A stretch of DNA of 64,000 bases from contig NZ_CP089932.1 in the NCBI RefSeq assembly GCF_021365465.1, forward strand, positions 3,534,001 to 3,598,000. Reading direction: 5' to 3'. The stretch comes from Erwinia tracheiphila (GTDB lineage Bacteria; Pseudomonadota; Gammaproteobacteria; Enterobacterales; Enterobacteriaceae). Below the pieces are notes generated by a model. The model made no database searches and was not told the origin of the DNA. It worked only from the letters and a program-made list of their open reading frames with translations. This document shows, piece after piece, positions 1 to 64,000 of this stretch; positions within the stretch are counted from its first letter, which is position 1, and each line of letters begins with the position of its first letter. The position numbers and the translations under genes were made by a program.

Positions 1-2
1 GC

Positions 3-401
3 GGCGCGGTGGTGCACCACTATTACGACCACCGTACGCAGCAGTACCGGCAGCAGACGCTGACGCAGGAAGATATGATCGGACGTTATATCAGCCATAT
101 CCCGGCGAAGCATTTTAAGATGGTGCGTTATTACGGTTTTTTATCAAACCGTAAACGGGGTAGCCTGCTGCCGAAGGTGTATGAAGCCCTGGAGATGGAA
201 GCGCGGAAAAAACCGGAGAAGCCCGGCTTCGCCGCGCTGATGAAAGAATTTCTGCGCACGGATCCGTACAAATGCATTCTGTGCGGCAACCGACTGCGCT
301 TCAGCAGTGCGCAGGCCGGGAGGCACGCGTCGGAGTTGGTGGCAGAAAGACTGCATAACATCGACCGGAAACGATGGCTTCTGGCACAGACTGCGGGATA
401 A
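3..401 (+). mobile_element. IS91-family transposase, C-terminal part (cut by window edge)
   Basis: The reading frame is open from the left edge and ends at a stop at 401, giving about 132 residues. It resembles the C-terminal part of Y2 (HUH, rolling-circle) transposases of the IS91 family: a YYDHRTQQYR-like stretch, the segment RYISHIPAKHFKMVRYYGFL, and a Cys pair (CILCG) near the end. The N-terminal catalytic region would lie outside the window. IS91-like elements have their origin end downstream of the transposase, so 402 to about 468 is probably that end. A GTTC tetranucleotide at 465-468 could be the target motif these elements insert next to; that is inference. The neighbouring garD gene has lost its 5' part, which fits insertion or one-ended transposition at this point. 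Confidence 0.8.
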
Positions 402-453
402 GTGCGTCTGAAAAACAGCTTTCAGGTTAAAAACGCGCCGCAAATGCCATTTT

Positions 454-1656
454 ATGACCATAACGTTCCCGATGGCACATCATTACTGCATTACAGACAC
501 TGCTGCTCATGGTCAGGAAATTTTTAAAACGATGATTCAGTTTCCTAACCATGAACGCGAGCTGCTGCCCCGCTATCCCAATGTCGATGGCGTGGTGGCC
601 CTCAATCATTTATATGGCTGTGGTGTGGCGATTAATGCGCCTGCAGCCGTCGTGCCAATCCGCACCATCCACAATCTGGCGCTGAATGCCAACTTTGGCG
701 GAGAGGTAATGATCGTTAGCCTGGGCTGCGAAAAATTGCAGCCGGAACGATTGCTGGAAGGAACGCCTGATGTACAGGCTATCTTCCTTGATGACGAGGA
801 TGTAGTGCGTTTGCAGGATGAAAAGCATGTTGGTTTTGAATCCATGGTGAACGATATTCTGCAGGTTGCAGAACGCCATCTGAAACGACTCAATCAACGC
901 CAGCGCGAAACGGTACCGGCTTCACAACTGATGGTGGGAATGCAGTGCGGCGGCAGCGATGCGTTTTCCGGCGTAACGGCCAATCCAGCGGTGGGCTTTG
1001 CGTCCGACCTGCTGGTGCGCTGTGGTGCCACTGTGATGTTTTCGGAAGTCACCGAGGTTCGCGATGCGGTTCACCTGCTTACTCCAAGGGTAATTGATGT
1101 GGCAACCGGGCAGCGACTGTTGGAGGAGATGGCTTGGTATGATGACTATCTCAGTTTGGGCAAAACCGATCGCAGTGCTAATCCTTCCCCCGGCAACAAA
1201 AAAGGTGGGCTGGCAAACGTGGTTGAAAAGGCTCTGGGGTCGATTGCCAAATCAGGCCGTAGTCCTATTGTGGAGGTGCTTTCCCCCGGACAACGCCCAA
1301 CCCGACGCGGGTTGATCTATGCCGCCACACCGGCCAGCGATTTTGTCTGCGGTACACAGCAAATGGCGTCCGGTATCACCTTGCAGGTTTTTACCACCGG
1401 ACGCGGCACGCCTTACGGGCTGGCGGCAATTCCGGTAATCAAAATGGCCACGAGCAGCGCGCTGGCGGAAAGATGGCACGACCTGATGGATATCAATGCG
1501 GGGACCATCGCCACCGGTAAGGAAACCATTGAGCAGGTTGGCTGGCGACTGTTCGAACTTATTCTGGACATTGCCAGCGGTCGTAAGCAGACCTGGTCTG
1601 ACCGCTGGGGGATTCATAATGCGCTGTCGGTGTTTAATCCAGCGCCGGTTACCTGA
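454..1656 (+). pseudogene. garD: galactarate dehydratase, 5'-truncated
   Basis: From the segment [12 protein letters not shown] onward (about codon 37) the protein matches the C-terminal two-thirds of galactarate dehydratase, which converts galactarate to 5-keto-4-deoxy-glucarate. Recognisable stretches include [37 protein letters not shown] and the end [13 protein letters not shown] (SVFNPAPVT). The family is about 520 residues; this frame gives 400, the first ~35 of which do not match, so roughly 130 N-terminal residues, including the small N-terminal domain, are gone. The gene sits directly after the IS91-like end, so transposition probably removed the 5' part. Its location next to yqcA matches the hexarate (gud) locus of E. 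coli. The remaining frame is open to a normal stop, so it could still be translated, but activity is unlikely. Confidence 0.85.
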
Positions 1657-1699
1657 TAAAAAACGCCACGGCGACCTGTGTCGGATTAACCCGTCATGC

Positions 1700-2149
1700 T
1701 CAGTGCAGATGCTTCGCCCACTGCTCAATCCAGGGCGAAGTGATTTCTTCCGGCTCCGGGTTTTCGCTAGCGTCCACCGTCAGCACTTCTCCCAGCCGCT
1801 GTGCGGCCTGTTCCTGCAGCAGCGCATCAAACTGTTTACCGCCACCACAGAAATCATCATAACTGCTGTCACCTAATGCAATCAGGCCATAGCGGACACC
1901 CGGCTGATGCCCCAGCTTCTCCCTGATGCTGTGAAATAACGGCGCGATGCTGTCTGGCAGATCGCCCCGGCCGGTCGTAGAGGTGACGATTAAAGCCACG
2001 CCATCACTGTAGTTCTGCCAGTCGTCGAGCGTGGCATCTTCAAAAATTTTCACCTCATGCCCCTGCTCTGTCAGCAATGGTTCAGCCTCTTCAGCCACCA
2101 GCAGCGCGTTACCGTAAACCGTACCAACAAAAATTCCTACCCGAGCCAT
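1700..2149 (-). CDS. yqcA: flavodoxin YqcA
   Basis: A 149-residue single-domain flavodoxin. The FMN phosphate loop GTVYGNA lies at residues 9-15, and the later loops STTGRGDLP and [16 protein letters not shown] fit the isoalloxazine-binding loops of short-chain flavodoxins. Length is typical of YqcA (149 in E. coli). It would carry electrons in the cytoplasm; the partner is not fixed by sequence. It lies 21 bp downstream of truC on the same strand, as in E. coli, so it is probably the last gene of a yqcC-truC-yqcA operon. Confidence 0.95.
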
Positions 2150-2170
2150 GCTTTTCTCCCATTCTGGCGC

Positions 2171-2950
2171 TTATTTGTGGGGTCTATCCTGAGGGCAAGC
2201 GAGATCAAACTCAACCCCGTCAAAACCAGGAAAAGCGCTCTGCCAGTCAAAAGCACGAATGACGTTCTGCCAGGTGCTGTCGAGCCCGGCACGTAAAAAT
2301 AACGGTGCGCCGGTAATCGGATGTGTCAACGTTAGCGCACTTGCATGCAGCATCAGCCTGCTCATGGCAAAGTTTTCTGCCGCACTGCGGTTCTGGCGCA
2401 GATCGCCATGTGCGGTATCACCAATAATGGGGTGGCGAAGATGACGCATATGACGGCGTAGCTGATGTTTGCGACCGCTTTGGGGGTGCAATTCCACCAG
2501 GGTGTAGCGCGATGTCTGATAACGACTGACCGGAACAGGCAGTTCAGCTGTCGCCAGCGAGCGCCAGTGAGTAATTGCCGACTGCGGTGCTTTCTCCGGT
2601 TGAGCAAATTTATCAGCGATTTTATCCAGCTGTTCAGTGAGGGCATAGTCAAGCGACTCCTCGCCTGACAGCCAGCCTCTCACTACCGCATGATAGGTCT
2701 TTTGTAGCTGATGCTGTGCGAACTGTTCTGACAACTGCCGGGCAACATCACTGGATAACGCAAGCAACAGTACCCCGGAAGTGGGACGATCCAGGCGGTG
2801 GACAGTGTAGACATGCTGATCAATCTGGTCCCGCAACGTCTGCATCACAAACACCGATTCGTGGCGGTCCAACCAGCTTCGGTGCACAAGCCAACCTGCA
2901 GGTTTGTTGACGGCTACCAGCCATTGATCCTGATAGATAATTTCAAGCAT
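2171..2950 (-). CDS. truC: tRNA pseudouridine(65) synthase TruC
   Basis: A 259-residue RluA-family pseudouridine synthase, which forms pseudouridine at position 65 in the T-arm of certain tRNAs. The catalytic aspartate is D54 in the motif HRLDRPTSG; other family blocks are NKPAGWLVH near residue 15 and the C-terminal LHPQSGRKHQLRRHM. Length agrees with the E. coli enzyme (260). The start codon overlaps the yqcC stop by one base (TGATG), so translation is probably coupled to yqcC. Confidence 0.96.
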   Translation of the reverse strand: MLEIIYQDQWLVAVNKPAGWLVHRSWLDRHESVFVMQTLRDQIDQHVYTVHRLDRPTSGVLLLALSSDVARQLSEQFAQHQLQKTYHAVVRGWLSGEESLDYALTEQLDKIADKFAQPEKAPQSAITHWRSLATAELPVPVSRYQTSRYTLVELHPQSGRKHQLRRHMRHLRHPIIGDTAHGDLRQNRSAAENFAMSRLMLHASALTLTHPITGAPLFLRAGLDSTWQNVIRAFDWQSAFPGFDGVEFDLACPQDRPHK

Positions 2951-3273
2951 CAGTCGTGCTCAAAAAGGCTGTCAATCTGATTCAGGGCATACAGCAGCGC
3001 GGCACGGTGAAGAATATCTCCTTCGAGCGCAACTTCATAGTATGGCGCGATAGCGAGCTTGAGCGGCAATTCAGCGCCTGCACTGAGCAGGGCGTGCATT
3101 CTGGGCAGAAACACCCACTGCAACCACTGCAAAGGCATCATGGTATCTACGCAAAATGGTTGCTGGCTTTCAAATGCACTGGCCACTGGCGCACAGGATT
3201 GCCATAACCCGGCATCCTTTAATGTTTGTTCAACGGCTTTTAAAGCTTGCCTGACCTGCATCTCTTTGCTCAT
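2950..3273 (-). CDS. yqcC: YqcC family protein
   Basis: A 107-residue small protein of the YqcC family (conserved, function unknown), recognised by its position and by the stretch PLQWLQWVFLPRMHALL. No signal peptide or membrane segment. It is the first gene of the yqcC-truC-yqcA group and overlaps truC by one base. The csrB RNA terminates about 70 bp upstream on the same strand, so read-through from csrB is possible. Confidence 0.88.
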   Translation of the reverse strand: MSKEMQVRQALKAVEQTLKDAGLWQSCAPVASAFESQQPFCVDTMMPLQWLQWVFLPRMHALLSAGAELPLKLAIAPYYEVALEGDILHRAALLYALNQIDSLFEHD

Positions 3274-3343
3274 TTTTCATTTTCCGTCAGCATAAAGCGT
3301 GGCGGTAAGGATAACATTTTCGCCATTGCGCGTAAAAATAACG

Positions 3344-3374
3344 AAAAAAGGGGGCACTGTAATAACAGTGCCCC
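3344..3374 (-). terminator. Rho-independent terminator of csrB
   Basis: On the minus strand the stem GGGGGCACTG pairs with CAGTGCCCCC around a short TTATTA-like loop and is followed by six T. It defines the 3' end of CsrB. Confidence 0.93.
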
Positions 3375-3656
3375 CAATTCGTTCGCAGCAATCCAGCTAC
3401 ATTAATGCTCCCTGCTCATCCTTGATAACTTTGTCCCTGATTGTTTCCTACATTTCACCGTCTATGGTGATACTCCCTGAGCATCCCAGCTCGCTATCTT
3501 ACTGATAGCTCACGATCTCCGTCCTGGAGGTGTCCCTTATCTCTTCCTGAGAGGTCCCTTTATCTTCATCCTGAAGACCGTCCCTGCAGCATCATCCAGA
3601 TGTGTCCTGATCCAATCCATGAATCACAGCATCCTTTCCGATGAGGTTTATTCTGC
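3344..3656 (-). ncRNA. csrB: CsrB/RsmB regulatory RNA
   Basis: Read on the minus strand, this gene-free stretch carries about 20 GGA triplets, many as AGGGA, CAGGA or AAGGAT in predicted hairpin loops, which is the signature of RNAs that sequester the CsrA/RsmA translational regulator. It lies between yqcC and syd, exactly where csrB lies in E. coli. It ends in a strong Rho-independent terminator. A -10-like TATGAT (minus strand, 3663-3668) puts the 5' end near 3656; this end is an estimate. Short open frames across the region are shadows. In Erwinia and Pectobacterium this RNA (rsmB) controls extracellular enzymes, motility and exopolysaccharide under GacS/GacA-type control. Confidence 0.93.
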
Positions 3657-3825
3657 CCTAATATCATAAGCAAACAATACGGCTCAGGTGTATTTTTAAA
3701 TAAGACGATCACTTTACAGAATACTGTACTAATCAAGACTATGATTTACAATGATTTTAATCTAAAGCATTGAGAGTAATCCGTAACTTAAATAGCGATC
3801 TCTTACAAGGTGCGTAAGAGATATC

Positions 3826-4413
3826 TCACAAAATAACTGTCCGTTCTCCGCAAAATTGATTGAAATATTTAATATTATAAAGAAAATCAATAATATGATT
3901 AGACAGCACTTTTCGTCTTTTGCTGCCTGTCTGTTCCAAAACGACCTCCCCTGACAGATTACAGACAGAGATAACTTCCTGCTCTGAGGGTGTAGTTGCA
4001 ATAAACAATGTCGGTGACAGCTTAAGACGCCTTTGCATTATCAGATGCCCAATCAAGTTTTCCTGCAAACGTACGAAATCATCTTCGCTCCAGGTCTGCA
4101 ACAGAGTACAGGATAGTTCGTCTACAGTGATCTCCATATCACCAGCAAATTGCGCTGTATACCAGGCAACTACCGAGGGTTGAATACGTAATTCCAGCGC
4201 CCGTTCCACCGCATCAAGATTTTTAGCCAGCGTAAAAGGCTGCGGCAGCCAAAAAACGCGGCCCTCCGTACTTTCCTGCACGCACGGCGATGGCACAGTA
4301 TAAAGTTCACTGCTGGCTGGGGGATGGCCATATTTCCCCAGCCAGGCGTCACAGTAACACCGGGTAAAATCAGTCAGGGCGCGAGCCGTCTCGTCGATCA
4401 TTGTTTTTTTCAC
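3826..4413 (-). CDS. syd: SecY-interacting protein Syd
   Basis: A cytoplasmic membrane-associated protein that binds SecY and monitors the translocon. Conserved blocks are FTRCYCDAW near residue 18, VPSPC near 45, QPFTLAKN near 57, and LLQTWSEDDFVRLQENLIGH around 110. The frame is 195 residues against 181 in E. coli; the extra residues are at the N-terminus (MKKT before MIDE) and a C-terminal tail after FLYNIKYF. The start could be the ATG at codon 5 (position 4401), which begins MIDETA and aligns better with E. coli Syd. It is transcribed divergently from queF. Confidence 0.93.
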   Translation of the reverse strand: MKKTMIDETARALTDFTRCYCDAWLGKYGHPPASSELYTVPSPCVQESTEGRVFWLPQPFTLAKNLDAVERALELRIQPSVVAWYTAQFAGDMEITVDELSCTLLQTWSEDDFVRLQENLIGHLIMQRRLKLSPTLFIATTPSEQEVISVCNLSGEVVLEQTGSKRRKVLSNHIIDFLYNIKYFNQFCGERTVIL

Positions 4414-4543
4414 TCGTTATAGCCTGAGTTACACTAAGGCTAAGTTTATAGCAGGCAACCCGCTTTATTACTCGGGCTTTCCGTAACGCAGGCTGTCTGA
4501 CCATTTGTTATCACACGCCTGCTGCAGGGCATAAGGTCAAACC

Positions 4544-5389
4544 ATGTCTTTAAAAGATTCACATCAGGTACTCAGCAGTCTGACGTTGGGAAAACCAACA
4601 CAATACCACGATAATTACCAGCCTTCTTTACTGCAAGCCGTACCGCGAAGTATGAACCGGGAGCCCCTTGGTCTTTTTCCAGAAAATCTACCGTTTCACG
4701 GAGCGGATATCTGGACGCTCTATGAGCTGTCATGGCTCAACGCCAAAGGTTTACCACAGGTCGCTGTCGGCGAGGTAACCCTTGAGGCCAGCAGCATCAA
4801 TTTGATTGAGTCAAAAAGTTTTAAGCTCTATCTCAATAGTTTTAACCAAACCCGCTTCGCCAGCTGGGAGGACGTTCGTCAGGCGCTGGAGCGCGATCTC
4901 AGTCACTGCGCTCAGGGAAAAGTCAGTGTCGCCTTGTTCCGTCTGCAAGAGTTAGAGGGCCAACCTGTCAGTCATTTCGATGGTAAATGTATTGACGAGC
5001 AGGATATTGAAATTGACAGCTATGCATTCAGTACCGACTGGCTGTCAAAGGCGACGCAATCTTACAAGGTGGAAGAAAAACTGGTCAGTCACTTGCTGAA
5101 ATCAAACTGCCTGATTACCCATCAACCCGACTGGGGTTCCGTGCAGATAAACTACCGAGGTCCGCGCATTTGTCATGAAGCACTGTTACGCTATCTGATT
5201 TCGTTCCGTCAGCACAATGAGTTTCATGAGCAGTGCGTGGAACGCATTTTCAACGATATTCTGCACTTTTGTCAGCCCGAAAACCTGAGCATCTATGCAA
5301 GATATACGCGGCGAGGCGGGCTCGATATAAATCCATGGCGCAGCAACGTCCCATTTATACCCGCTCGCTCCCGTCTGGTACGCCAGTAA
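4544..5389 (+). CDS. queF: NADPH-dependent 7-cyano-7-deazaguanine reductase QueF
   Basis: A 281-residue long-form (YqgN-type fused) QueF that reduces preQ0 to preQ1 in queuosine synthesis for tRNA. The catalytic Cys189 lies in [14 protein letters not shown], with Asp196 just behind it. The QueF motif for NADPH binding is seen in [15 protein letters not shown] at about 89-103. Length matches E. coli (282). Divergent from syd with about 130 bp between. A hairpin with arms at 5404-5410 and 5428-5434 lies just behind the gene and may end or attenuate transcription before ppnN. Confidence 0.97.
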
Positions 5390-5579
5390 TCTGGTGCAGA
5401 TTTGCGTACCGTTACGCATAAGCGCAAGGTACGCTATTGTTAAATCCTGCCAGACAAGGCTACTCTCAGTGCGGGCGATGGATTTTCCTGCCTTACTTAT
5501 ATTTTCTCTTCACAGCCGGACGATAAGTCGTGCTGTCGTCGGGAGCAATCGCCACCCGGATGGATGTAAAGGAGTTAAA

Positions 5580-6938
5580 TTGATTACACAAATTAGCCCG
5601 TTAGGCTCAATGGATCTGTTATCCCAGCTGGAAGTCGACATGCTAAAAAGGACTGCCCGCAGCGACCTTTACCAACTCTTCCGCAACTGTTCGCTTGCCG
5701 TGCTTAATTCCGGAAGCCAAACCGACAGCAGCCATGAACTTCTGTCACGCTTTGAAAATTTCGACATCAACATACTGCGGCGTGAGCGAGGCGTTAAGCT
5801 TGAACTGCATAATCCCCCGGAAGAAGCCTTTGTTGATGGGCGTATTATTCGTTCCCTTCAGGCTAACCTGTTCGCAGTATTGCGCGACATCCTGTTTGTA
5901 AACGGACAGATGGACAGTGCCGTCCAGCACCAGAAGAATGATGATTCAGTGCAGATAACCAACCTTGTGTTTTCTATCCTGCGCAATGCCAGAGCGCTTC
6001 ACGTCGGTGAAGAACCCAATACCGTTGTTTGTTGGGGCGGTCATTCAATTAATGAAATTGAGTATCAGTATTGCCGAAAGGTCGGATCCCAGCTTGGCCT
6101 GCGTGAGTTAAATATTTGTACTGGCTGTGGTTCCGGCGTGATGGAAGCACCGATGAAAGGAGCAGCAGTTGGCCATGCACAACAGCGCTATAAAGAGGGA
6201 CGTTTTATTGGCCTGACGGAACCTTCCATTATTGCCGCAGAGCCACCCAATCCGTTGGTGAACGAACTGATTATCATGCCAGATATTGAAAAACGTCTCG
6301 AAGCGTTTGTACGTATCGCACACGGTATTATCATCTTTCCCGGTGGCGTGGGAACGGCGGAGGAACTGCTCTACTTGCTGGGCATCATGATTAATCCGCA
6401 TAATCACGACCAGGTGCTCCCGTTGATTCTGACCGGGCCAAAAGAGAGTGCAGATTACTTCCGGGTGATGGATAAGTTTATCGTGAATACGCTGGGTGAG
6501 GCCGCACGTCAGCACTACACCATCATTATTGATGATGCGCCTGAAGTGGCCCGGCAGATGAAAAAAGCCATGCCTAAAGTTAAAGAGCACCGCCGTGAAA
6601 CCGGGGATGCCTACAGTTTTAACTGGGCGATACGCATTGCCCCGGATCTTCAGGTTCCCTTTATTCCGACGCACGAAAATATGGCCAATCTCAATCTTTC
6701 CCCGGATCAGCCCGCCGAACAGCTCGCCGCTTCACTGCGCCGGGCGTTCTCAGGGATTGTGGCTGGCAACGTTAAGGACGTGGACATCAGGGCGATTAAG
6801 GAGAAAGGTCCCTACAGGCTACATGGCGCACCGGAAATAATGCGCCGCATGGACGATTTACTACAGGGATTTGTTGCCCAACATCGAATGAAGCTGCCAG
6901 GAACGGCTTACATTCCCTGCTATGAAATCATTAAATAA
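5580..6938 (+). CDS. ppnN: pyrimidine/purine nucleotide 5'-monophosphate nucleosidase PpnN
   Basis: A 452-residue member of the LOG family (formerly YgdH) that cleaves the N-glycosidic bond of nucleoside monophosphates and is activated by (p)ppGpp in E. coli. The catalytic and phosphate motif PGGVGTAEE lies at residues 254-262, and [14 protein letters not shown] and [21 protein letters not shown] are the Rossmann-type loops before it. I chose the TTG at 5580 although the frame is open further upstream to 5394: it begins [12 protein letters not shown] as in E. coli (also TTG) and has GGAG seven bases upstream. Confidence 0.95.
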
Positions 6939-6980
6939 TCTCAACCGAAGGGGCCCGGGCCGCTCCTTTCTGAGCCGAAA

Positions 6981-7745
6981 ATGACTGTTCATTTATTAAT
7001 TGTTGATGCACTTAATCTGATTCGCCGTATCCACTCGGTGCAGGGGACATCCTGCCTGCAAGCCTGCGTCAATGCACTGCAACAGCTTATCCTTCACAGC
7101 CAGCCAACTCATGCTGTCGCCGTATTTGATGACGAGGAACGCCATAAAAGCTGGCGTCATCACCTGCTAGCTGACTACAAGGCAGGACGAACACCCATGC
7201 CTGAAACTCTGCGGGAGGAAATGCCCAGACTGCGGGAAGCGTTTACTGCGAAAGGGGTCGCCTGCTGGCACGCCCGCGGTGAGGAGGCAGACGATCTGGC
7301 CGCGACCCTTGCCACAAAAGTGGTCCGTAATGGGCATCAGGCGACGATTGTGTCCACAGATAAGGGCTACTGTCAGTTGCTAATGCCAGAAATTAGAATA
7401 CGTGACTATTTTCAAAAACGCTGGCTGGACCACTCCTTTATAAGCCAGGAATTTGGGGTAAATCCCGGCCAGCTAACGGACTATTGGGGGCTCACCGGCA
7501 TTGCCAGCAGCAAAATTCCCGGCGTGGCGGGGATCGGAGCAAAAAGCGGCGCGCACCTGCTTCAGGAATTCGGCACGCTGGAGGCGCTTTATGAAAATTT
7601 ACCCGCGGTTGCAGAAAAGTGGCGGAAAAAGCTGGAGCACAGCAGGGAGATGGCTCTTATTTGCCGTCAGGTTGCCACCCTGAAAACCGATCTGGTGCTG
7701 GCGGGAAACCTGAAAGAGCTGAGGTTGCCGCCATCAACGGCCTGA
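6981..7745 (+). CDS. xni: flap endonuclease Xni (ExoIX)
   Basis: A 254-residue 5'-3' nuclease-like protein homologous to the nuclease domain of DNA polymerase I. Conserved pieces: VDALNLIRR at residues 8-16, DYKAGR near 60, [10 protein letters not shown] near 105, STDKGYCQL near 125, and the H3TH-like segment [10 protein letters not shown] near 184. E. coli Xni (251) is a structure-specific flap endonuclease that has lost some metal ligands of Pol I. The gene follows ppnN by 42 bp; the sdaCB pair present between them in E. coli is absent. Convergent with rlmM. Confidence 0.95.
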
Positions 7746-7779
7746 TAATGGTTACGTCGTTATTACAAGATCCAGACAA

Positions 7780-8880
7780 CTAACGCTCATCGCGACGGCC
7801 GGGGGTAGCTCCCCATAAGCAACGAATGTGCACCGTGACTTCCTCTCGGTCATGGTACAACTGCCGTGCCTGGATTTGCGCGTTTATGCCGTTAGCCTTC
7901 AATTTTTCGTCGAGCATGGACAGATTTTGCGTCACTTCTTCATAACGCTTTTTCATCGGCAGCTTAAGATTGAAAATAGACTCACGACACCAGCCATTAA
8001 CCAGCCAGTCCGCCATCAGACTGGCCACACGTACCGGTTTTTCCACCATATCGCATACCAGCCAGTAAATATTGCTGCGCGTCGGACGATATTTAAAACC
8101 GTCTTCCCGATGATGAAAAACCTGACCGCTATCCATCAGCGCAGGGGCCATTAGTCCGTTATCAACGGCATGAACCATCATACCTCTCTTCACCAGCTGA
8201 TAAGTCCAACCACCGGGACAGGCCCCCAAATCAACCGCATACATCCCACTTGCCAGGCGTTCATCCCATTCATCTGCAGGAATAAAAATGTGGAATGCTT
8301 CTTCCAGCTTCAATGTTGAGCGACTGGGGGCATCGGCGGGAAACCTCAGCCGGGGGATACCCATAAAAAAAGGCGAATTATTTTGCGTGAGGGAATACCC
8401 GACGTAGCAGCAGCCCGAGGCGATAAAAAAAACATGCACTACCGGATGGGCAGCATTCTCGTTATTAAGCAGGATACCCGCGGCACGCAGGCCACCGCGC
8501 AAAGGCACGGTGAATTTCCGACAAAACTTCAACAGCTCTTTGCTCTCGTTGGTGTCAGGCACCTCGACGCGCAATTCACCGCCTTTTTCTACCACGCCTG
8601 TCAGCGCATTAACAACTGGCGAGACACGATCAAACGGGGAGAGATCACGGAGCAGTTCCCCAACGGCCACCATCTGACGGGCAAAAATCAGTTCCCTGAA
8701 CGGCAGATCGCTGACCAACTTTTCCGCCTCTTCCGGCTGATAACATTCGAATAATATGTAACCTGCGTCTTCTTTTATCCGGGCAAATCCATACACTTCG
8801 CGGATAGCCGCCTTAGCCGTAATTTCAGCTGCACACTCTTTCTCAAAGCCCTGGCGACAGTAAAGTAAAACTTTATTCAT
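7780..8880 (-). CDS. rlmM: 23S rRNA 2'-O-ribose C2498 methyltransferase RlmM
   Basis: A 366-residue methyltransferase with an N-terminal THUMP-type region and a C-terminal Rossmann SAM domain; the SAM motif DLGACPGGW is at residues 217-225. Length equals E. coli RlmM (366). It modifies C2498 of 23S rRNA before 50S assembly is complete. It overlaps the end of ygdD by 8 bp, so the two are co-transcribed. Confidence 0.97.
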
Positions 8881-9268
8881 AGCGATCCGCCTTTTTTTTC
8901 AGACGCAGTGCGCCAACCAACATCAACATCCACCCCACAAGGAAACATGTGCCACCGACAGGCGTCACATAAACCCACAGTCGGAGATAAGAAAGTGCCA
9001 GGCAGTACAAACTGCCGCTAAATAATACTGTTCCCAACGCCAGAAACGCGCCACTCCAGTAAAACCAGATATTAGCCCGACGTAACATCGCCGCCGCCAT
9101 GCCAAGAATCGCTAAAGTATGAAACCCCTGATACTCCAGGCCGATTTTCAGCCAGGCCATTTCGTCTTCTCCCAGCGATCTACTCAGCACATGGGCACCA
9201 AACGCCCCCAGCAGCACAAAAAGAAAGCCGCTAATGGCAACAAATATCAGCATTGCACGACCCGACAT
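8873..9268 (-). CDS. ygdD: DUF423 inner membrane protein YgdD
   Basis: A 131-residue integral membrane protein with four predicted hydrophobic segments (about residues 5-27, 45-63, 68-90 and 97-120). The N-terminal pattern [14 protein letters not shown] is typical of the DUF423 family, whose function is unknown. It lies between gcvA and rlmM on the same strand, as in E. coli. Confidence 0.93.
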
Positions 9269-9318
9269 TCACTTCCCCTTAAAGATTGCACGCACCGCAT
9301 GCCTGGCCCGTTCCGGGT

Positions 9319-10236
9319 TCAATTTTCATAACGGAAACGAAACTTTTCCTGTTCGCTGGCCGCTTTTGCCAGAATCCATCGACGAAAAGCGGCTATTTTA
9401 CCCAGTTCTGCCTGACTGTCATGACAAACCAGATAAAAAGCATTTTTACTTACCAGAACGTCATTAAAAGGACAGGCCAGTCGCCCCGCTTCAACTTCTG
9501 TCTGTGCCATCACATTATTAGCCAGCGCGACGCCCTGCCCGTGAATAGCGGCCTGCAAAACCATTGCGCTATGGCTGAAAATCGGGCCGTGTTGCACGTT
9601 AATATGCGCCACGCCAAGCTGACGGGTATAAGATTGCCAGTTCCGGCGCGAGGCATCATGCAACAGCGTATGGCTCGCAAGGTCCTGTGGCGATTTGATG
9701 GGGTTATCGCCGGTTAATAACAGCGGCGAGCATACTGGCAGCAGATATTCTGCGTACAGTTTTTCCACTCGCAAACCTGGCCAGTTACCACGTCCGTAAA
9801 AAATCGCCACATCAACATCATCAGACAGTTTCGCCTCATCGCGATCCACGGCCTGAATCCGCACATCGATCCCCGGATAAGCTGAATTAAAGCTGGACAG
9901 CCTTGGAACCAGCCATTGGATGGCAAAGCTTGGCAGTAAACTGACGGTCAGTGCACCTTTTGCACTTCGCGCCTGGAGTTTACGCGTGGCATCATTCAAT
10001 GCAGAAAAAATCTCCTTGATATCAAGATAATAGCTTTGCCCCTCTTCGCTCAACAGCAAAGAGCGGTTACGGCGACGAAATAACTTAAGCCCAAGAAAAT
10101 CCTCAAGAGATTTGATTTGATGACTCACAGCAGCCTGAGTAACAAACAACTCTTCAGCAGCTTTGGTAAAGCTGAGATGTCGCGCGGCAGCATCAAAGAC
10201 ACGCAGGGCATTCAGCGGGGGAAGACGTTTTGACAT
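9319..10236 (-). CDS. gcvA: LysR-type regulator of the glycine cleavage system GcvA
   Basis: A 305-residue LysR-family regulator. The N-terminal helix-turn-helix covers about residues 6-65 (LNALRVFDAAARHLSFTKAA, then AVSHQIKSLEDFLGLKLF), followed by a periplasmic-binding-like effector domain. Length equals E. coli GcvA (305), which activates gcvTHP with glycine and represses with purines, and drives the divergent gcvB RNA gene. gcvB starts 130 bp away in the opposite direction, as expected. Confidence 0.96.
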   Translation of the reverse strand: MSKRLPPLNALRVFDAAARHLSFTKAAEELFVTQAAVSHQIKSLEDFLGLKLFRRRNRSLLLSEEGQSYYLDIKEIFSALNDATRKLQARSAKGALTVSLLPSFAIQWLVPRLSSFNSAYPGIDVRIQAVDRDEAKLSDDVDVAIFYGRGNWPGLRVEKLYAEYLLPVCSPLLLTGDNPIKSPQDLASHTLLHDASRRNWQSYTRQLGVAHINVQHGPIFSHSAMVLQAAIHGQGVALANNVMAQTEVEAGRLACPFNDVLVSKNAFYLVCHDSQAELGKIAAFRRWILAKAASEQEKFRFRYEN

Positions 10237-10330
10237 GGTTACCGGGTGAAGTTTTCATCGACGACGGGCGCAACGCTCCGAGGAGATTTACGCATTAGTT
10301 TTTTTTATCCGGGGCATTATAATTTGTCCA

Positions 10331-10359
10331 TTGCGGATGCACCAGCAAATACCTATAGT
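10331..10359 (+). promoter_or_regulatory. gcvB promoter
   Basis: A -35 TTGCGG at 10331-10336 and a -10 TATAGT at 10354-10359 are separated by 17 bp and lie six bases before the first base of GcvB. It is divergent from gcvA, so GcvA probably binds between the two. Confidence 0.8.
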
Positions 10360-10365
10360 TGCCGC

Positions 10366-10566
10366 ACTTCCAGAGCCGTAACGAAAAGCTGCGTGAAATT
10401 AAGTCAGTCAGGTGAGATTTTTGCGGGCGTTTGGCTTGTGGCGGTGATGTTGTGTTTGCAATTGGTCCGGCATTTTGCTGACTTGGTAGCATCGCTACTT
10501 TTATTCTTCAGATTCACCCTGTCTGTCCACAAAGATTATTAGCACCGCAACTGCGGTGCTTTTTTA
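10366..10566 (+). ncRNA. gcvB: GcvB small regulatory RNA
   Basis: About 200 nt, close to the 205 nt of E. coli GcvB. The 5' end ACTTCCAGAGCCG, the GU-rich R1 target-binding stretch (about 10433-10472, including TGTGTTTGCAATTGG), the segment GGTAGCATCGCTAC (a small hairpin) and the late CCCTGTCTGTCCA are all recognisable. It ends at a terminator hairpin, AGCACCGCAA paired with the CTGCGGTGCT half, followed by T residues. GcvB is an Hfq-dependent repressor of many amino-acid and peptide transporter mRNAs. The small protein frame over this region is a shadow. Confidence 0.96.
10540..10566 (+). terminator. Rho-independent terminator of gcvB
   Basis: The stem AGCACCGCA/TGCGGTGCT with a very short loop is followed by six to seven T. 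It is the 3' end of GcvB and lies just before the left end of the IS200-type element. Confidence 0.92.
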
Positions 10567-10571
10567 TCCCT

Positions 10572-11198
10572 GCATGAACACCACCTCCTGTGGAGGTGGT
10601 CAGCAATAAGCTGGCTCTGCCAGTCATGCTACTCATGGGAAAATCCGAATCTGTTATCCCCATAACTGCCAGGGATTTAACCATGAGCAGATTCCAGAAA
10701 GCATCTCATGTGCTCTGGTGTTGTCAATATCATATCGTATGGACACCCAGGTACCGGTTTCGCATTCTCAGGAACAATGTTGGTAAAGAGGTCTGTAAGC
10801 CGATAAGGATCTCAGGTGAGCAGCCCGGGATAGAAGTAGTGGAGCTGAATGTCCAGACAGACCATGTCCATTTGCGGGTAAAAGTGCCTCCATGGCTTTC
10901 GATTTCCCATGTAACAGGCGACTTAAAGGGTAAAACAGTCCTTCGATTGTTCAGTAAATTTCCCTGCCTGCGTAAGAACAAGCAGTGGGGGAATGATTTT
11001 TGGGCAAGAGGTTATTGTGTCGATACCGTAGGTATAAACGAAGAAATGATAATAAAGTACGTGAAGTATCAGGAAAAACATGAAGTTGAAGAGAGCCAGC
11101 TTCCACTGAAAGAAGTGTGAAGGGAAGGCTCTCTGAGTCTGGACTTAGTGCGCCCCTGTGGGGCGATATCAATGCCACCTGCTATGCAGGTGGTTTTT
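10572..11198 (+). mobile_element. IS200-type insertion sequence (IS200/IS605 family)
   Basis: The element contains one transposase gene and has no terminal inverted repeats. Instead each end carries a small imperfect palindrome: CCACCTCC/GGAGGTGG at 10581-10599 on the left and CCACCTGC/GCAGGTGG at 11175-11193 on the right, with a second hairpin CGCCCC/GGGGCG at 11151-11165. These subterminal hairpins are what the HUH transposase of this family recognises as single strands. The exact ends are estimates. It has inserted between the gcvB terminator and ygdI and disrupts neither. Confidence 0.85.
10683..11120 (+). CDS. tnpA: IS200-family transposase TnpA
   Basis: A 145-residue Y1 HUH transposase. 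The metal-binding HUH motif is H61-V-H63 in QTDHVHLRV, and the catalytic tyrosine lies in the C-terminal helix YVKYQEK. I chose the ATG at 10683, giving MSRFQKASHVLWCCQYHIVW, the usual family start; the frame is open upstream but that part does not match. Relatives are about 150 residues, so the gene looks complete. The stretch at residues 36-50 (EVCKPIRISGEQPGI) is divergent from other members known to me. Confidence 0.9.
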   Translation: MSRFQKASHVLWCCQYHIVWTPRYRFRILRNNVGKEVCKPIRISGEQPGIEVVELNVQTDHVHLRVKVPPWLSISHVTGDLKGKTVLRLFSKFPCLRKNKQWGNDFWARGYCVDTVGINEEMIIKYVKYQEKHEVEESQLPLKEV

Positions 11199-11208
11199 TA
11201 CTCGGGAT

Positions 11209-11406
11209 TTACTGACCCATTTCTACCATTTCTTTCACATCAGCGCGATTAATCTGTTGTTTGTTGCCATTCGCATCTTTGTAGCTGATCATGCCAGTAT
11301 CACTGCCCACCACGGGTTTACCACTGGAGACAATGGTCCGACCGTCATTGGTGTGCATCACATAGTTACTGGAACATGCAGCCATAATAGCAGCGAGTTT
11401 TTTCAT
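11209..11406 (-). CDS. ygdI: YgdI-type lipoprotein with shortened signal peptide
   Basis: A 65-residue protein of the YgdI/YgdR family. The mature part (NYVMHTNDGRTIVSSGKPV, then GMISYKDANGNKQQINRADV) is nearly identical to E. coli YgdI. The start at 11406 gives MKKLAAIMAACSSNYVMH, only ten residues before the cysteine, whereas E. coli YgdI has about 19. About nine to ten residues of the hydrophobic core are missing, apparently by in-frame deletion. AAC still resembles a lipobox, but such a short signal may not export well. A longer in-frame start exists upstream (11514) but would not restore a signal peptide. Confidence 0.85.
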   Translation of the reverse strand: MKKLAAIMAACSSNYVMHTNDGRTIVSSGKPVVGSDTGMISYKDANGNKQQINRADVKEMVEMGQ

Positions 11407-11616
11407 CTTTTTGTTTCTCCTTGCAGTACTGGTGCGATAAACCCTCGCCTCGATGATCGAAAAACCCATTGTTAACTGATCGCTTATTTGCGGGTGATAG
11501 TTTAAACCTTGCATAATTCAGGATAACGCGCTTTTTCAACATTGCCAGCCGGACACCCGTAATTCAGAGTGGTTCGGAAACAAGCAGCATTAATCCAGCA
11601 TCCCTTTGAGGAGAGT

Positions 11617-12822
11617 ATGAGGCCATTTATTCCCGCACAGTTTCGCCAGCAATTCCCGGCACTAGCCGATGCCGGTATCTATCTTGATAGTGCCGCTACG
11701 GCGTTAAAGCCAAAGGCCGTCATTGAGGCTACACAACAATTTTACAGCCTGAGTGCTGGCACGGTTCACCGTAGTCAATATGCCAGCGCTCGTGAGCTGA
11801 CCGGGCGTTATGAAAATGCCCGCGCTCAGGTCGCTCATCTGCTTGGTGCAACAACAGCCAACAGTATCATCTGGACAAAAGGCACCACTGAAGCCATTAA
11901 CCTTGTGGCCCAGTCCTGGCTACGCCCTCGTCTGCGGCCGGGTGATGAAATCGTGGTCAGCGAGGCGGAACACCATGCCAATCTGGTTCCCTGGCTGATA
12001 GTCGCAGAACAAACAGGCGCTAAGGTTATTCGCTGGCCCTTGGCAGAAAATCACCTGCCCGATATTGCGCTGCTGCCGGAGTTGCTCACCACACGCACAC
12101 GGCTGGTAGCTTTGGGCCAGATGTCCAATGTGACCGGGGGCTGCGCGGATTTGGCGCTGGCAACCGCCCTCGCCCATCATGCTGGGGCAAAAGTCATGAT
12201 CGACGGCGCTCAGGGCGTGGTACATGCAGCCGTTGACGTGCAGGCACTTGATATCGACTTTTATGCTTTTTCTGCCCACAAACTGTATGGCCCGATGGGG
12301 ACTGGTGTCCTTTACGGCAAACCGGAGCTGCTGGAAACCATGGAGGCCTGGCATGGCGGCGGAAAAATGCTATCAGCTGTCACCTTTGAAGGATTCACGG
12401 CACAACCCGTTCCGTGGCGATTTGAAGCCGGAACACCTAACGTTGCTGGCGTAATTGGTCTGAGTGCCGTACTGACATGGCTGGAAGAGCAGGACCGTTC
12501 GGGAGCAGAGAAATGGAGCTGCGGACTGGCCGATCTTGCCGAGGAGCGCCTTGCCACTTTTCCCGGCTTTCGCAGCTTTCGTGCCAGCCGCTCAAGCCTG
12601 TTATCGTTTGAAATAGCAGGCGTTCATCACAACGACATAGTGACGCTGCTTGCAGAAAGTGGCATTGCATTACGGGCCGGACAACATTGCACCCAACCGC
12701 TTATGCAGGCGCTGGGCATCAGCGGTACGTTGCGCGCCTCATTCGCTCCCTATAATACGCACAACGACGTTGACGCACTGGTCAATAGCATGGCCCGTGC
12801 ACTGGAATTACTGGCAGACTGA
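11617..12822 (+). CDS. csdA: cysteine sulfinate desulfinase/cysteine desulfurase CsdA
   Basis: A 401-residue class V PLP enzyme that removes sulfur from cysteine and passes it to CsdE. The PLP lysine is K222 in FSAHKLYG and the persulfide-forming cysteine is C358 in RAGQHCTQ. The ATG at 11617 has GAGGAG about four bases before it and gives the E. coli length (401); the frame is open further upstream to 11569. Followed two bases later by csdE. Confidence 0.97.
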
Positions 12823-12824
12823 AT

Positions 12825-13268
12825 ATGACTTTGATCGTGGCACCCCATCCTTTTGGAAAACACATTACCGCAGACGCGTTACGACAAAAATTTGCTGCTT
12901 ATTCTCAGTGGGAAGATCGCTACAGACAGCTGATCTTACTGGGGAAACAGCTCCCCGCCCTGCCTGAGGATCTGAAAACGGCAGAAAATGAACAGAGCGG
13001 CTGTGAAAACCGGGTCTGGCTGGGGCACCAGCAGTTTTCCGATGGCAGCCTGCACTTCTATGGTGATAGCGAAGGGCGCATTGTACGGGGATTGCTGGCG
13101 GTGTTGTTAACTGCGGTGGAAGGACAGCTTCCTGCGACATTAGCCCGGCTGGAACCCTTATCTTTATTTGACGATTTGGGCTTACGCGACCAGCTCAGTA
13201 CCTCACGCAGCGCAGGGTTGCATGCATTGGCTACGGCAGTGAAAGAGGCGGCTCAGAAAGCGGGTTGA
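12825..13268 (+). CDS. csdE: sulfur acceptor protein CsdE
   Basis: A 147-residue SufE-like protein. The acceptor cysteine is C60 in [11 protein letters not shown]. It begins two bases after csdA ends, so the pair is one operon. In E. coli CsdE stimulates CsdA and also hands sulfur toward TcdA (CsdL), which is encoded convergently here and meets csdE end to end with no gap. Confidence 0.96.
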
Positions 13269-14069
13269 CTACCCGCGTGCCGCTTTCGCCATCATTTTCT
13301 TTAACACGTGCGATACCGCGAAAAAGCCGAAGGTTGCGGTCACCATGGTGGCGGCACCAAAGCCTGAGGCACAATCCATTCGCATGGAGCCTTCTGCCGT
13401 GCTGCGGGAGGCACAAACGGAACCATCGGTTTGCGGATACATCAGAGCTTCCGTCGAAAACACGCAATCTATACCCAGCTTGCCCTTGCTGTTTTTAACC
13501 ACATTAAAATCCTGCTTCAGGCGCTCACGTAATTTAGCCGCCAGTGGGTCCTGAATAGTTTTTGCCAAATCAGCAACCTCGATTTGCGTTGGATCGATTT
13601 GCCCGCCTGCCCCGCCTGTGGTAACCAGCGGGATCTTATTTCGTCGGCAAAAAGCAAGCAATGCCGCTTTCGGGCGCACGCTATCAATCGCATCAATAAC
13701 ATAGGTGAAACTGTGGTTTATTAACTCAGCGGTATTTTGTGTGGTGATAAAGTCATCTACGCAGGTGACGCTGCATTCCGGGTTGATAGCCAAAATCCGT
13801 TGCGCCATCACCTCGGTCTTTGACTGCCCAACCGTCTCTTTCAGGGCGTGAATTTGCCGGTTGGTGTTGGTGACACAGACATCATCCATGTCAATAAGGG
13901 TAATAGCGCCAATACCGGTTCGTGCCAGCGCTTCCGCTGCCCAGGAACCTACACCACCAATGCCCACTACACAAATATGCGCCTGCGCAAACAGTTTTAA
14001 GGCAGGCTGACCGTACAAACGGGCAGTGCCGCCAAAGCGTTGCAGCCAGGCGTCAGAAAGAGAACTCAT
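13269..14069 (-). CDS. tcdA: tRNA threonylcarbamoyladenosine dehydratase TcdA
   Basis: A 266-residue E1-like ATP-dependent enzyme that cyclises t6A to ct6A at tRNA position 37. The nucleotide loop GIGGVGSWAAEAL is at residues 36-48, followed by LIDMDDVCVTNTNRQ. A hydrophobic C-terminal stretch (MVTATFGFFAVSHVL) is seen, as in E. coli TcdA (268). It converges with csdE. Sometimes called csdL because it works with CsdA/CsdE. Confidence 0.96.
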   Translation of the reverse strand: MSSLSDAWLQRFGGTARLYGQPALKLFAQAHICVVGIGGVGSWAAEALARTGIGAITLIDMDDVCVTNTNRQIHALKETVGQSKTEVMAQRILAINPECSVTCVDDFITTQNTAELINHSFTYVIDAIDSVRPKAALLAFCRRNKIPLVTTGGAGGQIDPTQIEVADLAKTIQDPLAAKLRERLKQDFNVVKNSKGKLGIDCVFSTEALMYPQTDGSVCASRSTAEGSMRMDCASGFGAATMVTATFGFFAVSHVLKKMMAKAARG

Positions 14070-14122
14070 TGATTACCTCTGAAATTGCCCGCAAGCTGGA
14101 AAAACCAGCCCGCCATCGGGCA

Positions 14123-15265
14123 TTACTGCAACGTTAACAGTGTGGAGCCAGCAGAAGCATTTTGGGCAGACGAGAAAATCGGTGCGCCGCTACCCGGTGC
14201 AGTTTTCAGCACCCAGACGCGACCATAGTGATTAAACCAGCCTGCCATATGGCCAGCTTCCGGCCCAATACCCTGATAAATATCGAAATGCTGGCCTTTA
14301 ATTGCGCCCCCCACGTCCAGCGCAATCATGATACGCATTTCATATTTTCCGCTAAATTTACCATTATTATTCAACAACGGCACTTCGGCCAGCAACGCTG
14401 TTCCCGGCGGAATCAGTGAGCGATCGGCCGCAACCGACGCTTTAGCCACCAGCGGGACGGCGCTGGCTCCCCGAACCGGCGCAAAATTTTCCGGCTTAAA
14501 GAAAACAAATGAGGGATTTTGCTCCAGCAATTCCCTGACTTCCGGCTCACCATGCTGCGCCCCCCACTGCCGGATAGCCTCTATCGACATGTCTTCACGC
14601 TTCACTTCGCCACGCTCGATAAGCACCTTACCGATACTGCGATAAGGGTGACCATTTTTACCACCGTAGCCGAAAAACATCAGAGGGCGACCATCGCCAT
14701 AGTCGACATAGCCACTCCCCTGAACATCCATAATGAAATTATCCATCAGTGAGTTGCTCCACGCGACAACATAGCGTTCGTCCAGCGCGCCACTGTAGAT
14801 CTGTGCCCTACTGGGCAGTCGACGCTTGCTGGCTGGCTTGCGATAAAGGGGATACTGAAACTCGCCCTGACGCGTATAGCGCACATTGATCACCGGCGTA
14901 TAGTAGCCAGTAAATTGCACGTTACCGTAGTTGTCCGTGCATTCAATCTGATACGTATCCAGACCGAACTGACGCAATTGTCGGGTATCGCCTCCGGCCA
15001 GCAACCAGCTTTTAATCGCGCTGTAGGTATTCTTCTGGCGGGCAAACATACTGGGCGAAGCGTATTTTATTTCCGAAACCTGATCGGCAAAGTCTTTGCC
15101 GTTAGCCGGACGCCCTTTCACGTTGGGCTGATTAACCAGTCCCAGAGGCTCATCCAGTTTTCCATCTTTATACTGCTGCCCACGATCCGTCTGTTTTGAA
15201 GAACATGCTGCCAACAGAGTAATCAATGTCCCAAAAAATACATGCCTCGCCCAATATCCTTTCAT
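14123..15265 (-). CDS. mltA: membrane-bound lytic murein transglycosylase A
   Basis: A 380-residue outer-membrane lipoprotein that cleaves peptidoglycan glycan strands, forming 1,6-anhydro ends. The start at 15265 gives a lipoprotein signal with lipobox LAAC and Cys21, as in E. coli; the frame opens further upstream but without signal-like sequence. The catalytic aspartate region is ALDVGGAIKGQHFDIYQG near the C-terminus. It is about 15 residues longer than E. coli MltA (365) because of a tail after VLKTAPGSG rich in Ser and Ala. Confidence 0.95.
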   Translation of the reverse strand: MKGYWARHVFFGTLITLLAACSSKQTDRGQQYKDGKLDEPLGLVNQPNVKGRPANGKDFADQVSEIKYASPSMFARQKNTYSAIKSWLLAGGDTRQLRQFGLDTYQIECTDNYGNVQFTGYYTPVINVRYTRQGEFQYPLYRKPASKRRLPSRAQIYSGALDERYVVAWSNSLMDNFIMDVQGSGYVDYGDGRPLMFFGYGGKNGHPYRSIGKVLIERGEVKREDMSIEAIRQWGAQHGEPEVRELLEQNPSFVFFKPENFAPVRGASAVPLVAKASVAADRSLIPPGTALLAEVPLLNNNGKFSGKYEMRIMIALDVGGAIKGQHFDIYQGIGPEAGHMAGWFNHYGRVWVLKTAPGSGAPIFSSAQNASAGSTLLTLQ

Positions 15266-15428
15266 TACTTTCCGACTTCTCTGCAAAATGCCCGGGCGAA
15301 GATAGCAAAGCAGCCTTGAGAATGAAATGAGGGCGAATAAAGATTGTCCGGTACTGAGCAACAACAATACAGATGGTGGAAAAATTAGACAGAAGATTCG
15401 AATTTAATGACTTTCATACAAAAAGGGG

Positions 15429-15456
15429 TTGCAACAAAACTTACGGCGAGTATAGT
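15429..15456 (+). promoter_or_regulatory. promoter of the initiator tRNA gene
   Basis: TTGCAA at 15429-15434 and TATAGT at 15451-15456, 16 bp apart, followed by a GC-rich discriminator GCGC. Such a discriminator is typical of stringently controlled stable-RNA promoters. Confidence 0.75.
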
Positions 15457-15469
15457 GCGCATCCACGGA

Positions 15470-15546
<77 letters not shown>

Positions 15547-15551
15547 ATCAA

Positions 15552-15573
15552 GCGCCCTTATGGGTGTTTTTTT
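15552..15573 (+). terminator. Rho-independent terminator of tRNA-fMet
   Basis: GCGCCC, a TTAT loop, GGGTGT and a run of T. It lies six bases after the CCA end. Confidence 0.85.
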
Positions 15574-15632
15574 CTGTCCTTTATAAAAACTCTCTGTCTT
15601 TAGCCAACATATTTATTCGTCTTTCGCCTCGC

Positions 15633-16862
15633 TTACTGCGCAAAATACGCTTTTATTCCTGACAGAATAGCCCGGGCAACCTGCTGCTGAAAATGACTGG
15701 TGCGCAGCTTACGTTCTTCTTCCGGATTGCTGATAAAAGCGGTTTCCACCAGAATGGACGGAATATCAGGCGCTCTTAACACCGAAAAACCTGCCTGATC
15801 GACCGTTTTCTTGTGCAGAGGGTTGATACGACCCATATGTAACAACACTTCCTTGCCAACTCTGAGGCTGTCATTAATAGTCAGGCTCTGCACCATATCA
15901 AAGAGAGTATGATCGAGATAGCGATCACCGCTCTTGCTTACCCCACCGATCATATCGGATTCGTTCTGGGTTTTTGCCAGATAGCGTGCTGCGTTACTGG
16001 TCGCTCCCGTAGTCGAGAGCGCAAAAACTGAAGAGCCGCGGGCGGCCCGATTGGTAAAAGCATCGGCATGAATAGAGATAAACAGGTCAGCACGAAGACG
16101 CCGCGCCTTTGCCACCCGCACCTTCAGTGGAATAAATACATCTTCATTACGGGTCATCAAGACACGCAGAGTCGTTTCTTTTTCGATAAGATTTTTCAGC
16201 CGTCGGGCAATTTGTAACACAACATCTTTTTCCCGCGTATTATTCTTACCAATTGCACCAGGATCTTCGCCCCCGTGACCGGGATCGAGCACAATCAAAG
16301 CTGGACGATCCTTACCCGCTTTGCCCGATAAGGCAGCTGTTGCTGGCTGGTTCTGAGCCAGATTTCCTTTGTTATAATCTTCCAGCAAAGCCAGCAGAGG
16401 ATCATCCTGATGCTGACTGCGTGTTGTATGCTCTGGATAGAGATCCAGCACCAACCGGTATTTAAACTCTGCAACCGGTGTCAGTGTAAAAATTTCAGAC
16501 GTCACATTTTGCTTCAGCTCCACCACCAGCCGCACAGTATTTTGATCAAACTGACCTGTTCTGACGCTACGCACCCGGGGATCGTCATCACGTACCAGAC
16601 TTGCAACATTTTTTAGTACCGGATTGAGCTGCAGATTCGCGATGTCAATCACCACGCGCACGGGGTTATCGAGTGTAAATTGCCGGAATTTAAGGGGTGC
16701 AGTGGATTCAAGAGTCATGCGCGAATAGGTCGTTGAAGGCCAGATGCGGATTGCAACCACATCGGCTCGGGCCGCGAAACCAACTCTGCTGGCACCCAGT
16801 AGCAAAACAGCCCCCGCACTTTTCAACCATCGGCGCCTGCCGGGCGAAGGTAGAACAGACAT
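15633..16862 (-). CDS. amiC: N-acetylmuramoyl-L-alanine amidase AmiC
   Basis: A 409-residue periplasmic amidase that splits septal peptidoglycan during daughter-cell separation. A twin-arginine signal ([16 protein letters not shown]) occupies the first 30 residues. The AMIN domain, which targets the septum, spans about 35-145, and the zinc amidase_3 domain about 185-405, with [14 protein letters not shown] and SIHADAF carrying zinc ligands. The blocking helix region that EnvC/NlpD relieves is expected between the last two. Length is near that of E. coli (417). Confidence 0.96.
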
Positions 16863-17036
16863 AAGACTCCGTTTTATTGCTGATTTAAATTAAAAAATTG
16901 ATATAAAAAACTTAATAATTTTATTTTTTAGCGATTTTAACTAATCGTACCATGATTAAAACATGTGCTCAACGCGATAGCAGGTGACTATAGTAAAAAC
17001 AAGGTGCCATCATTTGCCCCTTGCACCCCTGCCGAA

Positions 17037-17075
17037 AAAGAATAAAAATACATTTTCATCGAATAACCATTCACT
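17037..17075 (+). promoter_or_regulatory. tandem ARG boxes upstream of argA
   Basis: Two 18-bp elements resembling the ArgR operator (wnTGAATwwwwATTCAnw) lie at 17037-17054 (AAAGAATAAAAATACATT) and 17058-17075 (ATCGAATAACCATTCACT), separated by 3 bp, the spacing ArgR hexamers use. The second is the better match. They lie directly before the argA start and behind a candidate -10 TATAGT at 16990-16995, so arginine-loaded ArgR should repress argA. Confidence 0.85.
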
Positions 17076-17086
17076 GAGGACTTACC

Positions 17087-18430
17087 ATGAAGGAACGCAG
17101 TACCGAACTGGTTCAGGGGTTTCGCCATACGGTGCCCTACATCAATGCCCACCGTGGTAAAACCTTTGTCATTATGCTGGGTGGTGAAGCGATTTGTCAT
17201 GAAAACTTCTCGGGTATTATCAATGATATTGGCCTGCTGCACAGCCTTGGCATCCGGCTGGTACTGGTATACGGTGCTCGCCCGCAAATCGATGCCAATC
17301 TGGATGAACATCATCTGGAGCCGGTTTATCACAAACACACTCGCGTTACCGATAAGCAGTCGCTGGAGCTGGTCAAACAGGCTGCAGGCCGCCTGCAACT
17401 TGATATTACCGCACGCTTGTCCATGAGTCTGAATAATACGCCTTCGCAAGGCGCACACATTAATGTGGTGAGCGGCAATTTTATTATTGCTCAACCGCTG
17501 GGCGTAGATGACGGCGTTGACTATTGCCACAGCGGACGCATCCGCCGTATTGATGAAGAATCCATCCACCGCCAGCTGGACAGCGGTGCCATTGTGCTGG
17601 TCGGTCCGGTGGCCGTTTCGGTCACTGGTGAAAGTTTTAACCTGACTTCCGAAGAAGTTGCGACCCATCTGGCGATCAAGCTGAAGGCCGAGAAAATGAT
17701 AGGTTTCTGCTCCGGGCAGGGCGTAACGGACAGTAACGGGACCACCATTTCTGAACTATTCCCAAATGATGCGCAACAGCGCATAGAAGCGTTTGAACAG
17801 AATGATGACTATCTCTCTGGTACCGTGCAGTTTTTACGCGGTGCAGTGAAAGCCTGCCGCAGTGGTGTTCGTCGTAGCCATCTGATTAGCTATCAGGAAG
17901 ACGGCGCTTTAATACAGGAACTGTTCTCTCGCGATGGTATCGGTACTCAAATTGTGATGGATAGCGCAGAACAGATTCGCCGCGCCACCATCAATGATAT
18001 CGGCGGCATACTGGAGCTGATTCGACCGCTTGAGCAACAAGGGATTTTGGTGCGTCGCTCCCGCGAACAGCTGGAGATGGAAATTGATAAATTTACTATT
18101 ATTGAGCGCGATAATCTGGCTATTGGCTGTGCTGCACTTTATCCGTTTCCTGAAGAACAAATTGGCGAGATGGCCTGTGTTGCCGTGCATCCGGACTATC
18201 GCAGTTCATCCCGTGGCGAAGCCCTGCTCGAGCGCGTCGCGCTTCAGGCATGCCAAATGGGATTAAAAAAGCTGTTTGTCCTGACCACACGCAGCATTCA
18301 CTGGTTTCAGGAAAGGGGCTTTATGCCAGTTGATATTGAACAATTACCCGAGAGTAAAAAGCAAATGTACAATTATCAGCGTCGATCAAAAGTGTTGATG
18401 ATCGATCTGCGTGATGCCCATCTTGTCTGA
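17087..18430 (+). CDS. argA: N-acetylglutamate synthase ArgA
   Basis: A 447-residue enzyme for the first step of arginine synthesis, acetyl-CoA plus glutamate to N-acetylglutamate. An amino-acid-kinase-like regulatory domain (about 25-285; e.g. [12 protein letters not shown] and VYGARPQID) is followed by a GNAT domain (about 295-430; [20 protein letters not shown] binds acetyl-CoA). E. coli ArgA is 443. Arginine feedback acts through the N-terminal domain. Transcription is probably ArgR-controlled through the adjacent boxes. A GC-rich palindrome at about 18510-18545 follows the gene. Confidence 0.97.
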
Positions 18431-18594
18431 AACTGGTCTCACACTAATACAAACCCGCATCATTCCCGGCATGTTGTAGCCGCTGATGCCACCTTACCTG
18501 AAAAGTTGAAATTGCGCGCCCTGACACATCTCAGGATGCGCGATTCCTGCATGATGATGCACTGAATGGAAAACAGGGACACAGGAAGTCAGGA

Positions 18595-19299
18595 ATGAGT
18601 AAACGTTCGGATATTGTTGAAGGCCACACTGCTGGAAAATTAACCAGAGGTCTGGTTTATACGGAAGTACTTGGATGGATAGATCTGGGGCATGCCAGAG
18701 GCACTGATATCAAGAATTTTCTCAGCAGGATAGCGCGGGAAGAATCTTCTGGCAGAAAATTTTATGACATAGTCTATTCACAAGGAATGAACGATCCATT
18801 CGGACTATTTCGTATGGGAAAAATGACGACATGGCGTATTAAACGTGGTCGACCTTCCTGGGAGCAGAAGAGTATTGCGCTGGCCATGATGATGGCTGTG
18901 GCAGGTAAATTTGAAGCGCTACAGGATACATTTCCCCTTAACTGGCTGACGGATAGTGGATTCAGCGGCGAAGATTTGGTCTCTGATTTACTGGGATTCT
19001 ACCGCGTTGTTTATCCCCACATTCCTTTCGAAATATTGCGTCCGGTCAGCAAAGCAGACGCGCTAAAACGCTGGGATCATTACGGTAAAATCGGCCAGTG
19101 GAAAAACACCACTTTCCGACCACTGCTGTTTCCAGACCCCGAAATCTGTCCTTCTGCAAGACCGCGCCTGGGTGAACTCCCACCGTTTATGCGTGCCGTA
19201 TCCCCCTATAACGATTTTTTATCCGGTAACGTTATTCCGCCCGGTCGCATTAAAACATTTGCCATCGCAGGTACAGGTAACGGAAGGATGGGACTGTGA
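18595..19299 (+). CDS. hypothetical protein, possible DUF4056-like pattern
   Basis: A 234-residue protein that I do not recognise with confidence. It has the order GWIDLGHARGTD (about residues 26-37) and, later, SGFSGEDLVSDLLGFYR (about 122-138); a DLGH...SxFSxEDLxSxxLG arrangement recalls the DUF4056 family of uncharacterised proteins, but I could not test this. No signal peptide or membrane helix is evident. It overlaps the next gene by four bases (GTGA), so the two are translationally coupled. This pair replaces nothing in E. coli, where recD follows argA directly, so it is a lineage-specific insertion. Confidence 0.75.
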   Translation: MSKRSDIVEGHTAGKLTRGLVYTEVLGWIDLGHARGTDIKNFLSRIAREESSGRKFYDIVYSQGMNDPFGLFRMGKMTTWRIKRGRPSWEQKSIALAMMMAVAGKFEALQDTFPLNWLTDSGFSGEDLVSDLLGFYRVVYPHIPFEILRPVSKADALKRWDHYGKIGQWKNTTFRPLLFPDPEICPSARPRLGELPPFMRAVSPYNDFLSGNVIPPGRIKTFAIAGTGNGRMGL

Positions 19300-19733
19300 A
19301 AAAATGTATGCTGCTGCTCGCTATGGCTGCTGTCGGAGGCGTTTTGTATTTTTACGGCTGGCCGTGGCTAAAAATAGGTTTTGCCGAAAGCGCATATTAC
19401 CGACAGCAGGATAAAAGAGAATACGATTTTTACACACCCGAACTGCTGAAAAATATGCCCCGCATCACCAACGACTACTCCTTCGAATTTGGAAATATCA
19501 GCGGTCCACAGGCTTTCGTCTACGGCATCAGATTTTATGGAACTCGGGACACGCAGAACATTCGTCATTATCTCAAATCAGCTGGATACGAGCCACAGAC
19601 ACATTGTGATATTGAAGCGGAATGCTGGTTGTCTGACAAATCTGAAGAAGATATCGTTACACTTTATACTTACTCTTCACCAGACACGGTCGGCGTTCAG
19701 CTATATCGAAGGCCACCGCCACCGCGCAACTGA
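19296..19733 (+). CDS. hypothetical protein with an N-terminal membrane anchor
   Basis: A 145-residue protein starting with GTG at 19296. Residues 2-22 (KKCMLLLAMAAVGGVLYFYG) form a signal-anchor or uncleaved signal peptide; the rest, starting near WPWLKIGF, would face the periplasm. The C-terminal half contains CDIEAECWL and ends in a proline-rich tail (RRPPPPRN). It is coupled to the upstream gene by a GTGA overlap. No family is recognised. A soluble protein followed by a small exported partner could be an enzyme-modulator or effector-immunity pair, but nothing in the sequence shows this. Confidence 0.75.
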   Translation: MKKCMLLLAMAAVGGVLYFYGWPWLKIGFAESAYYRQQDKREYDFYTPELLKNMPRITNDYSFEFGNISGPQAFVYGIRFYGTRDTQNIRHYLKSAGYEPQTHCDIEAECWLSDKSEEDIVTLYTYSSPDTVGVQLYRRPPPPRN

Positions 19734-19741
19734 ATCCTGCT

Positions 19742-19769
19742 AATAGCGGGTCCGTTCAGACCCGCTATT
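19742..19769. terminator. strong hairpin between the hypothetical pair and recD
   Basis: An 11-bp perfect inverted repeat, AATAGCGGGTC at 19742-19752 and GACCCGCTATT at 19759-19769, with a 6-base loop. It overlaps the recD stop codon. T runs are weak on both sides (GATTTT on the plus strand), so it may act as a bidirectional terminator or an mRNA 3' end stabiliser. Confidence 0.6.
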
Positions 19770-21612
19770 GCTGATTTTCCGACAGGTTGAGACGCGCTAT
19801 CAAACCGCTTCGGCGTAATGTGCGTATTTTGACCGCCTGATTAAACACCGTCTGTTCAGCAAAGAGTGTCAGCTTTGAGCGGGCGCGGGTAATGGCGGTA
19901 TAAATCAGTTCTCGCGTTAGTATCGGCGTAAACTGGTCAGGCAGAACCAACAGCGTATGATCAAATTCAGAACCCTGGGATTTATGCACGGTCATGGCAA
20001 AAGCCGTCTCGTGAGGGGGTAAGCGGACCGGCTGCACCGCCTTGATTGTGCCATCCGCCAGAGGGAAAAAGACCTTCAGTTTTTCCTCATCATTGTACAT
20101 GGTAATGCCAATATCGCCGTTAAACAGTCCCAGCGCACTGTCATTACGGGAGATCATCACCGGACGTCCCGCATACCACTTTCCGCCGATGCCCGGTGCA
20201 CGCTGAATAAGCCGCTGCCGGGACAAAAAAGCTTCGATACGCTCGTTCAGCCCGATAACGCCAAAGGGGCCTTCACGTAGCGCGCAAAGCAAGCGGAAAC
20301 GTCCAAATGCTTCAATCGCCTGCTCTGGTTGGACCTTATTTCGTAACAGCGACAGATATTCCTGGTAACCCGCCAGGCAAACACCCAGCAAATACTGGTA
20401 CTGCTCGCCAGTTTGCAGCGAAAATCGCTCAATATCCGTGAATCCGGCGGCAAACAGCCGGTCCACCTGATGACTGTCTCCGGCATTTACCGCCTGTGCC
20501 ATTTGCCCGATACCGGACGATGCACCAAACCTAAAGCTCTTGCGTAGCAGGCAAATGCTGTCATGCACGCCAGCCTGCTGCACATCGTTTGCCGCAACAT
20601 CACACCCGGTCAGCAGCCTCAGTTCCTGTGCGCGTGCAGGGCTATAACCGACTTCCGCACAGCGACAAATATCGCCAAGTACCGCCCCAGCTTCCACCGA
20701 CGCCAGCTGATCGCGATCACCCAGAAAAATAACCCTGGCCCGGGAAGGCAGGGCAGCAATCAGATTCGCCATCATCGGCAGATCCACCATAGATGCCTCA
20801 TCCACCACCAGCAAATCCAGATGCAGTGGATTACCGGCGTGATAACGCATTCGCTGACTGCCGGGAAGCACGCCAAGCAGGCGATGTAAGGTCGTGGCTT
20901 CAGTTAAAAGCTGTTGCCTGGTTGCCTCACTGACCATCAGCGCCTTTAGCGCTTTAGCCAGCGATTCCGTCAGACGGGCCGCCGCTTTGCCGGTAGGCGC
21001 AGCAAGGCAGATTCGCAGTTTTTCGCCGGAAAGTTCCAGCAGTGAGGCAAGCAGGTTCGCCACGGTGGTGGTTTTACCCGTGCCGGGTCCGCCTGAAATG
21101 ACCGCAATCTGTCGAGTGATAGCCACCGCTGCAGCGATTTTCTGCCCGTTGTCTGACTGCACACCAAAGTAATCATCGAGGATTGCACGCAGTCGTTCGG
21201 GATTTTGCAGGCTAACGGGCGTGTCATGGGCAAAAAAATGTGCCACTTCCCCTTCTGACTGCCACATGCGGTGCAGATAAAGCCTTTGTTGCCAGAGAAC
21301 CAGCGGGGTGGGACCGGAACCATCGCCGACCGCCTCTTCCTGAGGCAGCAGCGTTTGCCAGTCAGGTTCACCCGCCTCAAACCAGATCTGCCTTGCCAGT
21401 TCAGGATAGCGTCCCGCGAACAGCTGCTGTTCGGTGAAGTGCACCAGCGGCAGGCAAACGTGGCCTTCACCTGCTCCGGCACTCACCCAGGCAGCAGCAA
21501 GCATCAGGGCGGGTCGTTCATCACCCGCAATCAGTCTGGCAAACTGTACATCAAGCGCCCGTAGCACTCGCCGTTCGCAGGCGATGTTTAACAGTTCAAC
21601 CATCCTGCTCAT
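19765..21612 (-). CDS. recD: exonuclease V subunit alpha RecD
   Basis: A 615-residue 5'-3' helicase subunit of RecBCD (608 in E. coli). The Walker A motif SGGPGTGKTT is at residues 173-182, Walker B VVDEASMVD near 270, and the C-terminal AFAMTVHKSQGSEFDH and YTAITRARSKL blocks are SF1B motifs V/VI. Its start overlaps the recB stop as ATGA, so it is translated with recB. RecD is the faster motor before Chi is met. Confidence 0.97.
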   Translation of the reverse strand: MSRMVELLNIACERRVLRALDVQFARLIAGDERPALMLAAAWVSAGAGEGHVCLPLVHFTEQQLFAGRYPELARQIWFEAGEPDWQTLLPQEEAVGDGSGPTPLVLWQQRLYLHRMWQSEGEVAHFFAHDTPVSLQNPERLRAILDDYFGVQSDNGQKIAAAVAITRQIAVISGGPGTGKTTTVANLLASLLELSGEKLRICLAAPTGKAAARLTESLAKALKALMVSEATRQQLLTEATTLHRLLGVLPGSQRMRYHAGNPLHLDLLVVDEASMVDLPMMANLIAALPSRARVIFLGDRDQLASVEAGAVLGDICRCAEVGYSPARAQELRLLTGCDVAANDVQQAGVHDSICLLRKSFRFGASSGIGQMAQAVNAGDSHQVDRLFAAGFTDIERFSLQTGEQYQYLLGVCLAGYQEYLSLLRNKVQPEQAIEAFGRFRLLCALREGPFGVIGLNERIEAFLSRQRLIQRAPGIGGKWYAGRPVMISRNDSALGLFNGDIGITMYNDEEKLKVFFPLADGTIKAVQPVRLPPHETAFAMTVHKSQGSEFDHTLLVLPDQFTPILTRELIYTAITRARSKLTLFAEQTVFNQAVKIRTLRRSGLIARLNLSENQQ

Positions 21613-24600
21613 AAGGTTTTCTCTTCGTTACCAGAAAAAAGTGCATCCAGTTCGGCAATAAATCCGGCATCCGGCCGGGTATGCCAGACGCCATTACCAC
21701 TGGTTATCCCCTCAACACCACGCAGGAAAAGATAGATCACCCCGCCAAAATGCTGCTGGTAGTCATAATCCACCAGTCGGTGACGCAGATAGCGGTGCAG
21801 TGCGAGGGTGTAAAGTTGATACTGTAAATCGTAACGATGAGCACACATGGCCTGTGTCATTGCTTCCGGGGTGTAATCCGCCGCCGATTCCCCCAGCCAG
21901 TTGGATTTATAGTCCAGCAGGTAATATTTTCCCTGCCAGCGAAAAACCAGGTCGATAAACCCCTTTAACATGCCCTGTACCTGCTGAAAGTTGAGCGGCG
22001 AACAGGCCGCAGAAAGCGGATCGTAATGTCGTATCAGACGATCGAGCTTTTCTGCACTGAGCAGCGATTGAATGGGCAGAAAAAACTGCAGCTCTACCTG
22101 GCAGCAGGCAGGTGCCAGTTTATCCAGACTGACCCCGCTCTCGTTTAACGGAGTTTGCAATACGTGCGTAATCCAGCACATGATAGTCGGCAGCCAGACG
22201 ATGTCATGCCCCCCAGCAATCAGCCGTTCGCTCAACCACTTTTCATCTATGGGTTGAGTAAAATCAATCTGTTCAAACAGACCATGAAGAAAGGTTCCGG
22301 GTGCGGCACCCCGTGGGAAGTGATGTGGCGTCAGCTGAATATCCTGCAGCCCACGGGCTTCTCCGGCGGCATCCACATCAAGACGGGGCAACAGGTCAAA
22401 GGTGGATGTGTGGCCATGCTGCTGCAATCCCGAATAGCTGGTTACCCGCCAGTCATCTCGCAGATTACGGAACATTTGTTGACTACGCAGGGCTGATAAA
22501 GACGGTTCACCAGTTCGCCATACGCGAGCATCAGGTACTTCCGCTAAAGTAACCGCCAGCACACCATTACTCATTGACAGCAACTGTTGACGCAGGGCGT
22601 CGGCGTCCACTGCTTCACCCTGCTGCACCAGATAGCCCAACGCACTGTGGTGCAGATCGCTCACCCCCTCTTTCTTCCTGTTACCTTTCACCAAGGGCGC
22701 AATACCGACGCTACAGTGCCATACCGATCGGGTCAGTGCGACGTAAAGCAGGCGAAGATCTTCCGCCAGCCGCTCCTGTTCAGCCAGCTCGAGACTTTCT
22801 TCGTCTTCACGCAGATCCAGCAGCGCCTGAAAGCTCTGCCTATCATGATAAATGCCCTGCCCAGCCTCGCGAAAGTTGGCAACAAAAGGCAGCCAGACCA
22901 GCGGATATTGCAGCCCTTTGGATTTGTGGATGGTAACAATTTGCACCAGATGGCGATCGCTCTCCAGCCGCAGCTGCTGGCTGGCAGACTGTCCGTCAGG
23001 CTGTGCGACCTCCTGCGCCAGCCAGCGCACCAGTGCATGTTCACTGTCCAGCTTTATTGACGTTTCCTGCAGTAATTCTCCAAGATGCAGGAGATCCGTC
23101 AGTCGACGCTCACCGCTCTCAGAAGCCAGTAAGTTTTCGGCAATTTTCCTCCTGAACATCATGTCACGCAGCATTGGCAGCACGCCACGCTTTAGCCAGC
23201 GCTGGCGGTACCCGTCAAATTCATCGACCAGGGCATCCCACTGACGTTCATCCTGACTCAGCGTTTCCAACGCCAGCGCATCCAAACCAAAAATGCTGGT
23301 CGCCAAAGCATTGCGTAAAATTCTTTCCTGGTCCGGTGCCAGTACGGCCTGAAGCAGCCAGAGCACTTCACGAGCTTCAGTCGTCGTAAACACGCTGTCA
23401 CGGTTAGAAAGATAGACAGAAGGAATACGCAGATTATTGAGCGCCTCACGCATAAGCGCGGCCTCTGTACGGCTACGCACCAGAATAGTGATATCAGAAG
23501 CCTGCACCGGGCGCAGGTCTTCTCCATTACCAAGCAGTGCCTTCCCGTTTTGCCCTGCGGTGAGCCAGTGGCAGATATCAGCCGCACACTGCCTCGCCAT
23601 AAAGTGTTGGTAATCGCTTACTCCCACGCCTTTACCGGGTTGTAACCAGAAGCGTAATGCCGGCTGTTCCTCCCCTTCAAGCACAAAGCGTAATGCTGAA
23701 TTAGCTTCGGCTGGCTGAACGGGAATAAACGGAATTTCACTGAAAATAAAAGGAACGGCCTGGCCGCTAAAGAGTTGATTAACACTGTTAACCATCGGTG
23801 GTGAGGAGCGCCAGTTAGTTTCAAGCGTGTAGTGGGCGCTGACTTGATTGCGCGCGCGCATATAGGTAAAAATATCTGCACCGCGAAAAGCATAAATGGC
23901 CTGTTTGGGATCGCCTATCAACAGCAGTGCATGCCCGGCCTGTTGGCCATATAGCGTACGGAAGATACGGTACTGTTGCGGGTCCGTATCCTGAAACTCA
24001 TCAATTAATGCCACCGGATACCGATGGCGAATCGCACAGGCCAGCGCCTCTCCGCCAGCCTGCTGCAACGCGCTGTCCAGCCTGCCCAACAAATCGTCAA
24101 AACCCATCAGCGCCAGGCGCTGTTTTTCTTTTTGAGTCGCAACACGAATTTCACTCAGTGCCCTTGCGATAACCAGGTCGCGAAAAGACAGCGGCTCGGC
24201 CAGAAAACGATCCACCTGCTCAAATACCGGATGGCGCGGCGGCTCGCCCTTTTTGGTTTTCTCCACCAGGGTTTGCTGGCCAAACCGTTCCAGTTCCGCG
24301 GGCAAACCATAATCTTCCGTTTCGCTTTGCGCCCACTGGCTGAGTTTTTCCAGCCAGACAGGTAAGTGCTTACTGTTATAACTTCGCTTATCAACGCCCG
24401 ATCCGGCCAGCAAATCATGCAGGTTACCTGCTGCCCGCCAGCTGGCTTTCATCTGATCGATGCAGGCAACAATTTTCTCATGCCGCTGGAGAAAACTTTC
24501 CTGTAAATCGAGTGCGTATTTTAATGCAGGTGCCTCACCGTTGAGCCACGGAGAGAGCGTAGCCAACAGCTGTTCAGGACCCGTCCACATTTGAGCGATA

Positions 24601-25145
24601 ACTCTGGCAACCGGCAAAGATAACGGATAACAATGACGCCGCCAGAAATCCGCAATCGCCAGCCTGCGTAACGGCGCTTCATCCTCAATCAACCGCTGTT
24701 CAAACAGGCTTCCCGACTCGAATGCGTTGAGATTGAGCATGCGCTGGCAGAAGCCGTGGATAGTAAAAATCCCCGCATCGTCCATTTGCCTTTCAGCAGC
24801 CAGCAGGCGAGCGGCCGCCCTGGGCAAGTCATCCAGTTCCTGCATTAATCGGGCCAGCATGCTGTCAGCGGTATGACCGCGCACACAGGCGATACGCAAC
24901 TGGTGGATATTCTGGCGAATACGACCACGCAGTTCTGCGGTGGCGGCTTCGGTAAAGGTCACCACAAGGATTTCTTCCACCGTCAGCGGACGTGAAAAGG
25001 CGGCTTCACCGCCCAGGCCCAATAACAACCTTAAATAGAGCAGCCCGATGGTGAAGGTCTTCCCTGTTCCTGCCGACGCTTCAATCAGCCTTACGCCTTG
25101 CAGCGGAAGCGTCATAGGGTCCAGACGGCAGGCGGCTTGCGTCAT
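21609..25145 (-). CDS. recB: exonuclease V subunit beta RecB
   Basis: A 1178-residue 3'-5' helicase-nuclease (1180 in E. coli). Walker A EASAGTGKT is at residues 22-30; VALIDEFQDTDPQQYRIF contains Walker B near 390; and the C-terminal nuclease domain carries LLDYKSNWLG with the catalytic Asp and Lys near residue 1080. ATGA overlaps join it to ptrA upstream and recD downstream. With RecC and RecD it processes double-strand ends and loads RecA after Chi. Confidence 0.98.
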   Translation of the reverse strand: MTQAACRLDPMTLPLQGVRLIEASAGTGKTFTIGLLYLRLLLGLGGEAAFSRPLTVEEILVVTFTEAATAELRGRIRQNIHQLRIACVRGHTADSMLARLMQELDDLPRAAARLLAAERQMDDAGIFTIHGFCQRMLNLNAFESGSLFEQRLIEDEAPLRRLAIADFWRRHCYPLSLPVARVIAQMWTGPEQLLATLSPWLNGEAPALKYALDLQESFLQRHEKIVACIDQMKASWRAAGNLHDLLAGSGVDKRSYNSKHLPVWLEKLSQWAQSETEDYGLPAELERFGQQTLVEKTKKGEPPRHPVFEQVDRFLAEPLSFRDLVIARALSEIRVATQKEKQRLALMGFDDLLGRLDSALQQAGGEALACAIRHRYPVALIDEFQDTDPQQYRIFRTLYGQQAGHALLLIGDPKQAIYAFRGADIFTYMRARNQVSAHYTLETNWRSSPPMVNSVNQLFSGQAVPFIFSEIPFIPVQPAEANSALRFVLEGEEQPALRFWLQPGKGVGVSDYQHFMARQCAADICHWLTAGQNGKALLGNGEDLRPVQASDITILVRSRTEAALMREALNNLRIPSVYLSNRDSVFTTTEAREVLWLLQAVLAPDQERILRNALATSIFGLDALALETLSQDERQWDALVDEFDGYRQRWLKRGVLPMLRDMMFRRKIAENLLASESGERRLTDLLHLGELLQETSIKLDSEHALVRWLAQEVAQPDGQSASQQLRLESDRHLVQIVTIHKSKGLQYPLVWLPFVANFREAGQGIYHDRQSFQALLDLREDEESLELAEQERLAEDLRLLYVALTRSVWHCSVGIAPLVKGNRKKEGVSDLHHSALGYLVQQGEAVDADALRQQLLSMSNGVLAVTLAEVPDARVWRTGEPSLSALRSQQMFRNLRDDWRVTSYSGLQQHGHTSTFDLLPRLDVDAAGEARGLQDIQLTPHHFPRGAAPGTFLHGLFEQIDFTQPIDEKWLSERLIAGGHDIVWLPTIMCWITHVLQTPLNESGVSLDKLAPACCQVELQFFLPIQSLLSAEKLDRLIRHYDPLSAACSPLNFQQVQGMLKGFIDLVFRWQGKYYLLDYKSNWLGESAADYTPEAMTQAMCAHRYDLQYQLYTLALHRYLRHRLVDYDYQQHFGGVIYLFLRGVEGITSGNGVWHTRPDAGFIAELDALFSGNEEKTL

Positions 25146-28030
25146 GGCTTATCACTTTTTACGGGCAGGGACTGTTGCAGGCTGGAGACATCCTGCCAAG
25201 TCGTGAACCCTGCTGGCACAGCGTAATCTTCCTTCCCATGCTGACTCCCGGAGATCTGCGACAGCAGAACCAGCCCGCGAGGTGCGATGACCGCATCATG
25301 AAAAAATGCTGCCAGCTTTTCCGGCGACAGCGCTTCGATTTGATGAATCACTTTTGCCCGGCTGTCAAAGCGGTAATTTTCCCGGGTAAAGTCTTTGGCG
25401 AATCGACCTGCCTCTTCATCCAGGGTTTGTGGACGCTGCCTAAGCTCATTAATCATCGCCGCCTGGTACTGCGCAAAATCCTCTTTACTGATGGCACGCA
25501 GGCGCTGCTCTGCTGTTGGATAAAACGCGTCGAAACGGCGTAGCAGATAAGCAGGTTGCTTCACATTACTTTGCAATACGAACGCTATACCCCACTGCCG
25601 CCCAACCGACATCTGAAAAGCAAACACCGCATAGCCAAGCTGTTCTTCCGTGCGCAATTGATTATAGAACCATGGTTGAACAATCTGACTGAGCAGCGCG
25701 GCGCTGGCAATGCTGGCATACTCATCGTAGCCAGCAGGCACGTAAAGCGCCGCCAGCGCAGAGTCAGTACTGCTTCCCGCTTTTTGCATATTCGCAAAGG
25801 TTTTTTTATCCACGTCAGGGTAACTGCTGCGCCATCCGCTTTCACCCTGGCAGCCAAGCTGCGTTTTGATATCACTGGCCAGCGTCTTGCTACTTTCCTT
25901 TGTCATATTGCCCACCACCAGCAGTTCAGGGGTGGCGTTTTGCAACAGCATCTGCCGGTATGCATTAAGATCCTGCAGGGTAATGCTCTTTAACAGCCTG
26001 CGCCGTTCATCACGTTGGGTATAAGGGATTTGCGACAGAAGCCGTGCGGGCTGAATAGCCTCTTCAAACGCTTTGCCTTTCTCTGCGGAATCCAGCCGCT
26101 CCAGATACCATGATCTGGCCTGTTCAAGCTGCGCCTCAGTTGCCTGAAAGTGGGCATACTCTTTAAGCAACGCTTTCATCAGCTCAGGCAGATGCTGGGT
26201 GAAACCGCTGACGTTGAAGGCAACACCATCATTCTGGCTGGTGGAAAAACCAATGCCGCCCACGGAAGCCTGCGAGCTTAACTCATCCAGCGCAAGCCCT
26301 GCCAGGTAATCATTAAGGCTGAACAAGACCTGATTCTTCGCCGTGCTCCTTGCCGCTTGATTACGTAAATAAAGCGTAATGTTCGCCCTGGGGTCGTCGG
26401 CATAAAACTGGCTGGGCATGTAAAACACCTTAAGCCCTGGTTCGCTAACTAATGCTTGCGGGTGATCGTATTGATGCTGTGGCGCAATCAATGTGAAGTC
26501 ATCGGGTATCCAGGGATTAAGCACCGGGAGAGAAAGCGATATTTTGTTACTTTCGGCCTGCCAGTCAGCAAAGCGTTGTGCAGAAATGGTATCAACCTGA
26601 TAGGGGGCATTAACAAAATAGGCCATCTTGTTATGCGGCTCATTAGGACCGATAAACCAGAACCTTGCGTTGCGGGGCGTCATTTCATCCAGTCTTGCCT
26701 GAATCGCCTGCGGATCGAATTTGTCCGCAATGTAACCGGCATCCAGCGTGTCCGTCACCGGTACACGGAGCATGGTATCCACCAGCCATTGAATGTAGTC
26801 CATATCGCGTGTGATTGAAGGGTAGCGAAAGTCCAGATCCAGCACATGGGCCATTTCATCGAAATATCGCTTATCTATTCCCCCTGTGCGTAAGCAGTTC
26901 AGATAGCTAAACACTGCGGCGATCACGCGATCGCGCTCGGTCAGCCCTTTATCCGTGAGGGATACCGAAATGGAGAAGACGCCGCCGTTACGGTCAACCA
27001 ACGGATCTGCCCCTGCATCAATGGAATCGGCCAGGCCGTTATTTTGCAGCCAGTCAGAGAGGGTATTCTTGCTGCGGTTACCAATCATATAAGCAATCAG
27101 GGTATCGGTCTTACTACGGAATTGATCGCTGTTATTATCAATACGAAATTCAATTCTCAGCTGCCGGTGCGGCTGTGCTGGCACGTAATGAATAATGATC
27201 CCTTTTTGTTTATCTGTTACCACAGGCACGGTAATTTCGGGCACGGTAGCGTTGCGGTTTTCCACCCGGCCAAAGGTAGTCACCGCTATTTTTTGCAGTG
27301 CTTCCAGCGGTTTATTACTGTAAATGACCGCTTTCATCAGGTTGGCCGAATAGTAACGATGATAAAACGCCTTGAGCGCATCGTGTAAATTGCTGTCCGG
27401 CTTATCCTTTAACGTTTCCAGATTACCGCCGGAGAATAGCGATGCAGGATGCTGAGGATTAAGCGTTTCTGCCCCCACCTGAACCATGCGCAGTCCATCA
27501 CGGGAGCGCGCCATTGTCAGCTCGGCATTGACCGCATGACGTTCACGATCGGCATTGACCGGGGCGAGGCGTGGCGCAGCAATGGCATCAGCCAGTCTGT
27601 CAACGGCGGGCTGCAGCGCATCGTTTTCGACTTCAAGATAGAATGCCGTACGATAAGACGCCGTGCTGGCATTATGGATCCCACCGTGCTTTTTAAGGAA
27701 TTCAGCAAGATTATCGGGTTCCGGATAATGTTCAGAACCCATCAGCAGCATATGTTCCAGATAATGCGCCAGCCCCTGCTGATTGCGCGGGTTTTCTAAC
27801 GAACCAACCGGGATAGCCAGAGCAGCAAGCGATTTGCTGGCAAGAGGATCGGAAACCAGCAGCACTGTCATACCGTTGTCAAGACGAACCGCCTGGTACT
27901 GACGCGGGTCCCTGTCGCTTTTACGAACAGTGTCAGGGAGTACTTGCCAACCAGACTGAGCCTGAACCAGCTGGCTCCAGCCGGTGGCAAGAAGGATTAA
28001 AGCGGTAAACCAGGCGGCAAAATAACGCAT
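25142..28030 (-). CDS. ptrA: protease III (pitrilysin) PtrA
   Basis: A 962-residue periplasmic M16 zinc metalloprotease, the same length as in E. coli. A signal peptide covers about residues 1-24 (ending VQAQS). The inverted zinc motif HYLEH is at residues 89-93, with the distal Glu in VNAELTMAR near 170. It degrades small peptides. It lies between recC and recB, which is the conserved enterobacterial order. The 203-bp gap to recC contains an 8-bp tandem repeat. Confidence 0.97.
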   Translation of the reverse strand: MRYFAAWFTALILLATGWSQLVQAQSGWQVLPDTVRKSDRDPRQYQAVRLDNGMTVLLVSDPLASKSLAALAIPVGSLENPRNQQGLAHYLEHMLLMGSEHYPEPDNLAEFLKKHGGIHNASTASYRTAFYLEVENDALQPAVDRLADAIAAPRLAPVNADRERHAVNAELTMARSRDGLRMVQVGAETLNPQHPASLFSGGNLETLKDKPDSNLHDALKAFYHRYYSANLMKAVIYSNKPLEALQKIAVTTFGRVENRNATVPEITVPVVTDKQKGIIIHYVPAQPHRQLRIEFRIDNNSDQFRSKTDTLIAYMIGNRSKNTLSDWLQNNGLADSIDAGADPLVDRNGGVFSISVSLTDKGLTERDRVIAAVFSYLNCLRTGGIDKRYFDEMAHVLDLDFRYPSITRDMDYIQWLVDTMLRVPVTDTLDAGYIADKFDPQAIQARLDEMTPRNARFWFIGPNEPHNKMAYFVNAPYQVDTISAQRFADWQAESNKISLSLPVLNPWIPDDFTLIAPQHQYDHPQALVSEPGLKVFYMPSQFYADDPRANITLYLRNQAARSTAKNQVLFSLNDYLAGLALDELSSQASVGGIGFSTSQNDGVAFNVSGFTQHLPELMKALLKEYAHFQATEAQLEQARSWYLERLDSAEKGKAFEEAIQPARLLSQIPYTQRDERRRLLKSITLQDLNAYRQMLLQNATPELLVVGNMTKESSKTLASDIKTQLGCQGESGWRSSYPDVDKKTFANMQKAGSSTDSALAALYVPAGYDEYASIASAALLSQIVQPWFYNQLRTEEQLGYAVFAFQMSVGRQWGIAFVLQSNVKQPAYLLRRFDAFYPTAEQRLRAISKEDFAQYQAAMINELRQRPQTLDEEAGRFAKDFTRENYRFDSRAKVIHQIEALSPEKLAAFFHDAVIAPRGLVLLSQISGSQHGKEDYAVPAGFTTWQDVSSLQQSLPVKSDKP

Positions 28031-28132
28031 TCAAACTCCTCAATAATCTCTTTCTTGGTCCCACAATGCCGGACAGCACCGATAGTTCACACTACAAACG
28101 CCGACGAAACGCGCTGAAAGGTAGCGAATGAG

Positions 28133-28220
28133 TGACAAAGTGACAAAGTGACAAAGTGACAAAGTGATAAAGTGATAAAGTGATAAAGTGATAAAGTGAT
28201 AAAGTGATAAAGTGACAAAT
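28133..28220. repeat. octanucleotide tandem repeat between recC and ptrA
   Basis: Eleven consecutive 8-bp units: four TGACAAAG, then six TGATAAAG, then one TGACAAAT, 88 bp in all. Units are in two homogeneous blocks, as expected from slippage after a single C/T change. Read on the minus strand it falls within a 65-codon open frame (28040-28237) that starts on the recC stop codon as ATGA and encodes a repeated HFITLSLY-like octapeptide. Since 8 is not a multiple of 3, copy-number changes would shift that frame. Confidence 0.95.
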
Positions 28221-28233
28221 ACTACAGGATGTC

Positions 28234-31200
28234 TCATTCGATGTCATTGAGCTCCAGCAACGGCAGCAGCCAGGCCTTCGTGTTATCGGTTATCACCTGA
28301 AGAGTGGCTTCATCCAGCGTGCGAAAAAGCCGGGCCAGACAAGGATCGCTTCCTTCACCTTCCATCTGCATATTTCCTTGCCAGGCCTGCAACAGCTTGA
28401 TACGCGCTTTCGCCTGGGTGGCTTCATCATCAAATAGCGTAAGCGTTTTTTTATCAAAACAGCTTTCCAGCCAGGCACCTCCTGAACGGGGAAGCAGTAG
28501 CAGAGGCGAACACATTCCCTGTCGGTAACCTGCGATATAACGTTTCAACCAGTTACCAGCAAGTTCCGTATTAAGGGGGGGGAAACACCACTGACTTTTT
28601 TCCCTCCCAAGCATGCGGCTTTCCCCTTTGCCGCCCAAAAGGCAATAAACCAGATGTTCCAGCCAGAGTGTCAGGCCGTCAGTGAAATTCAGTTTTCCTG
28701 GCCGCCAGCGAAGCAGTCCGTCTTCCTGCACGGCCGCCAGCCAGCCATTAAGCTGTAAACCATCAATCTGAAGGTTAATTTCAAGGCTGTCGGGCGTTTT
28801 ACGGCGTGCTCTTACCTGCTCTGCCAGCGCCGCCATGTCCGTCAGCTGCTCCTGCCAGAAAAGCTCCCCAAAGGCACCATAAGGCAATGCTCCTGCCGCA
28901 CGCTGCCTGTTGTAAAACAGTTGAGCGGGCAGCTCGTTAATAAGAGAATTAAGCAGCTCGCTGTTGATTTGATAGCGGCTGAGATTATCAAGCGCAAAGG
29001 GTTCCGTATCAGGCAGTTCAGGAAGCGGCATATGGAAACTGACCCCTAAGCGCTGGCTGAAAAAAGCCCGTACCGGATGGCGCCAGAATCTAACGAGCTG
29101 TTCAAAATTCAGTTCACCGATATCCAGTGCGGGCAGCGGCTGCATAAATGGAGAATGCGATACACCATCCCCATTTGCTGCGGGCAGCCATTCTGAAGCA
29201 AAGCTTTGATATTCAGCCTGCGCAACAAAATTTTCTGCGGCAAAGGGCATTCTGCTGTGCAAATGTTGCAGATGTTTTTCTACCGCCGCTGCACTGGCAT
29301 CCACATCAAGATCCTGATGCCCGGGCAGGCAAAAGCTCTGGCTGATATAGGCAACCAGTTCACTGACCAGCACGGAAGGAAAACGCTCCGAATTATCCTG
29401 AATAGTCCGGCCAATATAGCTGATATAAAGCTGCTGCTGCGCCGAATTGAGCGCCTCAAGAAACAGGTAGCGGTCATCGTCACGACGACTTCTGTCGCCT
29501 TTTCTGGGCTGTTCGCTCATCAGATCAAATCCCAACGGCGGCAGCGTGCGCGGGTACACTCCATCGTTCATACCCAGCAGACAAACCATTTTGAAGGGAA
29601 TCGAACGCATTGGCATCAGCGTGCAGAAGTTAACCGGCCCGGCAAGAAAGCGCTGGCTGATTCGTTGTTGATCCAGACGAGATGTCAGCTCGTCACGTAA
29701 AAGCGTTAATGGAACCGCCTCCTGATAGCGAGCCTGAATGCCGTAGCCAGTGACCTGCTGCCATTGTTCTTCAATCAGTGCCAGTGCGACTTCGGTTTCC
29801 GCATCTCCCGTGAAGAAGTCATTAAGTAACTCACGACAGAGCGGCTGCCAGTTCTCCAGCGGGCGCGCTTCGGTCAACTGTTGACGCCAGCGCCGCAGAC
29901 GCATCAGGAACTCCGCCAAATTTCCGGCCAGCACCGCAATCAGCCCGGTTGATTCGTCGTAAGGCAGGACCCCCTGCCACAAGCCTGCTTTGCTGTTCAT
30001 GGCATAGCCCAGCAGCATCCGTGACAAACCAAACTGCCAGGTATGTTGCCCGGTAGCAGGCAGATCTAATTCCCTGACGGTATCGTCATCCAATCCCCAG
30101 CGTACGCCGGCTTCACCAGTCCAGTGCCTGAGCCGGTGTAGCCCCTCTTCATCAATGGCAAACCGTTCGGCTATCGAAGGCACCTCCAGCAGTGCCAGTA
30201 CCTCTTCTGAGGTGAAACGGCTGTCTGGCAGAGTTAACAAGGTGAGAAAAGCCTGCAAGGCAGGATGGGCCTGACTGGCCCGCCGATCAGAAATGGCAAA
30301 GGGCAAATAGCGCTCAAGCGGGGCATTGCCGAATACAGCCTGAATAAAAGGCGTGTAGGCATCGATATCTACCACCATCACAATGATATCGCGCGGTGAA
30401 AGCGCGGGATCCTGCGCCATCATTGTCAACAGTCTGTCCTGCAACACTTCAACTTCACGTTGCGGGCTGTGGCAAAGATGAATGCTGACGGAACGATCGT
30501 CAGCATGCAATAACCGTTTTTTACGGCTTGTTTGCCACTCTTCCGGCGTCAGGCCAATAACCGTGTGATCTTCCATCTCCAGTAAATCGCGCTGTAAGGT
30601 TTTCAACAAATTCAGCGGTTCTGTTTCAACAAAAGCATCAATCTCCTGACACGCCATTTGCGACAACAGATAAAGATTATCACGTCCCAACTTTCCCCAG
30701 GATGCCAGCAGTGGGTTACTCAGTTGCTGTTCGCCAGACGCATTAAACATCCCTGCGACATCGGACTGGCGAAACAATGCTCTTTCATCCCTGGTGCGGT
30801 AATGTTGACGTCGTCGCCCCTGTAATTTCGCCAGAAAAGCATAATCCTGGATATCCCCCCAGTATTGGCGACAGGGGTTAGTGAATAAAAGATGAATATC
30901 AATATGCTTCCCCAGCGCCTGTAAGGCCTGCAAATACACCGGAGGCAGTGCAGAAATACCACAGATGAAAACGCGATCCGGCAGGTTAGCAGGCCGCTTC
31001 TGGCTCTTTTCCAGAGAAGTAATAAAGCGCGAATAAAGATTTGCACGATGCCAGGCGGGTTGGCCAAGTTCTCGGGTGTATTCAACCAGCCTTGCCCATA
31101 AAAGCGCCTGCCACTGCTGTGCTTGGCCCAGCCCTTCGATAGTCTGTCCTTTCTCCCAGCTGTTAAGCCATTCAGGGCGATACACTAAATACTGGTCAAA

Positions 31201-31602
31201 CAGGTCCGCCACACGTGAAGCCAGCTGAAACAGCTTGCGCCGGTCTTTGTCATCGTTCAGATAATGTTGCAGCATAGCAAATTCACCGCGGGCCAGCATA
31301 TCAGGCAGCAGCGCCATCAGTTTCCAGCTCATTGCAGGTTTGTTAAACGCGCTTTCATCAGGAATATCCGGCAAAACGCGAACAAACATATCCCAGATAA
31401 AGGAGGCGGGAAGCGGAAAGGAAATATTGGCAGCAATACCAAACTGCTCTGCCAGGGTAATTTGCAACCACTGCGCCATCCCCGGACTTTGCACCAGTAC
31501 TACCTCAGACTGGAAGGGATCCCGAAGTGGCTGATTTTCAATCTGCCAGGCTGCCAGCGATTTAAGGATATCCAGCTGATTTGAATGGTAAATGGTAAAC
31601 AT
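28234..31602 (-). CDS. recC: exonuclease V subunit gamma RecC
   Basis: A 1122-residue protein, exactly the E. coli length. It has an inactive helicase fold and an inactive nuclease-like domain and recognises Chi while splitting the DNA duplex. Recognisable starts and blocks: MFTIYHSNQLDILKSL at the N-terminus, VLVQSPGMAQWLQ near 35, and GRTIQDNSERFPSVLVSEL near 735. It is separated from the ppd operon by 341 bp, so it has its own promoter. Confidence 0.97.
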   Translation of the reverse strand: MFTIYHSNQLDILKSLAAWQIENQPLRDPFQSEVVLVQSPGMAQWLQITLAEQFGIAANISFPLPASFIWDMFVRVLPDIPDESAFNKPAMSWKLMALLPDMLARGEFAMLQHYLNDDKDRRKLFQLASRVADLFDQYLVYRPEWLNSWEKGQTIEGLGQAQQWQALLWARLVEYTRELGQPAWHRANLYSRFITSLEKSQKRPANLPDRVFICGISALPPVYLQALQALGKHIDIHLLFTNPCRQYWGDIQDYAFLAKLQGRRRQHYRTRDERALFRQSDVAGMFNASGEQQLSNPLLASWGKLGRDNLYLLSQMACQEIDAFVETEPLNLLKTLQRDLLEMEDHTVIGLTPEEWQTSRKKRLLHADDRSVSIHLCHSPQREVEVLQDRLLTMMAQDPALSPRDIIVMVVDIDAYTPFIQAVFGNAPLERYLPFAISDRRASQAHPALQAFLTLLTLPDSRFTSEEVLALLEVPSIAERFAIDEEGLHRLRHWTGEAGVRWGLDDDTVRELDLPATGQHTWQFGLSRMLLGYAMNSKAGLWQGVLPYDESTGLIAVLAGNLAEFLMRLRRWRQQLTEARPLENWQPLCRELLNDFFTGDAETEVALALIEEQWQQVTGYGIQARYQEAVPLTLLRDELTSRLDQQRISQRFLAGPVNFCTLMPMRSIPFKMVCLLGMNDGVYPRTLPPLGFDLMSEQPRKGDRSRRDDDRYLFLEALNSAQQQLYISYIGRTIQDNSERFPSVLVSELVAYISQSFCLPGHQDLDVDASAAAVEKHLQHLHSRMPFAAENFVAQAEYQSFASEWLPAANGDGVSHSPFMQPLPALDIGELNFEQLVRFWRHPVRAFFSQRLGVSFHMPLPELPDTEPFALDNLSRYQINSELLNSLINELPAQLFYNRQRAAGALPYGAFGELFWQEQLTDMAALAEQVRARRKTPDSLEINLQIDGLQLNGWLAAVQEDGLLRWRPGKLNFTDGLTLWLEHLVYCLLGGKGESRMLGREKSQWCFPPLNTELAGNWLKRYIAGYRQGMCSPLLLLPRSGGAWLESCFDKKTLTLFDDEATQAKARIKLLQAWQGNMQMEGEGSDPCLARLFRTLDEATLQVITDNTKAWLLPLLELNDIE

Positions 31603-31943
31603 CTTTACTCCTGTTCCCCGGGAATAGCATCAGGCGGACACTCTACCCCGTCCGGGAATCATTGCAAACGTCAGGGTACGCCCCGTAAACGTATGAATGT
31701 GGACATTTAGCACCGTACGCCGATTTCATTATCGTCCCTCCTCGCCCACCAGCAATCGATGAAAATCCCGGCTCAATATTGCCAACCTTATGATAAACAT
31801 TGCTTTCAGTAGCCTGTAAAGGCTGCTCTATCTTATGATCGGTGTATCAATCACCTGCCGCTGACAGAATAACGTCGTTGATTTTTTTCAACCCAGCGTC
31901 AGCTTCCTGCTCCACGCAATTTGTGTGTAAAATTTTGTTGTTT
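31603..31943. other. recC-ppdC intergenic region
   Basis: No gene seen in 341 bp. It must hold the recC promoter (minus strand). A small palindrome AGCCTGTAAAGGCT lies near 31812. No terminator with a T run was recognised after ppdC. Confidence 0.5.
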
Positions 31944-32240
31944 TCAGTTTTCGCAATGCAATCGCGACAATACCGCGTACTTACCTTCATTGCTCACCGC
32001 GCCGGATGTAAGCATAATGCAGCCCTGCTCGCTGCGCTGGCTCAGTGACATTTGCCAGTCAGCGCTCTGATAGCCTTCAAATTGCAGCCATGCGCGTCGC
32101 CAGGCTTCTCTTTGCTGCAGCTGTTGTTGAGCGTTTTTGGCTAACATAAGCTGATAATTCAGCAAGGCGGTAAAGCTGAGAGTAAACAGCAACAGCGCCA
32201 CCAGCGTTTCTGGCAGGCTGAAACCCTGTTGGCTAGTCAT
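31944..32240 (-). CDS. ppdC: prepilin-peptidase-dependent protein PpdC
   Basis: A 98-residue pseudopilin-like protein. The start at 32240 gives the type IV leader MTSQQG followed by FSLPETLVALLLFTLSF: cleavage by prepilin peptidase after Gly6, with the conserved Glu at +5. It overlaps the 3' end of ygdB by 8 bp. The function of the ppdABC/ygdB set in enterobacteria is minor-pilin-like. Confidence 0.88.
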   Translation of the reverse strand: MTSQQGFSLPETLVALLLFTLSFTALLNYQLMLAKNAQQQLQQREAWRRAWLQFEGYQSADWQMSLSQRSEQGCIMLTSGAVSNEGKYAVLSRLHCEN

Positions 32241-32655
32241 CGGGCTGACACCATTTTTCTTCAGCAAGCGGACAAAAATCCAACCAGCCATGAGGAACTT
32301 TTTTCAACTCACCCGCTTCGCTTCGCTCCATCCACTGCCAGAATGCAAGGGTATTTTCACCGCTGTCGGCGCGAACCAGTGCAGGCTGATGATTCTGTTG
32401 CAGCAGGCAGGCGCGCCAGCCTGAAGCTTCATTTTTTTTACATTGCCATCCCGTTAATGCGGACCAGTGCTGTTGCCCTCCCCAGTTCATCGCTGACGTG
32501 GCCTGGCTGGACTGTTGATAAAAAATTCGTTCCCCTGCCAGCAGGCTGAGTGCACCTTCCATTTGCTTTCTCGTCGCGTTAAGCATTGCTGCTGACATCA
32601 GCAACAGCATGATTACCATGATCATCGCTCCGCCCCCCCGTTCCCTGAGTATCAT
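32233..32655 (-). CDS. ygdB: YgdB family protein of the ppd operon
   Basis: A 140-residue protein with one hydrophobic N-terminal segment (GGGAMIMVIMLLLMSAAML, about residues 7-25) and a periplasmic domain containing two Cys pairs. It resembles a PilX-like minor pseudopilin whose leader is degenerate. It overlaps ppdB by four bases and ppdC by eight. Confidence 0.85.
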   Translation of the reverse strand: MILRERGGGAMIMVIMLLLMSAAMLNATRKQMEGALSLLAGERIFYQQSSQATSAMNWGGQQHWSALTGWQCKKNEASGWRACLLQQNHQPALVRADSGENTLAFWQWMERSEAGELKKVPHGWLDFCPLAEEKWCQPDD

Positions 32656-33203
32656 AAGTTTTCTGCCGTTACCCAGCTTTCAAGGGTGACGGACGACTGA
32701 GGAAAAGCCAGTGCAGTACCGCTGAGTTTCAAACGAATTTGCCTGTTAACCCGTAAAACCTGAAACGCCGTGATGGTAATTGCAGAAGGATCGTTCAGTT
32801 TTTCCCACCCGGATGAGGTGCAGCTGTCCACGCCGCGCTGCGCCTCCAGAGAACCTTCACGCAATCGATAGCCATAGTAATCACTATTCTGGTTTTCGAC
32901 GTCTTCCCATTTGCCATTGCTGTTTTCATCCCAGCGAAGCAGCAGACAGGTTCCGCTCTGTTGCACAATGCTCAACGCGCCCTCGCCACACTCTCCACGA
33001 CAGTAGCCTGCCCGACGCACCGCTTTTTCCAGGGTTCCCATTATCAGTCGCAGTTCCTCATTCAGCTGTAGCATCATCAGCATACGTAAATCGGCAATTT
33101 GTAACTGCGGCACAAACCGGGCCGCGCCCAACAAAAGCACGCTGGTGATTGCCAACGCAATCAGTATCTCCGGCAAAGTAAAGCCTGAATGCTTCACTGG
33201 CAC
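32652..33203 (-). CDS. ppdB: prepilin-peptidase-dependent protein PpdB
   Basis: A 183-residue minor pseudopilin (PilW-like). Leader MPVKHSG is followed by FTLPEILIALAITSVLLLGA; predicted cleavage after Gly7 leaves Phe at +1 and Glu at +5. Overlaps of 4 bp with ygdB and 10 bp with ppdA show a tightly coupled operon. Confidence 0.9.
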   Translation of the reverse strand: MPVKHSGFTLPEILIALAITSVLLLGAARFVPQLQIADLRMLMMLQLNEELRLIMGTLEKAVRRAGYCRGECGEGALSIVQQSGTCLLLRWDENSNGKWEDVENQNSDYYGYRLREGSLEAQRGVDSCTSSGWEKLNDPSAITITAFQVLRVNRQIRLKLSGTALAFPQSSVTLESWVTAENL

Positions 33204-33643
33204 AACCTCTCACAAATACGCACTCTGGCGCGAGATGAAACGATCAGATGACGTTCTCCAGCGTCGTTAGAAATAATAATCCTGCCTGCTCTGGCCACAT
33301 TGCGACGACCATAAAACCCCATGCCTTCGGTCAGTGAATCCAGCTGAATCTCCGGCCACTGAGTGATAAATACCTGCCGTTGCGCTGAACACGTTGCGGG
33401 AAATGGCCCACTGCCTATGCACCATATTTTACCAGGCCGCTGCCATAACAGCGCCTGCTGATTGTGCCAGTTTGCTTCGTTACGTAACTGCAACAGAAAA
33501 TGCTGAAGCTGCCTTGCACTGGCATTGAGCCGCTGTCGCTGCTGCCAGTGTTGCCAGCCGCTGACCGCCGTTAACGTCAGCGCACTGGCTATCACTATTA
33601 CAATCAGTAATTCGATTAGTGTGAATCCGTTTAACTTTTTCAT
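33194..33643 (-). CDS. ppdA: prepilin-peptidase-dependent protein PpdA
   Basis: A 149-residue pseudopilin (GspH/FimT type). The start at 33643 gives MKKLNGFTLIELLIVIVIAS: leader of six residues, cleavage after Gly6, Glu at +5. The frame is open upstream to 33691 but that extension lacks leader features. It is the first gene of the ppdA-ppdB-ygdB-ppdC operon. Confidence 0.92.
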   Translation of the reverse strand: MKKLNGFTLIELLIVIVIASALTLTAVSGWQHWQQRQRLNASARQLQHFLLQLRNEANWHNQQALLWQRPGKIWCIGSGPFPATCSAQRQVFITQWPEIQLDSLTEGMGFYGRRNVARAGRIIISNDAGERHLIVSSRARVRICERLCQ

Positions 33644-34305
33644 GGCCTTCAATTTGAGATTTTTAAGCAAAAACGTCGAGTGAGTAATCACAGTTTTGCG
33701 TGGCCGTTTACAGAGGATCGCGATAATAAGAAAACAGAAGAAAAATCAATGCGGCGGCTGTCACAATTGCGAAATGCTTTTTGTTAACAGTTTTCTCTGA
33801 ATATTACAGCAGGATAAGGATAATTTCAGGGGGGTATGACAGCGAAGATAAGATAATTTCAATATCTATTTTCATAAAGAAGTGCCAAAAGTTAGCTCTG
33901 ATATGAAAATACGAGCAAAAGCGCATTCAGACACATAATTCCTCTCAATCTGGCCAGAGCAATAGAGAGGTGACGCTGCTATTTGTAATTATTAAACAAT
34001 GCTTACCGGGCCATTTTTATCGGTCATGTGAAATATTCAGTCGATCAATGTTATTTTCATTTCCTTTTAAATAAAAAAACAAATTCAGAAAATTCTTATC
34101 AAGAAATACTTTATTATTTTTAATATCACTACAGACTGGCACTTAGCTGAAAATCTCGTCAGACAAAACTTTTCCATTAAAAAAACTGGCTATACTTTAA
34201 TAAAAACCTGTTTTCACCTGAGTTAATTAAGTAATAGCTTCTATACTTACGTGCAATTTACCCAAAAAAATCTCTGTACTTCAAACGGTACTTAAAAGGA
34301 TAGAC
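33644..34305. other. AT-rich intergenic region before the accessory operon
   Basis: About 660 bp without a credible gene, noticeably richer in A+T than the flanking backbone. It holds the ppdA promoter on the minus side and the promoter of the accessory operon on the plus side. This is the left junction of the island between ppdA and thyA. No tRNA, attachment-site repeat or integrase was seen. Confidence 0.6.
34170..34196 (+). promoter_or_regulatory. candidate promoter of the accessory biosynthetic-type operon
   Basis: TATACT at 34191-34196, in the context GGCTATACTTTAA, resembles a sigma-70 or sigma-S (CTATACTT) -10 element; a weak TTTTCC lies about 15 bp upstream. It is 110 bp before the first start codon. 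Assigned by eye only. Confidence 0.4.
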
Positions 34306-35073
34306 ATGGACACACCATACTTTTTTCATCTGTCAGGGAAAACAGCGTTAATAAGCGGTGGGTTACGTGGATTAGGGCTACACATTGCCGAAGCGCTGGA
34401 TATTCAAGACACCCATCTCGTTATTTCCGCCCACCATCATGACGAATTACGAAAAACACAGTCGCATCTTTCGTCAATGAACATTGAGGCGGACTGGATT
34501 GTGGCTGATAATACGATTAATGGCAATACAGAGTACCTTTCTGAGGAAGCAATATCGAAAACAGGAAAAATAGATATTCTGGTTAATAATGCCGGAATAG
34601 TCTCTGGCGCAACGGCGGAGGATCATACCGTTGAAGGGCGGGACCGCATGATGAACCTCAATATTCGCAGCCATTTTTTACTGACGCAAATCATCGGTAA
34701 GCGCAGGATGATCCCACGTAACTGTGGGAAAATTATTAATGTCGCTTCCGTCGCGGGTTTACAAGGAAATATACCCAGCTGGCTGGAGGGTATCGCCTAT
34801 AGCACCAGCGAAGGGGCAATGGTGAATTTTACCCGCGCTCTGGCGGGTGAATGGGGTGAGTTTAATATTACCGTGAATGTGCTGGCTCCCGGTTTTTTCC
34901 CCTCTGCGATGCCGCGTAATCTTTTCAGTCGGCTCGGCACGGATTTTTTAGCACAGAGAGCGCCGCCCGGGCGTATTGGCGATGATAAAAATTTGAAAGG
35001 TGCCGCCATTCTTTTTGCCTCCAATGCCAGTAAATATATAACAGGCCAAATCCTGGTGATTGACGGGGAATGA
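34306..35073 (+). CDS. SDR-family oxidoreductase with altered active site
   Basis: A 255-residue short-chain dehydrogenase, closest in style to gluconate-5-dehydrogenase/3-oxoacyl reductase types. Cofactor loop SGGLRGLGL near residues 17-25, NNAG near 95, catalytic Ser148 (NVASVAG) and Tyr165. The lysine of the YxxxK motif is replaced by glutamate: Y165-STS-E169, codon GAA at 34810-34812. Without that lysine the protein should have little or no dehydrogenase activity. The C-terminus ends early at VIDGE, where relatives continue several residues beyond DGG. It is first in the accessory operon, 159 bp before the TauD-like gene. Confidence 0.88.
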   Translation: MDTPYFFHLSGKTALISGGLRGLGLHIAEALDIQDTHLVISAHHHDELRKTQSHLSSMNIEADWIVADNTINGNTEYLSEEAISKTGKIDILVNNAGIVSGATAEDHTVEGRDRMMNLNIRSHFLLTQIIGKRRMIPRNCGKIINVASVAGLQGNIPSWLEGIAYSTSEGAMVNFTRALAGEWGEFNITVNVLAPGFFPSAMPRNLFSRLGTDFLAQRAPPGRIGDDKNLKGAAILFASNASKYITGQILVIDGE

Positions 35074-35232
35074 GTGCCATCTGACGCCCTTGCAGCATGT
35101 CATTATCCTAGGCTTGTAATTTTTCTCAGCGTGCTCAACAACGCCGGATGAAGGCGAGCTGTATTACAGGCCGCGTGACAACAATATTTATTTATGAGCC
35201 TGTTCAGTTACTTTAATTAAGGAATAATTCTG

Positions 35233-36069
35233 ATGCAAAGTTGCTTTGATGGATGGTCACCAAAAGTTATTGACTGTGAGGATGAACGGGCAGTGATTTC
35301 ACATATTGTAAACCACCGCTTTGCCGTCGTCAGCAGTGAATGGAAATATGATGAATCCGACTTCCAAAAAATGTCCACACTTTATTCATTAGGTCAGATT
35401 TATCAGTCGGATTTCAATTACCTGGAGCACAAAGAAGGTGTACGAGATTCGGGAATTAATCAAATTGGTGGGCTGGCACAGGGTACGCATGAGGTTTTTA
35501 ACAGCACCACTCGCCTTTCTCTTCATACCGATGGTTCTTATATTCCCATTGGCAGTATTAAAACGTCGATTCTTCTTTGTAAACAACATGCAGCACAGGG
35601 TGGCACGACCGTTTTATTTGACAGTACCTCCGCCTTTCAACAGCTAAAGGCCAGACACGCTGATTTGGCTGATATCTTACTGCAAGAAAATATTTTCCGG
35701 CGACGTTCAACGTGGACCCATTCTGGAAAAGAATATTCTCATATTGGTCCCCTATTTCGTCCCGATGAAAATGGGGGATTTATTGGTGGATTTACGCTCG
35801 ATACCACGGCTGACTGGGATTATTCACGCACGATTAATCCCCGCGCTGTCGAGGCTGTTGAATATCTTTCGCATCTGGCAACGCCGGGCAGCCGTTATTA
35901 TCTGGAATTTCCTCTGATGAAAGGACAAGCCCTGATTCTTCGCAACGATAAATTATCTCACGGGCGTCAGGCTTATATTGACGATCCCGGTAACCCAAGA
36001 ACACTACTGCGTGGTTTATTCACTCAGGCCCCAATGTTGGTGACGTCATCGAGGAGAGAGTATGAATAA
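35233..36069 (+). CDS. TauD/TfdA-family Fe(II)/2-oxoglutarate dioxygenase
   Basis: A 278-residue clavaminate-synthase/TauD-like oxygenase. The iron triad is His98 and Asp100 (LHTDGSY) and His243 (LSHGRQ), and an arginine downstream (PRTLLRG, near 256-260) would hold 2-oxoglutarate. GGTTVLFDSTSAF near 130 is a family block. Substrate unknown; the family hydroxylates or desaturates small acids and amino acids. The start has AAGGAAT upstream. Its end overlaps the sulfotransferase start by 8 bp. Confidence 0.9.
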   Translation: MQSCFDGWSPKVIDCEDERAVISHIVNHRFAVVSSEWKYDESDFQKMSTLYSLGQIYQSDFNYLEHKEGVRDSGINQIGGLAQGTHEVFNSTTRLSLHTDGSYIPIGSIKTSILLCKQHAAQGGTTVLFDSTSAFQQLKARHADLADILLQENIFRRRSTWTHSGKEYSHIGPLFRPDENGGFIGGFTLDTTADWDYSRTINPRAVEAVEYLSHLATPGSRYYLEFPLMKGQALILRNDKLSHGRQAYIDDPGNPRTLLRGLFTQAPMLVTSSRREYE

Positions 36070-37111
36070 TTTTTCAATTGCGGAATCCGCCCTGACGGCA
36101 TGTTGGGAAGGTTGGCTGATATGTCCGAGGGAGCATCTTCAGCTGCAGATGCAGGCGGATCTGGGCACCAGGACAATCAGTAAGAAAACGCTGTCCAGAA
36201 TGGTGGCATTCGTCAACGAATACCGTCTTTCAGGCATAAACTGGAGCAAACAGGGAATACGTGGCGATGAAATTCAGAATGGGCTTAAAAGTTTACAGCA
36301 TGAACATCCCGCCTGTTACAGGCTGTTTAGCGAGAAAATAGCACTTGCTGAACATTATAAATGGCTGGGCGGAAGCCTGAGCGCGGACATCCTGGCGGCA
36401 CAAACTCGCTATAAGAAATTTGCAATAGTATCAACGCCCAGAGCAGGTACTCATCTTCTTCGTACCATGTTGGGCTCTCACCCAACGATTGAAATGCATG
36501 GTGAAGCATTTAACCGATTTGGTCAGTATCTACTACCTTACCGCGTTAAGGACACCCCAGTAAAAACGATTCTGGATCGCCATCTTTTCAAGCCCTGCTT
36601 CGAATATGTTGAAGCCGTTGGTTTCGTCTTGTTCCGCGATCTGGATAGCGACTGGGGCGATACGCCTGTCTGGCCGGCCTTGCAGGCAATTCCAGACCTG
36701 AAGCTTATCCTGCTGGAGAGACAAAGCCGCCTGCAACAGTTCGTTTCCCTGAAAAAAAGCCTGCGTGATCGTATCTGGTACATCGGACTACAGGATAATC
36801 GCCCAACATCAGCAGAAAAAATAACGGTGTGCGTTGATGAATTAACCGATTTCATTGATAAAAACGGTGAAAATCAGGCCGCATTTTATCAAGCCTTCCA
36901 GCATCACGATATTCTTTCCCTTAATTACGAAGATGTCATTACCGGGCCAGATGATGCAGCCCGTCGCTTGCTCTCTTTCCTCGGCGTGTCTGATTTCAGG
37001 CTATGTGCAGGAACAGGCAAAAAAGAAATCCGACCGATTCATTCCGTCATTAGTAACGTTGACGAAATTCAAACCAGACTAAAAGGGACAAAATATGAAT
37101 CCTGCCTCTAG
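36062..37111 (+). CDS. PAPS-dependent sulfotransferase-like protein
   Basis: A 349-residue protein. The 5'-phosphosulfate loop STPRAGTHLL is at residues 124-133, followed by GSHPTIEMHGEAFN; LLERQSRLQQFVSLKKS near 220 fits the 3'-phosphate-binding region, and LNYEDVI near 288 is another family block. These match bacterial sulfotransferases (sulfotransfer_3 or Stf0 type). The first ~115 residues are an extra domain I do not recognise. It would transfer sulfate from PAPS to a hydroxyl or amine of a small molecule. It overlaps both neighbours (8 bp before, 17 bp after). Confidence 0.82.
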   Translation: MNNFSIAESALTACWEGWLICPREHLQLQMQADLGTRTISKKTLSRMVAFVNEYRLSGINWSKQGIRGDEIQNGLKSLQHEHPACYRLFSEKIALAEHYKWLGGSLSADILAAQTRYKKFAIVSTPRAGTHLLRTMLGSHPTIEMHGEAFNRFGQYLLPYRVKDTPVKTILDRHLFKPCFEYVEAVGFVLFRDLDSDWGDTPVWPALQAIPDLKLILLERQSRLQQFVSLKKSLRDRIWYIGLQDNRPTSAEKITVCVDELTDFIDKNGENQAAFYQAFQHHDILSLNYEDVITGPDDAARRLLSFLGVSDFRLCAGTGKKEIRPIHSVISNVDEIQTRLKGTKYESCL

Positions 37112-38339
37112 CGCATATTGGCCCCCCTATACGGTTTTAACACAACAGGATCGGCGGCCCGTTATTCAGCGAGGCGAAGGTGTCTACCTTTACGACGATC
37201 ACGGCAGACGCTATCTGGATGCCATTTCCGGTTGTTACAATCATTGTCTCGGACATTCTCATCCAGAATTTATCGCGGCGCTGCAGCAGCAACTATCCAC
37301 GCTAATTCATGCCTGCAATATCTATTCGAACACACAGCTTCCCGGCGAAATGGCAGAAAAACTGGTGGCCAGGCTACCTGATACCGCCCTTCATAAAACA
37401 TTTATTGTGGGCAGCGGCAGCGAAGGCGTAGAAAGTGCGCTAAAAATGGCATGGCAGTACCAGGTCAATGCCTCACGCCCGCAGCGCACGAGGATCGTGG
37501 CTATCGAGGGGGCATACCATGGCTGTACGCTTGGTGCGATGATGGCCACAAGACGCTCTTTTATTAATGAGGGAATTTTACCGTCTGTACTCGCCAGCAA
37601 TACGGTCACAATGCCGTTTCCGCAGCATCCCGATGATATTAAAGCCTGGGAAATCCTGCTGGAAGAACAGCAGTCAACCCTCGCCGCCGTGATTATAGAA
37701 CCGATTATGGCAATGGAAGGTACCAGACAATTCCCTGACGGTTTTCTGCAGCAGCTATCAAGGCTCACCCGGCAGCACGATATTCTACTGATCTGTGATG
37801 AAGTTTATTGTGGCATTGGCCGTGCAGGGGCATTTTGTGAGTCAGTTTCGCAAGGTGCGCATCCTGACATTGTTATTTTCAGTAAATGCCTGGGGGGAGG
37901 TGTCCCTGTCACTGCCGTGTTGGCGACTGAAGCAATCGCTGACAGCTTTAGCGGCCAGACTCTTCCCTTTTTTCGCCATGGTCACACCCAATCCGGCAAC
38001 CTGCTGGGCTGCAGCGCGGCACTCTTCGTGCTTGATTATCTTGATAATCATTACCTGCTGGATGGTGTGGTAACCAAAGGAGAGCAGCTGCTGGAGCTGG
38101 CTAGAGAGCAACTGCCTGAAACAGAAGGGCTGATTAGCCTGCAGGGAAAAGGGCTGATGTTATCTATAACCTTTGCATCCCCTGAACTCTGCAGCCGGGC
38201 GCAGTCGGCTATTCGTCAGCAGGGGGTTATCGTCGGTGCGGCAGGACCCTATTTAAAACTGGCACCGGCCTTTACGATTTCGTCCCGGGAGATAGCGGAA
38301 CTCACTGAGCGCATGGCGACGGGCCTGAAAAACCTGTAA
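37095..38339 (+). CDS. class III PLP-dependent aminotransferase
   Basis: A 414-residue aminotransferase of the ornithine/GABA/beta-alanine group. The PLP lysine is K264 (FSKCLGGG), preceded by the ICDEVYCGIGRAG block whose Asp contacts the pyridine nitrogen; the phosphate loop is GSGSEGVESALKMA near 105. Acts on a terminal amine or aldehyde; the substrate cannot be read. The start codon lies 17 bp inside the sulfotransferase gene, so translation is coupled. No neighbour supplies an obvious known pathway. Confidence 0.92.
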   Translation: MNPASSAYWPPYTVLTQQDRRPVIQRGEGVYLYDDHGRRYLDAISGCYNHCLGHSHPEFIAALQQQLSTLIHACNIYSNTQLPGEMAEKLVARLPDTALHKTFIVGSGSEGVESALKMAWQYQVNASRPQRTRIVAIEGAYHGCTLGAMMATRRSFINEGILPSVLASNTVTMPFPQHPDDIKAWEILLEEQQSTLAAVIIEPIMAMEGTRQFPDGFLQQLSRLTRQHDILLICDEVYCGIGRAGAFCESVSQGAHPDIVIFSKCLGGGVPVTAVLATEAIADSFSGQTLPFFRHGHTQSGNLLGCSAALFVLDYLDNHYLLDGVVTKGEQLLELAREQLPETEGLISLQGKGLMLSITFASPELCSRAQSAIRQQGVIVGAAGPYLKLAPAFTISSREIAELTERMATGLKNL

Positions 38340-38381
38340 CGGACGTCTGAGCCCTCAATTCTGCCAGGAGAGAATAAAAGC

Positions 38382-39034
38382 ATGGCTAATTACTTCGATT
38401 TTAAGCGTATCGCCGACGGTAAACGGCATCAAACGCCCTTTACCTGGGGAGAACTGACGCAGATATGGTGCAACGCATCTGTTGCCGCCACGCCTGCTGA
38501 CGAACTTCCCACTGATGGATTTAACTATCGTGAACGTAACGGGGGTTACTTTTACCGTCGTACGCTGATCCCTCTCGCGTCCGGTAAAGTCAGCGATGCC
38601 AATACGCTGTCAGTGGCATCGCAGGAAATGTGCGCCGAGCTGGTATGCCAACGCTTTACCACCACGCTGTCCACCTTTTGTGGCGACGATCTTTCCAACT
38701 ACAAAATGGAGGCCGTTGCATTTCGCGGCGGCAGAGAAACACATTACCAACCGCATGTCGATGCCTAGTTGAAGCGAGGTTATCGACTGATTATCTACTT
38801 TAAAGCAGAGTGGGAGGAAAGCTGGGGAGGCACCTTTCGCATTCTTAACCCGTTGAACCATGCTGAGGTATGCCATTCTGTTCTGCCGATCATGGGCAAC
38901 GCCGCGTCATAATTCGTACCAACCACCATGAAACCTGGCATGAGGTGGTGCCGTTAACCGGCGTTTCCGTCAAGACACGCAACGCTTTAAATGTCACCTG
39001 GTATGATGCCAGCACGATGAGTACGGCGCAGTGA
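38382..39034 (+). pseudogene. 2-oxoglutarate/Fe(II) oxygenase, broken by a stop and a frameshift
   Basis: The first 128 codons encode the N-terminal half of a prolyl-4-hydroxylase-type oxygenase, ending in YQPHVDA with the HxD iron ligands. A TAG at 38766-38768 stops it. Beyond the stop the same frame continues (LKRGYRLIIYFKAEWEESWG, then GTFRIL) to a TAA at 38910-38912. Shifting frame near 38895-38905 restores RVIIRTNHHETWHEVVPL, which carries the distal His, and runs to a TGA at 39032-39034. So there are two lesions. A good ribosome site (AGGAG) precedes the ATG, 42 bp after the aminotransferase. Confidence 0.87.
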
Positions 39035-39573
39035 GAAAGCTGGTTTTTATTTATGGTGCGCCAGCAGTGGGAAAGCTTACCGTCGGCCGCCTGCTGGCGA
39101 AAGATATGCAGGCAACGCTGTTTCATAACCATATGACATATGACTTAGCGATGGAGCTGCTGGCGTCTGAGCATGAATTCAGCACTGTCAGGCATTTTGC
39201 CTGCAGGCTGAGGCTTTATGCACTGACGCTACTGTTTGAGGAAAGCCAGCGCGATATCGTCACAACCTTCTGTTACGAAGGCAGTAAAGATGACAGGTAC
39301 ATTGAGGACATCCGCAGCGCATGCGGGAAACACCGCATCACGCCATTTTTTGTGCAACTTCGCAGCGATCGGGAGAATCTGTTAAAACAGGTTGAAAGCC
39401 CTGACCGACGCCGGTTTGGTAAGATGGATACCCAGGCAAAACTTAAAGAGATTCTGAAACAGTGTGATTACAGCAGCGTAATAGAGGCTGCGCATCATCG
39501 CACATTTCATACATCCTTGATGTCACCACAAAAAATTGTTGATCATCTACTGCTCTGGTTCTCCTCACCCTGA
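39031..39573 (+). CDS. P-loop kinase-like protein
   Basis: A 180-residue P-loop NTPase starting with GTG. Walker A is GAPAVGKLT at residues 9-17, and the lid-like region is around RSDRENLLKQ near 115. It resembles small nucleoside/shikimate-kinase-like proteins of the AAA_33 type. The GTG overlaps the original TGA of the broken oxygenase (GTGA), so the gene was coupled to it and belongs to the same operon. It might phosphorylate the pathway product, for activation or self-protection; this is a guess. Confidence 0.78.
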   Translation: MRKLVFIYGAPAVGKLTVGRLLAKDMQATLFHNHMTYDLAMELLASEHEFSTVRHFACRLRLYALTLLFEESQRDIVTTFCYEGSKDDRYIEDIRSACGKHRITPFFVQLRSDRENLLKQVESPDRRRFGKMDTQAKLKEILKQCDYSSVIEAAHHRTFHTSLMSPQKIVDHLLLWFSSP

Positions 39574-40302
39574 AATTCAGAGAAACAGGTAACCTAATCG
39601 GTATTGGCAGTGAATGGTCAACACAATTTCCGGGCTATCTTGCTGGTGCAATCGATGCTGCTTCAGTGGGAATCCGACTGTGGTCGCAACAGAGATGAAC
39701 CATACCCTAAAGCGGTGCGGCGTTTGTGAAGCAGAGTAATAATTTTCAAAAAAACGCGCTTATGTTTAAAAGCTTCTTTCTCACTGGCAGAGATCTTTGA
39801 ATGTGCGCTTCAGGCCCAGAGCGATCTGTCAGATTAGATTTGGTGCTGTGTCAGTTCCAATCTGAGCTAATTCAGCAGATGTGAAGTCCAGAGCCTCATT
39901 AAACCGCAGGCCCGGTGCGGTGAAGATCCTGGGGCTTCTGATGTAAGGTGCATTTCTGCCCGGGGTAGTATCCATATTCGCGAAAGTGTCCATACCGGGA
40001 AACCTGGGCAAAAAATAAAAAACGATGTGTATGCGACGATGACGGAAATACCGCGCTGGAAAGAAAATGGTGCCTACCGCCATTCTATCCGCTCAGGTCA
40101 GGTCAGGAAGATTAAAGCGTAAGGCAAAGTTCAGGGGGCTACGTTATCCTGCCCGATGTCAGCTTGAGAATAACAGCACTGTGAAAGGCCAGACTGCCAG
40201 ATTCGGCCTGAAAGGATAGCAACAGAGGACAGTCGTTCGACGGCCCGAGGCAAACTGCAAACAGCGAAATCTCAGCAGCCGCCTCGCCGCTGCTGAGATA
40301 AC
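39574..40302. other. gene-poor degenerate region between the accessory operon and thyA
   Basis: About 730 bp with no credible intact gene. A frame on the plus strand ending at 40122 (coding IPRWKENGAYRHSIRSGQVR near its end) and an 84-codon minus frame at 39829-40083 are mutually overlapping and lack clear start signals. They look like remnants of a decayed gene that I cannot identify. This is the right junction of the island. Confidence 0.5.
40269..40299 (-). terminator. hairpin behind thyA
   Basis: An 11-bp perfect stem, ATCTCAGCAGC at 40269-40279 and GCTGCTGAGAT at 40289-40299, with a 9-base loop, lies four bases past the thyA stop. There is no clean T run, so it may stabilise the mRNA end or act with Rho. 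Confidence 0.6.
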
Positions 40303-41097
40303 TCATATCGCTACAGGTGCCTTGATAGCAGGATGCGGGTCATACCCTTCGATCTCAAAATCCTCAAAGCGGTAATCAAACAATGACGCCGGTTTGCGTT
40401 TGATGATCAATCTGGGCAGTGAGCGCGGCTCACGCGTCAGCTGCAGACGCGTCTGTTCCAGATGATTGCTGTAAAGGTGGGTGTCTCCGCCTGTCCAGAC
40501 AAAATCACCCGGCTCCAACCCGCACTGCTGCGCCATCATATGCACCAGCAGCGCATAGCTGGCAATATTGAAAGGCAAGCCGAGGAAAATATCGCAGGAA
40601 CGCTGGTAAAGCTGGCAGGAAAGTTTACCGTCAGCAACGTAGAACTGGAAAAACGCATGACAGGGTGCCAACGCCATCTGATCCAGTTCGCCGACGTTCC
40701 AGGCAGAAACAATAATACGCCGCGAATCCGGATCGCTTTTTAGCTGCTGTATTGCCTGAGTGAGCTGATCGATCTGACGCCCATCGGCAGCACCCCAACT
40801 GCGCCACTGTTTACCATAGATCGGCCCCAAATCGCCCTTTTCATCAGCCCATTCATCCCAGATAGTGACCTTATTATCCTGCAGATAAGCCGTGTTGGTA
40901 TCGCCGTTGAGAAACCACAGCAGCTCATGAATGATTGAGCGCAGGTGACACTTTTTGGTTGTCACAAGCGGAAAACCTTCCTGCAAATTGAAACGCATCT
41001 GGTGGCCAAAAATGGACAGGGTGCCGGTACCGGTTCGGTCATTTTTTGGTGTACCTTCGGTGAGCACTTTTTGCATTAACGCCAGATACTGTTTCAT
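40303..41097 (-). CDS. thyA: thymidylate synthase ThyA
   Basis: A 264-residue enzyme converting dUMP to dTMP with methylene-THF. The nucleophile is Cys146 in [10 protein letters not shown], followed by [20 protein letters not shown]. The start at 41097 gives [12 protein letters not shown] and the E. coli length; the frame opens upstream inside lgt. The ATG overlaps the lgt stop by four bases, the usual coupling of lgt and thyA. Confidence 0.98.
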
Positions 41098-41975
41098 TTT
41101 TCCTCGCTGAGTTGCTGTGCGCCCCGACGGCGACAGGCCCAAATCATCATCACCAGACCGGCGAAAATCATTGGCGTGGAGAGGATCTGCCCCATGCTGA
41201 TGGCATTGTCAAACAGGCCCAGCTGCGCATCGGGCTGGCGGAAGAATTCGACAATAAAACGGAACAGGCCGTAACCAATCAGGAACAGACCAGAAACCGC
41301 CCCCATCGGGCGTGATTTACGGATAAACACATTCAGCATGATAAACAGCACTATGCCTTCCAACAGCAGCTCATAAACCTGCGAAGGATGACGCGGTAGC
41401 ACGCCGTACGTTGAGAGCAAGGATTGCCATTCCGGGTGGGTGGACACCAGCGCGGCATCCTCACCACGCGAACCGGGAAACAGCATCGCCCAGGGCAGAT
41501 CGGGGGCCACGCGTCCCCAGAGTTCACCGTTAATAAAGTTACCCAGACGCCCGGCGCCCAGACCAAATGGAATGAGTGGGGCAATGAAATCGGAGACCTG
41601 GAAGAAGTTACGTTTGGTGCGATGGGCAAACCACAGCATGGCCACGATAACCCCGATCAGACCGCCGTGGAATGACATCCCACCGTCCCACACTTTGAAA
41701 AGATAAAGCGGATTATCCAAAAACAGCGGCAAATTGTAGAACAGCACATAGCCAATACGTCCACCGAGGAAAACACCGAGAAATCCGGCATACAGCAGAT
41801 TTTCAACTTCTTCTTTTTTCCAACCGCTGCCCGGCTTGTTAGCACGGCGCACAGCTAGCCACATGGCGAAAATAAAACCGACCAGATACATCAGGCCGTA
41901 CCAATGCAGGGAGATTGGCCCGACAGAAAAAATAACAGGATCAAATTGGGGGAAAGCCAGATAGCGGTTAGTCAT
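41094..41975 (-). CDS. lgt: prolipoprotein diacylglyceryl transferase Lgt
   Basis: A 293-residue inner-membrane enzyme with about seven membrane segments that adds diacylglycerol to the lipobox cysteine. His103 (SFHGGLIG) and the Lgt signature [16 protein letters not shown] at 140-155, including Arg143 and Asn146, are present. It is the first gene of the lgt-thyA operon and lies 180 bp downstream of ptsP. Confidence 0.97.
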
Positions 41976-42156
41976 CTTGCACCATTTTTCAGTATCGCTC
42001 CGGCTAGCGGGCAGCGAAGTGGATCATCCAGTGTGCGCAGGGCGCAGAAACAAGGGGAGCATCATATCACAGCCAGAAAAACCCTGACCGGACTTAACTG
42101 TAAACTTTATTAATCGGTTCAGGTGACATCGTCATTTCTTTAACGGAAAAGCCGGG

Positions 42157-44403
42157 CTAGCGTCCACCACGAATCAGGCCGCCTAGCCCACGGCGCTCCA
42201 TAAACGCCGCGACCTGGTGACGGACTTCCACTGCCTGTCGCGCTTTTAACCCCGCCTCCGCCAGTTTTTGTGCGTCGGCGTAGTCCAGATGGTGCAGCAA
42301 ATACTTCACCCGTGCCACATTACGGCCGTTCATGCTTAAGTGGTGATATCCCAGCCCGATTAATAACGGAACACAGGCGGGGTCTCCAGCCATTTCACCA
42401 CACAGGCACAGCTCAATTCCGGCACATTTCACTTCGTCGGCAATCATTTTTAATGCACGCAGCATCGCCGGATGCAGGCTGTCGTAGAGGTTAGCAACAC
42501 GGGTATTGTTCCTGTCCACCGCCAGCAGATACTGAGTAAGATCGTTGGTGCCAATTGAAACAAAATCGACCCTCCCGGCCAGATGGGGGATCATAAAGAT
42601 CATTGACGGGACTTCAATCATAACGCCAATGCGCGGTTGAGGGATGGTATAACCCAGCATCTCTTCCACTTTACGGGTGGCGCGGTCGATCAGACGGATC
42701 GCCTCATCAATTTCATCGATGCAGGTAATCATCGGCAGCAAAATACTGAGGTTGTCGCTGGCAACGTTAGCACGCAGCATCGCCCGGACCTGCACCAAAA
42801 AAATTTCAGGCTGATCGAGCGTCAGCCGGATGCCCCGCCAGCCAAGACAGGGATTTTCCTCACTGATCGGCATATAAGGCAGCTGCTTGTCGGCACCGAT
42901 ATCCAGCGTGCGCAGGGTGACCGGTTTGTCCAGAAAAAGCTGCAGCATTCCCTGATATTGCGCCACCTGCTCTTCTTCCGATGGAAAGCCATTTTGCAGC
43001 ATAAACGGAATTTCCGTACGGTAGAGTCCCACGCCATCCACCCGGTTGCCTGACGCTTTTTCATGTTCAGCACTCAGCCCGGCGTTGAGCATGACTTTGA
43101 CGGCCTCGCCACTTTTGAGCGCGGCGGGGTATTCAACCACGTCCTCTGCCAGCTTACTCAACTCATGCTCTTCACTGATCAGCCTCTGGTATTCCTGCAC
43201 CAGTACCAGCTCCGGGTCTACCAGCAGCTCGCCGCGATAGCCATCAACAATCAGCAGGCGGCCATTCAGCAATTCTGGTTGTGCATCCACGCCCATCACG
43301 GTTGGGATGCCCATTGCACGTGCCATTATCGCCGCGTGAGAGTTGGCCGCACCGTCTCTAACCACTACACCTGCAAGACGGTCATGCGGCACCTCTGCCA
43401 ACGTGGTTGCCGTCAGTTCATCAGCGACCAGCACGAAGTGTTCAGGCCAGCTGTTATTGTTCTGTATTGAATCATCAAGGTGAAACAGCAGGCGTTGACC
43501 CAGCACCCGCAGGTCGCAGGAACGCTCGCGCAGATAATTATCCTGAAGGCTGGCAAATTGCGCGGCGAACTTTTCAATGACCGTTTTTACCGCCCATTCT
43601 GCAACCGAGCCGTTGTCAATTTCGGCATAAAGATCTTTCTTCAGCCGGTTATCACTTAACAGATGAGAATAGAGATCGAATATCGCCGCGCTTTCTTTTT
43701 GCACGCTGGCGTTAAAACGCTTGCTGAAACGGCGAAACTCACCAGCTGCTTCATCTATTGCCAGCGACAGACGTTCACGCTCACGCACCGTATCCAGCGT
43801 TGAGGCAGCAGAAACGTTTTCCAGTGAAGGTTGCGTATTGTCCAGCCATCCCGTGGCCACCGCAACGCCAGGTGCCGCTGCCAGCGCACGAATTCGCGTC
43901 TGTCGGTACTGACCAAATAGCGCGTTGAGCTGCGACTGAGAAAGGATGGTCGCCATCTGAGTGGCTAAGGTAACAAGAAAAGACTCTTCGCTTTCGTCAA
44001 ACTGACGATGCTCACGCTGCTGAACCACCAACACGCCAAGCAGCTGGCGTCTGCTGATAATGGGTGCGCCGAGGAAAGAGCGAAAACGCTCCTCTTTCAC
44101 GGAAGGAACATATTTAAAGCTGGGGTGGCTTTGCGCATCCGCAAGGTTGATGGGTTCAGCCAGTCGCCCAACCAGCCCAACGATCCCTTCGTCAAATGCC
44201 AGTGCAATCGTGCGGCCACGCGGCTTTTTCAGCCCTCGTGTAGCCATCAGGTAGTAGCAGCGGCGGTCGTGGTCAGCGAGATAAACCGAGCAGACTTCGG
44301 TTTCCATCGCCAGGCAAATCTCGTTGACCAGAATATCAAGTGCCTCATTCAATCTGGGGGCACCAGCCACTTTTTCGACTATTTCACGCAGCTGTGTGAG
44401 CAT
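42157..44403 (-). CDS. ptsP: phosphoenolpyruvate-protein phosphotransferase PtsP (EI-Ntr)
   Basis: A 748-residue first enzyme of the nitrogen PTS. An N-terminal GAF domain (about 1-165) senses glutamine and oxoglutarate; the swivelling domain holds the phosphorylated His356 in AANSHAAIMARAMG; the PEP-binding barrel has LYRTEIPFML, LDIGADKQLPY and GTNDLTQYLLAVDRN. E. coli PtsP is 748. It lies 12 bp behind rppH, so the two form an operon. Confidence 0.97.
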   Translation of the reverse strand: MLTQLREIVEKVAGAPRLNEALDILVNEICLAMETEVCSVYLADHDRRCYYLMATRGLKKPRGRTIALAFDEGIVGLVGRLAEPINLADAQSHPSFKYVPSVKEERFRSFLGAPIISRRQLLGVLVVQQREHRQFDESEESFLVTLATQMATILSQSQLNALFGQYRQTRIRALAAAPGVAVATGWLDNTQPSLENVSAASTLDTVRERERLSLAIDEAAGEFRRFSKRFNASVQKESAAIFDLYSHLLSDNRLKKDLYAEIDNGSVAEWAVKTVIEKFAAQFASLQDNYLRERSCDLRVLGQRLLFHLDDSIQNNNSWPEHFVLVADELTATTLAEVPHDRLAGVVVRDGAANSHAAIMARAMGIPTVMGVDAQPELLNGRLLIVDGYRGELLVDPELVLVQEYQRLISEEHELSKLAEDVVEYPAALKSGEAVKVMLNAGLSAEHEKASGNRVDGVGLYRTEIPFMLQNGFPSEEEQVAQYQGMLQLFLDKPVTLRTLDIGADKQLPYMPISEENPCLGWRGIRLTLDQPEIFLVQVRAMLRANVASDNLSILLPMITCIDEIDEAIRLIDRATRKVEEMLGYTIPQPRIGVMIEVPSMIFMIPHLAGRVDFVSIGTNDLTQYLLAVDRNNTRVANLYDSLHPAMLRALKMIADEVKCAGIELCLCGEMAGDPACVPLLIGLGYHHLSMNGRNVARVKYLLHHLDYADAQKLAEAGLKARQAVEVRHQVAAFMERRGLGGLIRGGR

Positions 44404-44415
44404 AATCTGTCTGGC

Positions 44416-44940
44416 TTAACCTCGCTTCCGACGATAGAACGCATTACGCTGTCCGTGATTTTCCTGCAATGGCATCACCACGCTGGCAAATTCCTTCATG
44501 ACCCGACGATAAACGTCACGTTTAAAAGAGACCACCTGCCTCACCGGATACCAGAAGCTAACCCATCGCCAGCCATCAAATTCAGGCGTGTTGATGGTTT
44601 GCATGTTGATATCCGCGTCATTGCACAATAATTGCAGAAGAAACCACTTCTGTTTCTGGCCGATACAGACCGGCTTTGTGTCCCAACGCACCAAACGTTT
44701 TGGCAACTTGTAGCGCAACCAGTTGCGGGTAGAGGCAAGAATACGCACGTCTTTACGGTGTAAACCGACTTCCTCGAACAGTTCCCGATACATCGCCTGT
44801 TCCGCCGTTTCCCCCGGGTTAATTCCACCCTGGGGAAATTGCCAGGAGTGCTGACCATAGCGTCTGGCCCACAACACCTGCCCCTGCCCGTTACAAATTA
44901 CGATACCAACATTCGGGCGGTAGCCATCATCATCGATCAC
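44416..44940 (-). CDS. rppH: RNA pyrophosphohydrolase RppH
   Basis: A 174-residue Nudix hydrolase that converts 5'-triphosphate mRNA to monophosphate and so starts RNase E decay. The Nudix box spans residues 38-60, from [11 protein letters not shown] to [10 protein letters not shown]. coli RppH is 176. It is the first gene of rppH-ptsP and faces away from mutH across the DARS2-like region. Confidence 0.97.
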
Positions 44941-45108
44941 TGGACTACCTCAAACTAAAACTCGGATGTTCTGATTGTTTCATACTCCTTACAGGTGGTA
45001 AACCACTGGTTTATCTGCTCAGGAGCCGGCAGGAATGGGATAACTCAGGATAATTGGCAAAGTTATAAACAAAAAACCTTATCGGAAGGCGATTTTATTC
45101 ACCTTTTC

Positions 45109-45430
45109 TGTGGATAGCTTTGTGCAGAACTCCATTAACCTGTGGGGAAAACTCCCGACCAGAGTCTGTTATGGTAAAATAAATAAAACCTAATATTATG
45201 TTTATAATCATCTTTTTTTGAAAAAACGCGTTAACCGTGGATTTCATCGGGCTGTCATATTGTTCTGAATCGTGACTGGCGAAAGATCGCGCACTGTTAT
45301 TTTTATCCACAGGATATGTCGTAGCGCCAGGCAAAAAAAACCGAAAAAAGCATAAAATCTTCCTCGTCAAGGCTGTAAATCGAAACAGTATTCATTCTGT
45401 GAAAGACTTATCCCATTTTTCTGTGGATAA
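45109..45430. other. DARS2-like cluster of DnaA boxes
   Basis: In E. coli the DnaA-reactivating sequence DARS2 lies between mutH and rppH, the same gap as here (676 bp, no gene). On the minus strand a tight group of three boxes is seen at 45109-45117 (TGTGGATAG), 45121-45129 (TGTGCAGAA) and 45141-45149 (TGTGGGGAA), which fits the three-box DARS core. Two perfect TTATCCACA boxes follow at 45303-45311 (plus) and 45422-45430 (minus). DARS2 turns ADP-DnaA into free DnaA, helped by IHF and Fis, whose sites I did not locate with confidence. Confidence 0.8.
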
Positions 45431-45616
45431 CAAGGGGGAAGATCCTGTTCATTGTCAGTGACAACCAGCGCATAACCCAACATGAAGTAAAAAGGGAATA
45501 CGGCAGCCAGTGCAAAAAAACATGATTAATCATGCTATTATTTCGTTTTCACATCCTCCTCCGTGCAAAACAGACTTTGTCATGGTTATTTTTTATACGC
45601 TAGCGGAGCCTTGTCT

Positions 45617-46303
45617 ATGCGCCACTCTTTTCAGCCACTGCCCGCGCCGGAAAATGAAGCCCAACTGCTCGAACGCGCTGAAAAACTGGCAGGTTTTTCC
45701 CTGGCGGAGCTGGCGCTAAGGGCAAATCTTCCTGTTCCGGGCGATTTGCGGCGGGATAAAGGCTGGGTTGGCACGCTACTGGAGTGCCATCTCGGTGCCA
45801 CCGCAGGAAGCAAGCCAGTGCAGGATTTTGCAGGAATTGGCGTGGAGCTGAAAACCATCCCTGTTAGTGCATCTGGCCGCCCGCTGGAAACCACTTTTGT
45901 TTGCGTCGCGCCACTGACAGGCAATACCGGTGTGGTCTGGCAGACCAGCCACGTACGCCACAAGCTGGCACGCGTGCTGTGGGTACCCGTGGAAGGAGAA
46001 CGCACCATCCCATTGGCGGAACGTCGGGTAGGCGCGCCGCTGTTGTGGAGCCCGAACCATGAAGAAGAAGCGCAACTTCGGCAGGACTGGGAAGAACTGA
46101 TGGACATGATCGTACTGGGCCAGGTGGAACGTATCACCGCCCGTCACGGTGAAGTGCTGCAAATTCGTCCCAAAGCCGCCAACAGCAAGGCACTGACCGA
46201 AGGGATAGGCGAAAACGGCCAGTCCATTATGACCCTGCCGCGCGGTTTTTATCTGAAGAAAACATTCACTGCTCCGCTTCTCGCACGCCATTTCCTGCTG
46301 TAA
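45617..46303 (+). CDS. mutH: DNA mismatch repair endonuclease MutH
   Basis: A 228-residue endonuclease that nicks the unmethylated strand at hemimethylated GATC sites. The catalytic residues Asp70, Glu77 and Lys79 are seen in [11 protein letters not shown]. The start at 45617 gives [18 protein letters not shown]; the frame is open upstream to 45563 but the extension does not match. E. coli MutH is 229. Confidence 0.97.
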
Positions 46304-46465
46304 CCCCGTCACGCGGCCACATTCTTAAAATCGGGCATCTTCCGGCAGCAACCAGCACCGTGCGGCCAGGCGTCGATCCAGACTTAAGTAAGGCGTACAT
46401 ATGGCTAATGTGGGTCGGGTTGAGTATCCTCTTCGTTTAACTTCTGTTTAGGATGTCATCTTTGT

Positions 46466-47176
46466 ATGTTTGAGTGGATTGCCGACCCGGATGCCTGGCT
46501 GGCTTTGGGTACGCTGACGATTCTGGAAATCGTCCTTGGGATTGATAACATTATTTTCCTGTCTCTGGTCGTGGCAAAACTGCCTGAGCGTCAACAAAAT
46601 ACTGCGCGCAGGCTGGGTATGGCTGGTGCGATGTTGATGCGTATTGCACTGCTGGCCTCTATTTCCTGGGTGATTCGTCTGACCAATCCACTGTTTACGC
46701 TGATGGATCACGGCGTCTCCACACGGGATCTGATCCTTATTTCCGGTGGTCTTTTTCTGCTGTGGAAATCCGGCTTTGAGATCTATGAAACCATTGAGGG
46801 CAACGAGAGCGAGCAGAAAAACAATGTTCATTCGTTTGCCGGGGCGATTGTCCAGATTATGCTGCTGGATATTATTTTCAGCCTGGATTCGGTCATTACT
46901 GCCGTGGGGCTTTCCGATCATCTGATCATTATGATGGCTGCCGTGGTGTTTGCCGTGCTGATTATGATGTTCGCCGCCCGCACTATTGGCGAGTTTGTCG
47001 ATCACCATCCGTCAGTAAAAATGCTGGCGCTGGCTTTCCTGATTCTGGTCGGCTTTACCCTCATTCTTGAGGGCATCAATATTCATATTTCCAAAGGCTA
47101 TATTTACTTCGCCATGTTTTTCTCAATGGCCGTTGAATGCCTGAATTTATTGCGTAATAAAAAAAGTCACGCCTGA
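46466..47176 (+). CDS. ygdQ: TerC-family membrane protein YgdQ
   Basis: A 236-residue inner-membrane protein with about seven hydrophobic segments. TerC-family signatures are EIVLGIDNIIFLS near residue 21 and DIIFSLDSVITAVG near 137, each holding a conserved acidic residue in the membrane. Relatives export metal ions such as manganese; the role of YgdQ is not settled. I looked for a manganese (yybP-ykoY) riboswitch in the 160 bp upstream and did not find one. Confidence 0.93.
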   Translation: MFEWIADPDAWLALGTLTILEIVLGIDNIIFLSLVVAKLPERQQNTARRLGMAGAMLMRIALLASISWVIRLTNPLFTLMDHGVSTRDLILISGGLFLLWKSGFEIYETIEGNESEQKNNVHSFAGAIVQIMLLDIIFSLDSVITAVGLSDHLIIMMAAVVFAVLIMMFAARTIGEFVDHHPSVKMLALAFLILVGFTLILEGINIHISKGYIYFAMFFSMAVECLNLLRNKKSHA

Positions 47177-47338
47177 TTTCCTCTGGCCAGCCTGCTGGCC
47201 AGTTATCCTTTTTGTAATATCACTTTACGAAAAGAATCCCTTAACCCTACGCGCTTCAGTCTATTTTCAGAGTGTTGCGATTAGCCGATTGTGTTATATG
47301 CGTTATTAATAACCAAACAAGTCGCAGGCGAGCAGAAT

Positions 47339-47554
47339 ATGAAGTGGTTAGTAAAGGCGGTTGCCTTAATGCTGGTTATGTTGGTCAGTGGATGTAGCAG
47401 CGATTATGTGATGGCCACCAAGGACGGCAAAATGATCATGACACAGGGCAAACCTGAAATCGATAAACAAACCGGCCTGGTAAAATACACCGACAACACC
47501 GACCATGAATTACAGATTAACGGCGACGACATCTCATCTATTGTCGAGCGCTGA
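47339..47554 (+). CDS. ygdR: YgdR-type lipoprotein
   Basis: A 71-residue outer- or inner-membrane lipoprotein, paralogue of YgdI in this window. The start at 47339 gives a full signal peptide ([19 protein letters not shown]) with lipobox VSGC and Cys19. The mature part [19 protein letters not shown] is the YgdI/YgdR (DUF903) fold. Unlike ygdI here, its signal peptide is intact. Confidence 0.92.
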
Positions 47555-47854
47555 ACAGACTCTGCCACCCATTGCGATACTGCGGGCAGCCTGTCTTCAT
47601 CTCCCGACAAATCCCCTCTTCCCCCTGCAACACGCGGCGGTTATAGTCAAAAGCCAGACCTGATCGGCCTGAGTCTCTGCTGTGCTGATCTTGCAGGGGT
47701 TCATAGCAGCGTGCAGAAACTAAAACAAAGCGATTTTTTGTTAAGACCTGCGGAACCCGGTTCAACATAGCAGGCAATAACACCCTGATAAGACAGGCTG
47801 AAAAATGGTTGTCAGATTTCAGACCGTTAAAAATGAAAAAAAGGAAGTCGGAAA
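47555..47854. other. ygdR-tas intergenic region
   Basis: 300 bp with no gene, terminator or operator that I can support. The tas ribosome site is GGAAG about six bases before its ATG. Confidence 0.5.
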
Positions 47855-48895
47855 ATGCACTATCATCGTATTCCCCACAGCACGCTTGAAGTCAGCAACC
47901 TGGGACTGGGCACCATGACGTTTGGTGAGCAAAACAGCGAAGCCGACGCCCACACCCAGCTGGATCTGGCCCTCCGCTCGGGTATCAACCTCATTGATAC
48001 TGCGGAAATATATCCGGTGCCGCCCCGACCAGAAACGCAGGGATTAACCGAAAGCTATATCGGCAGCTGGCTAAAATCCCGTGGCAATCGCGATAAAGTC
48101 ATTCTCGCGTCCAAGGTGGCCGGGCCATCACGGGGGGCCGATGCGTCCATCCGCCCTGGCCAGGCGCTGGATCGGAAAAATATTCGCGAGGCGCTGGATG
48201 CCAGCCTGAAACGGCTAAACACCGATTATCTTGATTTGTACCAGCTCCACTGGCCACAGCGTCAGACCAATTGCTTTGGCAGGCTGAACTACAGCTGGAC
48301 CGACAGCAGCGTTCCCGTCACCTTGCTTGAAACGCTGGAAGCCTTGAGCGAGCAGGTTCGGGCCGGTAAGATCCGCTATATTGGTGTCTCAAACGAAACG
48401 CCCTGGGGCGTGATGCGCTATCTGCAACTGGCGGAAAAACATGAGCTGCCACGCATCGTTACCATCCAGAATCCTTACAGCCTGCTCAACCGCAGTTTTG
48501 AAGTGGGGCTGGCTGAAATCAGCCAGTTTGAAGGCGTGGAGCTGCTGGCCTATTCCAGTCTGGCATTCGGTACCCTGAGCGGCAAATATCTGAAGGGTGC
48601 CAAACCGGCAGACGCACGTAATACGCTGTTCAGCCGCTTTACCCGCTACAGCGGCGAGCAGTCGCAGCTTGCCATCGAGGAATACGTTGCGCTGGCGAAA
48701 CAGCACGGGCTGGACCCATCACAAATGGCGCTGGCCTTTGTCCGTCAGCAGCCCTTTGTGGCCAGTACCCTGCTGGGCGCAACCACCCCTGAACAGTTGC
48801 AGATCAATATCAACAGCTACAACCTGACGCTGGACAAGGAGATCATTGAGCAGCTGGAAGTGATACACCGCCGCTATACCTTCCCCGCACCGTAA
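47855..48895 (+). CDS. tas: NADP(H)-dependent aldo-keto reductase Tas
   Basis: A 346-residue aldo-keto reductase (E. coli 346). Active-site blocks: NLIDTAEIYPVPP near residue 45 with the catalytic Asp and Tyr, VILASKVAGP near 85 with the Lys, and YLDLYQLHWPQR near 128 with the His. E. coli Tas was found as a suppressor of tyrosine auxotrophy. Convergent with lplT. Confidence 0.95.
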   Translation: MHYHRIPHSTLEVSNLGLGTMTFGEQNSEADAHTQLDLALRSGINLIDTAEIYPVPPRPETQGLTESYIGSWLKSRGNRDKVILASKVAGPSRGADASIRPGQALDRKNIREALDASLKRLNTDYLDLYQLHWPQRQTNCFGRLNYSWTDSSVPVTLLETLEALSEQVRAGKIRYIGVSNETPWGVMRYLQLAEKHELPRIVTIQNPYSLLNRSFEVGLAEISQFEGVELLAYSSLAFGTLSGKYLKGAKPADARNTLFSRFTRYSGEQSQLAIEEYVALAKQHGLDPSQMALAFVRQQPFVASTLLGATTPEQLQININSYNLTLDKEIIEQLEVIHRRYTFPAP

Positions 48896-48985
48896 GGTGC
48901 AGTGCGGATCGTGTAAAACGACCCGCAGTTTGCCGGGCGCTATTTTTTATGCGCTCAATTTCTGTAAAACAGCCATTGTATCGAG

Positions 48986-50197
48986 TTAACGCACGGGCTG
49001 ACCCCGCTTCTGTCGCCACTGCCAACCCCACAGCAACGCAATCGCCAGCGCAAACAGCGTACCAAAAACGATGCCGGTTGCCACTACAGGTGCTCCGAGA
49101 CTTATTACCAGCGAATAGATGCCGAGCATCAGCAGCATCACGCTGTTTTCACCCAGATTTTGTACCGCGATGGCATTACCCACACCCACGCTCTCTTTCC
49201 CGCGAACCTGTAATAGCGCATTGAGCGGCACCACGAAAAAACCACCCAGCGCACCGATAGCCATTAACAGCCCGTAAGCCCCCACCATCGTATGCTGCAA
49301 CGAGAAGCCAATCACCGCCACGCCAATTAACACGCCTGCGGGCATGCAGCGGTTTACCGCTTTCAGGGTCACCAGTCTCGCCGCTGCACCTGCACCAATA
49401 ACGATGCCCACAGCGACCATCGCATTCAGCAAGGTGGGCGTCTTATTGTCGGTGACGCCCAGCGCCACCGGCACCCACAGCACCAGCAGGAAGCGAAGCG
49501 TTACGCCCGCTCCCCAGAACAGGCTGGTGCCTACCAGTGAGAAACGCGTCCGGGCGTCTTGCCAGAGCACCACACAGGCGTGAAAGAAGCTGGCCGACAT
49601 CCTTATCGGATGCCACTGCTGCCCCGGACGCGCCGCATCCAGACGGGGTATCAGCAGATTAGCCGCTACCGCCAGTGCATACACAATCACACAGACAGAC
49701 AGCCCGGCCAGCAAATGCCAGTCCGCCAGCACGCCCCCGGCAACAGAGCCTGCGAGGATCGCGGCAATGGTGGATGCCTCCATCAGGCCGTTAGCTTTCA
49801 CCAGGCTGCCGCCGTGGGATATCTCGCCCAGAATGCCGTACTTCGCGGTTGAGTAAGCCGCCGCACCGATGCCCACCAAGCTGTAGCCCAGGAAAGGATT
49901 CAACCCAAAGCAGATAACCAATGCCCCAAGCAGCTTCAGCCCGTTAGCGAACATCATTACCCGACCTTTAGCGAAACTGTCAGCAATCTGACCGACAAAA
50001 GGCGCGAGAATGATATAGGTGGCCACAAAGACCATTTGCAGCATGGGCTGGCTCCATGCAGGCCAGGATTGCTGCTTGAGTACAGCAAGGGTTGCAAACA
50101 GCAGTGCATTATCGCCAAAGGCAGAAAAAAACTGCGCAGCAATGACCGCCATCATGCCGCGTGACAAAAGCCTTTCACTGCGTGCTGCACTGTGCAT
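48986..50197 (-). CDS. lplT: lysophospholipid transporter LplT
   Basis: A 403-residue major-facilitator protein that flips lysophospholipids across the inner membrane for re-acylation by Aas. About 12 hydrophobic segments; the block [20 protein letters not shown] starts the first. The ATG at 50197 has GGAG seven bases upstream and fits E. coli (397); longer starts at 50239 or 50203 are less likely. It overlaps the end of aas by 23 bp. Confidence 0.95.
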
Positions 50198-52349
50198 GAT
50201 CATTCTCCGGCTGTTCAGCCATGCTTTTGAGCGTGACAAAATCAGGCTTGCCGCTGCCCAACAACGGCAATTGCTTCAGAAAGCGAATATCACGCGGCAC
50301 CGCCAGTTCCATATTGTCCTGCCTGCGGGCAGTGTGCCTGAGCGCCTCGCGCGTCAGATGGGGGTCCGTGGTGAACAGCACCAGCGCCTCACCACGCTGA
50401 CCGTCCGGCTTTACCGCCGCCGCGTGATTCTTATCCGGGGATGCGGCCAGCGCAATACGCTCAACGGTTTCCAGCGAGATCATTTCACCGGCAATTTTGG
50501 CAAAGCGCTTCATCCGTCCCTGAATCTGGCAAAAACCCTGGACATCAAAGCTGACAATATCGCCGGTGTCATACCAGCCCGGTTCCATCCGGCCCTCACC
50601 GTTATCCGCCTGCGGCGCTTCCAGCACGCCCGGATTATTCACGCGCAAATAACCTTTCATAATATTCGGGCCGCAGAGTTGCAGCTGGCCACCCTGCTCA
50701 ATGCCCGGCACAGCGATAAGCCGGAAGTCCATTCCCGGCAGAATACGACCAACGGTGTTGTTTCGGACCGCCATCGGCACGTTAATGGCTACGACGGGCG
50801 CACATTCGCTCACGCCGTAGCCTTCAAGAATACGGATGCCAAATTTATCCATCCATGCCTGCCGGGTAGCGTCCTGCAATTTCTCTGCGCCAGCCACCAC
50901 GTAGCGCAGGCGGGCAAAATCATACGGATGAGCAAAGCGGGCATAGTTGCCCAAAAAAGTGGAAGTACCGAACAGCACCGTACAGTTCCGGTCGTATACC
51001 AGCTCTGGCACCATACGGTAATGTAGCGGGCTGGGATAGAGAAACACCTGTGCGCCGGTAATCAGCGGCGTAAACAGGCCCACCGTCAGGCCAAAGGCGT
51101 GAAAAAGAGGCATCGCCGACATAAAACGATCACGCGGGGTGAAATCCGCTACCGTGCGGATCTGCTCGACGTTAGCAAGCAGGCTTTTATGCGAATGCAC
51201 GACGCCTTTGGGGTCGCCTTCTGAACCGGAAGTGAACAGCACCATCGCCGCCTGTTCCGGCTGCTGTGCCACCGCCGCCTGCATTGGGAAAACCAGTCTG
51301 GAAAGCACCCACAGTTTATCACGCAGGGTAACGGTGCTTTTCAGGTCCTCAAGGAAAATCCAGGTCACCTCGCTGACGCCTTCTGGCAGATACCACAACT
51401 TGCCTTTATCAAGGAACTGACGCAAGGTGAAAATTGTTTTCAGGCCGCAGGCGGTGACGGCACTGCGAATACCTTTCACACCGGCCGTATAGTTGAGCAT
51501 TGCCGGAATACGCCCGCGTGCAGAGGTACCCAAAATCGCCGCTGCCGTGACCGTGGCGTTAGGCAGCAGCAATCCGATATATTCACCAGGCGCGGTATAA
51601 CGCTCAAGAATACGTCCCACCCCCAGGGATTTTTTGAGTAAGCCGCTGTAGCTGTCCACAGCAAAACTGACATCCTCAATGCAGGGCTTGAACCATCCAT
51701 AGCGTGTGCGTGCCGCCAGAAATGCCTGATACAGCGTCTCACGCGGACGTACCGCCATCCGGGCCTCCATCATAATATGATGCAGATGCTCGCCAGCCAG
51801 CCAGCGCCGTTCGCGTGCACTTTTGGCCTCCGGCATCGGCAAAGTTGTCGCTGGCAGGAGTGTGAGAGTGATACGCGGAAAAAGACGCCGCCTGAACACG
51901 CCAGAGAGGCGGCCAAAAGGCGAAAACTCTGCGCCTTCAATACGCATGGGGATAACCGTCGCCTGCGACCTGGCGGCAACCAACCCTGCCCCGTCATAAA
52001 TTTTCATTAACGAGCCGGTCACGGTGATACGCCCTTCCGGGAAAATCACCACAGGACGCCCCTGTCCAATGATTTTAATCAGATATTTTAACGACATGGG
52101 CCGGGCGGGATCGAGCGGAACAAAATCAATCAGCCTGTTCAACCAGCGCATATACCACTGCTCACTGATAGAGGAATAGACCGCAAAAACCGGCTTCACC
52201 GGCAGGAAAACCGCCAGCAAAATGCCATCAAGAAAGGAGGTGTGGTTAGGCACTATCAGCACTTTTTCCCGTGATAAGGCAGAGAGGTCACCGTTCAGAC
52301 GGGTACGAAAACAGAGCCTGAATACCAGACGAAAAAATGAAAAAAGCAT
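50175..52349 (-). CDS. aas: bifunctional 2-acylglycerophosphoethanolamine acyltransferase/acyl-ACP synthetase Aas
   Basis: A 724-residue inner-membrane enzyme (719 in E. coli). The N-terminal PlsC-type acyltransferase domain has the HX4D motif at His36-Asp41 (NHTSFLD) and FPEGR near 114. The C-terminal AMP-binding ligase domain has [19 protein letters not shown] near 390 and [10 protein letters not shown] near 590. It re-acylates lyso-PE brought in by LplT, encoded directly downstream with overlap. Confidence 0.96.
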
Positions 52350-52591
52350 GCCAACTCCATGCGCTTAAAAAAGTTGGCTATAACGATGCAGGATAGCGCA
52401 TGATAACTCAATGCACCGCGCAGAAAATTATGGTGATAGCGGCTTAAGCGGGAGCAAACCAACGATGTATTGACGCATTAAGCCGCAGGACCACGGTGGA
52501 TTGATTGCCCGCCGCAGGCTGACCGCGTTGCGCATGTGGTCAGCCTGCAGGGGAAAGCACAACGTATTTACAAGCCAGGGCAAATGCGTAC

Positions 52592-53789
52592 TCACTGCGG
52601 CAAATTCGTTGCCTGCCAGCCGCCGCCGAGCGCGGCAATCAGCTGCACGCCTGCCACCCACTGGGTGCTTTGCAATGACAGCAGGCTTTGTTGCGAACTC
52701 AGGCTGGTGTTTTCCGTGGTCGTCACGTCGAGATAATCAATCATCCCCGCCTGATACTGGTTGTAGGTCACACGGGCCGATCCTTTCGCAGCCTCAGTTG
52801 CCCGCTGCGGCGTGCGCATTTCATCCTGCAAGGTGCGCAGCTGGACCAGATAATTTTCCACTTCCTGGAAGCCGGTCAGCACGGCCTGACGGTAGCGGGC
52901 GACATCTGCATCGTAGCTGGCACTGGCCTGCTCCACTTTCGATGAGGTAGCGCCAGAATCCAGCAGCCTGCCGCTCAGTTCCGGCCCGAGCGACCAGACA
53001 CGGCTGGGCAGCGAAATCACATTTCGAAATAATGAACTAGTATAGCCGCCGCTGGCACTCAGCGTCAGGTCAGGGAAATACCCGGCAATAGCCACGCCCA
53101 CCGCCGCATTAGCCGCCTCCACATTACGCCCGGCGTAAGCAATATCCGGGCGGCGCTGTAACAGTTCAGACAGCACCGACTGCGGGATAGCCGATAACGT
53201 CGCGGTAAGCGCTGCCGCAGGCAGGCTGAACCCTGCGGGTGTTTTACCCATCAGCATGGTAATTGCGTGCTCGGTTTGCGCACGCTGCCAGCTCAGATCC
53301 AGCACCGACGCGCGGCGCTCTCCAGCTGCGCCTGCGCCAGGGTGGTGCGGATTCACTACCGACCTGATTATTTATTATTGATGATATTCAGATAACGCTG
53401 ACAGGCGTCCACGCTCTGCCGATACAACGCTATTTGTTGATCCATCACCCACAGTTTGACATAGCCCTGCGACAGTTCCGACTGTGTGCTGAAGGTGATG
53501 TTGGCCAGCTGGCGCTGGCCTGCACGAAGTGGCTATTGCTGGTGGTTCGTTGCCCGGTCGTGGAACTGACCGCGGTACCACTGCGCGTGGCGCTTACGCT
53601 CCCCGTGACGTTGGGGAAAAGATCGGAAAGCGCCTCCCCCACCAGCGCTTTTGCCTGACGTCAGCCTTTAGCTTCTTTGTACTGGGTCGGAATATTCGCC
53701 GCGGGGCGCTGATAATCAGTGCCGACCGCACAAACACTCAGCAGCTGTGCCAGTAAAACAGAGGTGAGTTTATTGTTTTTTTTCATCAT
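52592..53789 (-). pseudogene. RND-type outer-membrane efflux factor (NodT family), frameshifted
   Basis: The N-terminus at 53789 reads MMKKNNKLTSVLLAQLLSVC, a lipoprotein signal, then GTDYQRPAANIPTQYKEA and a TGA stop. Later pieces appear in other frames: GEALSDLFPNVTGSVSATRS (ending about 53445), a segment VMDQQIALYRQSVDACQRYL near 53400-53450, and the intact C-terminal half at 52592-53356 with LLQRRPDIAYAGRNVEAANA and the ending LIAALGGGW. At least three frame breaks or stops are needed, so it is a pseudogene. It follows the adaptor relic by four bases. Confidence 0.88.
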
Positions 53790-53792
53790 CGT

Positions 53793-54200
53793 TTAGCGGG
53801 CCAGCGTCTGCCCGGCGCTTTTCAACAACGCCTGATTTTGATTCAGGCTGCCCTGGTACTGGTCAAGGGTTGCCTGGTAGCTGCGCGGATCAATTTGCGC
53901 CAGCCGCTGCCCTTTTTTCACCTTCTGCCCTTCGGTGAAGTAAACCTTCATTAGCGACCATCCACACGACTGGTGACGGCCACCGTGGCACTGGGGACAA
54001 CCGTACCCAGCGCAGTAGGTAAACCGGCACATCTGCCGTGGTGACCACGACCGCATACACCGGCGTCGGCCCATCAAACACCATGGCATGCTGCCCAACT
54101 GGCCCTCCCAGCGGTGGACTGCCTGCAGGATGTCCACAACAATCAGAACAAGTAACAGGATTTTTTACGCAGAGAGGAAGAAGCTTTTCCAGATGTTGGG
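53793..54200 (-). pseudogene. RND membrane fusion protein (MdtA-like) N-terminal relic
   Basis: The frame ending at 53793 contains LMKVYFTEGQKVKKGQRLAQ and IDPRSYQATLDQYQG, the lipoyl-like hairpin of MdtA-type adaptors. Upstream, VFDGPTPVYAVVVTTADVPV and LTALGTVVPSATVAVTSRVDG, also adaptor sequence, lie in different frames. The protein stops at TLAR, so about two-thirds of the adaptor and the entire inner-membrane pump are missing between it and the outer-membrane factor. This indicates a large internal deletion plus frameshifts. The 5' limit is approximate. Confidence 0.82.
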
Positions 54201-54635
54201 ATCATAGGAATCTGCTGATCAGGTAAGAACAAAAATTCAGGGCAACATTTCGCTACCGCCCGGAATAAAACCAGACCAGTAAAACACCGGCCTGATTTCC
54301 TTATGATTGCAGAGGATGATTAGTTTCCACCCCCTGAACGTAAGAATCCCTAATCAATATCTTAACATCTTAACGGCATTCGATACATTAGGCGCGTCGT
54401 TCAATGAATGGGATTAAGGCAAGTGGCTGGCACAGCAGCAGGCACCGCTGATCCCGCCACCACTGCCATTTCTGACATATGGCACCTTGCGTAAGGGCAA
54501 CACGTCCCATGCCTCTTGCAGCGTAACCTGACAGAGAAAGCCCCCAACGACTTATCCTGCAAGGCCTGGCCGAAAGGGGATAATTGTTCCACGCGGCCAT
54601 TTAGAAGAACAGCATAAAAACTCAGGGAAACAGAC
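54201..54635. other. gene-free stretch between the efflux relic and omrA
   Basis: About 430 bp in which I see no supported gene or RNA; it may contain further decayed sequence. Confidence 0.45.
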
Positions 54636-54664
54636 AAAAAAAACCCACGCACGCGCGTGGGTTG
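54636..54664 (-). terminator. Rho-independent terminator of the OmrA-like RNA
   Basis: Stem AACCCACGC/GCGTGGGTT around a short loop, followed on the minus strand by eight T. Confidence 0.92.
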
Positions 54665-54729
54665 GTGCAATCAAAAGGCTGTAAATCTGCCGGGAGCAGA
54701 TTACTTTACCACCAATCAATATCTCTGGG
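54636..54729 (-). ncRNA. omrA: OmrA/OmrB-family small RNA
   Basis: Read on the minus strand, the 5' end CCCAGAGATATTGATTGGTG is nearly identical to the conserved seed of OmrA/OmrB (CCCAGAGGTATTGATTGGTG in E. coli OmrA). The 3' part TTGCACCAACC leads into a strong terminator. The middle differs, as it does between OmrA and OmrB. The location between aas and galR is the omrAB locus. Length is about 94 nt (E. coli 88 and 82). Only one copy is seen. The family is OmpR-activated and represses TonB receptors, OmpT, csgD, flhD and ompR through Hfq. Confidence 0.92.
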
Positions 54730-54849
54730 ACGGTTATGCTCGCAGCTGCACTCCTGGCTTGCCAGCGGCAAAACGCAACGGAGTTAGCGAAAATGCTACC
54801 AGCTGTAAAACATTTGCCGCTTTGTTTACCGACCTTTGCAGGGCGTAAC

Positions 54850-56586
54850 TCAAATACCGTCGTGCGTACTGTAAATCGCATCGGGCGCGATATTCATATG
54901 TTTGAGCACCGGACCAATGATGTTGCCAAATACCGGCGCGGCTACCGAACCACCAAAGTGGTCACCCGCCGTTGGGTGGTTAATCATGATAACCAGCGCC
55001 ACCTGAGGATCACTGGCCGGGGCCACACCTGCAGTGTAGTTAATATAGCCGCCGTCATATTTTCCGCTGCTGCCCATTTTCTCTGCGGTGCCGGTTTTGA
55101 TCGCCAGACGATAGCCCGGCACGGCGGCACGCACGCCACTACCGCCTGGCAGCGCATCACTTTCCATCATGTGTACCACTAAACGAACGGTGTCCTCATC
55201 AGCGACCCGCGTGCCTATTACCGGGGGCGTGACTTTGGTGATTGACAGCGGTCGATAGATGCCGAAGGAGCCAAGGGTTGCGTATTCGTGCGCAATTTGC
55301 AGGGGCGTTACCCGCAAACCATAGCCAAACGAAAAGGTGGCACGTTCAATATCGGCCCAGCGCTCACGGTGCAGAGGGAAATAACCGACGCTTTCACCGG
55401 TCAGCCCCAGCCCTGTCGGCTTGCCCAGGCCAAATGAACGATAGGTATTGACCAATACCTCGGCAGGCATCGCCAACGCAATGTGCGACACGCCGATATC
55501 GCTGGATTTTTGCAGAATGCCGGTCATGGTCAGGCGCGGCCAGTGGCCCACGTCGCGGATTAAATGACCATTAACGCGATATGGCGTGGTATCCAGCAAC
55601 GAATCAGGACGTACCAGCTTGCGGATCAATCCTTCCATGACCACCAGCGGCTTAACCGTCGATCCCGGTTCGTAACTGTCGTTAATGGCCGCGTTACGCA
55701 TTTGCGCCGGAGACACATCGCCAAAATTATTAGGGTTAAATGAGGGATAGGACGCCATGCCTAAAATTTCGCCGGTATCAATTTTTATCAGCACGGCGGC
55801 ACCGGAATCCGCTTTGTTAAGCAATACACCGTCGCGCAACCGGGTGTAGAGAGTGTATTGATCAAACTTATCAATACTCAGCTGGACGGTTGGCGGCTGA
55901 CGCGGCGGTTCATAATTGATCATTGATACAATATTGCCGTTGGCATCCTGGCGATATTTCTCCACGCCCGGCGTACCCTGCAACACCTTGTCGAACCCCT
56001 TTTCCAGCCCGGTCAGGCCGTTGTTATCCGCGCCAACAATGCCAATCAGCGGCGCAGTCGCTTCACTCATCGGATAAAAACGGCTGTCATCATACACGGT
56101 GGTAATCCCCGCCAGATGCAGCTTTGCAATGTCCCTGGCGATGCCCAGCTCAATTTTATGTCCGAGATAGAGAAAGCGGCGTGAGGGATTGGCATTGATT
56201 TGTCGCGCAATATCTTCAGGGCGCTGCTCCAGGACATTGGCCAGATACTGCCATTTTGCACTGGTGAAATCGGGATGCGCCTCCAGCACCCGCTCTGGAT
56301 CGGCAATGATATCCCGCGACGGAACACTCAATGCCAGTGTCTCACCGTTACGATCCAACAACGTACCGCGATTGGTCGGCAGCGTCACCGTACGCAGGGA
56401 GCGTTGGTCCGCCTCCTTTTCCAGCATCGGGTGATTTATCAGCTGCAGGTCGGCAACCCGGACCAACAGCAAAACCAGGCAACTGAACACGCCAAGACAG
56501 ATCAGACGAAAGCGAACAGGATGGAAAGGCGTTTTTGCCTGGTCTTTTGCCAGTAATTTCTTTAAGCGGGGCATGGGTTCTTTCAT
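54850..56586 (-). CDS. PBP3 (FtsI)-like D,D-transpeptidase paralogue
   Basis: A 578-residue class B penicillin-binding protein very similar to FtsI. A membrane anchor is at about residues 26-48 (LICLGVFSCLVLLLVRVADL), then the pedestal domain, then the transpeptidase domain with S309-TVK312 (EPGSTVKPL), S361-S-D363 and K497-TG (IKTGTAEK). The second motif is SSD where FtsI has SSN. The true ftsI belongs to the mra/dcw cluster, so this is a second copy, comparable in concept to PBP3SAL of Salmonella, which serves division at acid pH. It lacks the last ~20 residues of E. coli FtsI. Start codon could also be the ATG four codons in. Confidence 0.9.
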   Translation of the reverse strand: MKEPMPRLKKLLAKDQAKTPFHPVRFRLICLGVFSCLVLLLVRVADLQLINHPMLEKEADQRSLRTVTLPTNRGTLLDRNGETLALSVPSRDIIADPERVLEAHPDFTSAKWQYLANVLEQRPEDIARQINANPSRRFLYLGHKIELGIARDIAKLHLAGITTVYDDSRFYPMSEATAPLIGIVGADNNGLTGLEKGFDKVLQGTPGVEKYRQDANGNIVSMINYEPPRQPPTVQLSIDKFDQYTLYTRLRDGVLLNKADSGAAVLIKIDTGEILGMASYPSFNPNNFGDVSPAQMRNAAINDSYEPGSTVKPLVVMEGLIRKLVRPDSLLDTTPYRVNGHLIRDVGHWPRLTMTGILQKSSDIGVSHIALAMPAEVLVNTYRSFGLGKPTGLGLTGESVGYFPLHRERWADIERATFSFGYGLRVTPLQIAHEYATLGSFGIYRPLSITKVTPPVIGTRVADEDTVRLVVHMMESDALPGGSGVRAAVPGYRLAIKTGTAEKMGSSGKYDGGYINYTAGVAPASDPQVALVIMINHPTAGDHFGGSVAAPVFGNIIGPVLKHMNIAPDAIYSTHDGI

Positions 56587-56875
56587 AGCGGATGAGGGTA
56601 ACTAACGGTGGGTTATATAAAAAATGCCGCCAGGAAAACAGGGAAACTGTGTTTCAGCCTGTGATTGCCCCCACCAAGGCTGGCCGTGCTGAAAGAATTT
56701 TTAATTAAAATTAATCTTATTAGCCCATTCTCAGCAGAGGAACAAAAAACCTGTGCAGCGCGGTGAAACAGAGTATGTAGTCTGTTCGCTGTTGGCCTGT
56801 CAGGATACGAAAAAGATTATAAGCGTACTTTGCGGTTTTATATGCTTTCCGAATGGCTGCTGAATAAAAACGGCG
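56587..56875. other. upstream region of the PBP3 paralogue
   Basis: About 290 bp without a gene. It must contain the promoter of the PBP3-like gene and ends at the duplicated target of the IS4-family element. No operator was recognised. Confidence 0.45.
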
Positions 56876-58311
56876 GCACGAAGGCTAATGCTGGTCACTT
56901 AAGGTGACCAGCAACCTTTTTATCCGGATATTTCCTGCTCTTTACCCTCAACTCTCTCGGGTAACTTCGCTCTCTTCTACCCGGTAACACAAGCCATTTC
57001 GCCTGTTCATACAGGGTTCTCAGTTCTCCCGGCATTTTTCCCGGCGAAGCCCAGGGCAGGGTTATCAGCATCCGGATTATTTCGCTTATCGCTCCACTGA
57101 AGCTCAGCTGGTAAGGCAGGTAATCTCCTTTCAGATGGAACGCCATCTGCACCATCTGATATCGCACCAGGTTATAAGCCAGCAGTACCCCCCATAGCTC
57201 CTGTCTCACCAGCTCCGGCAGGCGACTGCGTAATGTCCACCGGCTGTCCAGCATACCCTGCTTTGCTTCCCGGTAGCCCAGTTCTATTTCCCAGCGGTGG
57301 CGATATAGCTCGCTGATATCTTTACCCGGATAGCGATTCGGGTCTGTCAGTGACGTCAGCACCTGCCTCTCTTTACCGTCTACCCTGCGGGTCAGCAGTC
57401 TTGCCACCATTTCTTCCGGGACCCCTGGCCATTGCTTCCTGGCTCGTGGACTGGTTTTCAGGCATATCAGTTCATCTCCACGCCCCAAACGGCGAACCAC
57501 CTGATACTGTACGTGTTTTTTCAACGGCAACAACCAGTGACGGTGTTCTCCTGCTGTCTGCCAGTGATGAAGCAGACCCATCGAATAAAATCCCTTATCG
57601 AACAGGGTGATACTGTTATTCGGGGTTTTCTCCGTCAGGTGCTCAGCCAGCCGCATTTCACTGACTTTTTCACTGTCGAATGCACTGGCGGCGATCAGAT
57701 GGCTGCTCAGCTCCATCAGACAAACCATTCGCACCTGAGGATAGCCGCCTTCGCCGTACTGGCTGCTGTGTTTACTGAAGACGGCTCTGTTTTCCGGCGT
57801 ATCGGCGGTACGCCAGACCACGCCGTCGACAGCAAACAGATTCAGACCGTGCCATTTTGGATGTGCAGCCTGCTGATTCCAGTGCTGCTGTGTGATATCA
57901 AAAAGCTCCCGCACTGCATTTTCACCCAGAGTCTTACGGCGCTGAATGACAGCGCTGCGTGCGGTAAAAGGAGCTCCGGTCCGGTCAGTAATATCCATCA
58001 GATTGACGATTTCGGTCATCGGACGATCGCAAAAAATGGACATCCCAACGACAAGCCAAATCATGGATTCGAGGGAAAGTTTACGTTTACGCAAAGTAAC
58101 GGTATCGGTCAGGGTGAGCGCCTGCTGAATAAGCTCGGGAGGAATAAGGTCGGCGAGACTACGGGCGCGCTCAGGAGTGGCGGCATTGATGATGCCGAGG
58201 GCCTGGGAAAGTTCCATTTAAAAAGGGTTCCATGATGAACATAGAACCCTTTTTACCGCATAAACCGGATCGGTCAACCGATCCTTAAATGATCGGCATT
58301 AGCACGAAGGC
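56876..58311 (-). mobile_element. IS4-family insertion sequence with target duplication
   Basis: The element spans 56886-58301. Its ends are imperfect inverted repeats: TAATGCTGGTCACTTAAGG on the left, and on the right (reverse complement) TAATGCCGATCATTTAAGG. It is flanked by a 10-bp direct repeat GCACGAAGGC at 56876-56885 and 58302-58311, close to the 10-13 bp that IS4 relatives make. One transposase gene fills the inside. A long inverted repeat, AAAAAGGGTTC/AGAACCCTTTTT, lies just upstream of the transposase start (58219-58255) and may block incoming transcription. The element looks complete and recent. Confidence 0.92.
56895..58217 (-). CDS. IS4-family transposase
   Basis: A 440-residue DDE transposase, intact. 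The IS4 signature Y-(2)-R-(3)-E-(6)-K is seen in [15 protein letters not shown], and the first catalytic Asp region is [11 protein letters not shown], the second [10 protein letters not shown]. The N-terminal domain ([20 protein letters not shown]) is typical of the IS4/IS10-like group. It fills the insertion sequence from 9 bp inside the left end. Confidence 0.95.
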
Positions 58312-58334
58312 CGCCAATTTTGCTGCTAGCGAGA

Positions 58335-60660
58335 TTAAACGTACCCGGCGCGTTTGATCTCCACCAAGCAACTCATGGCGTTGGGGCCCTGTGTCAGCGA
58401 CGAGGTGCCGATATCCAGCGCCAGGGTGTGGGGATTGCCAGCCCAGTCATAAAGCAGCCAGGCCTTACCGAAGCCGGTATCGAACCAGACTCTGGTGCTA
58501 ATCAACACCACGCCGCGGCTGACGCCGTTGGTTAACCGCCCACCCGCCAGCATCCGTCCGCAATCGTTACTGACGTTTATTACCTCTTCGTCGACAATAT
58601 CGCGTGAGGCAGCATCATCCGGGTACATCCACAAGGTTTCATGGCCCGACGTTTTGTTTGCCTGTACCGTTGACGTCGCGTCCATCTGGTTGTGCAGACT
58701 GTCGCCTGGCTGAATCGAGATCATATGTAGCGGAAATCGATGGGCAATTTCTGCACCCAGCCACGCCCTGGGCGGCTGGCATTCCGGGTGTGGCGTAAAG
58801 TCATCAAGCTGGTAATCCGCGATGGTTTGACTGAACAGTTCGATTTTTCCGCTGGCAGTTTTGACTGGATTCGCTACCGGGCCATGACGGAATTCTTCCA
58901 TAAAAATAAATGCTTGCCGCCGGGCGGTACCTCGACAAATCCTTCTGACCAGAAGGTATCAAAATCAGGCCAGTCTATCCCCTTTTCCCGGTGTGCCTGC
59001 ACAACCTGCTGATAAAGAAAGGCAATCCACTGTGCTTCGTTACAGCCCTCGGTAAAGGTTTCGCAGTAGCCCAGCCGTTCTGCCAGATCGGCAAAAATGT
59101 CAAAATCGTTACGCACCTGATGCTGTGGTTTGATGGCCTGATGCATCGCCAGCACAAAACGGTCGCGCGACGAGCCACCAATGTCATTACGCTCACGCGT
59201 GATGGTCACCGACAGCACGATATCGCCCATCGGCGTGGCCGCTGTCCAGACGATATCCGGGACGATTACCGTGTCAGGTCGCCGCCATCCTTCCACCAGA
59301 TAGTTAAGCTGCTGGTGATGATAGAAGGGATTACTACCCACCCAGTGGATCAAATGTATGTCAGGATAGGTGTGCGTTTGCCCCTGGCAACGGTATGGCT
59401 CGTCAGGGTGTAACAGCATGTCACTAATGCGGGCAACCGGAATTGCGCGGTCAGCGACAGGATTAACCCCGGTGGACATTAATAGCGCAGGATCTTCAAT
59501 GCGCGGATTGCCAACACTGTTCATTGAACCATGACCAAACGAGAATCCCGCGCCCGATAGTACCGACTGACCAGGCATTGACGACAGAGCAATCATCATC
59601 CAGTACGGCTGCTCACCCCAGTGCGCACGCTGAACCGAATAAGAGCAGCTAATAAAGCGGTGCCTGCCCGTCAGCTGCCGCCTCAGAGCAGTAATACGCG
59701 ATGCGGGAATACCAGTTATCTCGCTGGCCCATTCTGGCGTTTTAGGGATGCTGTCGCTTTCCCTCAGCAGATAGCCGCGCAGCCGTGGATAGTCTACGCA
59801 GTGCGAATTCAGAAACGCCTTATCCGCCGCCCCGCTACGCCAGACTTCATAGCCGGGTGCCAGCATCAGCGCAACATCGGTGCCGGGCCGGATGGGTATC
59901 CATTCAGCATTAATAAATGCCGGGCAGTCATCGCGCATCGGGCTGATATTGAACCGGAGTACCTTTCGCCGCCGGCTCCAGCAGTGCCGGTTTCAGGCTG
60001 CGCTGCCCCGCGCCACCGGATGCCACCTGACTGTTTTTTAACGCCAGTCCGCCAAAGGTCACAAAAATTTCGCAGTGTGCAACCCCCTGCGGCCAGTCGG
60101 TGATGCGCCTCGTCAGCGGCATACAGGTCCCGATAACGTAAGGCAGGAAAAACTGGGCCGCCCCCAAGCTGTAGTTACCAGGCTGATCGATACCGCCATC
60201 GGTAGAATAAAAACGCCGGATAAGCGTGCGGGCATGATTAATCCGGCCCCAGAGGATCACTGAAAAGATGCAGTCGGCTCCGTAGCGGTCACGCACCCTG
60301 CGATTCTCTTCCGCCACAAGATCTTCGCGGCCGCGCAGGGTACGGTCACTTTTTTCACGGGATGTTAACCACGAGCGCCGCACCATCGGCTGGCGTATTC
60401 GCTTGTCGGAATAAACCAGCTCAGGAATGATAATTAAGCATGGGAAAAGGCTCCTGGTCGGCAAAAAATGGCTCGCAGCGCAGCAATTTCCCATCTTCAA
60501 CAACGGCGGTGAAGGCTCCCCGGTGAGCAAGGTACGGTACTTTTTTAATGATCATCAGGCGGTCCGGCAGGCTAATCGGCGTACTTTCTTCGGCAAAATG
60601 GCATTTTTTTGTCGTGTATGCACCCTCCGGGCAGTCAGGTTTTGTCCCTCTTTGCGACAT
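58335..60660 (-). pseudogene. biotin sulfoxide/TMAO reductase-type molybdoenzyme (BisC/TorZ family), multiply frameshifted
   Basis: Four consecutive frame pieces together cover a BisC/TorZ-like Mo-bisMGD enzyme. 60421-60660 gives HRGAFTAVVEDGKLLRCEPF; 59928-60530 gives YSDKRIRQPMVRRSWL and YSLGAAQFFLPYVIG; 58874-59938 gives TDVALMLAPGYEVW, HWGEQPYWMMIALSSMPGQ and IPVARI; 58335-58901 gives PVKTASGKIELFSQT and the usual C-terminal TQGPNAMSCLVEI. The breaks near 60425-60530, 59930 and 58880-58900 change frame. The region corresponding to the active-site GSYGW block is also altered. It is a clear pseudogene. Confidence 0.9.
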
Positions 60661-60713
60661 AGCGGATATTCTGTGTGCTTGAAGTAGCTGGAAAATTCCG
60701 CAACACTGAGCGT

Positions 60714-60729
60714 CTGTAAACGTTTACCC
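60714..60729 (+). promoter_or_regulatory. GalR-box operator before galR
   Basis: CTGTAAACGTTTACCC matches the GalR/GalS operator GTGTAANCGNTTACAC at all but two fixed positions, with the perfect palindrome GTAAACGTTTAC at 60716-60727. It lies 17 bp before the galR start, so galR is probably autoregulated. Confidence 0.75.
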
Positions 60730-60746
60730 AGGAAGGCTTACGATTT

Positions 60747-61748
60747 ATGACCACGATTAAGGATGTTGCCAGGTTGGCTGGCGTTTCTGTCGCAACGGTT
60801 TCCCGCGTCATTAATCACTCACCGAAAGTCAGTGACATCTCGCGGCAGGCCGTACAAACCGCAATGGAAGAGTTGCAATACCATCCTAACGCCAACGCCC
60901 GTGCGCTGGCGCAGCAGTCCACGGAAACCATGGGACTGGTAGTGGGTGACGTTTCCGATCCCTTTTTTGGCGCACTGGTGAAAGCGGTGGAACAGGTTGC
61001 CTATGAAACCGGTCACTTTTTACTGATTGGCAACGGTTATCACACTGAGCAGAAAGAGCATCAGGCCATTGAGCAATTGATTCGCCATCGCTGCGATGCG
61101 CTGGTGGTCCACGCAAAAAAAATTCCCGACGAACAACTACTTTCGCTCATGGCACAAATTCCCGGAATGGTGCTGATAAACCGGTCGTTACCCGGTTACG
61201 AGCAGCGCTGTGTGGCGCTGGACGATCACTATGGTGCCTGGCTGGCCACCCGCCATCTGATTCAACAGGGCCATCAAAACATTGCCTTTATCTGCTCCAA
61301 TCATCCAATTTCAGACGCCGAAGAACGCCTGCAAGGCTATTACCATGCCCTGTGTGAACATCAGCAGCCCTGCAACGATCGTTTGGTCGCCTATGGCGAA
61401 CCGGATGAAGTAGGCGGTGAGCAGGCGATGACCGAGCTGCTGGGCCGGGGTAAACCGTTCAGTGCCGTGGCCTGCTACAACGATTCGATGGCAGCCGGTG
61501 CGCTGGCAGTGCTAAATGATAATGGCGTCCGGGTGCCGGAAGAGATGTCGCTGATTGGTTTTGATGACGTGCTGGTTTCACGCTATGTAAGACCTCGCCT
61601 GACCACCGTGCGCTACCCGATTGTCACCATGGCGCAACAGGCCGCTTTACTGGCGCTGGCTTTAGCCGACAATCAGCCGAGGCCGGAGGTAACGAATCTT
61701 TTCATCCCGACGCTGGTCCGCCGCCATTCGGTGGCCCCACCGGGCTGA
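60747..61748 (+). CDS. galR: galactose operon repressor GalR
   Basis: A 333-residue LacI-family repressor. The helix-turn-helix is MTTIKDVARLAGVSVATVSR with hinge helix NANARALAQQ near 50; the sugar-binding domain follows, with VVGDVSDPFFGALV near 65 and LIGFDDVLVSRYVRPRLTTV near 265. It is about ten residues shorter at the C-terminus than E. coli GalR (343). Convergent with lysA, as in E. coli. Confidence 0.96.
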   Translation: MTTIKDVARLAGVSVATVSRVINHSPKVSDISRQAVQTAMEELQYHPNANARALAQQSTETMGLVVGDVSDPFFGALVKAVEQVAYETGHFLLIGNGYHTEQKEHQAIEQLIRHRCDALVVHAKKIPDEQLLSLMAQIPGMVLINRSLPGYEQRCVALDDHYGAWLATRHLIQQGHQNIAFICSNHPISDAEERLQGYYHALCEHQQPCNDRLVAYGEPDEVGGEQAMTELLGRGKPFSAVACYNDSMAAGALAVLNDNGVRVPEEMSLIGFDDVLVSRYVRPRLTTVRYPIVTMAQQAALLALALADNQPRPEVTNLFIPTLVRRHSVAPPG

Positions 61749-61756
61749 AAGCGAGA

Positions 61757-63016
61757 TTATAGCCCCTGTTCCAGCGCCAGCAGGTCCTGCATGGTCTGGG
61801 GGCGGCGAATCGTCCTGGGCAGGCCCGTATCAAACAACACTTCCGGTAGCAGCGGACGGCTGTTGTAGTTTGAGGACATGGAGGCACCATAGGCGCCCGT
61901 ATCATGAAACACCAGGTAATCGCCCACCTTAACCGACGGCAGCGTGCGCGTTTCGACGATGCCGCCTTCCAGCTGAGTAAACACATCGCCTGACTCACAC
62001 AGCGGTCCCGCCACCACGCTTTCTACGGTGTGCTGCGCGTTCAGATCACGCCCGTCTCCGGCCATCGCAGAAATATGGTGGTAGCTGCCGTACATCGCCG
62101 GGCGCATCAGGTCGTTAAAACCGGCGTCAACCAGCACAAAGTGACGGCTGCCCATCTGCTTTACTGCGCGAACCTGAGAGATCAGCACGCCAGATTCCGC
62201 CACCAGAAAACGACCGGGTTCAATTTCCAATTTCACCGGATGCCCGAGATGCTGCTCAATACGCTTACGCGCCGTATCCCACAGGGTAAAGTAATGCCCA
62301 GTGTTAATCGCCTCTTCATCCGGACGATACGGAATGGACAAACCGCCGCCCGCCGAAATGGCATGCAGATCCTGATCGAAGCTGACCACCTGATTAACCA
62401 TCGCATCACACACCAGCTCCAGGTGACCATAATCAACCCCGGAGCCAATGTGCATATGAATGCCGATAAGCCTGAGCTGGTGACGCTGTATGGCGGCCAG
62501 CGCCAGAGGCAAATCCTGCGGCCAGATGCCATGTTTACTGTTTTTGCCACCGGTATTGGTTTTCTGACTGTGACCATGACCAAAACCTGGGTTAACACGC
62601 AGCCAGATCGGATGGCCTGGAGAGACCTCGCCAAGCTGATCGAGCATATCAACGGACCCGGCGTTGACGGGGATGCTGAGTTCAGCCACCCGCACCAGTG
62701 TAGGTGCGTCCAGGACGTCAGCAGTAAACACAATGTCATCGCCGCCCGGTTCGAATCCGGCAGCCAGCGCACGCTCAATTTCACCGACGGACACCGAATC
62801 CACTTTCACACCGCTGGCTTTCATCAGCCGCAAAATGTGCGTATTCGAGCAGGCTTTTTGCGCAAAACGCACCACGTCAAACTGCTGTAGCTGGGCGATA
62901 CGCGCACGCATGATGTCGGCATCATAAACCCAAACGGGGCCACCCATTTGCTGCACCAGCGGCAGAAGGTTATCGCGATGTAGAGCAGTATCAGTGTTAT
63001 CGAGCAGACGTGGCAT
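61757..63016 (-). CDS. lysA: diaminopimelate decarboxylase LysA
   Basis: A 419-residue fold-type III PLP enzyme for the last step of lysine synthesis. The PLP lysine is K54 (RFAQKACSN); GGGLSIPYR near 225 and EPGRFLVAESGVL near 263 bind the phosphate, and GPLCESGDVF near 342 is the other-subunit motif. Divergent from lysR across 117 bp, which must hold the LysR-controlled promoter. Confidence 0.97.
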   Translation of the reverse strand: MPRLLDNTDTALHRDNLLPLVQQMGGPVWVYDADIMRARIAQLQQFDVVRFAQKACSNTHILRLMKASGVKVDSVSVGEIERALAAGFEPGGDDIVFTADVLDAPTLVRVAELSIPVNAGSVDMLDQLGEVSPGHPIWLRVNPGFGHGHSQKTNTGGKNSKHGIWPQDLPLALAAIQRHQLRLIGIHMHIGSGVDYGHLELVCDAMVNQVVSFDQDLHAISAGGGLSIPYRPDEEAINTGHYFTLWDTARKRIEQHLGHPVKLEIEPGRFLVAESGVLISQVRAVKQMGSRHFVLVDAGFNDLMRPAMYGSYHHISAMAGDGRDLNAQHTVESVVAGPLCESGDVFTQLEGGIVETRTLPSVKVGDYLVFHDTGAYGASMSSNYNSRPLLPEVLFDTGLPRTIRRPQTMQDLLALEQGL

Positions 63017-63133
63017 AGCATTTCTCCTGAAAGTGAAACGATATTACGCCATAAAGGCATCGGGATGAAAAATATCTGTTTTATGGCAGTCTATTCATCC
63101 ATGATATGGTTTTTTCTTTTTGGAAACGAATGA

Positions 63134-64000
63134 ATGACCAGCATCACCCTGCGGCATATTGAAATCTTTCATGCGGTGGTTACCACAGGCAATCTCACCG
63201 AAGCGGCGCGTTTGTTGCACACCTCGCAGCCGACCGTCAGTCGTGAGCTGGCAAGGTTAGAAAAAATCAGTGGGCTGAAGCTGTTTGACCGCGTTCGTGG
63301 CCGTCTGCAACCCACCACGGAAGGATTACGGCTGTTTGAAGAGGTTCAGCGCTCCTGGTACGGACTGGACCGCATTATCAGCACAGCCGAAAGCCTGCGC
63401 GAATTTCGCCAGGGAGAACTGTCCGTGGCCTGCCTGCCCGTTTTTGCCCAGTCGCTGCTACCGCTGCTTTGCCCCACTTTTTTACAGCGTTATCCTGACG
63501 TCAGCCTGAATATTATTGCCCTGGAGTCTCCGCTGCTTGAAGAATGGCTGTCGGCACAGCGCTACGATCTGGGATTGACGGAAACCACTCAGACACCGGC
63601 GGGGACGACACGCACCGAACTCTTTACCGGAATGGAAGTCTGCGTGCTGCCCGAGGCGCATCCACTGGCAGAAAAAACCTGTCTGACACCCCAGGATTTC
63701 AGCCACCAGAATTATGTCAGTCTGTCGCGCACAGACAGCTACCGACAGCTTCTGGACCAGCTGTTCAACGAGCAAGGCGTTGTCCGTAGGATGGTCATGG
63801 AAACCCACAGTGCAGCGTCAGTCTGTTCGATGGTCAGAGCCGGAGTGGGTATTTCCGTGGTCAATCCGCTGACGGCGGTAGATTACGCCGCCAGCGGGGT
63901 GGCAATCAGACGCTTTAGCGCTGACATTCCTTTTACGGTGAGTCTGATCAGGCCGCGCCACCGGCCCTCCTGCACGTTGACAGAGGCTTTCTGCCGCCAT
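63134..64000 (+). CDS. lysR: LysR, activator of lysA (cut by window edge)
   Basis: The frame runs from the ATG at 63134 to the right edge with 289 codons and no stop; E. coli LysR is 311. The helix-turn-helix is in LRHIEIFHAVVTTGNLTEAA and LLHTSQPTVSRELARLE. The effector domain holds HSAASVCSMVRAGVGISVVN. In E. coli it activates lysA when diaminopimelate is present and is repressed by lysine; its divergent position here agrees. Confidence 0.95.
   Translation, partial: MTSITLRHIEIFHAVVTTGNLTEAARLLHTSQPTVSRELARLEKISGLKLFDRVRGRLQPTTEGLRLFEEVQRSWYGLDRIISTAESLREFRQGELSVACLPVFAQSLLPLLCPTFLQRYPDVSLNIIALESPLLEEWLSAQRYDLGLTETTQTPAGTTRTELFTGMEVCVLPEAHPLAEKTCLTPQDFSHQNYVSLSRTDSYRQLLDQLFNEQGVVRRMVMETHSAASVCSMVRAGVGISVVNPLTAVDYAASGVAIRRFSADIPFTVSLIRPRHRPSCTLTEAFCRH

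What the first reader, a model, noticed from the sequence alone, without database searches (positions are those of the whole stretch)
34306..39573. Unrecognised small biosynthetic-type operon between ppdA and thyA
Six co-directional genes with overlaps or short gaps after the first encode an SDR, a TauD-like dioxygenase, a PAPS-type sulfotransferase with an extra N-terminal domain, a class III aminotransferase, a second 2OG oxygenase (broken) and a P-loop kinase-like protein. This set does not match a pathway I know. One inference is hydroxylation by the dioxygenase, sulfation of the new hydroxyl as a leaving or final group, and transamination, giving a modified amino acid or small antimetabolite. 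No carrier protein, ligase, exporter or regulator is nearby.
Basis: partly seen in the sequence, partly recalled or inferred. Interest (0 to 1): 0.85.

Follow-up and report, generated by a model that had tools for sequence, protein, structure and literature searches.

The report
Decaying Erwinia copy of avrD-operon core
Six neighbouring genes in an Erwinia genome are a partly broken copy of a gene set that several unrelated plant-disease bacteria share and that in one of them aids growth on bean; it probably makes a small molecule that nobody has identified.

Summary
In detail: six co-directional genes (34306-39573) lie between ppdA and thyA. They are not an unrecognised set. The last five (TauD-type dioxygenase, sulfotransferase, class III aminotransferase, small 2OG oxygenase, P-loop kinase) match, in order and strand, the tail of the Pseudomonas syringae avrD operon (the four intact ones 41-62% identical). 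That operon is published as HrpL-controlled, deleting its 2OG gene reduced growth on bean, and its product is unknown (PMC3879358). The five-gene order is complete in 22 of 23 distinct fetched records from Erwinia, Pectobacterium, Xanthomonas, Paracidovorax and the P. syringae group. Among these, avrD and a phosphatase lead only P. syringae copies and the SDR only Enterobacterales copies (8 of 8). The core thus recurs without AvrD, which argues against syringolide as product.

New here: Erwinia copies, the SDR-led variant, and decay. The window's 2OG gene is broken; its SDR lost the catalytic lysine and has 35 unique residues against 5 in E. psidii; the other four look constrained. 27 of 30 Erwinia thyA loci read have ppdA nearby and no operon. 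Most likely: a horizontally spread pathogen cassette for a hydroxylated, sulfated amino-metabolite, degrading here. The chemistry is inferred.

The parts
34306..35073 (+). SDR (short-chain dehydrogenase), decayed: catalytic Lys of YxxxK is Glu, C-terminus 4 residues short
35233..36069 (+). TauD-type Fe(II)/2OG dioxygenase, core gene 1 (PSPPH_A0110 equivalent)
36062..37111 (+). PAPS-type sulfotransferase with helical N-terminal domain (about residues 1-115), core gene 2 (PSPPH_A0109 equivalent)
37095..38339 (+). class III PLP aminotransferase, core gene 3 (PSPPH_A0108 equivalent)
38382..39034 (+). broken small P4H-like 2OG-Fe(II) oxygenase gene, core gene 4 (PSPPH_A0107 equivalent): in-frame TAG ends the first ORF at 38768, a frame shift follows
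39031..39573 (+). P-loop small-molecule-kinase-like protein, core gene 5 (PSPPH_A0106 equivalent)
33194..33691 (-). ppd minor pilin gene (ppdA), left border of the insertion site
40303..41094 (-). thyA, right border of the insertion site

Best explanation
The locus is the Enterobacterales, SDR-led version of the five-gene core of the P. syringae avrD operon: a horizontally spread cassette of plant pathogens that builds a small virulence-related metabolite distinct from syringolide. Inferred working order (none of these steps shown): the TauD-type enzyme and the P4H-like enzyme hydroxylate an amino-acid-like precursor; the SDR, where present, oxidises or reduces one of the oxygenated carbons; the class III aminotransferase exchanges a carbonyl for an amine; the sulfotransferase sulfates a hydroxyl or amine from PAPS, as final group or leaving group; the kinase phosphorylates the intermediate or product (activation, or protection of the producer). 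In this genome the cassette is decaying: SDR with its catalytic lysine gone, P4H-like gene broken, other four still looking constrained.
For: Same five genes, order and strand in P. syringae plasmids and in 22 of 23 distinct fetched records (the exception, L008, is cut by an IS91-family element). PMC3879358 (passages): HrpL-dependent by RNA-seq, two junctions checked by RT-PCR, reduced bean growth of delta-A0107 and delta-avrD, small-molecule role proposed. AvrD HMM found in the P. syringae plasmid of L006 (199 bits) but not in G000, E. psidii or E. mallotivora, so the core occurs without AvrD. In one search the source-named relatives above the score drop are from Erwinia, Pectobacterium, Xanthomonas, Ralstonia and Paracidovorax, plus one Streptomyces and one Planctomycetes MAG. 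Horizontal spread: Paracidovorax (betaproteobacteria) nests among Xanthomonas; 27 of the 30 Erwinia thyA loci read have ppdA 158-1121 nt away; E. mallotivora is among these 27 and holds its copy elsewhere. Decay. Catalytic residues kept in TauD, sulfotransferase and aminotransferase.
Against: No metabolite is known and no enzyme of the set has been assayed in anything I found. The SDR is missing outside Enterobacterales and avrD outside P. syringae in the fetched records, so products may differ between lineages. No hrp box was found upstream of the window, E. psidii or E. mallotivora copies, so the published HrpL control may not carry over. Against long-standing SDR death: its pairwise dN/dS is still low (0.065-0.124 for the window pairs), so loss of constraint is at most recent. 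The sulfotransferase cluster of the window species is on 23 contigs but the truncated 2OG on 6, so how widely the break is shared is unsettled. Four constrained genes beside two damaged ones could mean recent decay or a shorter working pathway. dS is above 1 in the window comparisons, so dN/dS ratios are rough. Core G+C differs clearly from the flanks only in some lineages.
Confidence: 0.72

Rival explanations
1. The core modifies and inactivates a plant-derived hormone or defence compound (hydroxylation, sulfation, phosphorylation, transamination) instead of making a metabolite from bacterial precursors.
For: Near confinement to plant-pathogen genera; two 2OG oxygenases with a sulfotransferase resemble plant hormone catabolism (recalled); no exporter among the five core genes.
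Against: An aminotransferase plus kinase in fixed order suits a biosynthetic chain better; no plant substrate shown.
Confidence: 0.15
2. The P4H-like oxygenase and the sulfotransferase modify a secreted peptide that mimics a plant hormone (as recalled for RaxST and RaxX of Xanthomonas).
For: Nearest sequence or fold matches of the two proteins include P4H-type and tyrosylprotein-sulfotransferase structures.
Against: No conserved small precursor ORF within 500 nt upstream of TauD or downstream of the kinase on the + strand in 17 loci: the matches read (15 of 35) are out-of-frame overlaps with the TauD start in Xanthomonas and Paracidovorax. Aminotransferase and kinase do not fit. The fold matches are weak (TM 0.24-0.42).
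Confidence: 0.04
3. In the window organism the cluster still works as a four-enzyme pathway without SDR and 2OG, making a shorter or shunt product.
For: TauD, sulfotransferase, aminotransferase and kinase show no marked excess of unique changes over E. psidii (12/8, 10/12, 11/8, 10/5) and have intact reading frames.
Against: The 2OG gene is present in 22 of 23 other distinct records and its deletion has a phenotype in P. syringae; no second copy was found in this genome.
Confidence: 0.15

Closest known systems
P. syringae avrD operon, PSPPH_A0112-A0106 (PMC3879358)
   Same: TauD, sulfotransferase, aminotransferase, 2OG oxygenase, AAA/P-loop protein in the same order and strand; window against P. 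syringae: aminotransferase 62%, TauD 56%, sulfotransferase 50%, kinase 41%
   Different: No avrD, phosphatase or csrA beside the core and no hrp box upstream in the window; an SDR leads; chromosomal; SDR and 2OG gene damaged
Pectobacterium and Erwinia SDR-led clusters (L011-L015, L029, L016, L017)
   Same: All six genes in the same order; window and E. psidii share the ppdA-thyA site
   Different: SDR lysine kept in the five aligned; 2OG gene open in E. psidii, E. mallotivora and P. aroidearum as aligned; several frames of L029 are broken in that assembly
Xanthomonas and Paracidovorax five-gene clusters (L018, L020-L023, L025-L028)
   Same: Core five in the same order
   Different: No match to the SDR (60 bits or more), avrD or phosphatase in the fetched stretches
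Fe/2OG oxygenase DfmD and gamma-butyrobetaine dioxygenase (TauD superfamily; DfmD's pathway is recalled as dehydrofosmidomycin)
   Same: Nearest solved relatives of the TauD-type enzyme by sequence include these
   Different: Weak similarity (34 and 22 bits), so the substrate cannot be inferred

Membership tests
P. syringae avrD operon (PSPPH_A0112-A0106) | TauD-ST-AT-2OG-kinase order on one strand | tested here: met
   the 2OG member is broken in the window
P. syringae avrD operon (PSPPH_A0112-A0106) | avrD as first gene | tested here: not met
   AvrD HMM rings in the P. syringae plasmid and not in G000, E. psidii or E. mallotivora
P. syringae avrD operon (PSPPH_A0112-A0106) | histidine phosphatase and csrA beside the core | tested here: not met
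   no match at E 1e-6 in window 24001-50000 or in the other Enterobacterales loci; rest of the genome not searched for these two
P. syringae avrD operon (PSPPH_A0112-A0106) | hrp box upstream | tested here: not met
   exact box in L005, L006, L007 and L024 (4 of 4 avrD upstreams scanned); none with up to 2 mismatches in window 33700-34330
P. syringae avrD operon (PSPPH_A0112-A0106) | HrpL-dependent expression and virulence phenotype | not testable with these tools
   published for P. syringae (PMC3879358, passages)
PAPS sulfotransferase | 5'-phosphosulfate loop (TPRxGTHxxRT) and Arg/Ser of the 3'-phosphate site | tested here: met
   R127, G129, T130, R134, R220, S229 invariant in 30 sequences; motif assignment recalled
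TauD/2OG dioxygenase | HxD...H iron triad | tested here: met
   H98, D100, H243 invariant in 6 sequences; assignment recalled
class III aminotransferase | PLP lysine | tested here: met
   K264 invariant in 6 sequences, assignment recalled; 282 bits to PF00202
classical SDR (active) | YxxxK catalytic pair | tested here: not met
   Y165 kept, Lys replaced by Glu in the window; YSTSK in 5 of 5 relatives aligned
P4H-like 2OG oxygenase (active) | one open frame with HxD...H | tested here: not met
   stop plus frame shift
APS kinase | APS-kinase sequence family (PF01583) | tested here: inconclusive

The most novel reading that the evidence does not exclude
The five-gene core makes a new class of sulfated, hydroxylated amino-metabolite, unrelated to syringolide, that plant pathogens of two proteobacterial classes acquired repeatedly and attached to different lead genes (avrD plus phosphatase in P. 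syringae, SDR in Enterobacterales, none in Xanthomonas and Paracidovorax) that tailor it.
Probability: 0.45. Interest if true: 0.78.

Novelty: new variant of a known kind. Interest (0 to 1): 0.52.

Why it matters
What the non-avrD part of the avrD operon makes was left open in 2014 (PMC3879358), and I found no later answer in the papers searchable here. AvrD-free natural versions in several genera reduce the question to five enzymes and argue against syringolide as the product. The lineage-specific lead genes and the decaying Erwinia copy act as natural experiments on which enzymes depend on one another. A metabolite shared by soft-rot, canker and leaf-spot pathogens would interest plant pathologists and natural-product chemists.

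Full report
OBSERVATION. Family searches give SDR, TauD, Sulfotransfer_3, Aminotran_3 and a weak AAA_18. The fifth gene carries an in-frame TAG and, further on, a frame shift; intact relatives of it are PF13640 2OG-Fe(II) oxygenases. The sulfotransferase has a conserved helical N-terminal domain of about 115 residues.

WHAT IT IS. tblastn against plasmids found the aminotransferase at 62% and the sulfotransferase at 50% identity on P. syringae-group plasmids. Of 108 plasmid records with a sulfotransferase match (15 of them Pseudomonas) I opened four. All four show avrD - histidine phosphatase - TauD - sulfotransferase, and three go on with aminotransferase - 2OG oxygenase - AAA protein - csrA; the fourth, L008, is cut inside the aminotransferase by an IS91-family element. 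This is the avrD operon of PMC3879358 (passages seen): HrpL-dependent by RNA-seq with RT-PCR over two junctions, reduced growth of delta-avrD and delta-A0107 on bean, product unknown, similar operons noted in Xanthomonas, Acidovorax, Pectobacterium and Ralstonia. Its authors already argued that the downstream genes are not needed for syringolide, since E. coli with avrD alone makes it; they also cite earlier work in which an avrD replacement showed no growth defect. The broken gene in the window corresponds to A0107, which PMC2856684 lists as a putative SanC oxygenase (passage). PMC3639832 lists A0109 with a ratio of 0.49 among genes differing at 18 C (passage).

DISTRIBUTION. A genome-contig scan with the sulfotransferase alignment gave 19 loci, in Pectobacterium, Erwinia, Xanthomonas, Pseudomonas and Paracidovorax (the scan needs exact motif matches, so a lower bound). 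Together with six loci fetched otherwise (L005-L010) that is 25 loci, 23 distinct records (E. psidii and E. mallotivora were each fetched twice). All were found through the sulfotransferase. The full five-gene order is present in 22 of 23, the exception being L008; in L029 several frames are broken in the assembly but the order is kept. The SDR leads the core in 8 of 8 distinct Enterobacterales records besides the window and has no match of 60 bits or more in the 15 others. AvrD was seen in 5 of 6 P. syringae-group records (the sixth, L019, is a short contig that begins inside the phosphatase gene) and in none of the 17 others; the phosphatase in 6 of 6 and none of the 17 others. The 2OG profile (22 hits) and the TauD profile (27 hits, only the 7993 candidates sharing most words scored) name overlapping genera; the TauD list also has distant relatives such as Nodosilinea (130 bits). 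The gene is rare: 3 of 36 genomes of the genus, own genome included, and 0 of 24 others of the order; 2 of 392 of the family, own genome included. Each of these two searches also gave one weak partial match (G023, 78 residues, E 1.6e-4) that I did not count.

MOBILITY. thyA was found in 37 of 37 genus genomes; the 30 best were read. Of these 30, 27 have ppdA 158-1121 nt away, so no room for the operon; the other three are the window, E. psidii (operon at the same site; flanks align) and G031 (ppdA not seen in the 1.5-kb flank). E. mallotivora has the site empty and its copy elsewhere. In a tree of four concatenated core proteins (18 copies, midpoint-rooted) Paracidovorax nests among Xanthomonas (support 0.98), and X. 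albilineans carries the core at 52.9% G+C against 65.7% in its flanks; in other lineages the difference is small (window 49.3 against 52.6) or reversed (L027). The window itself was named Erwinia by inference: its genome is labelled same genus as G025 and G010, whose contig lengths equal those of the E. psidii and E. mallotivora records.

DECAY IN THE WINDOW. The SDR has Glu for the catalytic Lys (YSTSE against YSTSK in 5 of 5 relatives aligned) and ends four residues early. Counting residues unique to one of eight enterobacterial copies: SDR 35 of 255 in the window against 5 in E. psidii; TauD 12/8; sulfotransferase 10/12; aminotransferase 11/8; kinase 10/5 (E. mallotivora, more distant, has 11, 12, 23, 32 and 18). 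The separate pieces of the 2OG gene show 18 unique residues in 219 aligned columns (four counted twice) against 5 in E. psidii. NG86 dN/dS of the four intact genes is 0.05-0.15 in the pairs that could be computed; the SDR's is also low (0.065-0.124 in window pairs, 0.06-0.08 in the others), so its loss of constraint is at most recent. dS exceeds 1 in the window comparisons and several pairs gave no value. The 128-residue truncated 2OG product (P0085) and the window's TauD (P0087) are each recorded on 6 contigs with the same longest contig (27,534), which suggests that other assemblies share the break; but the window's sulfotransferase (P0003) is on 23 contigs, so the spread of the break is not settled. 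No intact close relative appears among the 22 hits. No second copy was found in the genome.

REGULATION. The published avrD hrp-box sequence (PMC5424326, passage) was recovered exactly upstream of avrD in 4 of 4 P. syringae loci scanned, but no match with up to two mismatches upstream of the window, E. psidii or E. mallotivora copies. Two Pectobacterium upstreams (L015, L012) gave weak, unshared matches.

HOW IT MAY WORK. Kept catalytic residues are compatible with working TauD, aminotransferase and sulfotransferase. Nearest solved relatives: DfmD first, gamma-butyrobetaine dioxygenase further down, for TauD; NodH (36.7 bits) and CurM (20.7) for the sulfotransferase by sequence; an 'aspartate aminotransferase family protein' and an acetylornithine aminotransferase for the aminotransferase, at the 1e-60 limit I set; a P4H-like protein (48.8 bits) for the 2OG enzyme; and a tie of small-molecule kinases, APS kinase included, for the kinase fold. 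Hydroxylation, transamination, sulfation and phosphorylation of an amino-acid-like scaffold is the simplest reading and is inference. Because TauD-ST-AT-2OG-kinase recurs without AvrD, phosphatase or SDR, the core should suffice for a product, and lead genes should tailor it.

VERDICT. A real, conserved and partly known system, here in a further genus and a distinct SDR-led variant, in decay.

Noticed in passing
L005 13755-13991, L006 13755-13991, L007 11751-11987: A carbon storage regulator (csrA-type) gene follows the kinase gene in the P. syringae avrD operon context.
   Followed up: no
window 39574-40302: About 730 nt separate the kinase gene from thyA, against about 190 nt in E. psidii (L009); no NCBIfam match in the one ORF tested. 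Possibly a relic.
   Followed up: partly
window 33700-34300: G+C falls to about 33-36% in the region upstream of the operon.
   Followed up: no
L008 9076-11003: In P. amygdali pv. morsprunorum R15244 the operon is interrupted inside the aminotransferase by an IS91-family element; plasmid records H15 and H45 also match only partly.
   Followed up: no
P0031 and P0104: Streptomyces sp. NPDC006476 proteins, both listed with a 5,084-base contig, match the sulfotransferase and TauD; could be contamination or a real transfer.
   Followed up: no
P0028 and P0086: A 7,632-base contig length is shared by a 48-49% sulfotransferase and a diverged (37%) 2OG relative: perhaps a more distant cluster type.
   Followed up: no
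window 3340-3643 (-), 10366-10567 (+), 54636-54729 (-): Known sRNAs CsrB, GcvB and OmrA/B.
   Followed up: no
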